From the IMG/VR virus record IMGVR_UViG_3300025168_000254, positions 1 through 37,014 of that record: a DNA stretch of 37,014 bases; one strand, written 5' to 3'. The notes beneath the pieces are model-generated. The model was not told the DNA's origin, did no database searches, and saw only the letters and a list, made by a program, of their open reading frames with translations. Source of the stretch: a virus. Below are positions 1 through 37,014 of the stretch, one piece after another; within the stretch, counting starts at the first letter, position 1, and each line of letters starts with the position of its first letter. The position numbers and the translations under genes are program-made.

Positions 1-26
1 TTTTAAGATTTGAATCGGAGATATGA
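1..26 (+). CDS. Probable 3' end of the tail-fibre gene (if the window is circular)
   Basis: Read in the frame continued from the open gene that runs off the right edge, bases 1-26 encode a short tail (ending FESEI) and stop with TGA at 24-26. That TGA overlaps the ATG at 26-28 of the next gene, a coupled TGATG junction like others in this genome. The frame fits without any indel: the last base of the window plus bases 1-2 make one codon. This supports joining the ends but does not prove it. Confidence 0.5.
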
Positions 27-202
27 TGGCAATAGAATCAGCAAAATATTACAAAGACAAAAGTACAAACACAAATGTATCAATTATATTTGTAGATAAT
101 GGCGTAACAAAATCTGTTGGTATAAATTCAACAGAAAACATAGACTACCAAGCTATACAAGAATGGGTATCAGCAGGTAACACAATAGAGGAAGCAGACT
201 AA
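26..202 (+). CDS. Small protein of the tail-fibre cassette, unknown function
   Basis: A 58-residue protein starting MAIESAKYYKDKS. GGAG at 17-20 lies five bases before the ATG, and the stop TAA overlaps the ATG of the next gene (TAATG at 200-204). It has no signal peptide or membrane segment. Residues 17-36 (SIIFVDNGVTKSVGIN) look like a short beta-hairpin and the C-terminus (AIQEWVSAGNTIEEAD) is helical and acidic. Its place between two tail-fibre-related genes suggests a virion or fibre-assembly role, but no family is recognised. Confidence 0.7.
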   Translation: MAIESAKYYKDKSTNTNVSIIFVDNGVTKSVGINSTENIDYQAIQEWVSAGNTIEEAD

Positions 203-804
203 TGGCATTAGTAATTAAAGGAAGTAGTTCAGGACAAGTAACAGTAGATGTACCTGCAGCAGCAGGAACAAATACCCTAACGATTCCTGCATTGTCAGGC
301 ACAGTAGCACTTACATCTCAATTAGGTGGTGGAACTATTGTAAAAAGTTCTCATGCAGAATTAACTGCTATTGTCACAGGGTCAGGCACATTTCAAGATA
401 TAGCAGGGATGAGTGTTGCTATAACTCCTGCATCAACAGCTAATAAAATTTTATTAGTTGCAACAGGGTCAGTAGGATTAAATACAACAGCAGGATTTAG
501 ATTTACTGAAAATGGCTCAGCAGTTGGTATTGGAGACCCAAGTTCATCAAGACAAAGAGTATCTTTTAAAACTAAGTTATCAGATTTAAATGCATCACAA
601 AATTTTGTTGGCTCTTGTATATTATCACCTAACTCAACAAGTGAGCTAACATATAAATTACAAGTTGAAGCTGATGCAGATGGCACTTTTGCAATCAACA
701 GAAGTTTTAATTTAAGTAATAGTGATGATGTGTCTCATGCTGTAACTTCTTCATATCTTCATGCTTTTGAATTAGATGGAAGTAAGGTAACAATTACCAC
801 ATAG
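202..804 (+). CDS. Tail-fibre-like structural protein
   Basis: A 200-residue protein rich in Ser, Thr, Gly and Ala. It begins MALVIKGSSSGQVTVDVPA followed by NTLTIPALSGTVALTSQ, an opening seen in many marine phage fibre proteins, where a short beta-structured adaptor precedes a receptor-binding region. Residues 45-200 alternate hydrophobic and polar positions (IVTGSGTFQDIAGMSVAI and so on), as expected of a beta-rich trimeric tip. It is coupled to the upstream small gene by TAATG and follows the main tail fibre if the window is circular. The gene contains no GATC site, unlike core genes. A role in host recognition is inferred from position and composition. Confidence 0.65.
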   Translation: MALVIKGSSSGQVTVDVPAAAGTNTLTIPALSGTVALTSQLGGGTIVKSSHAELTAIVTGSGTFQDIAGMSVAITPASTANKILLVATGSVGLNTTAGFRFTENGSAVGIGDPSSSRQRVSFKTKLSDLNASQNFVGSCILSPNSTSELTYKLQVEADADGTFAINRSFNLSNSDDVSHAVTSSYLHAFELDGSKVTITT

Positions 805-812
805 GAGACATT

Positions 813-1121
813 ATGGACTTTACAAGAAAACCTGAAATAACAGATGCTATAAAATCATTGAGACCAAACTCAGCTTTTAGTTTAGCAGATGATAAATATT
901 CTACATTGATTTGGAATGATTCAGAAAATTCAGCACCGAGTGAAAGCGAAGTAAATACTAAATTAGCTGAACTAACAACTCAGTATGAAGCAAAAGAATA
1001 CCAACATAAAAGAGCAGCAGAATATCCAAGTATTCAAGCACAACTAGATGACATCTATCATAATGGTGTTGATGGTTGGAAAACAACAATTAAAGCAGTA
1101 AAGGATAAGTATCCTAAATGA
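813..1121 (+). CDS. Fibre-associated protein with XkdW-like C-terminal region
   Basis: 102 residues with AGGAGA eight bases upstream of the ATG. The C-terminal half (YQHKRAAEYPSIQAQLD, then IYHNGVDGWKTTI and VKDKYPK) matches the pattern R-x-x-x-YPS-I-x-x-QLD-x-IYH-x-G-x-x-x-WK found in XkdW-like or tail-assembly-like regions of many marine phage proteins next to tail fibres. The N-terminal part (residues 1-50) is less conserved in appearance. It is probably a fibre assembly or virion accessory protein. The family match is from memory of the motif, not a search. Confidence 0.6.
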   Translation: MDFTRKPEITDAIKSLRPNSAFSLADDKYSTLIWNDSENSAPSESEVNTKLAELTTQYEAKEYQHKRAAEYPSIQAQLDDIYHNGVDGWKTTIKAVKDKYPK

Positions 1122-1149
1122 GAACAGTAACTAACTCACAAATCTAAAA

Positions 1150-1171
1150 AATCTTTAATTTTTAAAAGATT
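1150..1171 (+). terminator. Weak hairpin after the fibre cassette
   Basis: AATCTTT at 1150-1156 pairs with AAAGATT at 1165-1171 around an 8-base A/T loop. It lies 29 bases after the stop of the XkdW-like gene. No clean T-run follows, so it could be a weak terminator or a processing hairpin. Confidence 0.25.
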
Positions 1172-1214
1172 ATCAAGTTTATAAATCATTAACAAACACA
1201 AAGGAGAATATACC

Positions 1215-1316
1215 ATGCCAATGGGAAAGGGTACATATGGTTCTAAATTAGGTAGACCGCCAATGAAAAAATCAAGTAAAAAACCAATGCCAATGAAAAA
1301 GAAAAAGAAAAAATGA
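1215..1316 (+). CDS. Small Lys-rich basic protein
   Basis: 33 residues: MPMGKGTYGSKLGRPPMKK, then SSKKPMPM and a run of lysines. AAGGAG at 1201-1206 provides a ribosome site, and the stop overlaps the next start (ATGA at 1313-1316). Very similar tiny MPMGKGTYGSK-type proteins recur in marine T7-like phages, which supports a real gene despite the size. Extreme basic charge suggests nucleic-acid or membrane contact. The function is unknown. Confidence 0.7.
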   Translation: MPMGKGTYGSKLGRPPMKKSSKKPMPMKKKKKK

Positions 1317-1543
1317 AAGATGCTAATGAACTAAATCTTGAAGTGGAAAGAATAAAATCCAATATAGAATTAGTGAAAAAAGATATTGAAGTAATTAAAA
1401 ATAACCATCTATATCATATCGAGCAAGATGTTAGAGAACTAAATGGACAGGTACAATCAACTAAAAAAATGTTGTGGAGCATTGTCTTGATCTTAGTTAC
1501 TCAACTAGTTATGACTATTAGATATTTACTGGTAGGTAGTTAA
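1313..1543 (+). CDS. XhlA-like coiled-coil protein with C-terminal membrane anchor
   Basis: 76 residues. Residues 1-50 form an amphipathic helix with heptad spacing (LEVERIKSNIELVKKDIEVI), followed by a single hydrophobic segment at about 52-70 (MLWSIVLILVTQLVMTIRYLL). This is the layout of the XhlA (haemolysin XhlA) family, which acts with holins at the inner membrane. The gene overlaps its neighbours by four bases upstream (ATGA) and one base downstream (TAATGG), so it is coupled to the putative holin that follows. A lysis role fits the T7 position of holin 17.5 after the tail fibre, but this is inference. Confidence 0.55.
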   Translation: MKDANELNLEVERIKSNIELVKKDIEVIKNNHLYHIEQDVRELNGQVQSTKKMLWSIVLILVTQLVMTIRYLLVGS

Positions 1544-1983
1544 TGGGATTTTTAACCGGTGAAGTTGCTAACTTACTTTTAAGCTCAGTCTTTGGATCTG
1601 TAATGCAAATTATGGGTGCTAAATCAGCAGCACAAGCTGATATGATGAAACAACTAACTGCTAATCATAAGTTAGAAGAAGTAAGTAGAGATAAAGTAAG
1701 AAACAATACCAATTCATTTTTCCAAATGACCAGGCGAATTGTAGTTTTAGCAGCTATGTTTTCTATAATATTAGTACCTTCATTAGCTCCAATAATATTT
1801 GATGTACCTATTTATGTTCAAGTAGAAGTACAAAGCGGTAGCGATTGGTTATTATTCGATACTAGAAATACAACTTATATATGGCAAGAAGTAAATGGTA
1901 TTCCAATTTTAGAATGGCATAAACATATTATGATAAGTATTGTTTCTATGTACTTGGGTTCCAGCATAAGTAAAGCAAGATGA
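1543..1983 (+). CDS. Putative holin-like membrane protein
   Basis: 146 residues. An N-terminal amphipathic or membrane-seeking helix (LTGEVANLLLSSVFGSVMQI, residues 4-23) is followed by a charged linker, a clear membrane segment at about 66-88 (IVVLAAMFSIILVPSLAPIIF) and a second hydrophobic helix near the C-terminus (HIMISIVSMYLGSSISK). The topology resembles the 3TM holin group used by marine phages and gene transfer agents. It follows the XhlA-like gene with one base of overlap and overlaps the exported-protein gene by four bases. It could instead be another virion membrane protein. Confidence 0.45.
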   Translation: MGFLTGEVANLLLSSVFGSVMQIMGAKSAAQADMMKQLTANHKLEEVSRDKVRNNTNSFFQMTRRIVVLAAMFSIILVPSLAPIIFDVPIYVQVEVQSGSDWLLFDTRNTTYIWQEVNGIPILEWHKHIMISIVSMYLGSSISKAR

Positions 1984-2588
1984 AATTTATAAAAGCTGGT
2001 GTAGTACTATTATTAATTATTATATTGCTAGGTATAGAGCAATCAATATTAGCTGATGTCACTTCATCAAATAACACATCAAGCAATACAAGTACCAGTG
2101 GTAATAATACAAGTATCGTAGGTTACGAGCAGCAACAAACCACCAATTATAATTCCGGTTCAAATCCTGTAACCAATAGTACATCTACTACTCAAAGTAC
2201 AACTAACAATAATAATCAAACACCGGCTGCACCGGCCAATGCACCATCAACTCAGATCTATTCATCTCAAAGTTGTACGATTGCATATAGCGGAGCTATT
2301 TCAACTGTAACTTTTGGCCTAGCTGGATCTAGTTATTATCATGATAAATATTGTGAAAGAAGATTACTTGCACAAACTTTAAATAAATTTGGTTTAAAGA
2401 TCGGCGCATTAAGTCTGTTATGCCAGGATCCTAATGTTCGTAGAGCATTATATGATGCAGCATCTTACTGTCCTATAAATGGAAAAATTGGTAAAGATGC
2501 TAAAACAGAATGGGATAAATTAAATGCTGATGTAACAGATCAAGTAGATCAATACAGAGTATATAAAGAAAGTTTAAAAAATGATTAA
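1980..2588 (+). CDS. Exported Asn/Thr/Ser-rich protein, unknown function
   Basis: 202 residues. A Sec-type signal is plain: MKFIKAG, a hydrophobic core VVLLLIIILLGI, and a likely cleavage after SILA (about residue 25). Residues 27-90 are a low-complexity Asn/Thr/Ser/Gln linker. Residues 92-170 contain six cysteines in a possible small disulphide-bonded domain (QSCTIAYSG, KYCERRLLAQTL, LLCQDP, YCPING), and the end is a charged helix. The start overlaps the holin-like gene and the end overlaps the next exported gene. No enzyme motif is visible. A phage protein with export signal and disulphides suggests action in the periplasm or at the surface during lysis or exclusion, but this is not established. 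Confidence 0.65.
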   Translation: MKFIKAGVVLLLIIILLGIEQSILADVTSSNNTSSNTSTSGNNTSIVGYEQQQTTNYNSGSNPVTNSTSTTQSTTNNNNQTPAAPANAPSTQIYSSQSCTIAYSGAISTVTFGLAGSSYYHDKYCERRLLAQTLNKFGLKIGALSLLCQDPNVRRALYDAASYCPINGKIGKDAKTEWDKLNADVTDQVDQYRVYKESLKND

Positions 2589-3987
2589 AAGATTTTTATT
2601 GGTATGTGTTTTTTGCACTCCTTTATTTTCACATGCTGAGAGTTTAACTACAGACAATCTGATCACAAATGGAAATTTTGAAACAGGCGATACTAATGGC
2701 TGGACTACTGATGGAGATGTAGCAGTATTTAATGATTGTTGTAGTTTAAACAATTCGCAATATGACCTGGAGATAGGTAAACAAGGATCTATCGAACAAT
2801 CATTTTTTCTCATTAATGATGTAATTACCCAACCAATGTTGGATGGTAATCCTGTTCAACTTAACTCCAGTGTCTTAGCACAAAATGGAGAATGTTCAGA
2901 ACCAGGATGCTGGGCTGGATCAGGAAGAGGTGGAGTTGATTCATTCACTATTAGATTACAATTTAGAGATAGTGATAATAATGTCCTGGCCACTACAAGT
3001 AATACAAGATTAGATATAACCGATATCCAGGGGATCACATATACAGATCAATTAATTTACAGTGGTACTGGATCTAGTATCGGTAACATACAACTTAGTG
3101 GTTATGATGCTGCACAAGAGAATGGATATGGTGGTGTTAATTTTGATGATGTATCAGTTACTTTAAATTATAACAGTAAATATGTAACTGAACTCCAGGC
3201 CGCAGCGATCACTGAAAGTGTAGAAGAATTAAATGAGATTATAGAATTATTTGAAGAAGTTATTCCTGAACAGATTATTACTGAAGAAATATACATACAA
3301 GAGTTTGAGCAATTAGCAGTTGAAATCATAGAGGAAAACTTTGCAGAAATAAATATAGAAGAGGCCATTGCTATAGAAGAAGAAATGATCTTAGCAGTGA
3401 TGGAACCGGAACCTGAGATTATAGAAATAATCGAGCCTGAGATCGTAGAAGAATTATCAACTGAAGTAGAAGAAATAGAATCTATTGAAGAGGAAATTTA
3501 TGCAGAAACTATTGAGCCTGAAACCACATCTGAAACAGAAGAGGTTATCTCAGAAACAGAAACAAGTGAAACTATACAAGAAACATTATCAACTAATGAA
3601 GAAATTGTCGAAGAGCCAACCGGAACAGAAAACGATAGTGGGAGTGCTGAAGTTACAGTAACTATAGATGATATTGCAGATAAAGTTGCATCTAAGATCC
3701 AGGATGTAGATAAAAGATTACAAGTTACTCAGATCATTGTGGCTAAAATTATGATGGGTAAAAATAATAATGCTATAACAAGTTACTCACAGTTTGGTAC
3801 TGAGATTTTTGAGAATCAATTAGAGATGCCGCAGATGTCATTAACAAATGAATATACACAAGATCTTGCAAAAGATAATCGTGTAATAGCATCACCGGTA
3901 TTTTATAAATACCAAGAAGAAGTAAACCAGGCCAATGCGGATCTAATCAGAGCAAAAGAACATTTAAGAAATATACGAGGTTATTAA
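2581..3987 (+). CDS. Exported protein with jelly-roll-like N-terminal domain and Glu-rich middle
   Basis: 468 residues. Residues 1-19 (MIKRFLLVCVFCTPLFSHA) are a signal peptide with cleavage at SHA/ES. Residues 25-195 open with NLITNGNFETGDTNGWTT and close with GGVNFDDVSVTLNY, the hallmark ends of a carbohydrate-binding-type jelly roll (NxGFE...W, FDDV). Residues 200-360 are dominated by Glu and Ile/Val (EIIEPEIVEELS and similar), giving a very acidic, probably extended segment. Residues 365-468 look helical. The gene overlaps the preceding exported gene by eight bases. Possible roles are a surface glycan binder, virion decoration or superinfection exclusion; none is shown. Confidence 0.65.
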   Translation: MIKRFLLVCVFCTPLFSHAESLTTDNLITNGNFETGDTNGWTTDGDVAVFNDCCSLNNSQYDLEIGKQGSIEQSFFLINDVITQPMLDGNPVQLNSSVLAQNGECSEPGCWAGSGRGGVDSFTIRLQFRDSDNNVLATTSNTRLDITDIQGITYTDQLIYSGTGSSIGNIQLSGYDAAQENGYGGVNFDDVSVTLNYNSKYVTELQAAAITESVEELNEIIELFEEVIPEQIITEEIYIQEFEQLAVEIIEENFAEINIEEAIAIEEEMILAVMEPEPEIIEIIEPEIVEELSTEVEEIESIEEEIYAETIEPETTSETEEVISETETSETIQETLSTNEEIVEEPTGTENDSGSAEVTVTIDDIADKVASKIQDVDKRLQVTQIIVAKIMMGKNNNAITSYSQFGTEIFENQLEMPQMSLTNEYTQDLAKDNRVIASPVFYKYQEEVNQANADLIRAKEHLRNIRGY

Positions 3988-3988
3988 T

Positions 3989-4225
3989 ATGGATTTTAAA
4001 GATATAAAAACATGGGGAGTATTACTTTCCATAACCATAGCTATAGGCGGTGGTTTTTCTAAATTCGGTTCAATGTCCTCAAGATTAGATTCTATTGAAT
4101 CAAAGAAAACAATAGATATCAAACCATTAGAAACTCAGATCCAAATTAATAATGCTGAGATCAAAGTATTACAAACACAAGTTAGACAATTAGAGTTAGA
4201 AAACAGTAACCCACTAGGGAGATAA
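3989..4225 (+). CDS. Membrane-anchored coiled-coil protein, inner-membrane spanin candidate
   Basis: 78 residues. A single N-terminal hydrophobic segment (residues 9-25, WGVLLSITIAIGGGFSKF) is followed by a coiled coil to the end (IESKKTIDIKPLETQIQI, then EIKVLQTQVRQLELE). That is the usual layout of an Rz-type inner-membrane spanin. The small lipoprotein at 4863 would be the obvious outer-membrane partner, although three genes intervene. It follows the exported protein after one base, in the same transcription unit. Spanins are defined by topology rather than sequence, so this remains a candidate. Confidence 0.45.
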   Translation: MDFKDIKTWGVLLSITIAIGGGFSKFGSMSSRLDSIESKKTIDIKPLETQIQINNAEIKVLQTQVRQLELENSNPLGR

Positions 4226-4228
4226 AAT

Positions 4229-4366
4229 ATGCCAAGTAAACCTGGACTTTATGCAAATATAAATAAAAGAAAAAAAGCTGGAACTTCAAGATCTAAAAAG
4301 AAATCTACAATTACACCTAAAGCATATGCGAGGATGAAAGCTGGATTTCCTAAAAAGAAAAAATGA
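4229..4366 (+). CDS. Small basic protein, MPSKPGLYANIN family
   Basis: 45 residues beginning MPSKPGLYANINKRKKAG and ending KAYARMKAGFPKKKK. Near-identical short proteins are common in marine phages next to terminase or tail genes, so the gene is well supported although its role is unknown. GGGAG at 4217-4221 is the ribosome site, eight bases before the ATG. The stop overlaps the next start (ATGA at 4363-4366). Confidence 0.75.
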   Translation: MPSKPGLYANINKRKKAGTSRSKKKSTITPKAYARMKAGFPKKKK

Positions 4367-4860
4367 TTGATCCCAAAGAAGATTCCTTATCACAGTTTGC
4401 AGATTGGTATCTTAACTCAGGTGATATAAAAAGAATTTATGCACCACATAATGATCCATTATTATTTATAGATGGTGTTAGTGGTGTTGTCTTATACAGA
4501 AGAGATAACTTCCAGGTAGAATTATTTATCTGTGAACCTAATGTAGATATACCTGTTCATACTCATCCTAATGTAGATAGTTTTGAATTATTTTTATGTG
4601 GGATGGAATTTACACACAATGGTAAACATGCAATAGATCATGAACAATCATTAGAAGAAATTGATGGTATGCCAAGATATGCATACACAACAATCAGAGT
4701 AAAACCTAATGATCCTCATGGTGCCTTATCATCTAAAAATGGTGGATCTTTTTTATCAATACAACATTGGTTAAATGGTGAACCACCAACTCATGTTAGC
4801 TCAGATTGGGCTGGTAAAAAGTTTATGGGTGAAAGTCATAAAAAACAAACAGGATTATAA
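4363..4860 (+). CDS. Cupin-domain protein
   Basis: 165 residues. Residues 58-80 contain VDIPVHTHPNVDSFELFLCG, which matches cupin motif 1 (HxH...E...G). Residues 112-135 contain RVKPNDPHGALSSKNGG, matching motif 2 (P-H-G). The two His, a Glu and the later His are the expected metal ligands. Cupins include oxygenases, isomerases, sugar-binding and sensor proteins, so the substrate cannot be named. The gene is coupled on its left to the tiny basic-protein gene by ATGA and sits just before terminase. A cupin is not part of the T7 set and may be an accessory metabolic or virion protein. Confidence 0.65.
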   Translation: MIDPKEDSLSQFADWYLNSGDIKRIYAPHNDPLLFIDGVSGVVLYRRDNFQVELFICEPNVDIPVHTHPNVDSFELFLCGMEFTHNGKHAIDHEQSLEEIDGMPRYAYTTIRVKPNDPHGALSSKNGGSFLSIQHWLNGEPPTHVSSDWAGKKFMGESHKKQTGL

Positions 4861-4862
4861 TT

Positions 4863-4994
4863 ATGAGATTAATATTAATACTAGGTTTAATATTTTTAAC
4901 TTCATGTACAAGACACTCAGTAACAATCGGAGAGATAGAAGTCTATGGAAACAACGAACAAAGAATCCCAGCACCAACAAGAACTTACAACTAA
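4863..4994 (+). CDS. Tiny lipoprotein, outer-membrane spanin candidate
   Basis: 43 residues: MRLILILGLIFLTSC is a lipoprotein signal with lipobox LTSC (Cys15), and the mature peptide is only about 29 residues with a Pro-containing end (RIPAPTRTYN). This is typical of Rz1-like outer-membrane spanins. It overlaps the terminase small-subunit gene by 50 bases in another frame, which is common for o-spanin genes. It starts two bases after the cupin stop. The pairing with the coiled-coil protein at 3989-4225 is inferred. Confidence 0.55.
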   Translation: MRLILILGLIFLTSCTRHSVTIGEIEVYGNNEQRIPAPTRTYN

Positions 4995-5184
4995 AGATCG
5001 TGCAGATCAGATTGTTGATATGCTGATCAAACAGGCACATGAAAGATTAAAATCTACTGAACCATTATCAGCTAGTGAGATGAAAGTGTGTTTAGATATC
5101 TGTAAGACTTATTCATCCGGTATTATGGCCGATCCTAATTTGGATCTCTTAAAAGACCTACCATTTGAGCATGATGGCACTTAA
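4945..5184 (+). CDS. Terminase small subunit (T7 gp18-like)
   Basis: 79 residues, close to T7 gp18 (89). It is helical and charged, with a central LSASEMKVCLDICKTYSSG and an end containing LLKDLPFEHDG, a pattern seen in small subunits of T7-like phages. It would recognise phage concatemers and hand them to the large subunit for packaging. AATCGGAGAG at 4926-4935 supports the start. It lies directly before the large-subunit gene with 60 bases between, where a 24-codon reading frame also exists. The assignment rests on size, position and motif. Confidence 0.6.
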   Translation: METTNKESQHQQELTTKDRADQIVDMLIKQAHERLKSTEPLSASEMKVCLDICKTYSSGIMADPNLDLLKDLPFEHDGT

Positions 5185-5245
5185 ATATTCTGAGTTACTT
5201 TGGTATGACCTAAGTAATTTAAAAACGATTTTAGGGGTATATTGA
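5171..5245 (+). CDS. Possible 24-residue peptide between terminase genes
   Basis: The frame encodes MMALKYSELLWYDLSNLKTI and four more residues. It overlaps the end of the small subunit, and its TGA (5243-5245) overlaps the ATG of the large subunit. It may be translated only to couple the two terminase genes. There is no recognisable family. Confidence 0.3.
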   Translation: MMALKYSELLWYDLSNLKTILGVY

Positions 5246-6909
5246 TGACTAAAAATCAGAAAACACCTAAACAACTACAGGTTTTTAAGAATTTTCTATA
5301 TATTGCATGGAAACATCTTCAATTACCTGATCCAACTCCAATGCAATATGATATGGCTGATTATTTACAATATGGCCCAAAGAGAATTTGCATACAAGCA
5401 TTTCGTGGTGCCGGTAAATCTTGGATCACTTCAGCCTTTACAGTTTGGAATTGGATAATAGATCCACAAAGAAACATATTAGTTGTATCTGCTAGTAAAA
5501 CTAGAGCAGATGATTTCAGTACATTTACACAAAGACTGATTCAAGAACTACCGATCTGTGAACATTTGCAACCTAAAGACAATCAAAGACAATCTAAAGT
5601 TTCATTTGATGTCGGCCCAGCTAGAGCATCACATGCGCCTAGTTGTAAGTCCATGGGTATCACTGGTCAGCTAACAGGATCAAGAGCAGATTTAATTATT
5701 GCTGATGATGTTGAATCAGCTAACAACTCACAAACACAATTAATGAGAGATAGATTAGGTGAAACTGTAAAAGAGTTTGATTCAATTATAAAACCTGAAG
5801 TAGGTAGAGTTGTATTCTTAGGAACACCACAAACTGAAATGTCTTTATATAATGAATTAGAAGAGAGAGGATTTAAAACTCAAATATGGTCAGCAAGATA
5901 TCCTGATGAAAAAGGATTAGTACAATATGGCCATAAACTAGCATCATCACTTATAGAAAATACTAGCAATTTAAAAGCTGGTGATCCTGTAGATCCTAAA
6001 AGATTTGATAATGATGATCTTATGGAACGAGAGGCCTCTTATGGCCGATCAGGTTTTGCACTACAGTTTATGTTAGACACATCATTATCTGATGTAAATA
6101 TGTACCCATTGAAACTAAATGATCTTATGGTTATGTCAGGGATTGATTCATGGGATGAGGCACCAGGTAAAGTACAATGGGCTAGTGGTATTGATCAAGT
6201 CAAAGCATTAGATCCTGAACTACCTAATGTAGGCCTTAAAGGTGACTACTATGTAGCACCAATGCATTTCAGTAGTGAATACTATCCATTCGAGGGATCT
6301 GTAATGGCTATAGATCCGGCTGGTAGAGGTAAAGATAGAACTGCTTATGCAATCGTAAAGATGCTAAATGGTATCTTATATCTAACAGATATTGGATCTT
6401 TTGATGGCGGTTATGATGAAAAAACACTAGCTGATTTAGCACTGGCTGCAAAGGCCCAAGATGTTAATGAAATAGTCGTAGAGAGTAACTTTGGTGATGG
6501 AATGTTTAATAGGCTATTAGAGCCTATATTAAGCAAATTATACCCATGTACTTTAAATGAGGTAAGATCATCAGTCCAAAAAGAAAAGAGGATTATAGAC
6601 ACTCTAGAGCCTGTAATGAACCAACACAGATTGGTAGTTAATCAAGAATTAATTAGACAAGATTTTGAACTGGAGAGAGATCACCAGTTATTCTATCAGA
6701 TGTCCAGGCTAACTAGGATTAAAGGATGTCTTAGACATGATGATTTAATAGATGTATTAGCTATGGCGGTACAAGTATGGAATGAGGCTATAGGCCGAGA
6801 TGTGGATGAGGCGCTAGGTAGCGCTAAAGAAGAGAGGCTCAAAGAAGAACTGGATCAATTCTTAGATCATACGATTGGTCGTAAGACTAGAAACAGTTGG
6901 ATTAACTGA
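5245..6909 (+). CDS. terL: Terminase large subunit (T7 gp19-like)
   Basis: 554 residues from the ATG at 5245 (T7 gp19 has 586); a TTG one codon earlier is in frame but AGGGGT at 5234-5239 fits the ATG. The ATPase half has Walker A FRGAGKSW at about residues 52-59 and Walker B LIIADDVES at about 149-157, plus a coupling motif VVFLGTPQT. The nuclease half has the RNase H-like acidic residues in MAIDPAGRGKDRTAY, VVESNFGDG and RHDDLIDVLAMAV. It packages DNA into procapsids through the portal and cuts concatemers. The gene is rich in GATC (19 sites by hand count), as are other core genes. Confidence 0.95.
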   Translation: MTKNQKTPKQLQVFKNFLYIAWKHLQLPDPTPMQYDMADYLQYGPKRICIQAFRGAGKSWITSAFTVWNWIIDPQRNILVVSASKTRADDFSTFTQRLIQELPICEHLQPKDNQRQSKVSFDVGPARASHAPSCKSMGITGQLTGSRADLIIADDVESANNSQTQLMRDRLGETVKEFDSIIKPEVGRVVFLGTPQTEMSLYNELEERGFKTQIWSARYPDEKGLVQYGHKLASSLIENTSNLKAGDPVDPKRFDNDDLMEREASYGRSGFALQFMLDTSLSDVNMYPLKLNDLMVMSGIDSWDEAPGKVQWASGIDQVKALDPELPNVGLKGDYYVAPMHFSSEYYPFEGSVMAIDPAGRGKDRTAYAIVKMLNGILYLTDIGSFDGGYDEKTLADLALAAKAQDVNEIVVESNFGDGMFNRLLEPILSKLYPCTLNEVRSSVQKEKRIIDTLEPVMNQHRLVVNQELIRQDFELERDHQLFYQMSRLTRIKGCLRHDDLIDVLAMAVQVWNEAIGRDVDEALGSAKEERLKEELDQFLDHTIGRKTRNSWIN

Positions 6910-7126
6910 TTCCTGATATCAAAAAGTAGACACTTGAAACCTACTAAATCTAATAGGTACCTGTTTAGGTAATCAAGGGTGGGTGAGATATTAGGTCATA
7001 ACTATTAGTAAACTATAGGTAACTGTAAGTAACTAATAGAAACCATGGGTGTATCTTAGATATCTTACCACCACCTAGTCACTCTCTGAGTATCTAGGGT
7101 ACACCTATATAACTATAGGACTATTG
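6910..7126 (+). other. Non-coding stretch after terminase with many TAGGT repeats
   Basis: 217 bases without a convincing gene. It repeats AGGTA/TAGGT-type words (AATAGGTACC, TTTAGGTAA, TATTAGGTCA, CTATAGGTAA) and tandem GTAACT. CTATTAGT at 7002-7009 pairs exactly with ACTAATAG at 7032-7039. In T7 this position, after gene 19, leads to the right end and the concatemer junction, so the words could be packaging or terminase recognition elements. That is inference. Confidence 0.45.
7097..7113 (+). promoter_or_regulatory. Candidate phage-RNA-polymerase promoter, phi-OR position
   Basis: GGGTACACCTATATAAC fits the left part of the motif [AG]AGT[AG]CA[CT]nT[AT]T seen at 10097 and 15742, but lacks the terminal GATA. 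It lies after terminase and before a small membrane-protein gene, where T7 has phi-OR. It is a weaker copy than the others. Confidence 0.35.
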
Positions 7127-7297
7127 ATGACCACAGCATTACTTATACTGATATGTACTATTATACTAGCTACACATTACTATCCAGGACTACTGCACAA
7201 GATAAGAACTACTTATCTTAGACCTGAGATTAGTTTGTTTGAGTTTATTATTCTAGTGATCATAGGTTATCTATTAGCATCTTTATATCATGGTTAA
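7127..7297 (+). CDS. Small membrane protein with two hydrophobic segments
   Basis: 56 residues. Residues 3-17 (TALLILICTIILATH) and 36-52 (LFEFIILVIIGYLLASL) are hydrophobic, separated by a short basic loop (HKIRTTYLRPE). The gene overlaps the next start by eight bases. A two-segment hydrophobic protein near terminase could be a holin or an anti-exclusion protein. No ribosome site better than ATAGGA at 7115-7120 is present. The function is not recognised. Confidence 0.5.
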   Translation: MTTALLILICTIILATHYYPGLLHKIRTTYLRPEISLFEFIILVIIGYLLASLYHG

Positions 7298-7634
7298 AGT
7301 TATGTTCCCTGAGTATGTGACTATTGGTTACACCAAGATACAGTTGGTTCTAATGGATCCAATAGTAGCCAAAGAGATAGGTGAACAACAGGGTTGTTAT
7401 ATTGGTTCAGTACCATACAGAATATATCTTGATAAGGATATTATTAATGGTGGTGGAGTAGATGCAGCTAATGTAGTTATACATGAAATACTACACCATT
7501 TATATTCTATATCTGAATGTGATGAAAAGACTACAGAAGAGATCTTAGTTAATACTTTAGCTAATGGAGTAGCAGAACTACTATACAGATCTGAATTATC
7601 TAAGTGGTTAAAACAACAACCAAATATTTCATAA
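7290..7634 (+). CDS. HExxH metallopeptidase-like protein
   Basis: 114 residues. VVIHEILHHLYSI at about residues 62-74 contains the HExxH zinc motif with a second His, and downstream acidic residues (CDEKTTEEIL) could supply the third ligand. The compact helical fold around the motif resembles the small zincin-like proteins found in marine T7-like phages. It may cleave a host regulator, a cell-wall cross-link or a virion protein; the sequence does not decide. It is the last gene before the long non-coding stretch that precedes the early genes and overlaps the small membrane gene by eight bases. Confidence 0.6.
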   Translation: MVKVMFPEYVTIGYTKIQLVLMDPIVAKEIGEQQGCYIGSVPYRIYLDKDIINGGGVDAANVVIHEILHHLYSISECDEKTTEEILVNTLANGVAELLYRSELSKWLKQQPNIS

Positions 7635-7863
7635 AATAATTTGAAAGGGTTATCGACATGTGCCAGTCAAATCTCCCCCTCTTCGATTTTCAGGGTGTGT
7701 AGGGTATATTTTTTGTCACTGGCCAAGGTACATAAAATGGCTACAGGTCAATGATTCCGCCAGATTCCAAGGGATTTCATATCCATAGTGAGTGTTTATG
7801 CGGGTTCCAGCGCTTTTAATATATTTCTGCGCTTGTCTTATCGTGGGTGTTTCTGTTTTTTTC

Positions 7864-7893
7864 TAGACATACATAATTCATTGATGGTATAAA
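7864..7893 (+). promoter_or_regulatory. Candidate early host (sigma70-type) promoter
   Basis: TAGACA at 7864-7869 and TATAAA at 7888-7893 are each one base from consensus and are 18 bases apart. Transcription would begin near 7900, within the palindrome at 7902-7922, and run into the early genes from 7950. This is the expected place for the promoter used by host polymerase on entry. Confidence 0.55.
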
Positions 7894-7904
7894 TGTATTC
7901 ATAA

Positions 7905-7919
7905 GTGTAATTGATGCAC
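7905..7919. promoter_or_regulatory. Candidate operator over the early promoter start
   Basis: GTGTAATTGATGCAC, inside the inverted repeat TAAGTG (7902-7907) and CACTTA (7917-7922). It matches the 15-bp core of the palindrome in front of the MarR-like gene at 12 of 15 positions with the same spacing. Bound repressor here would block the early promoter. Confidence 0.5.
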
Positions 7920-7949
7920 TTAATAACGACATTATGGAGTAACTGAAAT

Positions 7950-8264
7950 ATGTCAAACTTAAACCTAGATGAACTTAAACAGATTAAGTTTAAACAACTA
8001 CAAAACAACCAGGTTGTCATTACTTATGCAAATGGTGATGAGGCTTTTTACTCATATAACAGACTAATAGTCTTGAGGGTTTCAATACCTGAATGGGCTG
8101 ATGCTGATGGGATTAAACATTGGTACAACACATATCTAAATGTAAACGCCTGGGATTACTCAAGAACTACCGGCAAATATAGAAATATATTCCTAGGCGA
8201 AACCAAAAGAGAAACAGAAAAGAAAATCAAATCAGGCGCTTATATCCTGAAGGATTTGGATTGA
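7950..8264 (+). CDS. Early protein of unknown function
   Basis: 104 residues, first gene of the early block. GGAGTAAC at 7936-7943 supports the ATG. Residues 20-50 read as beta-strands (QVVITYANGDEAFYSYNRLI) and the motif WDYSRTTGKYRNIFLGE at about 71-87 is distinctive; S-x-T-T-x-K-x-x-N-x-F-L is a pattern shared by small phage proteins of unknown function. It is not recognised as an enzyme. First-expressed genes of T7-like phages usually block host defence or redirect host functions. Confidence 0.75.
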   Translation: MSNLNLDELKQIKFKQLQNNQVVITYANGDEAFYSYNRLIVLRVSIPEWADADGIKHWYNTYLNVNAWDYSRTTGKYRNIFLGETKRETEKKIKSGAYILKDLD

Positions 8265-8265
8265 T

Positions 8266-8457
8266 ATGATTATTGAAATTCAAATAAACACAGAAAATAG
8301 CGCATTTGAAGATTCTTCAGAAACACAAAGGATATTAAAAAACTTAGTTAATAATCAGATTAACTATGATTCTGAAAAATATGAAGAAATATTATTAAGA
8401 GATATAAATGGAAACAAAATAGGCCATGCAGCAATTAACAACAACTGGAGTAACTAA
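8266..8457 (+). CDS. Small early protein, unknown function
   Basis: 63 residues, acidic, beginning MIIEIQINTENSAFEDSS with a helical middle (TQRILKNLVNNQINY) and a C-terminal beta-like part (LLRDINGNKIGHAAI). It starts one base after the stop of the preceding gene, so it depends on coupling; no good ribosome site is present. No family is recognised. Confidence 0.65.
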   Translation: MIIEIQINTENSAFEDSSETQRILKNLVNNQINYDSEKYEEILLRDINGNKIGHAAINNNWSN

Positions 8458-8458
8458 A

Positions 8459-8644
8459 ATGGAAAACATTAAATATTGGGAATGTGAATATATTGATTCA
8501 TCTGAGTTTGATGGTGATGGAAAATGTGAAGAGTATTACAAACATAAATCAACCGGTAAGACTTTTACATTGACGCTGGACTTAGATGATGCAAGAGAAC
8601 AAGCAACATGGGAAGAAACAACAGAAGATGAGGGGGCCAAGTAA
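8459..8644 (+). CDS. Small acidic early protein
   Basis: 61 residues from the ATG at 8459, chosen because GGAGTAAC at 8447-8454 lies just upstream; an earlier in-frame ATG at 8426 would overlap the previous gene and place this ribosome site inside the coding region. The protein is strongly acidic (about 18 Asp/Glu against 7 Lys/Arg) with a likely beta-hairpin GKTFTLTLDLDDA. The stop overlaps the next gene (TAATGA at 8642-8647). No known family; acidic early proteins can be DNA mimics or inhibitors. Confidence 0.65.
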   Translation: MENIKYWECEYIDSSEFDGDGKCEEYYKHKSTGKTFTLTLDLDDAREQATWEETTEDEGAK

Positions 8645-8973
8645 TGACATTAACAACACTTTTAATATTTGGATTAATTGACAATGGTGTACTTATACTG
8701 GCCTTCTATTTCACTTACTTAAATTTAGAAATTCTTATTGAAAGAAAACTAAATATTAAAGTAAGTGCTTTTTTAATTGGTGTATATAGTGCTGGGATTT
8801 CAAATAGCATATCCGATGCGCTTGGGTTTCTATTACAGGCTGAATTTTTAGCTGGTGTAATAGTTGGCCTTGGTTGTCTGATTGCTATGGCATTAATTCC
8901 GGTACTTGAATATTTCAAGAATAAAAAGCAAAAAGAAGAGGAAAAAGAAGTTAATATTTACGATTTCAAATAG
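8644..8973 (+). CDS. Early membrane protein
   Basis: 109 residues with about three hydrophobic segments: residues 4-25 (TTLLIFGLIDNGVLILAFYF), about 41-62 (AFLIGVYSAGISNSISDALG) and about 66-88 (EFLAGVIVGLGCLIAMALIPV), then a Lys/Glu-rich cytoplasmic tail (FKNKKQKEEEKEV). It is coupled to the previous gene by a one-base overlap. An early inner-membrane protein could act in superinfection exclusion or host takeover. The family is not recognised. Confidence 0.65.
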   Translation: MTLTTLLIFGLIDNGVLILAFYFTYLNLEILIERKLNIKVSAFLIGVYSAGISNSISDALGFLLQAEFLAGVIVGLGCLIAMALIPVLEYFKNKKQKEEEKEVNIYDFK

Positions 8974-9006
8974 TACAAATATTGAACAATAAAATGATCT
9001 AAAAGA

Positions 9007-9045
9007 AACCGCTACAGATACTGAAAATATTAGCCTGTAGCGGTT
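9007..9045. promoter_or_regulatory. Perfect 11-bp inverted repeat between early genes
   Basis: AACCGCTACAG at 9007-9017 pairs with CTGTAGCGGTT at 9035-9045 around a 17-base loop. It is G+C-rich against an A+T-rich background and lies 38 bases before an ATG. No T-run follows, so it is not a classic intrinsic terminator; an RNase III site, an mRNA stabiliser or a protein-binding site is possible. Confidence 0.6.
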
Positions 9046-9083
9046 CACACAAAAAACACAAAATAAAAAATGGAGTAACAAAA

Positions 9084-9662
9084 ATGAACACACAAAAACA
9101 ATTAGAACACCAGTACAAATATTATTACATTGTTGATATTTGGAATGGTGAAGGGTATTCAGATAGTGAAGGCTATCTAATCAAAATAGAAAAATCTAAT
9201 GCTATTGATGAATACATAACATTATTAAATTACATGAAATCAATAACAGTCCAAGACATAACAGAAGACTGGTTAGACTGGAGATGTAAAGCAGAGAAAA
9301 ATGAAGTTAAATTTAGTAACTCAATCAGTTTTTATTATGGAGATGCTGATACATTTAATGAACATAATGATTGTTGTGAAGATGCCGGATGTGTAACCGC
9401 TTATGAATGGGATTCATTAAGTGATAAACAGCAATTAATGATAGCGCCTACAGTTTGTCACCATGAATTTGATGATGAGTGGAAATATGATTTTCTTGGA
9501 ATGGCTGAGAAGTGTATCACTGATGGTCATGAAGATTCTACATCAGAACAAATATTCAATGATGTTCATACTGATTATGATTATGAAGATGCTGAATTTA
9601 TATTATTTAATTTAAAAGATGTAAAACTTCAAGACGCTAAATTGGTGGGGGGTGATGAATGA
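9084..9662 (+). CDS. Large acidic early protein, possible DNA mimic
   Basis: 192 residues with roughly 43 Asp/Glu against about 15 Lys/Arg, clustered in the C-terminal two thirds (FNEHNDCCEDAG, HEFDDEWKYDFLG, VHTDYDYEDAEF). Many aromatic residues accompany the acids. GGAGTAAC at 9072-9079 fits the ATG. T7 carries the acidic DNA mimic Ocr in the same early position, but there is no sequence resemblance to it. Two CC/CH-type clusters (DCCED, VCHHEF) could bind metal. Anti-restriction or polymerase inhibition are possibilities from charge alone. Confidence 0.7.
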   Translation: MNTQKQLEHQYKYYYIVDIWNGEGYSDSEGYLIKIEKSNAIDEYITLLNYMKSITVQDITEDWLDWRCKAEKNEVKFSNSISFYYGDADTFNEHNDCCEDAGCVTAYEWDSLSDKQQLMIAPTVCHHEFDDEWKYDFLGMAEKCITDGHEDSTSEQIFNDVHTDYDYEDAEFILFNLKDVKLQDAKLVGGDE

Positions 9663-9724
9663 TTGCTGATTTCATTGTTGTATTAGTTTTAATGCATGTT
9701 GTGTATATGTTTTATAACTTATAA
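9659..9724 (+). CDS. Possible 21-residue hydrophobic peptide
   Basis: MIADFIVVLVLMHVVYMFYN plus one residue, a single membrane helix. It overlaps the acidic-protein gene by four bases (ATGA) and has GGGGGGTGA just upstream, which could act as a ribosome site. It ends 18 bases before the terminator, so it is the last frame of this unit. Confidence 0.4.
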   Translation: MIADFIVVLVLMHVVYMFYNL

Positions 9725-9741
9725 ATAGCCCAACCTTATAG

Positions 9742-9777
9742 AAGGCCCTAGAATTCATTTTTTAGGGCCTTTTTTTA
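9742..9777 (+). terminator. Strong intrinsic terminator of the first early unit
   Basis: AAGGCCCTA at 9742-9750 pairs with TAGGGCCTT at 9763-9771 over a 12-base loop and runs into TTTTTTT. It would end transcripts from the early promoter at 7864 before the next gene cluster. Confidence 0.85.
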
Positions 9778-10141
9778 TGCCTCATGATACATCATACATC
9801 TATGAATTTAATACACCCATAACAGGCATTTTAGCGCCATTTAAAACATATATTTTTTATGTATCAATAACACCTATTTTAAACCCATAGAAATCAGCCG
9901 GAACCAAGGGCCAAGATTAGCGCCCAATCTAAAATTATTTTTAATTTATTTTTAGGCCCTGATTTTTCCAAAATCCAAAAACATTATACGAACATCAGGA
10001 TTTTTTTTGATTTTTTGATGATTTTTTAGGGCCATATATCGTGTTCAGGGCCGGAATTATCGTGTTCATAGCAGCATGGGTACCTTTAAAAAACAGAAGT
10101 ACACCTTTAGATACACAAATCTAAATATGGAGTAAACATTT
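9778..10141 (+). other. Non-coding A+T-rich stretch with T-tracts and GGCC repeats
   Basis: 364 bases without a gene. CCTGAT at 9957-9962 and ATCAGG at 9994-9999 are inverted, followed by eight T; GGCCCT (9955) and AGGGCC (10027, 10047) recur beside T-tracts. TATCGTGTTCA occurs twice, at about 10037 and 10059. The right end holds a phage-promoter-like motif. The first hairpin could be a second terminator. Several T-tracts suggest bent DNA; a protein-binding or replication role is possible but not shown. Confidence 0.4.
10097..10113 (+). promoter_or_regulatory. Candidate phage-RNA-polymerase promoter
   Basis: AAGTACACCTTTAGATA, 29 bases before the gene at 10142. It shares [AG]AGT[AG]CA[CT]nT[AT]T[AG]GATA with the sites at 15742, 22109 and 35283. 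It lies after a strong terminator, so the next cluster would need a promoter here. Confidence 0.5.
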
Positions 10142-10504
10142 ATGAGTAAAACAGATAAGTATTATGAGCAATGGATAGTTGATGATAGCTATTCAGATAA
10201 TAATGTATCGAAGATTGATAGGTATGGTGATCGTGTTGATAGCATTGCTAAACCTGAACAACTAGAATTAAGACTAAACAGTTTATGTTCAGTTATATTT
10301 AAACCAAATGACCAAGAGTTATTTCAGATATCAGGTACTGATCCTGATGAGGCGATAGCTAATGCTAAAATAACAGTAGGTGATTTGATAGGTGACTGGG
10401 AATCACTAGATGATAATACAAAAGAAAAGTCTAGCCCTTACATGATTCATTTAATGTCAATGTTAAAATGTTTTAGTGCAATAGAATACAAGGTGGTTCA
10501 ATGA
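10142..10504 (+). CDS. Protein of unknown function, first gene of second early unit
   Basis: 120 residues, acidic, beginning MSKTDKYYEQWIVDDSYSDN. Residues 58-100 (FQISGTDPDEAIANAKITVG, then DLIGDWESLDDNTKEK) look like a mixed alpha/beta region. GGAGTAAAC at 10129-10137 supports the start. It overlaps the next gene by four bases (ATGA at 10501-10504). No catalytic motif is evident. Confidence 0.7.
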   Translation: MSKTDKYYEQWIVDDSYSDNNVSKIDRYGDRVDSIAKPEQLELRLNSLCSVIFKPNDQELFQISGTDPDEAIANAKITVGDLIGDWESLDDNTKEKSSPYMIHLMSMLKCFSAIEYKVVQ

Positions 10505-10740
10505 AAGAACGACAAGATAGAATAGATTGTAATAGTGTTAATGATTTAGAATTAGATAGAACTAATATGATTGAATTTCTAACAAATTCATGCAGCAAAG
10601 CTGAACTTATCGTGATGAAAGAACATTATGAGAAATTAATAGATCATAAGATACTCAAACTAGAATCATCATTGTGGTTAATATTAATTTATAAAGTTTT
10701 ATACCAAAAAGAACAGTCTAGTAAATTAATCAGTGGTTGA
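10501..10740 (+). CDS. Small protein of unknown function
   Basis: 79 residues, mainly helical and charged (MKERQDRIDCNSVNDLELD, SKAELIVMKEHYEKLIDHKI). It is coupled upstream by ATGA and overlaps the following frame by eight bases. AAGGTGG at 10490-10496 is a plausible ribosome site. No family recognised. Confidence 0.65.
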   Translation: MKERQDRIDCNSVNDLELDRTNMIEFLTNSCSKAELIVMKEHYEKLIDHKILKLESSLWLILIYKVLYQKEQSSKLISG

Positions 10741-10972
10741 TATATTAAAAATGGATGGTTTTGATGATGCCATTATAGGTGTCCAAGAAAACATACAACC
10801 TAAAATAGTTTATGACTTATGGAAGATGGTAGAAATACTTAATGAAGAAGGCATGTCTACAGAAGATGCGCTAGATCACATAGGTTATAACATCACATCT
10901 ACATATGTAGGTGAAACCACACCAATTATAGTAGATACCAAGAAAACACTAGAGGATATCGTGTCCATGTGA
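10733..10972 (+). CDS. Small acidic protein of unknown function
   Basis: 79 residues if the GTG at 10733 is used; an ATG at 10751 gives 73. The GTG overlaps the previous stop and would be translated by coupling; neither start has a clear ribosome site. The sequence is acidic and helical (DGFDDAIIGVQENIQPKIV, YDLWKMVEILNEEGMSTEDA). It ends 27 bases before a strong terminator, so it closes this unit. Confidence 0.6.
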   Translation: MVDILKMDGFDDAIIGVQENIQPKIVYDLWKMVEILNEEGMSTEDALDHIGYNITSTYVGETTPIIVDTKKTLEDIVSM

Positions 10973-10999
10973 ATTTATATAGCATCCTCATGTTATAGG

Positions 11000-11036
11000 C
11001 TTATAGGTACCTAGCCCTGGTGCCTATAAGTTTTTT
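11000..11036 (+). terminator. Strong intrinsic terminator of the second early unit
   Basis: CTTATAGGTACC at 11000-11011 pairs with GGTGCCTATAAG at 11019-11030 (12 pairs, one T-G wobble) over a 7-base loop, then TTTTTT. Confidence 0.85.
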
Positions 11037-11073
11037 CAATTTAAAGGGTTTACAACTCAAACACTAGCTGATA

Positions 11074-11088
11074 GTGTAATTAATACAT
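11074..11088. promoter_or_regulatory. Candidate operator before the gene at 11100
   Basis: GTGTAATTAATACAT, flanked as TA-G-TGTA and TACA-T-TA. It matches the core of the palindrome at the MarR-like gene at 12 of 15 positions with the same spacing. It ends 11 bases before the ATG, so a bound protein would cover the transcription or translation start region. TTTACA at 11049-11054 could be a -35 element but the -10 is unclear. Confidence 0.45.
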
Positions 11089-11099
11089 TAGGAGTAATT

Positions 11100-11354
11100 A
11101 TGGAACAATTAGTGCAAACAAATAATTATAAATCGAATGTTCGTACTAACCTAGTTAGTATAATTGATCATTTAAAAGATGTACTGCATTTACTTGAATT
11201 AAGAGATGCATTACAGGAAAAGATTGATACATATGAAGTTGATAACACATCATATGATTATAAAGATTATAGAAGAGACACTTTGATATTAAGTTATTTG
11301 AATAAAAAAGTTAATGATAGTAAAAGAATTAAAACAGATTACCAGTATGCCTAG
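11100..11354 (+). CDS. Small helical protein of unknown function near the lysogeny region
   Basis: 84 residues, almost entirely helical: LVSIIDHLKDVLHLLELRDA, then ALQEKIDTYEV and a basic C-terminal part (LNKKVNDSKRIKTDYQYA). GGAGTAAT at 11091-11098 supports the ATG but spacing is short. It stands alone between a terminator and a palindrome-rich stretch, with an operator-like site in front. A regulatory or antirepressor role is possible from context only. Confidence 0.6.
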   Translation: MEQLVQTNNYKSNVRTNLVSIIDHLKDVLHLLELRDALQEKIDTYEVDNTSYDYKDYRRDTLILSYLNKKVNDSKRIKTDYQYA

Positions 11355-11369
11355 CAGTCAGACTGGTGA

Positions 11370-11395
11370 TGCAATTTTGATTAATCATTGTTGCA
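11370..11395. promoter_or_regulatory. Nested palindrome, operator-like
   Basis: The perfect palindrome TGATTAATCA (11378-11387) is centred between TGCAA (11370-11374) and TTGCA (11391-11395), each three bases away. Further inverted pairs surround it: ACCAGT 11341-11346 with ACTGGT 11362-11367, and AGATCT 11415-11420 with AGATCT 11424-11429. This density suggests a control region. Confidence 0.45.
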
Positions 11396-11467
11396 GAGAG
11401 AGAGAAGTAGGCTGAGATCTTTTAGATCTTATAGTGACTGCATAAACAATGTAAATATTATATTGTG

Positions 11468-11526
11468 TAATCTTGTGTGTAAGGTTGTGGATCATATGAA
11501 TGGCATGATCCATAACCGAAAGATTA
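11468..11526. promoter_or_regulatory. Large two-tier inverted repeat
   Basis: The inner stem pairs GGTTGTGGATCAT (11483-11495) with ATGATCCATAACC (11505-11517), 13 pairs with one wobble and a 9-base loop. The outer stem pairs TAATCTT (11468-11474) with AAGATTA (11520-11526). No T-run follows and no D- or T-arm is present, so it is neither a plain terminator nor a tRNA. It could be a structured RNA or a protein-binding site upstream of the regulator. Confidence 0.6.
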
Positions 11527-11546
11527 TAATAACAAAGGACTGAACC

Positions 11547-11588
11547 ATGATAAAACATTTATGTAGTAATAATATGTTAGGTGTGTAA
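11547..11588 (+). CDS. Possible 13-residue leader peptide
   Basis: MIKHLCSNNMLGV, preceded by AAAGGA at 11534-11539 at good spacing. Its end lies inside the palindrome at 11576-11604. It may be chance; if translated it could couple to expression of the regulator. Confidence 0.2.
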   Translation: MIKHLCSNNMLGV

Positions 11589-11604
11589 TATATACACAAC
11601 TAAC
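11576..11604. promoter_or_regulatory. 29-bp near-perfect palindrome, likely operator of the MarR-like gene
   Basis: The arms are GTTAG-g-TGTGTA (11576-11587) and TACACA-a-CTAAC (11593-11604), matching at 11 of 12 positions around a 5-base A/T centre. It ends 17 bases before the regulator ATG and six before its ribosome site. MarR proteins bind such palindromes as dimers and commonly control their own gene. Confidence 0.65.
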
Positions 11605-11621
11605 GATAATGGAGTAACGAA

Positions 11622-11975
11622 ATGTGTTTAGTTAATAAAACAATTACAGAAACTGGAAACAAGATGTACCAGTTTGTTGATAAGTTTAGATCTTTAAATA
11701 ATGAGATCCAAGCTCAAACTATGCAGACATTTTTATTTGTCGCAATGTCTACACAAAGAGAAATACCTATGCAAGATATGGGAAAAGCATTGGGCCTAAG
11801 TCAGGCTAGTGTTAGTAGGAACATTTCTTTTTTTAATAAAATAAACAGACATAGAAAAAGGGGTACAGGTTTATTAAGTACAAGGGAAGATCCACAGGAA
11901 AGAAGGAGAAAATTGGTTCATGTAACAAACCCAGGGTTGAAGTTTTTTCATGAACTAGAGGATATAATTAAATAA
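11622..11975 (+). CDS. MarR-like winged-helix regulator
   Basis: 117 residues, shorter than typical MarR proteins (about 140). The sequence TFLFVAMSTQREIPMQDMG leads into a helix-turn-helix with recognition helix LSQASVSRNISFFN at about residues 62-75, then a wing KRGTGLLSTREDPQERRRK and a closing strand and helix (LVHVTNPGLKFFHELEDII). The EDPxxRRxKxVxxT pattern is characteristic of MarR wings. It sits beside the integrase and behind a strong palindrome, and similar sites occur at the early promoter and before the 11100 gene. It is therefore a candidate lysogeny repressor. GGAGTAAC at 11611-11618 supports the start. Confidence 0.75.
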   Translation: MCLVNKTITETGNKMYQFVDKFRSLNNEIQAQTMQTFLFVAMSTQREIPMQDMGKALGLSQASVSRNISFFNKINRHRKRGTGLLSTREDPQERRRKLVHVTNPGLKFFHELEDIIK

Positions 11976-11988
11976 TTGGATTAGGAAT

Positions 11989-12076
11989 TGGTGCCTAGGG
12001 CGGGATTTGAACCCGCATGATCGTAAGATCGCAAGATTTTAAGTCTTGTGTGTATACCAATTCCACCACCCAGGCA
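11989..12076 (-). tRNA. tRNA-Leu (anticodon UAA), probable attP
   Basis: On the minus strand the sequence folds as a complete class II tRNA. The 7-pair acceptor stem TGCCTGG/CTAGGCA has one G-T pair, and the 3' CCA is encoded (TGG at 11989-11991). The anticodon stem CAAGA/TCTTG encloses loop CTTAAAA, giving anticodon TAA. A variable-arm stem GATC/GATC and a T-arm GCGGG-TTCAAAT-CCCGC are present. It lies directly before the integrase gene, the classic place for an attachment site within a tRNA. UUA is visibly the main leucine codon of the phage genes, so the tRNA could also support translation. Confidence 0.9.
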
Positions 12077-12093
12077 TTTGGAGTAACTATATT

Positions 12094-13116
12094 ATGTCAA
12101 TACGAGAGAGAAATAAAGGATATCAAATAGATATCAGTCATAACCACAAAAGATATAGACTTAGTATTCATGGTGATAAGTTAGATGCTAATGTCTTAGA
12201 GCAACAAATTAAAAAAGAACTTAAACTTGGTAAATCATGGGATCAAGTTATGCAGTTAATTGATCTTAATAATAAAAATTATACTGTTGGTGCAATCTTT
12301 AATAAAATAAAGACTACTTATAATAGTATCAATGCAGTTAAAAAGGCCCAGTCAGTCGTGAATGATCTTGGCCCTGATTTAAAAGTAAGTGATTTAAATG
12401 AAGATTATATAGAAAAATGTATAGACCAATGGCGAACCAATGGTAATACCAATGCAACTATAAATAGAAAACAAGCAGTCATATCTAAAATGTGTTCTTA
12501 TGCTTATAAAAAAGGATATATAAAAAATAGGCCTGAGATCACATGGAAAAAAGAAGGATCAGGTAATTATAGATACATGCAAGAACATGAACAGATGGCC
12601 ATGTGTAATATATTAAAAGGTGCTGGTCATACTGATATGGAAGATCTAATCAATGTTGCATGTGATACTGGTTTTAGATATTCAGAGTTAAAAAGAATAA
12701 ATCTAAATAGAGATTTACATGGTGATTCTTTAACATGTGTTGCTACAAAAAATGACACTATAAGAACTATACCATTAACAAAAAGAACTATAGTTATATT
12801 GAAAAGAAGGGGAAACTTTCCTTTTGCAAATATAACAGATGAATATAAAAGAGATGCCTGGGATTATGGAAGGGTTAAACTTGGACTTGAAAATGACAAG
12901 CAGTTTACTTTTCATTGCACTAGACATACATGCGCAAGTCGATTAGTACAAGGTAACATGAGCATACAAGTAGTACAGGAATGGCTAGGCCATAAAACTA
13001 TTAAAATGACTTTAAGATATGCGCACTTAAATAATAAGAATCTTGTTAGAGGCAGAGATGTACTTGAAAACATTAGTTGTGACAATAACAGTGACAATAA
13101 TGTATTAAGTATGTGA
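12094..13116 (+). CDS. int: Tyrosine-recombinase integrase
   Basis: 340 residues from the ATG at 12094, chosen because GGAGTAAC lies at 12080-12087; a TTG at 12046 is in frame but would extend the gene through the tRNA. The N-terminal third resembles arm and core-binding domains (YQIDISHNHKRYRLSIHG). The catalytic domain shows Arg in DTGFRYSELKRI, His-x-x-Arg in FHCTRHTCASRL, His in WLGHKTIKM and the nucleophile Tyr in TLRYAHLNNKNL. It would recombine attP with a host tRNA-Leu gene to form a prophage. Adjacent features are the MarR-like regulator and the tRNA. Confidence 0.9.
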   Translation: MSIRERNKGYQIDISHNHKRYRLSIHGDKLDANVLEQQIKKELKLGKSWDQVMQLIDLNNKNYTVGAIFNKIKTTYNSINAVKKAQSVVNDLGPDLKVSDLNEDYIEKCIDQWRTNGNTNATINRKQAVISKMCSYAYKKGYIKNRPEITWKKEGSGNYRYMQEHEQMAMCNILKGAGHTDMEDLINVACDTGFRYSELKRINLNRDLHGDSLTCVATKNDTIRTIPLTKRTIVILKRRGNFPFANITDEYKRDAWDYGRVKLGLENDKQFTFHCTRHTCASRLVQGNMSIQVVQEWLGHKTIKMTLRYAHLNNKNLVRGRDVLENISCDNNSDNNVLSM

Positions 13117-13250
13117 TATGCTACTTTGGAGATGTTGGAAATAGTAGGTTGTGATATGGACTATAGACTTAAAATCACAGATATAGACTAATACATGAGT
13201 GGAAGTATATAAGTTGTATATCATAACCTTACTATAATAACTAACTATAC

Positions 13251-13271
13251 ACTGGTAATGACTATTCCAGT
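13251..13271 (+). promoter_or_regulatory. Small inverted repeat just before the RNA polymerase gene
   Basis: ACTGGTAAT at 13251-13259 pairs with ATTCCAGT at 13264-13271 with one bulged base and a 4-base loop. It ends 11 bases before the ATG and could influence translation or bind a regulator. The rest of the gap 13117-13282 holds no clear gene; TATATAAGTTGTATATC-like words occur near 13207 but no convincing promoter. Confidence 0.35.
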
Positions 13272-13282
13272 AGCGAGTAATT

Positions 13283-15739
13283 ATGGTGACAAAAAAAGGT
13301 GACATTAAGGATCTTTTTGATGAACAGATAGCGATAGAAGAGGCTATGGCCGACACTGGTAAGTCTAGATATCACAAAAAACAAAGGGTAAACAAAGAAT
13401 CTCACAACGAAAGTCTTACAGTATATGGTAAAGCATTGCTCAAAAGATCTTATGCAGAATTTCAAAAACTTATAGATCATGAGTTTAGTAATAAAAGAAC
13501 AGGGCCTAAATTAATTGCTCATACCATTCTCAAAGATATAGATACTAAAACATTAGCAGTCATTGTTGCTAAGAAAATTATTGATGGTATATCACATAAA
13601 AAGAAACTAACTGCATTTGCTATATCATTAGCTGGTGTAATTGAAGATGAATTATATTTTAGAGAATACGAAAAATATAATAAAGCACTATTTAAAAGTG
13701 TGGATCAAGATTTAAATAAAAGATCAAGTCATTATGGATATAGAAGACAAAAACAATTAACACAATCTAAGAGATCAGGTTTTGAATGGAACTCATGGAC
13801 TACAAATGATAAAGCTCATATTGGTACTTTTTTAATAGAATTATTTATTAGATCTACTAACTTTTGTGAGATTCATTTAGTTAATAACACTATAGGTAAA
13901 AGATTTCATAACTATAAAATTATTGTACCCACCAATAAAGTGTTGGACTGGCTGAGAAAATGTGATGATTTCAATGAATTATTATTTCCGGAATATTTAC
14001 CTACTGTAATTATACCTAGAAAGTGGGAACATGGTATGTCAGAGGGTGGTGGATATTTACATCAAAATTTAAAAAACAAAATTATGCTGGTCACAGGCCA
14101 CAATATTACAACTCATAGAAACTTTTTAAATGATCTAAAATCTGCTGAGATGGAGTGTGTTATAGATGGTTTAAATGCAGTACAAAGTACAATGTATGAA
14201 ATAAATTTAGGTGTATTACAGGTTGCAGAAACTATTTATGAGTTTGAAGAATTTAACAAAGGATCACCAATAGTAACTAAAACAGAACTACAGTTACCAA
14301 ATAAACCACATGATATTGCAACTAATAAAAAAAGTTTATCTAAGTGGAAAGCAGATGCTACGATCATTTATACTTTGAATCAAAAATTAAAATCAAAACG
14401 ATTACAGTCAGCAAAGATATTAAGTATAGCTAGAAAATATTATGATGATCACAATAATACACTTGGGTTTCCTTGTAATTTAGATTTTAGATCAAGGCTT
14501 TATTATGTTCCAGGGTTTCTTAATCCCCAGGGAAATGATCTTGCTAAAGGTTTATTAAAGTTTAAAGAAAAGAAACCAATAGGTGCTGATGGTTACAGGT
14601 GGCTATGTATTCATTTAGCTAACACTTATGGTGAAGATAAATGTTCATTAGATGATAGGGAAAATTGGGCCTTAAATAATAAAGAAATGATACTAAATTG
14701 TAGTGAGGCCCCTCATGAAGATAGATCATGGATTCATGCAGATAAACCATTTCAATTCTTAGCTGCATGTATGGAATTTAGTAAAGTAGAGCAACATGGA
14801 TTAGGATATGAATCCAATTTACCCATACACATTGATGGAACCAATAATGGATTACAACATTTCAGTGCTATGTTTAGAGATAAACAAGGGGGAGTTGCTA
14901 CAAACTTAACTAATACTGATAAACCACAAGATATATATCAAATAGTAGCTGATAAAGTTATAGAGAAACTACAAAGTAGTAACGATCCTTTAGCTAAACA
15001 ATGGTTAGATTTCGGTATTGATAGGAAGGCCACTAAACGAACTGTAATGGTATTACCATATGGTGGTAAAAAATTTTCATGTGTCAAATTTATTGATGAA
15101 TATTATGAAGATAGAATTGAAAAAGGCGAAGTACCACCATTTACTGATAAAACTAAAGCATGTTTATTTTTAGCAAATATTGTATGGGATAGTATGGGTA
15201 ATACAGTAAGTAAAGCTAAAGAGGCTATGGACTGGTTACAATCTGTATCTAGATTAGTAACTAAATTAAATGCACCTGTTGTATGGGAAACACCATTAGG
15301 ATTTCCAATTAGACAGGCCTATTACGATACAAAAGATTTAGTTGTAAGAACTAAAATGATGGGAAGGATAAGAGTAAGATCGACTACTGATAAGATTAAT
15401 AAAAGAAAACAAAGCAATGGTATTAGCCCTAATTTTATACATGGGTTAGATGCTACTGCTATGTACCTAACAATAGATATTGCTAGATCAATGGGTATTG
15501 ATAACTTTGCAATGGTGCATGATAGTTATGGAACTCATGCATGTGATGTAGATAAGTTAGGGGATGCAACGAGAGCAGCCTTCTATGAGTTATATGGTGA
15601 TCATGATCCAATAACCATGTTAAGAGATCAGTTGGTAGAACTGTTACCTGAATCAGAACACAAGAAAATACCGGATTTACCCAGTAGAGGTGAACTTGAT
15701 ATTAACGAAATAAAGAACTCTAAGTATTTTTTTTGTTAA
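13283..15739 (+). CDS. T7-type single-subunit RNA polymerase
   Basis: 818 residues (T7 gp1 has 883). Catalytic motifs are intact: motif A HIDGTNNGLQHFSAMFRD with the metal-binding Asp, motif B KRTVMVLPYGGKKFS with Lys and Tyr, and motif C FAMVHDSYGTHACD with His-Asp. DFRSRLYYVPGFLNPQGND and PNFIHGLDATAMYL are further family signatures. It would transcribe replication and virion genes from phage-specific promoters. GCGAGTAATT at 13273-13282 is a weak ribosome site. Unlike T7, the gene lies behind two intrinsic terminators and the integrase, so it is probably expressed from its own promoter or by read-through from the lysogeny unit. Confidence 0.96.
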   Translation: MVTKKGDIKDLFDEQIAIEEAMADTGKSRYHKKQRVNKESHNESLTVYGKALLKRSYAEFQKLIDHEFSNKRTGPKLIAHTILKDIDTKTLAVIVAKKIIDGISHKKKLTAFAISLAGVIEDELYFREYEKYNKALFKSVDQDLNKRSSHYGYRRQKQLTQSKRSGFEWNSWTTNDKAHIGTFLIELFIRSTNFCEIHLVNNTIGKRFHNYKIIVPTNKVLDWLRKCDDFNELLFPEYLPTVIIPRKWEHGMSEGGGYLHQNLKNKIMLVTGHNITTHRNFLNDLKSAEMECVIDGLNAVQSTMYEINLGVLQVAETIYEFEEFNKGSPIVTKTELQLPNKPHDIATNKKSLSKWKADATIIYTLNQKLKSKRLQSAKILSIARKYYDDHNNTLGFPCNLDFRSRLYYVPGFLNPQGNDLAKGLLKFKEKKPIGADGYRWLCIHLANTYGEDKCSLDDRENWALNNKEMILNCSEAPHEDRSWIHADKPFQFLAACMEFSKVEQHGLGYESNLPIHIDGTNNGLQHFSAMFRDKQGGVATNLTNTDKPQDIYQIVADKVIEKLQSSNDPLAKQWLDFGIDRKATKRTVMVLPYGGKKFSCVKFIDEYYEDRIEKGEVPPFTDKTKACLFLANIVWDSMGNTVSKAKEAMDWLQSVSRLVTKLNAPVVWETPLGFPIRQAYYDTKDLVVRTKMMGRIRVRSTTDKINKRKQSNGISPNFIHGLDATAMYLTIDIARSMGIDNFAMVHDSYGTHACDVDKLGDATRAAFYELYGDHDPITMLRDQLVELLPESEHKKIPDLPSRGELDINEIKNSKYFFC

Positions 15740-15741
15740 AT

Positions 15742-15758
15742 GAGTACACTTATGGATA
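15742..15758 (+). promoter_or_regulatory. Candidate phage-RNA-polymerase promoter after the polymerase gene
   Basis: GAGTACACTTATGGATA, matching the shared motif at all fixed positions. It begins three bases after the polymerase stop codon (15737-15739). T7 has phi1.1A/B at the same place. It is followed by an alternating A/T tract. Confidence 0.55.
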
Positions 15759-15770
15759 TATCCACACATG

Positions 15771-15797
15771 ATATATAAATATATATATATATATATA
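15771..15797. repeat. Alternating A/T tract, candidate origin unwinding element
   Basis: 27 bases made of almost pure TA dinucleotides directly upstream of the ssDNA-binding protein gene. With the promoter-like motif just before it, the layout resembles the T7 primary origin (tandem promoters then an A+T-rich stretch after gene 1). It also provides the spacer to the ribosome site AGGAG at 15797-15801. Confidence 0.5.
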
Positions 15798-15807
15798 GGA
15801 GATAACA

Positions 15808-16458
15808 ATGGCAAAATATAAAAGAGCAACTACACCTGAAGGTATTGCATTTTACCCATGGCTACAAAAACCTGATGTAAAATTTGGTGCTGATAAAGGT
15901 GGATTCTACAAATGTGATGTTTTTGTAGATTCAACTGCTGCTAAACCACTTATTAAAATGATAGATGAAACTATAAGTGAGTATCAATTAATGATGGAGA
16001 AAACTGAAAACAAAAAATTCTCATTAAATGATGTTCCATATATACATCATGGCGATCAGACAAGGGATGCTAAAAATAATATTCCAAAAGGATCAGTCAA
16101 ATTTAATATTAAACAATATGGAATGATTGGTGGTAAACCTTTCAGGCCTGTTGTAGTAGATGCGGTAGGTAAACCAATGCTTGATAATAATGGAGATATT
16201 ATAGCAGTATTTGGCGGATCTAAAGTCAAAGTAGCATTTGATCTGTTTACTTACAGTGTAGGTAATAATATAGGTGTCGCATTAAAGTTAGTTGCAGTAC
16301 AAGTTATTGAACTTCAAGATTCATCTGAACCTGATATTAGTAAATTAGGTTTTAAAGAAGAGAAGGGATATACCCACAGTCAAGAAGATTTAACTTTTTC
16401 AGATGGAGATACTGCTAGTGCGAAAAAAGAAGAAATCAGTAATTCAGATTTCATTTAG
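15808..16458 (+). CDS. Single-stranded DNA-binding protein (T7 gp2.5-like)
   Basis: 216 residues (T7 gp2.5 has 232). The N-terminal opening KYKRATTPEGIAFYPWLQKPD and the beta-rich body (KFNIKQYGMIGGKPFRP, KVKVAFDLFTYSVGNNIGV) fit the gp2.5 OB fold. The C-terminal tail is acidic and ends with an aromatic near the terminus (EEISNSDFI), the feature by which gp2.5 contacts DNA polymerase and helicase. The end overlaps the endonuclease I gene by 56 bases. Confidence 0.85.
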   Translation: MAKYKRATTPEGIAFYPWLQKPDVKFGADKGGFYKCDVFVDSTAAKPLIKMIDETISEYQLMMEKTENKKFSLNDVPYIHHGDQTRDAKNNIPKGSVKFNIKQYGMIGGKPFRPVVVDAVGKPMLDNNGDIIAVFGGSKVKVAFDLFTYSVGNNIGVALKLVAVQVIELQDSSEPDISKLGFKEEKGYTHSQEDLTFSDGDTASAKKEEISNSDFI

Positions 16459-16834
16459 ATCCGGACTAGAAGAACATGTAGCTGATCAACTAGATCAGCT
16501 AGGTGTTGCATTTGAATACGAAACATTAGTAATTAAATTTACTAGGCCTGAAAAAATGCACCGCTATACACCGGATTTTATTTTACCAAATGGAATTATT
16601 ATAGAAACAAAAGGAAGGTTTCTAACTAAAGATAGACAGAAACATTTATTAGTTAAGAAACAACATCCTGATTTAGATATAAGATTTGTATTTTCAAATC
16701 CTAATCAGAAAATCAGTAAGACAAGCAAAACCACATATGCAAGGTGGTGTAACACTAATGGATTTGATTATGCAAAACAAACAATACCAACGACATGGCT
16801 TAAAGAAAAAGGCCGGACTGAAAAAAAGATCTAA
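16403..16834 (+). CDS. Endonuclease I, Holliday-junction resolvase (T7 gp3-like)
   Basis: 143 residues (T7 gp3 has 149). FRSGLEEHVADQLDQLGVAF supplies the first catalytic Glu, and YTPDFILPNGIIIETKGRF carries the Asp, Glu and Lys of the PD-(D/E)xK centre; KKQHPDLDIRFVFSN follows as in T7. The enzyme resolves branched DNA and helps degrade host DNA. The ATG at 16403 overlaps the SSB gene deeply; a GTG at 16418 is an alternative and the conserved part starts at about residue 18. Confidence 0.92.
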   Translation: MEILLVRKKKKSVIQISFRSGLEEHVADQLDQLGVAFEYETLVIKFTRPEKMHRYTPDFILPNGIIIETKGRFLTKDRQKHLLVKKQHPDLDIRFVFSNPNQKISKTSKTTYARWCNTNGFDYAKQTIPTTWLKEKGRTEKKI

Positions 16835-17162
16835 GACTGAAATTATTTATGTAATAGATTCAGACACACCGGATCATTTAGATGTTTCACCTAAACAAAT
16901 ATATACACAAAATAGCCAAGATGGAATTTTAGGATATAAAGATCATTACATTATTACATTAGATGGAAAAGTACATAAGGGGAGAGATTGTGAATCTTTA
17001 GGTTTTGATGTTGAGAATAATGCTATGACAATTTTATTAATAGGTAGAAATAATTTTACAAAACACCAAGAAGATGGGTTAAAAAAATTACTAAAAGAAT
17101 TAAAAGAAAAATATAAAAATGCAAAAGTATGTGACTTAACATCTCATGAAAAAAATGAATGA
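16758..17162 (+). CDS. T7-lysozyme-like protein with degenerate amidase site
   Basis: About 134 residues from the ATG at 16758 (another at 16770; the homologous part begins near 16815). The order endonuclease I, this gene, primase-helicase equals T7 3, 3.5, 4. GYKDHYIITLDGKVHKGRD, NNAMTILLIG and FTKHQEDGLKKLLKELKEKY align with the T7 lysozyme GYHFIIKRDGTVEAGRD, NHNSIGVCLVGG and FTPAQMQSLRSLLVTLLAKY regions. The first zinc ligand (His in FVHCSAT of T7) is replaced in IIYVIDSD. The C-terminal AHHEVAPKACPSFD region is cut to TSHEKNE, so the Cys ligand is missing. Amidase activity is doubtful; binding and regulation of RNA polymerase may remain. Confidence 0.65.
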   Translation: MDLIMQNKQYQRHGLKKKAGLKKRSKTEIIYVIDSDTPDHLDVSPKQIYTQNSQDGILGYKDHYIITLDGKVHKGRDCESLGFDVENNAMTILLIGRNNFTKHQEDGLKKLLKELKEKYKNAKVCDLTSHEKNE

Positions 17163-18726
17163 AGAAGAGAGTACATTTGTTGGCCATGAATCGTGTCCGA
17201 GCTGCGGATCTAAAGATAACCTGGCCAGGTATTCAGATGGACATGCTTATTGTTTTGGATGTCAATACAGAGAAAATGGAGAAGGTGAAGTGAAAAATGT
17301 TGATAACAAAGTGTATCAATCAAACGAACAGATAGATGATTTAGAATACGTACCAATAAAATCTAGATTAATTACATTAGAAACATGTAAAAAATATAGT
17401 TATAAAATTGGTACATTTAAAGGTGAGTTAGTACATGTAGCTACTTATGATAAAGGTATCTGTAAATTAAGATTTAAAGATAAAAGATTTTCCTGGATTG
17501 GTGATTCTAAATCAGTTGGATTATATGGAGAACATTTATTCAGAAGTAAAGGTAAACGAATAACTATTACTGAAGGTGAAATAGATTGTTTATCTATATC
17601 ACAAGTGTATGGAAACAAATGGGCGGTAGTAAGTTTAAAAAATGGCGCACAAGCAGCAGTTAGAGATGTATCTAAATCATTAGAATTTCTCTCAGGATTT
17701 GAAGAAGTTGTAATTTGTTTCGATCAAGATGAGCCAGGACAAAAAGCAGCAAGAGCAGTTGCAGAATTGTTTGAACCTGGTAAAGCTATGATTGCAAGGC
17801 TACCAATGAAAGATGCTAATGAAATGTTGGCCGCTGGTAAGACTAAAGAATTATTAGATTGTTTATGGGATTCAAAAATATATAGGCCTGATGGAATTGT
17901 AGATGCATATGATTTATTAGATGATGTTTGTAATAAGAAAAAAGTTGATTCTATATCTTATCCATTTAAATCTATAAATATTCTTACTCATGGTTTAAGG
18001 AAGGGTGAACTTCTTACAGTTACTGCTGGAACCGGAATAGGTAAATCTCAATTTTGCAGAGAGTTAGCATACCACTTAATAAAAGAGAATAAGAAGATAG
18101 GTTATATTGCACTTGAAGAAAATTTAAGAAAGACTGCGGAAGGTTTAGTCAGCCTGGATATGAACACACCATTACATATTGCTGAAAAAATTGATAAACA
18201 AAAGGTAACAAAATCATTTGAAAAATTATTTAAAAATAACAATGTACTTTTTTATAATCACTTTGGATCTCTGGAATATAATAATTTAATTTCTAAAGTT
18301 AGATACTTAATCAAAGCAATGGGATGTGAATATATTGTATTAGATCATATCTCAATCGTAGTATCAGGTTTAAAAGAAGGTGATGAAAGAAGATCAATAG
18401 ATAATGCAATGACTGGATTGAGATCTTTAGTTGAAGAAACAGGTGCTGGTTTGATTTTAGTTAGTCATTTAAAAAGACCAGCTAATGAACGAGGTCATGA
18501 AGAAGGTGCATCAACATCTCTATCACAACTTAGAGGATCAGCCGGTATCGCACAGTTATCAGATATGGTTATAGGCCTGGAACGAAATCAACAATCAACA
18601 GATAAAAATAATCAAACAACAGTAAGAGTATTAAAGAATAGGTTTAGCGGAGAAACTGGAGTGGCTTGTCAATTAAAATACAACAGTACCACCGGTAGAT
18701 TAACCGAGCTATTTAATGAATTATGA
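17146..18726 (+). CDS. Primase-helicase (T7 gp4-like)
   Basis: 526 residues (T7 gp4 has 566). The N-terminal zinc ribbon has four Cys (CPSCGSKDNLARYSDGHAYC, then FGC). The TOPRIM primase shows TEGEIDCLS and CFDQDEPGQKAA. The RecA-like helicase has Walker A GTGIGKSQF at about residues 295-303 and Walker B-type VLDHISIV, followed by SHLKRP and LRGSAGIAQLSD. Both activities should be intact. Starts at 17146 and 17155 (MNEEES) are both possible. It overlaps its neighbours on both sides, as expected of a replication operon. Confidence 0.95.
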   Translation: MKKMNEEESTFVGHESCPSCGSKDNLARYSDGHAYCFGCQYRENGEGEVKNVDNKVYQSNEQIDDLEYVPIKSRLITLETCKKYSYKIGTFKGELVHVATYDKGICKLRFKDKRFSWIGDSKSVGLYGEHLFRSKGKRITITEGEIDCLSISQVYGNKWAVVSLKNGAQAAVRDVSKSLEFLSGFEEVVICFDQDEPGQKAARAVAELFEPGKAMIARLPMKDANEMLAAGKTKELLDCLWDSKIYRPDGIVDAYDLLDDVCNKKKVDSISYPFKSINILTHGLRKGELLTVTAGTGIGKSQFCRELAYHLIKENKKIGYIALEENLRKTAEGLVSLDMNTPLHIAEKIDKQKVTKSFEKLFKNNNVLFYNHFGSLEYNNLISKVRYLIKAMGCEYIVLDHISIVVSGLKEGDERRSIDNAMTGLRSLVEETGAGLILVSHLKRPANERGHEEGASTSLSQLRGSAGIAQLSDMVIGLERNQQSTDKNNQTTVRVLKNRFSGETGVACQLKYNSTTGRLTELFNEL

Positions 18727-18928
18727 TAAAGAATTTAAAACAGAAGAAGATTACATTAGATATTTATGCAGAGGCGCAATGACACAAATTGAAATACATG
18801 GAAAAACAATGGTAACAATATCAGTTAGAGATGAAACAGAAATGGAAGAAGTATCATTAAGATTATGGACTATATATGAAGATAGAGATGATGTTGATAT
18901 TTTCTTTGAAATAAAAAATACACATTGA
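18716..18928 (+). CDS. Small acidic protein between helicase and polymerase
   Basis: 70 residues, beginning MNYDKEFKTEEDYIRYLCRG and ending DVDIFFEIKNTH. Predicted as helix followed by beta strands (HGKTMVTISVRDETEMEEVS). It overlaps the primase-helicase end by 11 bases and ends seven bases before the polymerase start. The function is unknown; the position suggests a replication accessory. Confidence 0.65.
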   Translation: MNYDKEFKTEEDYIRYLCRGAMTQIEIHGKTMVTISVRDETEMEEVSLRLWTIYEDRDDVDIFFEIKNTH

Positions 18929-18935
18929 GGGAGTA

Positions 18936-20672
18936 ATGAAATATATATTAGATTTAGAGTGCGATAATTTATTAGATAAAGTTACAAAGATTCATTGCAT
19001 AGTTATGAAGGATATAGAAACTAATAAAATCTATACTGATCTTGATGAGTGTTTGAATCTTTATCAAAAAGCAGAACTTATAATAGGCCACAATGTTATG
19101 GCCTTCGATTGTAAAGTTATAGAAAAAATAACAAACATAAAATCACAGGCTGAATTATTTGATACATTAATTTCTGCAAGATTAATATGGTCGCATATTA
19201 AAGAATATGATTATAAAAATGTCCATACAGGATATCCACAAAAATTAGTAGGTCGCCAAAGTTTAGAGGCCTGGGGCCATAGATTAAAATTAAATAAAGG
19301 TACACCGCCTGATAAATGGGATGTCTTTACACAAGAAATGTTAGAGTATTGCATCTTGGATGTAGAAGTTACTCATGTTTTATATAAAAAGATTTTAGAA
19401 AAAAATTATTCTAAAGAGGCATTAGATCTTGAACACAAAGTACAAGATGCCTGTGTCAGTATGATGACAAGTGGAATTGAATTTAATACTGCTAAAGGTA
19501 GAGAACTTTATAGTGAATTATCTGATGAACGATCCAAATTAGAAAAACAGTTATCAGAGTATTTTCCACCCTGGGAAGAAACAGAGGAATTTTTACCTAA
19601 AGTAAATAATAAATCTAGAGGTTATGTTAAAGGCCAACTATTTATAAAAAGAAAAACTGTAGATTTCAATCCTAATTCTAGAGATCACATAGCAATGAGA
19701 TTAAAAGCACAACGAGGATGGGTACCTACAGAATTTACACCTGATGGTAGGGCCAAAGTAGATGATAGTATTTTAGCTGGATTAGAATGGAGTGAGGCTA
19801 AGTTTCTAGCTAGGATGTTTATGATTCAAAAAAGACTAGGCCAACTAGCAGAAGGAAATAATGCTTGGTTAAAATTAGAAAACAAAGGAAGGATCTACAG
19901 TACGATCAATACAAATGGTGCGGTGACAGGTCGTGCAACACATGCCAACCCAAACCTGGCACAAGTTGTAGGTGTTCATGCAGAGTATGGTGATAAATGC
20001 AGAGAACTTTTTAAAGCAAAAGAAGGTTGTCTTTTAGTTGGTGCCGATATGTCACAACTTGAACTCAGAATGTTAGGACACTACATGCATCCATATGATG
20101 ATGGGGAGTATGCTAATGATGTTATTAATGGAGATATCCACACCAGGACATTACAAGCATTAGAACTTAAAGCAAACCAAAGACCACTAGCAAAGAAATT
20201 TATTTATACATTTCTATATGGTGGTGGTGCTAAAAGAATTGGTGAAACTATGGGTAAGACACCAGCAGAAGGTAAGCAATTAAGAGATATGTTTTTAAAA
20301 AAGATACCAGCATTAAATATGCTAATTAAAGATGTTCAATCAGCAGCAGAAACTAATGGTGATATTAAAGCATTGGATGGTAGAAGAGTATTTGTTAGGT
20401 CTACACATGCAGCATTAAACTGTTTATTACAATCAAGCGGTGCAATCGTATCTAAATATTGGATAGATAATTTAAGACAATATTTATCTGATGATATAAA
20501 ACTTGTTGGATGGATTCATGATGAAGTAATACTAGAAGTTAAAGAAGATATAGCAGAACAAGCAAAGAAAATAGTTATCCAGGCCATAGAGGATATAACA
20601 GATCGTATAGGACTGAGAGTACAATTAACCGGAGATAGTCGCATTGGAAAAAATTGGAAAGAGATCCATTAA
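18936..20672 (+). CDS. DNA polymerase, family A (T7 gp5-like)
   Basis: 578 residues, shorter than T7 gp5 (704). The 3'-5' exonuclease domain is present: ILDLECDNLLDKVTKIHC with the DxE pair, GHNVMAFDCKVI, and YCILDVEVTHVLY. The polymerase domain has motif A GADMSQLELRMLGHY, motif B RPLAKKFIYTFLYGGG, and motif C GWIHDEVILEV. The residue equivalent to T7 Tyr526 (E. coli Phe762) is Tyr. It replicates the phage genome with the primase-helicase and SSB. The ribosome site GGGAG is very close to the ATG (two bases between). Confidence 0.96.
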   Translation: MKYILDLECDNLLDKVTKIHCIVMKDIETNKIYTDLDECLNLYQKAELIIGHNVMAFDCKVIEKITNIKSQAELFDTLISARLIWSHIKEYDYKNVHTGYPQKLVGRQSLEAWGHRLKLNKGTPPDKWDVFTQEMLEYCILDVEVTHVLYKKILEKNYSKEALDLEHKVQDACVSMMTSGIEFNTAKGRELYSELSDERSKLEKQLSEYFPPWEETEEFLPKVNNKSRGYVKGQLFIKRKTVDFNPNSRDHIAMRLKAQRGWVPTEFTPDGRAKVDDSILAGLEWSEAKFLARMFMIQKRLGQLAEGNNAWLKLENKGRIYSTINTNGAVTGRATHANPNLAQVVGVHAEYGDKCRELFKAKEGCLLVGADMSQLELRMLGHYMHPYDDGEYANDVINGDIHTRTLQALELKANQRPLAKKFIYTFLYGGGAKRIGETMGKTPAEGKQLRDMFLKKIPALNMLIKDVQSAAETNGDIKALDGRRVFVRSTHAALNCLLQSSGAIVSKYWIDNLRQYLSDDIKLVGWIHDEVILEVKEDIAEQAKKIVIQAIEDITDRIGLRVQLTGDSRIGKNWKEIH

Positions 20673-21153
20673 GAATATAGGTAGAAGTTTTATAACACTA
20701 CCATTATCAGGAAGAATCTTAAAAAAAGGATATAAGTATAAGGGATTATTTTTTGTTGGCATTGTTCGTAATAAAAATAATCCAAAAGAAAAATGGTGTA
20801 CTCCGGATGCTTGGTTCCATTTAAATATAAGAGAGGCTAGAAGAGCAGCACTAAAAAGAGCATTAAAAAAAGGAATTGAATTTAATTTATCTGTAGATTA
20901 TTTGAAATTTATATTTCCTGATGATTCATTATGTCCAATATTTAATTGTGAAATGACTTTCTGTAATACAGACAAATCTAATTCAGCAAGTTTAGATCGC
21001 AAAGATTCTGATCTAGGATATCTAGAAGGTAATGTCCAATGGATATGCACAAAAGCAAACATTTTAAAAAACAATGCACACCCTTATGAGCTATTAAGGT
21101 TAGCAAATTACACAGTAAAACAATTAAAGGAAATACAAAATGGCAAAAAGTAA
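20644..21153 (+). CDS. HNH-type endonuclease-like protein
   Basis: 169 residues starting with TTG at 20644; no ATG is available before the conserved part, and GGAGAT at 20631-20636 is well placed. The middle is basic (REARRAALKRALKKGIEFN). SLCPIFNCEMTF supplies paired Cys and SASLDRKDSDLGYLEGNVQW then ICTKANILKNNA matches the SLDRIDxxKGYxxGNVxWVxxxAN pattern of phage HNH/endonuclease VII-like proteins. It overlaps the polymerase gene by 29 bases and exonuclease by 14. T7 gene 5.3, also HNH-like, lies at the same place, so it could be a homing endonuclease. Confidence 0.75.
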   Translation: MEKIGKRSIKNIGRSFITLPLSGRILKKGYKYKGLFFVGIVRNKNNPKEKWCTPDAWFHLNIREARRAALKRALKKGIEFNLSVDYLKFIFPDDSLCPIFNCEMTFCNTDKSNSASLDRKDSDLGYLEGNVQWICTKANILKNNAHPYELLRLANYTVKQLKEIQNGKK

Positions 21154-21901
21154 ATTATTAATAGATGGAGATATTATCGCCTATCAAATTGCAAGTCAGA
21201 TAGAAGAACCAGTACACTGGGGTGGAGATCAATGGACACTACATAGTGATTTTAAAACTGCAAAAGCTATGTTTGAAGATTATTTATTAACATTAAAAGA
21301 GAATTTATATTTATCAGATACATTAATATTTCTTAGTGATCGTGAACAAAACTTTAGAAAAACATTATCAGAAGATTATAAAGGTAATAGAATAGGCAAA
21401 AGAAAACCTGTTTGTTTATATCAAATGTTTAAATGGTTGAAATCAGAACACAATGCAATAGTAGAACCTAGGTTAGAGGCTGATGATTTATTAGGTATAT
21501 ATTCTACTAATCCTGAATATAAGAATAGTATTGTAGTGTCATTAGATAAAGATTTAAAAACTATACCAGGAAAACTATCACCTGATGGATCCAATATCTA
21601 TAAGATAACTAAACCACAGGCCATTTATAATCATGCAATACAAATACTAACTGGAGATTCTACTGATAATTATCCTGGGTGTAAGGGAATTGGGCCTAAA
21701 ACTGCTATAAAATTATTACAACCAGCAGAAGGTTCTAAAACAATAAATCCATATTGGGATATTATATTGAACTCCTATACTAAGGCCGGTTACACAGAAC
21801 AAGATGCAATTACACAAGCAAGAATAAGTTACATATTACAGTGGAGAGATTATGACTTCGAGAGTAAAAAAATTAGAGCCTGGAAACCAGGATCCAATTA
21901 A
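21140..21901 (+). CDS. 5'-3' exonuclease (T7 gp6-like)
   Basis: 253 residues (T7 gp6 has 300). Metal-binding motifs of the FEN/PIN-like exonuclease are visible: LIDGDIIAYQIA, EPRLEADDLLGI, SIVVSLDKDLKTIPG and LTGDSTDNYPGCKGIGPKTA (the last a helix-hairpin-helix region). It removes RNA primers and degrades host DNA. AAGGAAA at 21127-21133 lies before the ATG. It overlaps the HNH gene by 14 bases and the next gene by 50. Confidence 0.92.
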   Translation: MAKSKLLIDGDIIAYQIASQIEEPVHWGGDQWTLHSDFKTAKAMFEDYLLTLKENLYLSDTLIFLSDREQNFRKTLSEDYKGNRIGKRKPVCLYQMFKWLKSEHNAIVEPRLEADDLLGIYSTNPEYKNSIVVSLDKDLKTIPGKLSPDGSNIYKITKPQAIYNHAIQILTGDSTDNYPGCKGIGPKTAIKLLQPAEGSKTINPYWDIILNSYTKAGYTEQDAITQARISYILQWRDYDFESKKIRAWKPGSN

Positions 21902-22136
21902 TCCATCACATTACAATACAGGTGACATTGAATGTATATATGCAATTAAAGCATCAATGTGTCATGAAAAATTCTGTGGGTATCTTAAAGGATCTATACA
22001 AAAATACATATGGAGATACGAAAAGAAACATGCAGATCCTACAGAGTGCCTTAATAAAGCTAAATGGTATTTAGAATTTTTAATAGCTGAAGAAGAAGAT
22101 CATGCTAGAAGTGCATGTTTAGATAATAAATCATGA
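21852..22136 (+). CDS. DUF3310 protein (T7 gp1.7 nucleotide-kinase-like)
   Basis: 94 residues. DPINPSHYNTGDIECIYAIK, followed by FCGYLKGSIQKYIWRYEKKH and LNKAKWYLEFLI is the DUF3310 signature; T7 gp1.7, a nucleoside monophosphate kinase, carries this domain. GGAG at 21843-21846 supports the ATG although the gene overlaps the exonuclease by 50 bases. Its last codons lie within the exact 29-bp repeat at 22105-22133, so the C-terminal residues RSACLDNKS are constrained by that DNA element or copied from it. Confidence 0.85.
   Translation: MTSRVKKLEPGNQDPINPSHYNTGDIECIYAIKASMCHEKFCGYLKGSIQKYIWRYEKKHADPTECLNKAKWYLEFLIAEEEDHARSACLDNKS
22105..22133 (+). promoter_or_regulatory. Exact 29-bp direct repeat, copy 1; candidate phage promoter (phi6.5 position)
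   Basis: Identical to 35279-35307. It contains AAGTGCATGTTTAGATA (22109-22125), which fits the motif shared with 10097 and 15742. It lies inside the end of the DUF3310 gene and directly precedes the block leading to portal, where T7 has class III promoter phi6.5. T7 class III promoters are identical over 23 bp, so exact identity is not surprising for a promoter. Confidence 0.6.
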
Positions 22137-22321
22137 GTATTTTAACTAAAAAGGAAACAGATCTACCTAATAGTACAGAGGATCTAATTAAATATTTAGA
22201 TAAAACATATCCTACTAGGACACCACAACCAAGTGAAAGTCTTAGTGAGGTAATGTACCGATCAGGACAACGATCAGTCATTGATTTTTTAAAACAAAAA
22301 CTAAACGATAACGAGGTATGA
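22133..22321 (+). CDS. Small protein of unknown function before the virion genes
   Basis: 62 residues: MSILTKKETDLPNSTEDLIK, then YLDKTYPTRTPQPSESLSEV and a helical end (RSGQRSVIDFLKQKLNDNEV). It overlaps the previous stop by four bases (ATGA). It occupies the place of T7 6.5/6.7, the latter being a virion protein. No family is recognised. Confidence 0.65.
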   Translation: MSILTKKETDLPNSTEDLIKYLDKTYPTRTPQPSESLSEVMYRSGQRSVIDFLKQKLNDNEV

Positions 22322-22327
22322 ATATAA

Positions 22328-22546
22328 ATGTGTAGATCAAGCAGACCAGCACCGCCACCGCCACCGCCACCACAACCGGTTCCAACAGTTGCAGCAGTAT
22401 CTGAACAGATACCGGAACTAGATTTAGCTATTGAATCAGATAGCGATAAAGCACTAAAGAAAAAGAAAGCTAAACGAACTGGTAAAAAATCATTGAGATC
22501 TGATATTACTATGACTGGAACATCAGATTTAAATATACCTAACTAA
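22328..22546 (+). CDS. gp7.3-like tail/host-range protein
   Basis: 72 residues. It opens with MCRSSRPAPPPPPPPQPVP, a proline run, and ends with KKKKAKRTGKKSLRSDITM, then GTSDLNIPN. T7 gp7.3 ends with a comparable KKARAGGKKSLSVARSSGG segment and also lies just before the portal gene, where it is needed for tail assembly and adsorption. The similarity is restricted to the C-terminal 30 residues plus position. It ends ten bases before the portal ATG. Confidence 0.65.
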   Translation: MCRSSRPAPPPPPPPQPVPTVAAVSEQIPELDLAIESDSDKALKKKKAKRTGKKSLRSDITMTGTSDLNIPN

Positions 22547-22556
22547 AGGACATTAA

Positions 22557-24143
22557 ATGGCAGCAGAAAATATAAAAAAATTATATTCAAAACTAGAAAC
22601 TAAAAAAGATCAGTTTGTTGATCGTGGTAGAGAATGTTCAGAATTAACAATATCTTCATTGTTACCGCCTGAAGGATTTTCTAACTCATCTGATCTTTAC
22701 ACACCTTATCAAAGTGTTGGTGCTAGAGGTGTAAATAATTTAGCTAGTAAATTGTTATTACTACTGCTGCCACCTAATGAACCATTCTTTAGATTAACTA
22801 CTAATAATAAAATTAAACAAGAATTAGAAGAAAATGAAGAACTACAAACTGAAGTAGAAAGATCATTAGCTAAAATAGAAAGAGAAGTTATGCGGTTTAT
22901 AGAAGAAACCGCTTTAAGAGTATCTTTATTTGAGGCCCTTAAACATCTTATAGTTACCGGTAATGTTTTAGTATCATTACCTAAAAATAATAAAATGAAA
23001 ATCTATAACATTACTCAGTATTGTGTAGAAAGAGATGCGGATGGTAATTTACTTAAAATTATTATTAAAGAATCAATATCACCTATGTCATTGGATCCTG
23101 AGATTAGAGAGCAATGTCAATTAGATGGTGAGAAAGATTCAGATTTAGATTTATATACCAGTATCTGCAAAGAACTTGATGGGAAGTTTCATGTCTATCA
23201 ATGTTGCAATGATATTATTATTCCTTCTAGTATTGGAAAATACAAAGAAGAAGATTTACCATTCATGGCATTAAGAATGGTTAGGGTTGATACTGAAGAT
23301 TATGGAAGATCTTATGTAGAGGAATTTCTAGGCGATCTTAAATCATTAGAAGGTTTATCACAGTCGCTATTAGAATCATCAGCAGCATCAGCTAAAGTCG
23401 TATTTATGGTTAAACCCAATGCAGTTACTAAGAAACGAGATCTAGTAGAATCTAGCAATGGAGATATTATTACTGGTCATAGAGATGATGTAACAACTCT
23501 TCAAGCTGATAAACAATATGATTTACAAGTTGTAGAAAGAGTTATTAATACTTTAACTGAAAGATTAGCATTTGCATTTTTATTACAATCAGGTGTTATA
23601 AGAGATGCTGAACGAGTAACCGCAGAAGAAATAAGAAAATTAGCTAATGAATTAGAATCATCACTAGGTGGTTTATATTCATTATTGTCACAAGAATTTC
23701 AAGTACCTTTAGTAAATTTAATGATGAAAAGATTAGGATCTAATGGATCTATTCCTAAGTTACCTAAAGGTAGTATTAGTCCAGTAATTATAACTGGTGT
23801 AGCAGCGCTTGGCCGAGGAAATGATTTAGCAAAACTTAGATCATTTTTAGAAGATGTAGGTGCATTAGCACAAATAAATCCACAGGCTACACAAATGTTA
23901 AACATTAATGATTTGATTATGAGAATAGCTACATCACATGGAATAGATACAGAAGGGTTATTAATAGATCAAGAAACTATTGATGCACAAAATCAACAAG
24001 CACAACAAGCTGAAATGGCCCAAGGCATGGCACAATCTGCAACACCAGCAGTAGCATCAGGAATGATGGAAGGAATTAAAGATGGATCAGTAGATCCAAA
24101 TGCATTAGCACAAGGTATGCAAGGTATGATGGGAGAGCAATAG
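22557..24143 (+). CDS. Portal protein (head-tail connector, T7 gp8-like)
   Basis: 528 residues (T7 gp8 has 536). Typical opening with helical region and RGRECSELTISSLLPPEGF, then YQSVGARGVNNLASKLLLLL and PPNEPFFRL, all hallmarks of T7-like portals. EAFLG-type and ERVTAEEIRKLANELESSLGG motifs follow; the C-terminus is Gln/Ala/Met-rich (QQAQQAEMAQGMAQ). It forms the ring through which DNA is packaged and to which tail tubular protein A binds. Confidence 0.95.
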   Translation: MAAENIKKLYSKLETKKDQFVDRGRECSELTISSLLPPEGFSNSSDLYTPYQSVGARGVNNLASKLLLLLLPPNEPFFRLTTNNKIKQELEENEELQTEVERSLAKIEREVMRFIEETALRVSLFEALKHLIVTGNVLVSLPKNNKMKIYNITQYCVERDADGNLLKIIIKESISPMSLDPEIREQCQLDGEKDSDLDLYTSICKELDGKFHVYQCCNDIIIPSSIGKYKEEDLPFMALRMVRVDTEDYGRSYVEEFLGDLKSLEGLSQSLLESSAASAKVVFMVKPNAVTKKRDLVESSNGDIITGHRDDVTTLQADKQYDLQVVERVINTLTERLAFAFLLQSGVIRDAERVTAEEIRKLANELESSLGGLYSLLSQEFQVPLVNLMMKRLGSNGSIPKLPKGSISPVIITGVAALGRGNDLAKLRSFLEDVGALAQINPQATQMLNINDLIMRIATSHGIDTEGLLIDQETIDAQNQQAQQAEMAQGMAQSATPAVASGMMEGIKDGSVDPNALAQGMQGMMGEQ

Positions 24144-24146
24144 TAA

Positions 24147-24896
24147 ATGGTAGAGCAAGTCGTAATAAATAAAGAAGAACCAATAGATCCAGCAACACAG
24201 GAAACTACTGCTGAAACAACTACTGAAGAAGTAGTAGCTGAAGATCAGCAAGTCGAGGCTGGTGAAAAGATCTTAGGTAAATTTGAAACACAAGCAGACT
24301 TAGAAAAAGCATATAAAGAATTAGAATCTAAAGTTGGTCAGGCCAAAGAAGAACCTAAAGAAGATAAAGGTTTAGAAATTCAAGAAACTGCTGAAAAAGC
24401 AGTTGAGGCTGCTGGATTAGATATGGCACAACTTGAACAGGAATTTGCTGATAATGGAGAATTGGGAGAAGATTCATTAGCAAAATTAGAATCGCAAGGC
24501 ATATCAAAAGATATAGTTAATAATTATATTGATGGCCAACGAGCAGTAGCACTTCAAATAGAAACTGAAGTTAAAGATATAGCCGGTGGTAGAGATGGTT
24601 ATAATGATATGATTTCTTGGGCTAAAGAGAATCTTAGTCAAGAAGAAATTTCTGCTTACAACAGAGTTGTTAGTGGAAGAGATCTTGATGCAACTAAAAT
24701 GGCGGTTCAAGGATTGAAAGCTAGAATGGGTACTGATGCTGAACCTAATCTAGTTAGAGGTAAACCAGCATTATCACAAGAACAGTTTACATCAGTAGCA
24801 CAGGTAACTGCTGCAATGTCAGATCCAAGATATGCCAAGGATCCAGCATTTAGACAGGAAGTACAGGCTAAGATCGAAAGATCAGATGTATTCTAA
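24147..24896 (+). CDS. Scaffolding protein (T7 gp9-like)
   Basis: 249 residues, very acidic and helical. The N-terminal 60 residues are Glu/Thr-rich, followed by ILGKFETQADLEKAYKELES, a motif common to T7-like scaffolds, and a C-terminal region with SQEEISAYNRVVSGRD, PALSQEQFTSVAQ and AMSDPRYAKDPAFRQEVQAK, which normally binds capsid protein. It lies between portal and capsid genes, three bases after the portal stop. Confidence 0.9.
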   Translation: MVEQVVINKEEPIDPATQETTAETTTEEVVAEDQQVEAGEKILGKFETQADLEKAYKELESKVGQAKEEPKEDKGLEIQETAEKAVEAAGLDMAQLEQEFADNGELGEDSLAKLESQGISKDIVNNYIDGQRAVALQIETEVKDIAGGRDGYNDMISWAKENLSQEEISAYNRVVSGRDLDATKMAVQGLKARMGTDAEPNLVRGKPALSQEQFTSVAQVTAAMSDPRYAKDPAFRQEVQAKIERSDVF

Positions 24897-24904
24897 TTAT
24901 TACA

Positions 24905-24920
24905 TTCCAACTTATTGGAA
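24905..24920 (+). promoter_or_regulatory. Hairpin after the scaffold gene
   Basis: TTCCAA and TTGGAA enclose a 4-base loop, nine bases after the scaffold stop. Without a T-run it is more likely an RNA processing or stabilising hairpin for the capsid message than a terminator. Confidence 0.4.
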
Positions 24921-24983
24921 GTAGTAAGACCGGACATTAAACTAAAAAGAAATAACTTGATCTTCTGCGGAAGGTAATCTTGC

Positions 24984-25000
24984 TGAAATATTTTTAGATA
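24984..25000 (+). promoter_or_regulatory. Weak candidate phage promoter before the capsid gene (phi10 position)
   Basis: TGAAATATTTTTAGATA keeps the TTTAGATA right half of the motif but not the AGTrCA left half. Its support is mainly its position 47 bases before the capsid ATG, where T7 has phi10. Confidence 0.35.
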
Positions 25001-25046
25001 AAGTCGGTTGATTAATTTTAACCATTTTATTTAGGAGATAAAAACA

Positions 25047-26021
25047 ATGGCAAACGCAAACCCAGCTAGTATTGGTCGAGTTAATGCTAGTGGATCCGAA
25101 GATGCTTTATTCCTTAAAGTATTCGCTGGAGAAACTATCACTGCTTTCGAGCAAGCTAGTGTAACTGAAGGCCAGGAAATGGTCAGATCTATATCATCAG
25201 GTAAATCAGCAACTTTCCCAGTAATGGGTAGAACAACTGCTGCATACCACACGCCTGGTGCAGAGATCAATGGAACAGATGTAAATCACAATGAGAAAGT
25301 TATTACTATTAACGATCTATTAATTTCAAGCGCATTTTTATCATCGCTGGAAGAGGCTAAGAATCATTGGGATGTTAGATCATCTTATTCTACTGAGATC
25401 GGTAGAGCCTTGGCTTTTCAAAAAGATAAACATGTACTACAAACAATCGGTCAAGCATCATTAGGATCCGCTAATGCAACTGGACTTGATGGTGGTACAA
25501 CTTTAACCAACACTTCAATCGCATCTGCAACTGCGGCAACTGCTGCTAATGCAATGATTGATGAATTGTTCAATGCAGCTAGTGCATTAGATTCTCATTA
25601 TGTACCTAAAGAAGGCCGAGTTGCTTTTATCAGGTTGGAAGAGTACTACAAACTAGCTAATGGAACTAATGCGGTTAATGTAGATTTCACACAAGGTAAT
25701 GGTGGAATAGATAGCGGTAAAGTAATGAGTATCGCTGGTATTACACTTATACCTACACCTCACTTTGTTGCATCTAATGTAAACAGTGGTGTGGATCAAG
25801 GATCAGCTACACAAGGTGGATCTAACCCACAAGCGGTTAATCTATCAAACTATGTTTGTTTAGTATCACATCCTTCAGCAGTTGGAACTGTAAAACTTAT
25901 GGATCTAGCAGTTGAATCTGATTACGATATTCGCAGACAAGGTACTTTAATGGTTGCTAAATATGCTATGGGGCATGGTGTATTAAGACCGGAAAGTGCA
26001 GTAGGCATTAAAGAGGCTTAA
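25047..26021 (+). CDS. Major capsid protein (T7 gp10-like)
   Basis: 324 residues (T7 gp10A has 345). It shows the HK97-fold T7-type signatures: EDALFLKVFAGETITAFEQA, SGKSATFPVMGRTTAAYHTPG, DLLISSAFLSSLEEAKNHWD and VAKYAMGHGVLRPESAVGI at the C-terminus. TAGGAGAT at 25032-25039 is an excellent ribosome site for abundant expression. A long 150-base leader precedes it and a strong hairpin follows the stop, as in T7. No frameshift-type extension (10B) is evident after the stop. Confidence 0.96.
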   Translation: MANANPASIGRVNASGSEDALFLKVFAGETITAFEQASVTEGQEMVRSISSGKSATFPVMGRTTAAYHTPGAEINGTDVNHNEKVITINDLLISSAFLSSLEEAKNHWDVRSSYSTEIGRALAFQKDKHVLQTIGQASLGSANATGLDGGTTLTNTSIASATAATAANAMIDELFNAASALDSHYVPKEGRVAFIRLEEYYKLANGTNAVNVDFTQGNGGIDSGKVMSIAGITLIPTPHFVASNVNSGVDQGSATQGGSNPQAVNLSNYVCLVSHPSAVGTVKLMDLAVESDYDIRRQGTLMVAKYAMGHGVLRPESAVGIKEA

Positions 26022-26035
26022 TCACCTCTAACCCC

Positions 26036-26074
26036 GATAGTAGTCAGTAGTTACTCCCTGGCTACTATCACTTT
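26036..26074 (+). terminator. Strong hairpin after the capsid gene (T-phi position)
   Basis: GATAGTAGTCAG at 26036-26047 pairs with CTGGCTACTATC at 26058-26069 (12 pairs, one T-G wobble), with a 10-base loop, then ACTTTTAACTTTA. The T-run is short. T7 places its T-phi terminator in exactly this gap, to boost capsid message over downstream genes. Confidence 0.75.
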
Positions 26075-26091
26075 TAACTTTAAGGAAATCT

Positions 26092-26694
26092 ATGACAACA
26101 CAAATTACACTTACTTCTGAATTACAAGCAATTAATACAATGCTATCTATTATTGGTGAGGCACCAGTTTCATCTATTACAGAAAATATAGGTAGTGATG
26201 TATCTATTGCAAAACAGATCTTAGATGAATCAGCAGTCGATATACAGTCTAAAGGTTGGAATTTTAATACTGAAGAATCTTACCCATTACCATTAGATTC
26301 AGATTCTAAAGTACCAGTACCTACAAATTGTGTATGGCTAACAACTAGGACTGGTGATAATACAAGTAAAGTAATTATTAGAAATGGATTTTTATACGAT
26401 AAAGAAAATAGAACTTTTACATTCTCAGGATCACAAACAGTGGACATGATTATTCTTCTACCATTTGAAGAGTTACCACAATTTGCAAGAAGATATATTA
26501 CCACTACTGCTGGAAGAAGATTCCAGGCTAGATATCTAGGATCTAAAGAACTTGCTGGTTTTACCGCACAAGATGAAAGTGAGGCATTAATAAACTGCGA
26601 ACAGTTAGATGCTAGTAATGAGAAACAAAATATATTAAGTAGTGGAACTCCAAACAGAATTATATTTAGAAATGCAACTAGAAGGAATTATTAA
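26092..26694 (+). CDS. Tail tubular protein A (T7 gp11-like)
   Basis: 200 residues (T7 gp11 has 196). LTSELQAINTMLSIIGEAPV at the start, QILDESAVDIQSKGWNFNTE, and RRYITTTAGRRFQARYLGSK are the characteristic motifs. It forms the ring linking portal to tail nozzle. The stop overlaps the start of tail tubular B (TAATG). Confidence 0.95.
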   Translation: MTTQITLTSELQAINTMLSIIGEAPVSSITENIGSDVSIAKQILDESAVDIQSKGWNFNTEESYPLPLDSDSKVPVPTNCVWLTTRTGDNTSKVIIRNGFLYDKENRTFTFSGSQTVDMIILLPFEELPQFARRYITTTAGRRFQARYLGSKELAGFTAQDESEALINCEQLDASNEKQNILSSGTPNRIIFRNATRRNY

Positions 26695-29135
26695 TGTCAG
26701 TAATCTCTTCATCAATTCCTAATTTAATAAATGGAATCTCAGAACAGAATCCAACACAAAGAAACCTCAATCAAGCAGAGGCACAAGTCAATGCTCAATC
26801 ATCAATAGTTAAAGGCCTACAAAAAAGACCGCCTTTAGAATGGATAGGAAATCTTCTATCTTCACAAGTATATTCTACTAACACTGCAATCCACCCTTAC
26901 ATCAGAGATGATACAAACAAATTCTTTTTAACTGCATATAATGGCGGTATAAAAGTTTTCGATTTTGGTGGTACTGAAAAAACTGTAACTGTAAATAGTG
27001 GTCAAAGTTATTTAACATCTACAAATCCTAAAAATGATTTCAAATTTGTTTCAGTAGCAGATACTACATTTGTTTTAAATACATCTAAAACTCCAGCTAT
27101 GACTTCAACTACAACTGCGGCCAAAGTTGAAGAGGCATTAGTTTATGTAAAACAATCTAACTATGGAAGAACTTATAGCATTACATTAACTCATCCAAAT
27201 ATGAATAGTGGAAATTCAGTCACTTCAACATTTGCTATGCCTAATGGGGATGATGTGGCAACACAGGGATTTCTAAGAGATACTGCAAAAATTGCAACAG
27301 TATTAAGAACAGGAGCTGGTGGAAGTCCAGGCACCCATTCCGGAACTGCTCTTACAAATGCAACGATCTCTAATCACTTTACAATTACACAATATAATTC
27401 AGTCATTAGTATTAAACCTACAGATAACAATGCTAACTTTACAATAACTACTTCTGATGGTGCTGGTGATAGCGCAATGTATGCAGTTAGAGATTCTATA
27501 AATGATTTTACTGATCTACCTTATAATGCACCTATAGGATCTATAGTTAAAATTACAGGTGATGAAGGTCAAGTAACAACTGATTATTATGTTAAATACC
27601 AAGGAACTGGAACATGGTTAGAATGTGCGGCACCTGGTATTAAAACAACAATAGATCCAGCTACAATGCCGCATAAATTAGTAAGGCAAACTAATAATAC
27701 ATTTACATTTGAAGAATGTTCCTGGGATCTAAGGATCTGCGGAGATAATAATACAAATCCGGAACCTTCATTTATAGGATTTAATATTAATAATGTTACT
27801 TTTCATAAAAATAGATTATGTCTATTAGCTGATGAAAATATAATTATGAGTGAGGCCGGTGGTTATTTTAATTTCTTTAGTCAAACTGTTGCAGCAATCT
27901 TAGATACAGATTCTATTGATCTTGCAGCTACATCAAATGAAGTATCAGTATTAAAACATGCAATACCATTTAATGAAGAATTAATATTATTTAGTGATCT
28001 AGCACAATTTAAAGTTGATAGTGGTAATAATTCATTATCACCAGCAGATGCTGCTATTACATTAACAACAAGATTTGAAAATAAAACATCTGTTACACCA
28101 GTAGGTGCTGGTAATTATTTATACTTTGCACAGTCCAGGGGAGATAAAATTTCTTTAAGAGAATATTATGTTCAGCCGGACACTACAAACTACGATAGTA
28201 TAGATGTGACTGTTGGAGTACCAAGTTTGATTAGTAGTAATTGCTATTCAGTTATTAGTAATACTATTGAAAATACATTACTAGCATTAGTAGATGATGG
28301 TGCTGATTCAAACAATGCACCATACAGTGCTGGATCAAATGTAAATCCAACACTTTCTAATAGAGTTTATATTTATAAATACTTTTGGAATGGTAATGAA
28401 AAAGTACAGTCGGCCTGGTCATACTGGGAGTTTCCTAATGTTCAGATCATAGGTGCATTTTCAAATGAATCTAATGTCTACATTGTTGCTAATGAAAGAC
28501 AACAAGCAAATTTATATAAAATAGATCTAAGAAACTTAGAAGATTCTGCATTAGATATGAATATCTATTTAGATCAAAGAGTTAAACTTAATGGATCATA
28601 TGATGCTGGTACAGGACTATCAACATTCACTACACCATATACAGTTAAAACTGGATTACAATGTGTCAATGCTACTTCAGGATCTGATGTCAGTATTAAT
28701 TCACAATCCGGAACTACAGTTACTCTTCAAGGTAATATAGCTAGTGCATATTTTGGATTTGAATTTACAAGTCTTTACACTTTATCTACTCAATATTTAA
28801 GAGAACCTGGAAAAACTGGCGGCTTATCCGCTATAACTTCAGGAAGATTACAAGTAAGGACTATGAGTTTTGATTATGCAGATACTGGATTTTTCCAAGT
28901 AGTTGTAGATCATGATAATAGAACTGCAAAAAGTTATTCATTTAATGGTTACATTATTGATAGCTCAACATCTTTAATAGATAGACCGGTATTAGATACT
29001 GGAACATTTAGGATTCCTGTTCAGGCACAAAATACACAACATACAATCACTATCAAATCATCTTCTTATTTACCAGCAAACATTGTATCTGCTGAGATGG
29101 AAGGATTTTATTATAGGAGATCTAATCGTGCATAG
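26694..29135 (+). CDS. Tail tubular protein B, tail nozzle (T7 gp12-like)
   Basis: 813 residues (T7 gp12 has 794). The opening SSSIPNLINGISEQNPTQRN and the later NNVTFHKNRLCLLADENIIM, FSDLAQFKVDSGNNSLSPAD and LTTRFENKTSVTPVGAGNYL are diagnostic of the nozzle family. It forms the distal tail tube and fibre attachment area. One-base overlap upstream and eight-base overlap with the next gene. Confidence 0.95.
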   Translation: MSVISSSIPNLINGISEQNPTQRNLNQAEAQVNAQSSIVKGLQKRPPLEWIGNLLSSQVYSTNTAIHPYIRDDTNKFFLTAYNGGIKVFDFGGTEKTVTVNSGQSYLTSTNPKNDFKFVSVADTTFVLNTSKTPAMTSTTTAAKVEEALVYVKQSNYGRTYSITLTHPNMNSGNSVTSTFAMPNGDDVATQGFLRDTAKIATVLRTGAGGSPGTHSGTALTNATISNHFTITQYNSVISIKPTDNNANFTITTSDGAGDSAMYAVRDSINDFTDLPYNAPIGSIVKITGDEGQVTTDYYVKYQGTGTWLECAAPGIKTTIDPATMPHKLVRQTNNTFTFEECSWDLRICGDNNTNPEPSFIGFNINNVTFHKNRLCLLADENIIMSEAGGYFNFFSQTVAAILDTDSIDLAATSNEVSVLKHAIPFNEELILFSDLAQFKVDSGNNSLSPADAAITLTTRFENKTSVTPVGAGNYLYFAQSRGDKISLREYYVQPDTTNYDSIDVTVGVPSLISSNCYSVISNTIENTLLALVDDGADSNNAPYSAGSNVNPTLSNRVYIYKYFWNGNEKVQSAWSYWEFPNVQIIGAFSNESNVYIVANERQQANLYKIDLRNLEDSALDMNIYLDQRVKLNGSYDAGTGLSTFTTPYTVKTGLQCVNATSGSDVSINSQSGTTVTLQGNIASAYFGFEFTSLYTLSTQYLREPGKTGGLSAITSGRLQVRTMSFDYADTGFFQVVVDHDNRTAKSYSFNGYIIDSSTSLIDRPVLDTGTFRIPVQAQNTQHTITIKSSSYLPANIVSAEMEGFYYRRSNRA

Positions 29136-29610
29136 TTTGTATACAGTAAGACAAGCAGAAATAACAGATGCAGTCAGTTTAGCAAAAGATTTAAAACCAA
29201 TAGATAAATTAGAGATCAAATATTCACATGATGATACACCGATAGATGCATTACTAAGTTGTTTTTCACAAAAAGATGCAGATAACTATTCTATAGTTAG
29301 TCCAAATGGAACGATCTATGGAATGTTTGGAGTTAATGCAGATCCTGAATTAGAGGGTTATGGTGTTGTATGGTTATTAGCATCATCTAAATTACAAAGA
29401 TTTCCAATATCATTCTTTAAAGATTCAGTTGAATGGATTAAAAAACTACATAAAAATTATGATCACATTTATAACTTTGTCTATGAAAAGAATTGGCAAT
29501 CATTAAAGTGGTTGCAGTTATGTGGATTCAAACCACTAGCAACAAAAAACATAGGCAAATATAACAAACCATTTATTTTAATCATGAGGTCAAAAGAACA
29601 AGATGTGTGA
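29128..29610 (+). CDS. Internal virion protein A-like (T7 gp13-like), acetyltransferase-type fold
   Basis: 160 residues from a GTG at 29128, preferred because AGGAGA at 29115-29120 is eight bases upstream; an ATG at 29083 would overlap the nozzle gene by 53 bases and adds residues in the wrong context. VRQAEITDAVSLAKDLKPID, GTIYGMFGVNADPEL, GVVWLLASSKLQRFPISF and QSLKWLQLCGFKP show the order of a GNAT-like fold, as in the T7 gp13 family (138 residues). It probably assists assembly of internal core proteins. Confidence 0.75.
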   Translation: MHSLYTVRQAEITDAVSLAKDLKPIDKLEIKYSHDDTPIDALLSCFSQKDADNYSIVSPNGTIYGMFGVNADPELEGYGVVWLLASSKLQRFPISFFKDSVEWIKKLHKNYDHIYNFVYEKNWQSLKWLQLCGFKPLATKNIGKYNKPFILIMRSKEQDV

Positions 29611-30232
29611 ACCTACAACTATAGCAATAGCATCATTTGGTTTAAGTGTTATGCAGCAGCAACAACAATACCAGGCACAAAAAGATCAAGCAGCAGCACA
29701 AGAACTTAAAAACAAAGAGGCTAGAAAATCTGCTAATAGGGCATACTTATCTGATCTAAACGAACTGGATAGAATTAAAGGAAATGAATTAAGAGATGCA
29801 GCAAAAACAAAAGAAGGTAAAGAATTAGAATTACTTAAAAAGCAAGATAAAGGATTATTAAAAGGATTAGAAAGTGGTAATGCAAATGTCGAGGCAATAC
29901 TTAGAGATATAGGTTTTGATTATGCGCCAACATTTAGCATGTTAAGTGATAAACAAGAAGATGCAAATATATCTAATATCTTTGGCCAAGATGATGCTTA
30001 CTCAGCTATGAGAAGATCTTATAGTAAATTACCGGATGTATTTGAACCTAGCAAAGCTGGTCTACTAATTGGTATAGGTTCATCAGCAGTTGGTAGTTAT
30101 TCTAATCTAGTATCAGGTAAGTATGGTAAATCATCTACAAGTGATTTAAATATGACACCAAATGAAAGTAGTATTAACAAACAATATGGGATGAGCGCCC
30201 AAGCACAAAGAGCATTGCGAGGTAATTATTAA
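29603..30232 (+). CDS. Internal virion protein B (T7 gp14-like)
   Basis: 209 residues (T7 gp14 has 196). It begins MCEPTTIAIASFGLSVMQQQ, a short hydrophobic start followed by an Ala/Gln-rich helix and a long charged helix (ARKSANRAYLSDLNELDRIK). The C-terminal part has GLLIGIGSSAVGSYS, another hydrophobic patch. Such proteins are ejected first and form a pore in the outer membrane. Overlaps the preceding gene by eight bases and the following by one. Confidence 0.8.
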   Translation: MCEPTTIAIASFGLSVMQQQQQYQAQKDQAAAQELKNKEARKSANRAYLSDLNELDRIKGNELRDAAKTKEGKELELLKKQDKGLLKGLESGNANVEAILRDIGFDYAPTFSMLSDKQEDANISNIFGQDDAYSAMRRSYSKLPDVFEPSKAGLLIGIGSSAVGSYSNLVSGKYGKSSTSDLNMTPNESSINKQYGMSAQAQRALRGNY

Positions 30233-31683
30233 TGGCATTTCAAAAAGGATTTTTTGGAGTAGGTATTGCTGGTCAAGATACCGGTAGTAAACAATTAGTA
30301 TCAGCATTAGGAAGTTTAAATAAAAACTTACAACAGTATGGTGAATATGTTGGTTCTGAATTAGATAAAGAAGTTAAAGTTGAGGCTGAAAAAGCTGCAA
30401 GAATAGATAATTTTAAATCATATCAATCAGCAGTAGATAGTGGAGAAATAGATGCAACTAAATCAGATTTTTATATTGCAGCCTACGATAACATAAAAGG
30501 TAAAACTGCTGGTATTGAATACAATACTAAAAAAAGAATAGCATTTGAAACTTGGTTTGCTGATATGACTAACAGTGATAATGATGATGTAGATGGCCAA
30601 CAGTATATGCAGTGGTCAGAACAATATGATAAAGATTACATGGGCCAAATGGGAGAATATTCTACTCATTACCATAAAGGTTTTGATCCATTTGTTGCTA
30701 TGTCTTCTCAACAATTAAGCAGTAAATATGCAAGTGCTAATGCAACTAGGTTAAAAGAAAAAGGTAAATTAAATTTACAACTTATAGTTGAAAGCTCATT
30801 AAAAAATAATGCTAACGATTTAGATAAATTTGAACCATTTGTAAATGAATTAAATTTACAAACAGATGCATTTAGGTTTGTTAGTAAAACAGATTTTAAT
30901 TCAACTGTAGTACAAGCTGCTAAAAATGTTGTAGCAGAAATTGCTAATAAAAACGATATTAATTCAGATTATGATTTAGCTATTGATGTTATGGAAAAAA
31001 TAAAAAACTTTAAAAGACCTAATGGTTCTAGATTATTATCCGGTAAAGATATTGAAAAATGGGAAAATGATATTGAAAAACTTAGAGGTGAAAAAATTGA
31101 TCACGATAACAGAATAACTGAGATAGCAAGAGGTGCTTATGTAGATAGTTTTGTTGAGGATCAATTAAAAGCAGTACAAACTGCATTTTTTAATAGTGAT
31201 ATGAATGATGCTGAATTGCAAGAAGGTAGAAATAAACATGCACTCATGATGATTGAATGGAACTCTAGATGGGTAAATTATTTGAGAACAAATCAAGGCG
31301 CACCAGCAGATGAGGTGTTATTAAATGCTAGAATATATGCTGAAGATTTAAAAAATAAATATTTATATTCTGAAGTTAATGAAATACAAAATTACACAAG
31401 AAATAGTAAATTTAATGTTTTAGGAAGATTATCTATCTTATCTAAAGATTATCAGCAATTAGTATATGATGAAAATAAAAATCAAATTAGAAATGATAAT
31501 GATGTAGTTAAAGCTAGTGAATTAAAAGATCCTGTAGTTGCACAATTATTAAGACAGAGAGGCTATGGAACTTCTTCTAAAACTGGTTTGATGGATGATT
31601 ATACATTTACTATTAAAGAACTAGAATTACTACAAAAAGAGTATAAAGAATGGAAAACAATTAACTTTCCGGATAGAAAATAA
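30232..31683 (+). CDS. Internal virion protein C (T7 gp15-like)
   Basis: 483 residues, markedly shorter than T7 gp15 (747). It is helical, with an N-terminal SALGSLNKNLQQYGEYVGSE, a motif common in this family, FETWFADMTN, and a Lys-rich middle. In T7 gp15 forms the periplasmic part of the DNA-ejection channel with gp16. Assigned from position between gp14-like and gp16-like genes and overall character. TAATGG couples it to the next gene. Confidence 0.75.
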   Translation: MAFQKGFFGVGIAGQDTGSKQLVSALGSLNKNLQQYGEYVGSELDKEVKVEAEKAARIDNFKSYQSAVDSGEIDATKSDFYIAAYDNIKGKTAGIEYNTKKRIAFETWFADMTNSDNDDVDGQQYMQWSEQYDKDYMGQMGEYSTHYHKGFDPFVAMSSQQLSSKYASANATRLKEKGKLNLQLIVESSLKNNANDLDKFEPFVNELNLQTDAFRFVSKTDFNSTVVQAAKNVVAEIANKNDINSDYDLAIDVMEKIKNFKRPNGSRLLSGKDIEKWENDIEKLRGEKIDHDNRITEIARGAYVDSFVEDQLKAVQTAFFNSDMNDAELQEGRNKHALMMIEWNSRWVNYLRTNQGAPADEVLLNARIYAEDLKNKYLYSEVNEIQNYTRNSKFNVLGRLSILSKDYQQLVYDENKNQIRNDNDVVKASELKDPVVAQLLRQRGYGTSSKTGLMDDYTFTIKELELLQKEYKEWKTINFPDRK

Positions 31684-34600
31684 TGGTAATGTCACTTGAT
31701 GAATTAAATAACAATATAGAAGATGATGGAAAAGAATCTATTACACCAAAACAAAATGGTTTGGTAAATGAAGTAAAACCTGGTGATCTAACATATGGTG
31801 ATTATTTATATGACATAAGCGGTTCTTTTATTTTTGAAGGCCCTGTATTAGCTGCTGAAAATACAATAGATCTTATTGAAGAACTATATTTAGGTAGTGA
31901 TATGACTGAAGAAGATTTAAAAAGAATAGAAAAAAGAACTTTACCGCAATTCTATAAACCTCAAACCGCAATCGGAGAAATGAGTGCCGGAGTATCTCAA
32001 TTTATTACAGGGTTTGTAGGCCCTAATAAATTTCTTAAAGGAGCTGGGCTAGGGGGTACATTAATAAAAGATGGAGCTAGAGGTATGGGAGCTGGAGCAG
32101 TATCTGATTTTACTGTTTTTGATCCTAATGAAGGTAATTTATCCAATATGTTAATTGAGTTTGATTCACCAGTTTTAAATAATAGAGTAACACAATATTT
32201 AGCTGCTGATATAGGAAGTGAAGAGGAATCAAGAATGGAACGAAGATTAAAAATGACACTTGAAGGTATGATAATCGGTGGGCCATTAGAAGTCTTTATG
32301 GGTATTAGGGCTATGAAAAAAGCAAGAGCAGCTAAAACAGTAGAAGAAAAAGAAAAAATTATAGCAGAAGAATCTAAAGTAGTTAATGAAATTAACAGTG
32401 GTAAAAGAAGTAAAAAATCAAGAAGAGTAATAGCTGATGGAAATGATGTTATAAATAGTGATGCTGCTGCTAATCTTAAAATAGATAAAAATACATCTAA
32501 TAAAAATATAACAACTATTATTCAAGGTTTATTTAATGAAAAAGGTTTTAAAGATGGTAAACAAATAATAAGAGCAATCGAAGATATAAAAGATTTATTT
32601 AGCCCTGAAGAATTAGAAGTTATAAGAGATGGTATTTTAACAAATGATGAAACTAAAAGATTAGCTAAAAAATTAGCAGAGGCACCTGAAGATGTTATTA
32701 ATAGTTTAAAGAAAACTACTGATGAAGTTAAAGATTTACCTGTAAAAATAGTAGTAACTAGAGAAATAGTAGATACATTAGCTAGGCAAATAGATAACTT
32801 ATCTGTTATATACAATAGAGATTTTATTAGTAAAGACATTGATTCAGGAACTGCTTTTGAAAATATATCAAAAGACTACAATCAACTTATAAATACTTAT
32901 AAGTATGTAGTTACTCATTTAAAATTTCAAATAAAAGCTGCTGCACGAACTACGCAGGTTGGAAATATAGAAGTATCAAAAGGTAATACAAAAATTAATA
33001 CAGATCAAATAGATATTGATATTGAAAATTTAGATGGCGATCTTAGAGCTATGGCAAAAAAAATAGCTGAATCAGAAAACATTGATGAAATACCTAAAAT
33101 ATTAAGTCGTGGTAAATGGTTAAAAGCTGCTCAATCAATATATATAAATTCATTATTATCTTCTTATTGGACACAGGGAGTAAACGCATTATGTAATGTA
33201 TATCAAGCAATAGGGCAACCAGCAGCTAGAATTATAGGTGGGGGTGTCACTGGCCTGTATAGCGGTGTAAAAGGTTTTGCAAATAAAGAGGCAAGGAAAG
33301 AATCTAAAGATTATTTTCGAGCTATGAGATTAGGGTTTTCGCAATATGCTGGAATGATAAATAATTCAAAAGGCATGTGGACTGCAATTATAAAATCACT
33401 ATCAAATGGTAATCCAGTTTTAGATACTAAAATACAAACACAAGATTATTTAGAACAAGGATCAAATCCATCAGTAGCACCTATAAGTGCTAAAGCGCTA
33501 GAGTTAGATGGCATGGCTGGTACTGTAGCTGATTGGTTCGGCCACTTTACTCAACTACCTAGTAGGTTATTAGTAACAGGAGATGAATTTTTTAAACAAT
33601 TAAATTATAGAGGTTCAGTTTATTCTAATGCAGTTAATTTAGCATTAATGAGAAATATAGATATAACAACTGATAAAGGTAAAAAATTTATACAAGATAT
33701 ATTAGATGATGCATTTGATTCTAATGGTAAAGCAAATACTGAAAAAGGAAAATTTAAAAATCTTTATAAAGAATCACTGGAAATATCTAGAGAAAACACT
33801 TTTCAAAAGGAATTAAAAGGTAATGATGCAAGAGTAATGTATAAATTACCTGTGATAGGTAGATTATTTTCTAAAGAATCTAAAAGCATGGGAGAAAATA
33901 TAGAAACATTTTTGAATGGTGCGCCAGGATTTAGATTTTTAATACCTTTTATGAGAACCCCAACTAACCTATGGCGACAAGCAGTTGAATATACACCTTT
34001 TATAGGTAGGTATTCTAAAAGAATGGATGAATTATATAACTCAGGGCCGCAAGGAAAAGCTGATGTAATAGGTAGGCAACTAATTGGAACTGCTATGGTT
34101 ATAACCGCAGCCGATTATATGGAGCAAACTGTAGAAATTGATCTACCTGATGGTAAATCTATTGAGTTACCTAAAATGACAGGTAGAGGCCCAAAAGATT
34201 ATAGAACTAGAAAACTATGGAAAACATTTGGATGGCAAGAATATTCAATGTTAGTTAAAGGTAAAAAATCAGTAAATAAAGGAACTGAAGAAAACCCTGA
34301 TATGCAAGAAGTAGATACTTGGTACTACAAACAATATAACAGAATGGATCCTAGATTTTTCCATTGGGGTTTAGTAGCTGATTATAAAGAAACAAAAAGA
34401 TTTAACCCACAATTAGATACTTTTAGTGGAGAAATGGCTGGAAACATTATGGTATCTATAATGAAAAATATAGGTGATAAATCATACACTAAAGGTGTAG
34501 GTGATTTTATGCAGTTGTTAGAAGATCCTAATGAAAATGCAGTAGAGTTATTTTTAGGTAAACAAATATCTAACTTTACACCTTACAATACATTCCGCAA

Positions 34601-35282
34601 AAACTTTGCTTTAGAGGCTAAAGATTTTAGATCTATAACTGATAGGATTATGGAAAGTTATGGGTTAGGAGATATGTTAGAACCTAAAAGAGATATTTTT
34701 GGTGAACCAGTAATACGAGCTGGTACAACTATATATACAAACGATAGTGGTATAAGTAGTTTTATACAGGGGCCATTATTGATAGGTAGAAAATCAGAAG
34801 TTAAACTTGAATGGTGGAAAGCTACGATTATGACTTTAGCAAGAGATGGTCATTTGACTTTAACTCCACCCAAACAATTTATCAAAAGTAAACAAATTGA
34901 TTTAGCTAGTTACATACAAAAAAATAGTAAAGGTAAAGATCAAACCGCATTAGATTACTGGCGAGAAAATATGGGAACTATAATTATTAATGGTAAAACA
35001 TTAAAAGAAAAATTAAAGCATATTATAGATACAAGATCATTTGAAAGATCAAGAAAAGGTACTGAAATTTTTAAAGGTAAAAAAGAAGAAAAGATTGTCA
35101 AGGAATATCAAAAATATAAAGAAAAAGCATTTAAAAATACAAAAAAACAATATCCTCAATTAGCTGAAGATCTTAAAAAAGTTAAAAAAGCTGGTAGGGA
35201 AGAAGGTAGAACATCAAGAGTAGATGAAGAAACCATACCAGGCGCACCAGGCAGCACTTTAGATAAATTAATTATCTACTAG
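31683..35282 (+). CDS. Internal virion protein D (T7 gp16-like), without visible transglycosylase domain
   Basis: 1199 residues (T7 gp16 has 1318). It begins with a poorly structured acidic region and GEMSAGVSQFITGFVGPNKF, GAGLGGTLIKDGARGMGAGA, a hydrophobic glycine-rich segment, then long helical regions. SIYINSLLSSYWTQGVNALC, LDGMAGTVADWFGHFTQLPS, LLVTGDEFFKQLNYRG and FMRTPTNLWRQAVEYTPF are recurring motifs of large ejection proteins. The N-terminal lytic-transglycosylase domain of T7 gp16 was not seen, so cell-wall opening must lie elsewhere or be dispensable. The stop TAG lies inside repeat copy 2. Confidence 0.85.
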   Translation: MVMSLDELNNNIEDDGKESITPKQNGLVNEVKPGDLTYGDYLYDISGSFIFEGPVLAAENTIDLIEELYLGSDMTEEDLKRIEKRTLPQFYKPQTAIGEMSAGVSQFITGFVGPNKFLKGAGLGGTLIKDGARGMGAGAVSDFTVFDPNEGNLSNMLIEFDSPVLNNRVTQYLAADIGSEEESRMERRLKMTLEGMIIGGPLEVFMGIRAMKKARAAKTVEEKEKIIAEESKVVNEINSGKRSKKSRRVIADGNDVINSDAAANLKIDKNTSNKNITTIIQGLFNEKGFKDGKQIIRAIEDIKDLFSPEELEVIRDGILTNDETKRLAKKLAEAPEDVINSLKKTTDEVKDLPVKIVVTREIVDTLARQIDNLSVIYNRDFISKDIDSGTAFENISKDYNQLINTYKYVVTHLKFQIKAAARTTQVGNIEVSKGNTKINTDQIDIDIENLDGDLRAMAKKIAESENIDEIPKILSRGKWLKAAQSIYINSLLSSYWTQGVNALCNVYQAIGQPAARIIGGGVTGLYSGVKGFANKEARKESKDYFRAMRLGFSQYAGMINNSKGMWTAIIKSLSNGNPVLDTKIQTQDYLEQGSNPSVAPISAKALELDGMAGTVADWFGHFTQLPSRLLVTGDEFFKQLNYRGSVYSNAVNLALMRNIDITTDKGKKFIQDILDDAFDSNGKANTEKGKFKNLYKESLEISRENTFQKELKGNDARVMYKLPVIGRLFSKESKSMGENIETFLNGAPGFRFLIPFMRTPTNLWRQAVEYTPFIGRYSKRMDELYNSGPQGKADVIGRQLIGTAMVITAADYMEQTVEIDLPDGKSIELPKMTGRGPKDYRTRKLWKTFGWQEYSMLVKGKKSVNKGTEENPDMQEVDTWYYKQYNRMDPRFFHWGLVADYKETKRFNPQLDTFSGEMAGNIMVSIMKNIGDKSYTKGVGDFMQLLEDPNENAVELFLGKQISNFTPYNTFRKNFALEAKDFRSITDRIMESYGLGDMLEPKRDIFGEPVIRAGTTIYTNDSGISSFIQGPLLIGRKSEVKLEWWKATIMTLARDGHLTLTPPKQFIKSKQIDLASYIQKNSKGKDQTALDYWRENMGTIIINGKTLKEKLKHIIDTRSFERSRKGTEIFKGKKEEKIVKEYQKYKEKAFKNTKKQYPQLAEDLKKVKKAGREEGRTSRVDEETIPGAPGSTLDKLIIY

Positions 35283-35307
35283 AAGTGCATGTTTAGATAA
35301 TAAATCA
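35279..35307 (+). promoter_or_regulatory. Exact 29-bp direct repeat, copy 2; candidate phage promoter (phi17 position)
   Basis: Identical to 22105-22133, with motif AAGTGCATGTTTAGATA at 35283-35299. It covers the stop codon of the gp16-like gene and ends 26 bases before the tail-fibre ATG; T7 has class III promoter phi17 at this place. Confidence 0.6.
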
Positions 35308-35333
35308 ACACAATGGAGATCGTAAAATAACCA

Positions 35334-37014
35334 ATGGCAAATTCCTTCGTACAATATACTGGAGATGGATCCACAACCGCATTTAGTATTACATTTGATT
35401 TTATAGATGCCGCACACCTTGCATGTACTGTAAATGGTGTAGGTACCTCATATACTTTATCTAGTGGAAATACTGTAGCTACACTTGGATCAGCACCGGC
35501 AAATGGTGCAGCAATCCAATTTACTAGAACTTCTAGTCAAGGCACAAGACTTACAGATTATGTAGCTGGATCAGTATTAAAAGAATCTGATCTTGATACT
35601 GATAGTAAGCAAGGTTTCTTTATGGGGCAAGAGGCTATTGATACAGCAGCAAATACAATCCAACAAGATATAAGTGATTTTAATTGGACTGCTGGTAATA
35701 AGAAAATTAAGAATGTTACAAATCCAACTTTAGCACAAGATGCTGCAACTAAAAATTATGTTGATACTGGGGTTACATCACAAGTTGTTCAAGCAACTTC
35801 TCAAGCAACTGCTGCTGGAACATCAGCGAGTAATGCATCAACCAGCCAAACTGCTGCAGCTAATTCTGCAACTGCTGCGGCTGCTAGTGCGACTGCTGCG
35901 GCTGCAAGTGAAACTGCTGCTGGATCTTCAGAAACGACTTCAGGAACCAATGCTACTAATTCATCTAATAGTGCAACTGCTGCTGCATCCAGTCAAAGTG
36001 CTGCTGCAACTTCTGCAACTAATGCTGCAAATAGTGAATCAGCAGTTTCCACAAATGCAACCAATGCGGCTAATTCCGCAACTGCGGCTGCATCAAGTGC
36101 AAGTGCCGCATCAACTTCTAAAAGCAATGCGAGTACATCTGAAACCAATTCTTCTGCAAGTCAAACTGCTGCGGCTAATAGTGCAACTGCATCTGCAAAT
36201 TCTGCATCTGCGGCCTCAACTTCAGAAACTAATGCTGCATCTTCAGCGACTGCGGCTGCAACTTCTGCAACTAATGCTGGAACTTCTGCAACTAATGCAG
36301 CGACTTCTGCATCAACTGCTACTACCCAGGCCACCAATGCAGCGACTTCTGCAACAGCAGCACAAGCTGCTCAAACTGCGGCTGAGTTAGCAGCAGATAA
36401 TTTTGATGATACCTATTTAGGTGCTAAATCATCTAATCCCTCAGTGGATAATGATGGTTCTGCTTTAAATGCTGGAGATTTATATTTCAATACAACAGAT
36501 AATAAATTAAAAGTTTATGATGGATCTAACTGGAACGATACAGTTATAAGTACAACTAATTTAGTACAACTTAATGTTGATGGTGATGCAACTTTTACTG
36601 GCGCTCAATATAATGTCGTTTGGGATAAATCAGCAAACTCTTTAAAGTTTCCAGATAATGCAAAAGCAGTATTTGGAGCCGTACCTGACTTAAGTATTTA
36701 TCATGATGGTAGTAATTCTGTTATAGCAGAAACAGGAACTGGTGGTTTAGCTATACTTTCTTCAGTTGTTCAAATAGAAAATGCAGCAGCAAATGAAACG
36801 ATGGCAACCTTTACTCAAAATGGAGCAGTTTCATTAAGGCATGACAATACTGAAAAATTTGTAACAACAACAGATGGTGTAGATATAACAAGTACAGGTT
36901 CTGTAAAAGTGCCTGTAGGTACAACTGCACAAAGAAACGCTGCACCTGCAACTGGTGATTTTAGATTTAACTCTACAGTAGCTACCTTTGAGGGATACAA
37001 TGGATCAGCTTGGG
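35334..37014 (+). CDS. Tail fibre protein (T7 gp17-like N-terminus), runs off the window
   Basis: 560 codons to the window edge, and about nine more if the ends join. Residues 1-140 (SFVQYTGDGSTTAFSITFDF, DAAHLACTVNG, IQFTRTSSQGTRLTDYVAG, and ATKNYVDTGV) are the T7 fibre N-terminal domain that docks to the tail. Residues about 145-360 are an Ala/Ser/Thr shaft of degenerate repeats. Residues 370-560 (NAGDLYFNTTDNKLKVYDGS and similar) are beta-rich tip units common in marine phages. GGAG at 35315-35318 gives a ribosome site with a long spacer. GATC sites stop after about 36525, hinting at a foreign tip. Confidence 0.92.
   Translation, partial: MANSFVQYTGDGSTTAFSITFDFIDAAHLACTVNGVGTSYTLSSGNTVATLGSAPANGAAIQFTRTSSQGTRLTDYVAGSVLKESDLDTDSKQGFFMGQEAIDTAANTIQQDISDFNWTAGNKKIKNVTNPTLAQDAATKNYVDTGVTSQVVQATSQATAAGTSASNASTSQTAAANSATAAAASATAAAASETAAGSSETTSGTNATNSSNSATAAASSQSAAATSATNAANSESAVSTNATNAANSATAAASSASAASTSKSNASTSETNSSASQTAAANSATASANSASAASTSETNAASSATAAATSATNAGTSATNAATSASTATTQATNAATSATAAQAAQTAAELAADNFDDTYLGAKSSNPSVDNDGSALNAGDLYFNTTDNKLKVYDGSNWNDTVISTTNLVQLNVDGDATFTGAQYNVVWDKSANSLKFPDNAKAVFGAVPDLSIYHDGSNSVIAETGTGGLAILSSVVQIENAAANETMATFTQNGAVSLRHDNTEKFVTTTDGVDITSTGSVKVPVGTTAQRNAAPATGDFRFNSTVATFEGYNGSAW
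35800..36390 (+). repeat. Degenerate Ala/Ser/Thr-coding repeats in the fibre shaft
   Basis: Words such as AACTGCTGCGGCTGC and ACTTCTGCAACTAATGC recur in frame with a roughly 7-codon period (SATAAAA, SATNAAN, SETNAAS). They probably encode a trimeric helical shaft. A long open frame in another phase over this stretch is a by-product of the repeats. Such repeats can change length by slippage. Confidence 0.75.

Follow-up and report, generated by a model that had tools for sequence, protein, structure and literature searches.

Lysogeny control by a MarR-type regulator has been proposed for temperate T7-like phages by Boeckman 2022 (Virology 568:86) and for the Pseudomonas phage LUZ100 (PMC10134795). 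As related in PMC10134795 and PMC11321410, the phages of the former study are temperate and T7-like and carry a MarR-like repressor upstream of the integrase, with proposed binding sites that flank the RNA polymerase promoter. The host promoters of LUZ100 were mapped by its authors, their model sets repression at phi1, the promoter ahead of the RNA polymerase gene, and stable lysogens were not obtained (PMC10134795); the main text of that paper makes no mention of an operator or palindrome. Across the sources examined, the MarR model of lysogeny maintenance in T7-like phages is a hypothesis, and no demonstrated operator is described.

Here we analyzed a marine, metagenomic virus record of 37,014 bp, IMGVR_UViG_3300025168_000254 (its whole length is referred to as the window), which has a T7-like plan and a G+C content of 32.6%. 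The genomes nearest to it are those of the Votkovvirus phages S28C10, HTVC119P and HTVC200P, which share its genome plan and a palindromic site before the first early gene and whose regulators are 47-58% identical to that of the window. They differ in that, in HTVC119P and HTVC200P, it is the RNA polymerase gene and not the regulator that has a related site. Unlike the binding sites proposed by Boeckman 2022, which in the papers citing that study flank the RNA polymerase promoter, the sites in the window lie at early-gene promoters and at the regulator.

The regulator-integrase cassette

The features considered here are as follows.

7863-7895, + strand: predicted host-type early promoter, TAGACA-18-TATAAA, read directly and kept in L013, a relative of 82% identity
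7903-7921, no strand: O1, AAGTGTA-ATTGA-TGCACTT, 11 nt 3' of the -10 box and before gene 7950; second-best matrix match
7950-8264, + strand: first early gene, function not assigned; weak phrog_21575/phrog_5643 match
9802-9816, no strand: ATGAATTTAATACAC, a weak further candidate, noncoding and upstream of gene 10142; fourth matrix match, 13.5
10997-11033, + strand: intrinsic terminator that closes the preceding early unit
11073-11089, no strand: O2, AGTGTA-ATTAA-TACATT, overlapping a weak promoter, TTTACA-17-TAGTGT, and before gene 11100; top matrix match
11100-11354, + strand: small early gene, function not assigned, conserved together with the regulator cassette
11345-11500, + strand: leader of high conservation, for which RNA structure is predicted and which may contain a promoter, GTGACT-16-TATTAT (11434-11461)
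11576-11604, no strand: O3, 29-bp palindrome with core GTGTA-ATATA-TACAC, before the regulator ATG; third matrix match
11622-11975, + strand: MarR-like regulator, 117 aa, predicted repressor (phrog_9665, predicted fold)
11989-12075, - strand: tRNA-Leu (TAA) separating the regulator from the integrase; probable attP
12094-13116, + strand: tyrosine integrase (Pfam Phage_integrase, E=6.2e-18)
13283-15739, + strand: T7-type single-subunit RNA polymerase (Pfam RNA_pol, E=3e-111)

The cassette thus runs from the small gene at 11100 through the MarR-like regulator, the tRNA-Leu on the opposite strand and the integrase to the T7-type RNA polymerase. As in the cassettes of other phages with which it was compared, the regulator lies directly 5' of the integrase and RNA polymerase. 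A probable tRNA attachment site, the tRNA-Leu at 11989-12075, adjoins the integrase; the exact attP crossover is placed within it by inference.

The 11622-11975 protein matches phrog_9665 ("transcriptional regulator") with E=2.4e-27. Against the MarR models of Pfam and NCBIfam it falls under the curated cut-offs (MarR_2, E=0.05, 14.2 bits versus a cut-off of 27), while MarR_2 is matched by 15 of its 15 homologues, with a best E of 1.1e-4. The AlphaFold2 model (pLDDT 84) contains the winged helix-turn-helix core α1-α2-α3-α4-β-β-α5, and its top Foldseek matches are MarR family proteins, DNA-bound MarR, MepR and SlyA among them. Comparison with the MepR-DNA structure gave a Z of 10.1 (rmsd 7.2 over 100 residues) and with apo MarR a Z of 9.9 (rmsd 1.7 over 79 residues); the VIA Z to MarR and MepR ranges over 9.8-10.1. 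Because MarR_2 stays under its cut-off while the predicted fold matches, the protein is MarR-like by modelled fold and no clear family member by sequence model, and the MarR assignment made in the initial annotation stands in the former sense (pLDDT 84, Z of about 10) and not in the latter. With the cellular MarR, SlyA and MepR proteins it shares the predicted winged-helix fold and a palindromic, operator-like site before its own gene; it differs in being shorter, at 117 aa, and the final C-terminal helix is absent from the model.

The regulator is present in at least 45 phage records, and the integrase lies beside it in each phage inspected (pelagiphages, CRP-361, S-CBP3, P-SSP7 and LUZ100), a range that spans T7-like phages of Pelagibacter, Roseobacter, cyanobacteria and Pseudomonas. 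The arrangement had initially been taken for an uncommon design. Cassettes of MarR-like regulator, integrase and RNA polymerase are instead widespread in marine T7-like phages, and MarR lysogeny control in such phages was already a published hypothesis (PMC10134795, citing Boeckman 2022; PMC11321410).

Three palindromes before early genes

The 15-bp cores of the three sites, read directly from the sequence, are GTGTAATTGATGCAC at 7905-7919 (O1), GTGTAATTAATACAT at 11074-11088 (O2) and GTGTAATATATACAC at 11583-11597 (O3), the last lying within the 29-bp palindrome GTTAGGTGTGTAATATATACACAACTAAC at 11576-11604, in which 11 of 14 pairs are complementary. Direct reading bore out the description of these palindromes in the initial annotation, including the match of O1 and O2 to the O3 core at 12 of 15 positions and the equal spacing. 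Their shared architecture is RTGYA-N5-TRCAY, with half-sites 10 bp, or one helical turn, apart. The sites lie 45 (O1, ATG at 7950), 26 (O2, 11100) and 39 (O3, 11622) bases from the downstream ATG.

With at most one mismatch, GTGTA-N5-TACAC occurs exactly three times in the window, as O1, O2 and O3. This count is in itself unremarkable (0.98 expected; 8 of 100 shuffles reach three), and the looser pattern of the initial annotation, at two mismatches over the whole window, is not enriched (33 found versus 25 expected). In the 60-bp windows before genes, which total 957 bp, three sites were observed versus 0.056 expected, and none of 2000 shuffles reached three. For a symmetric weight matrix, 14 sites of relatives served as the training set, which included neither the window nor the relative 82% identical to it, although the training sites had themselves been picked by a pattern that the window suggested. 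This relatives-only matrix scored O2 at 21.8, O1 at 18.4 and O3 at 17.6, ranks one to three in the 37,014 bp, followed by 13.5 in the noncoding stretch before gene 10142 and by 10.2 and below. The scan had been named beforehand as the check on the sites, and the equally good matches scattered through coding DNA that would have counted against them were not found. The site at 9802-9816 and another at 9859-9873 (matrix score 9.4) form a possible low-affinity pair. Since looking for any N5 palindrome in one upstream window at a time is a weak test (P 0.008-0.15 for first-gene windows), the weight of the case lies on letters common to different genomes.

O1 begins 11 nt 3' of the TATAAA of TAGACA-18-TATAAA. 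The initial annotation had placed O1 at the best sigma70-like promoter; this element does precede the site and is conserved in L013, but it falls below the thresholds of a generic sigma70 scan, which did not single it out. O2, read against the sequence, overlaps a predicted weak -10 box downstream of the terminator at 10997-11033. O3 lies in the regulator leader. The conserved leader at 11345-11500 matched no Rfam family. As the nearest convincing predicted promoter (11434-11461) is about 120 bases upstream of O3, the site may serve as a roadblock or shut off some weak promoter nearer to it.

The sites in related phages and in LUZ100

In 11 Votkovvirus-like loci the first early gene is preceded by RTGYA-N5-TRCAY (the window, L013, S28C10, L097, HTVC119P, HTVC200P, L099, L102, L103, L105 and L107), as it is in none of 75 control loci, which come from otherwise unrelated phages that share only the family of gene 7950. 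In L013, O1 is the perfect palindrome AAGTGTA-ATTGA-TACACTT, and O2 is kept and tandemly duplicated. About 40 bases before the regulator gene, the place of O3, L094 and L095 carry GTGTA-ACATA-TACAC and L096 carries GTGCA-ATGAT-TGCAC, in which both arms have changed symmetrically. L094 and L096 also have the element before a later early unit, with no good site before the first early gene; in these two phages it begins, as O1 does, 11 nt 3' of a clear -10 box (TTTACA-17-TAGAAT and TTTACA-18-TACAAT, respectively). An exact 27-mer scan of viral contigs returned the same virus only.

The placement varies among phages, as do the promoters that bear the site. O3 is lost in L003, the nearest relative by regulator (82% identical), the HTVC119P/HTVC200P group has no close site before the regulator, and the site nearest the regulator in S28C10 is 204 bases upstream; HTVC119P, HTVC200P and L105 have related sites before the RNA polymerase gene. 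Pelagivirus phages, whose regulators are more distant, showed no consistent N5 operator in their early regions, and 11 bacterial loci with related regulators showed no such N5 site. The two pelagiphages without an integrase that were inspected, HTVC031P and HTVC168P, have neither the regulator nor an operator-like site before the first gene. The palindromes that do precede their first genes were rejected as operators, being stem I of type III hammerhead ribozymes. The first-gene palindrome of HTVC109P resembles these by eye and has no Rfam match. As the initial annotation had suggested, one conserved operator-like element precedes both an early unit and the regulator gene.

LUZ100 shares with the window the order of regulator, tRNA-Leu, integrase and RNA polymerase, a homologous regulator (40% identity over 86%) that keeps the SQAS-SRN recognition-helix motif, and three N5-spaced palindromes, two of them on host promoters. 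It has exactly three GCGCA-N5-TGCGC sites, at 386 and 587, over the -10 boxes of the mapped early host promoters P1 and P2, and at 6699, just before the phage promoter phi2. In shuffled LUZ100 sequences the GCGCA class never reached three copies, while some 5-mer class did so in 6%; the P1 and P2 sites may represent one duplicated promoter. The half-site is GCGCA rather than GTGTA, a difference of transitions only that leaves RYGYA-N5-TRCRY in common, and the palindromes overlap the -10 box, whereas O1 lies just past it. On these sequences, a link between the two sets of sites through RYGYA-N5-TRCRY is suggestive, not established. In the published model of LUZ100 the repressed promoter is the phage one ahead of the RNA polymerase gene, whereas the window sites are at early promoters, and the corresponding stretch of the window, 13117-13282, contains no top matrix match.

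Possible roles of the sites

The three palindromes are probably operators of the phage's own MarR-like regulator, which would block the early promoters, limit its own synthesis and permit lysogeny; the binding to O1-O3, the repression and the lysogenic outcome we infer from the sites and the cassette. A regulator dimer on both half-sites (RTGYA and its mirror) would halt the host RNA polymerase at these promoters and, on an O1-type site 11 nt past the -10 box, would cover the transcription start. O1 would control the first early gene, O2 the unit leading into the regulator and O3 the regulator itself, by negative feedback. With early transcription silenced, the phage RNA polymerase would not be made, and as T7-type middle and late genes need this enzyme, the whole lytic programme would be off and integration at the tRNA-Leu allowed. 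As regulator and integrase flank the tRNA, standard tRNA-site integration would split the cassette there and leave the integrase and RNA polymerase at the end of the prophage that is remote from the early promoters.

The same sites and regulator could serve early-gene shut-off in lytic growth, as feedback timing, and not lysogeny. We judge this unlikely, although the regulator and RNA polymerase of HTVC022P are highly expressed early in lytic infection and redirection of transcription is discussed for the P-SSP7 relative (PMC12753301), and LUZ100 gave no stable lysogens (PMC10134795): all regulator-bearing phages inspected have an adjoining integrase, and the two integrase-less pelagiphages lack the regulator. 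That the sites bind another protein, either a regulator of the host or a further small DNA-binding protein of the phage, is more doubtful still. Several early genes have no assigned function and the site-bearing promoters vary between phages, but the sites track the regulator-integrase cassette and precede the regulator gene in several phages, and LUZ100, with its unrelated host, pairs its own site variant with a homologous regulator.

It is very improbable that the palindromes act as RNA hairpins for stability or processing at the 5' ends of early mRNAs. The start of the transcript is predicted close to O1, G-U pairing could accommodate some of the mismatches, and the hammerhead ribozymes of HTVC031P and HTVC168P occupy the equivalent place. 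Yet the letters and not the pairing alone recur between unrelated promoters of one genome (the kept T2, G3 and A5 are partly a product of the search pattern), the P1 and P2 sites of LUZ100 lie over the -10 box, upstream of the transcription start, and a ribozyme search of the window was negative. Least credible of all is a role as promoters for the T7-type RNA polymerase that the phage encodes: the sites precede genes, have an AT-rich core in common and in HTVC119P, HTVC200P and L105 have relatives before the RNA polymerase gene, but they are two-fold symmetric, and the best matrix matches fall in the early region only, with none before the middle or late genes of the window.

Tentatively, and with the odds somewhat against so broad a rule, temperate T7-like phages that carry SQAS-type regulators, from the marine Votkovvirus-like group to LUZ100, might use one operator code, RYGYA-N5-TRCRY, at host-type early promoters, with lysogeny held at early transcription and tRNA integration also parting the RNA polymerase from those promoters. 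The MarR-integrase-RNA polymerase cassette and the MarR lysogeny hypothesis are already known (Boeckman 2022, as cited in the two papers that follow; PMC10134795; PMC11321410). As far as the available sources show, what is new is the putative operator sequence, together with the phylogenetic evidence for it and its position at early promoters. Candidate sites are now defined in the culturable LUZ100, the promoters of which are mapped, and in a marine phage group of high abundance, and thus the MarR model can be tested by gel-shift and reporter assays. These sites suggest that control is exerted at the early promoters and not at that of the RNA polymerase.

Leader and elements around the regulator and polymerase genes

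The leader 5´ of the MarR-like regulator gene (window 11345-11500) is near-invariant in five phages that encode regulators with 63-82% identity to that of the window. A multi-branched RNA with two covarying pairs is predicted for this leader, which matched no Rfam family; it is possibly a structured RNA or an attachment or promoter element. The RNA polymerase gene is preceded by conserved GACTTAAAAT and TACACnAGTG-like elements (L110:4087-4245, L111:3924-4082 and window 13117-13282), possibly a phage-polymerase promoter or a second regulatory site.

Additional operator-like sites

In the nearest relative (L013:9415-9460) the O2 site, the operator-like palindrome before gene 11100, is duplicated in tandem, with copies GTGTAAATAATACTA and GTGTAATTAATACAT. 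A long noncoding stretch (window 9772-10141) lies ahead of the second early unit and contains two weak operator-like sites, at 9802 and 9859.

Hammerhead ribozymes in integrase-less pelagiphages

The first early gene of both HTVC031P and HTVC168P, integrase-less pelagiphages, is immediately preceded by a hammerhead ribozyme:

L122:2480-2534 (HTVC031P 3´ end), type III hammerhead ribozyme, Rfam RF00008, E=1.5e-6, under the gathering score
L123:2218-2273 (HTVC168P 3´ end), type III hammerhead ribozyme, Rfam RF00008, E=3.5e-6, under the gathering score

By eye, the CTGATGAGCTC core in HTVC109P resembles these hammerheads. A full-text literature search found no paper on pelagiphage hammerhead ribozymes.

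tRNA-Leu and integration

The regulator and integrase genes flank a tRNA-Leu (window 11989-12094), and integration would thus part the integrase and RNA polymerase from the regulator and early promoters.
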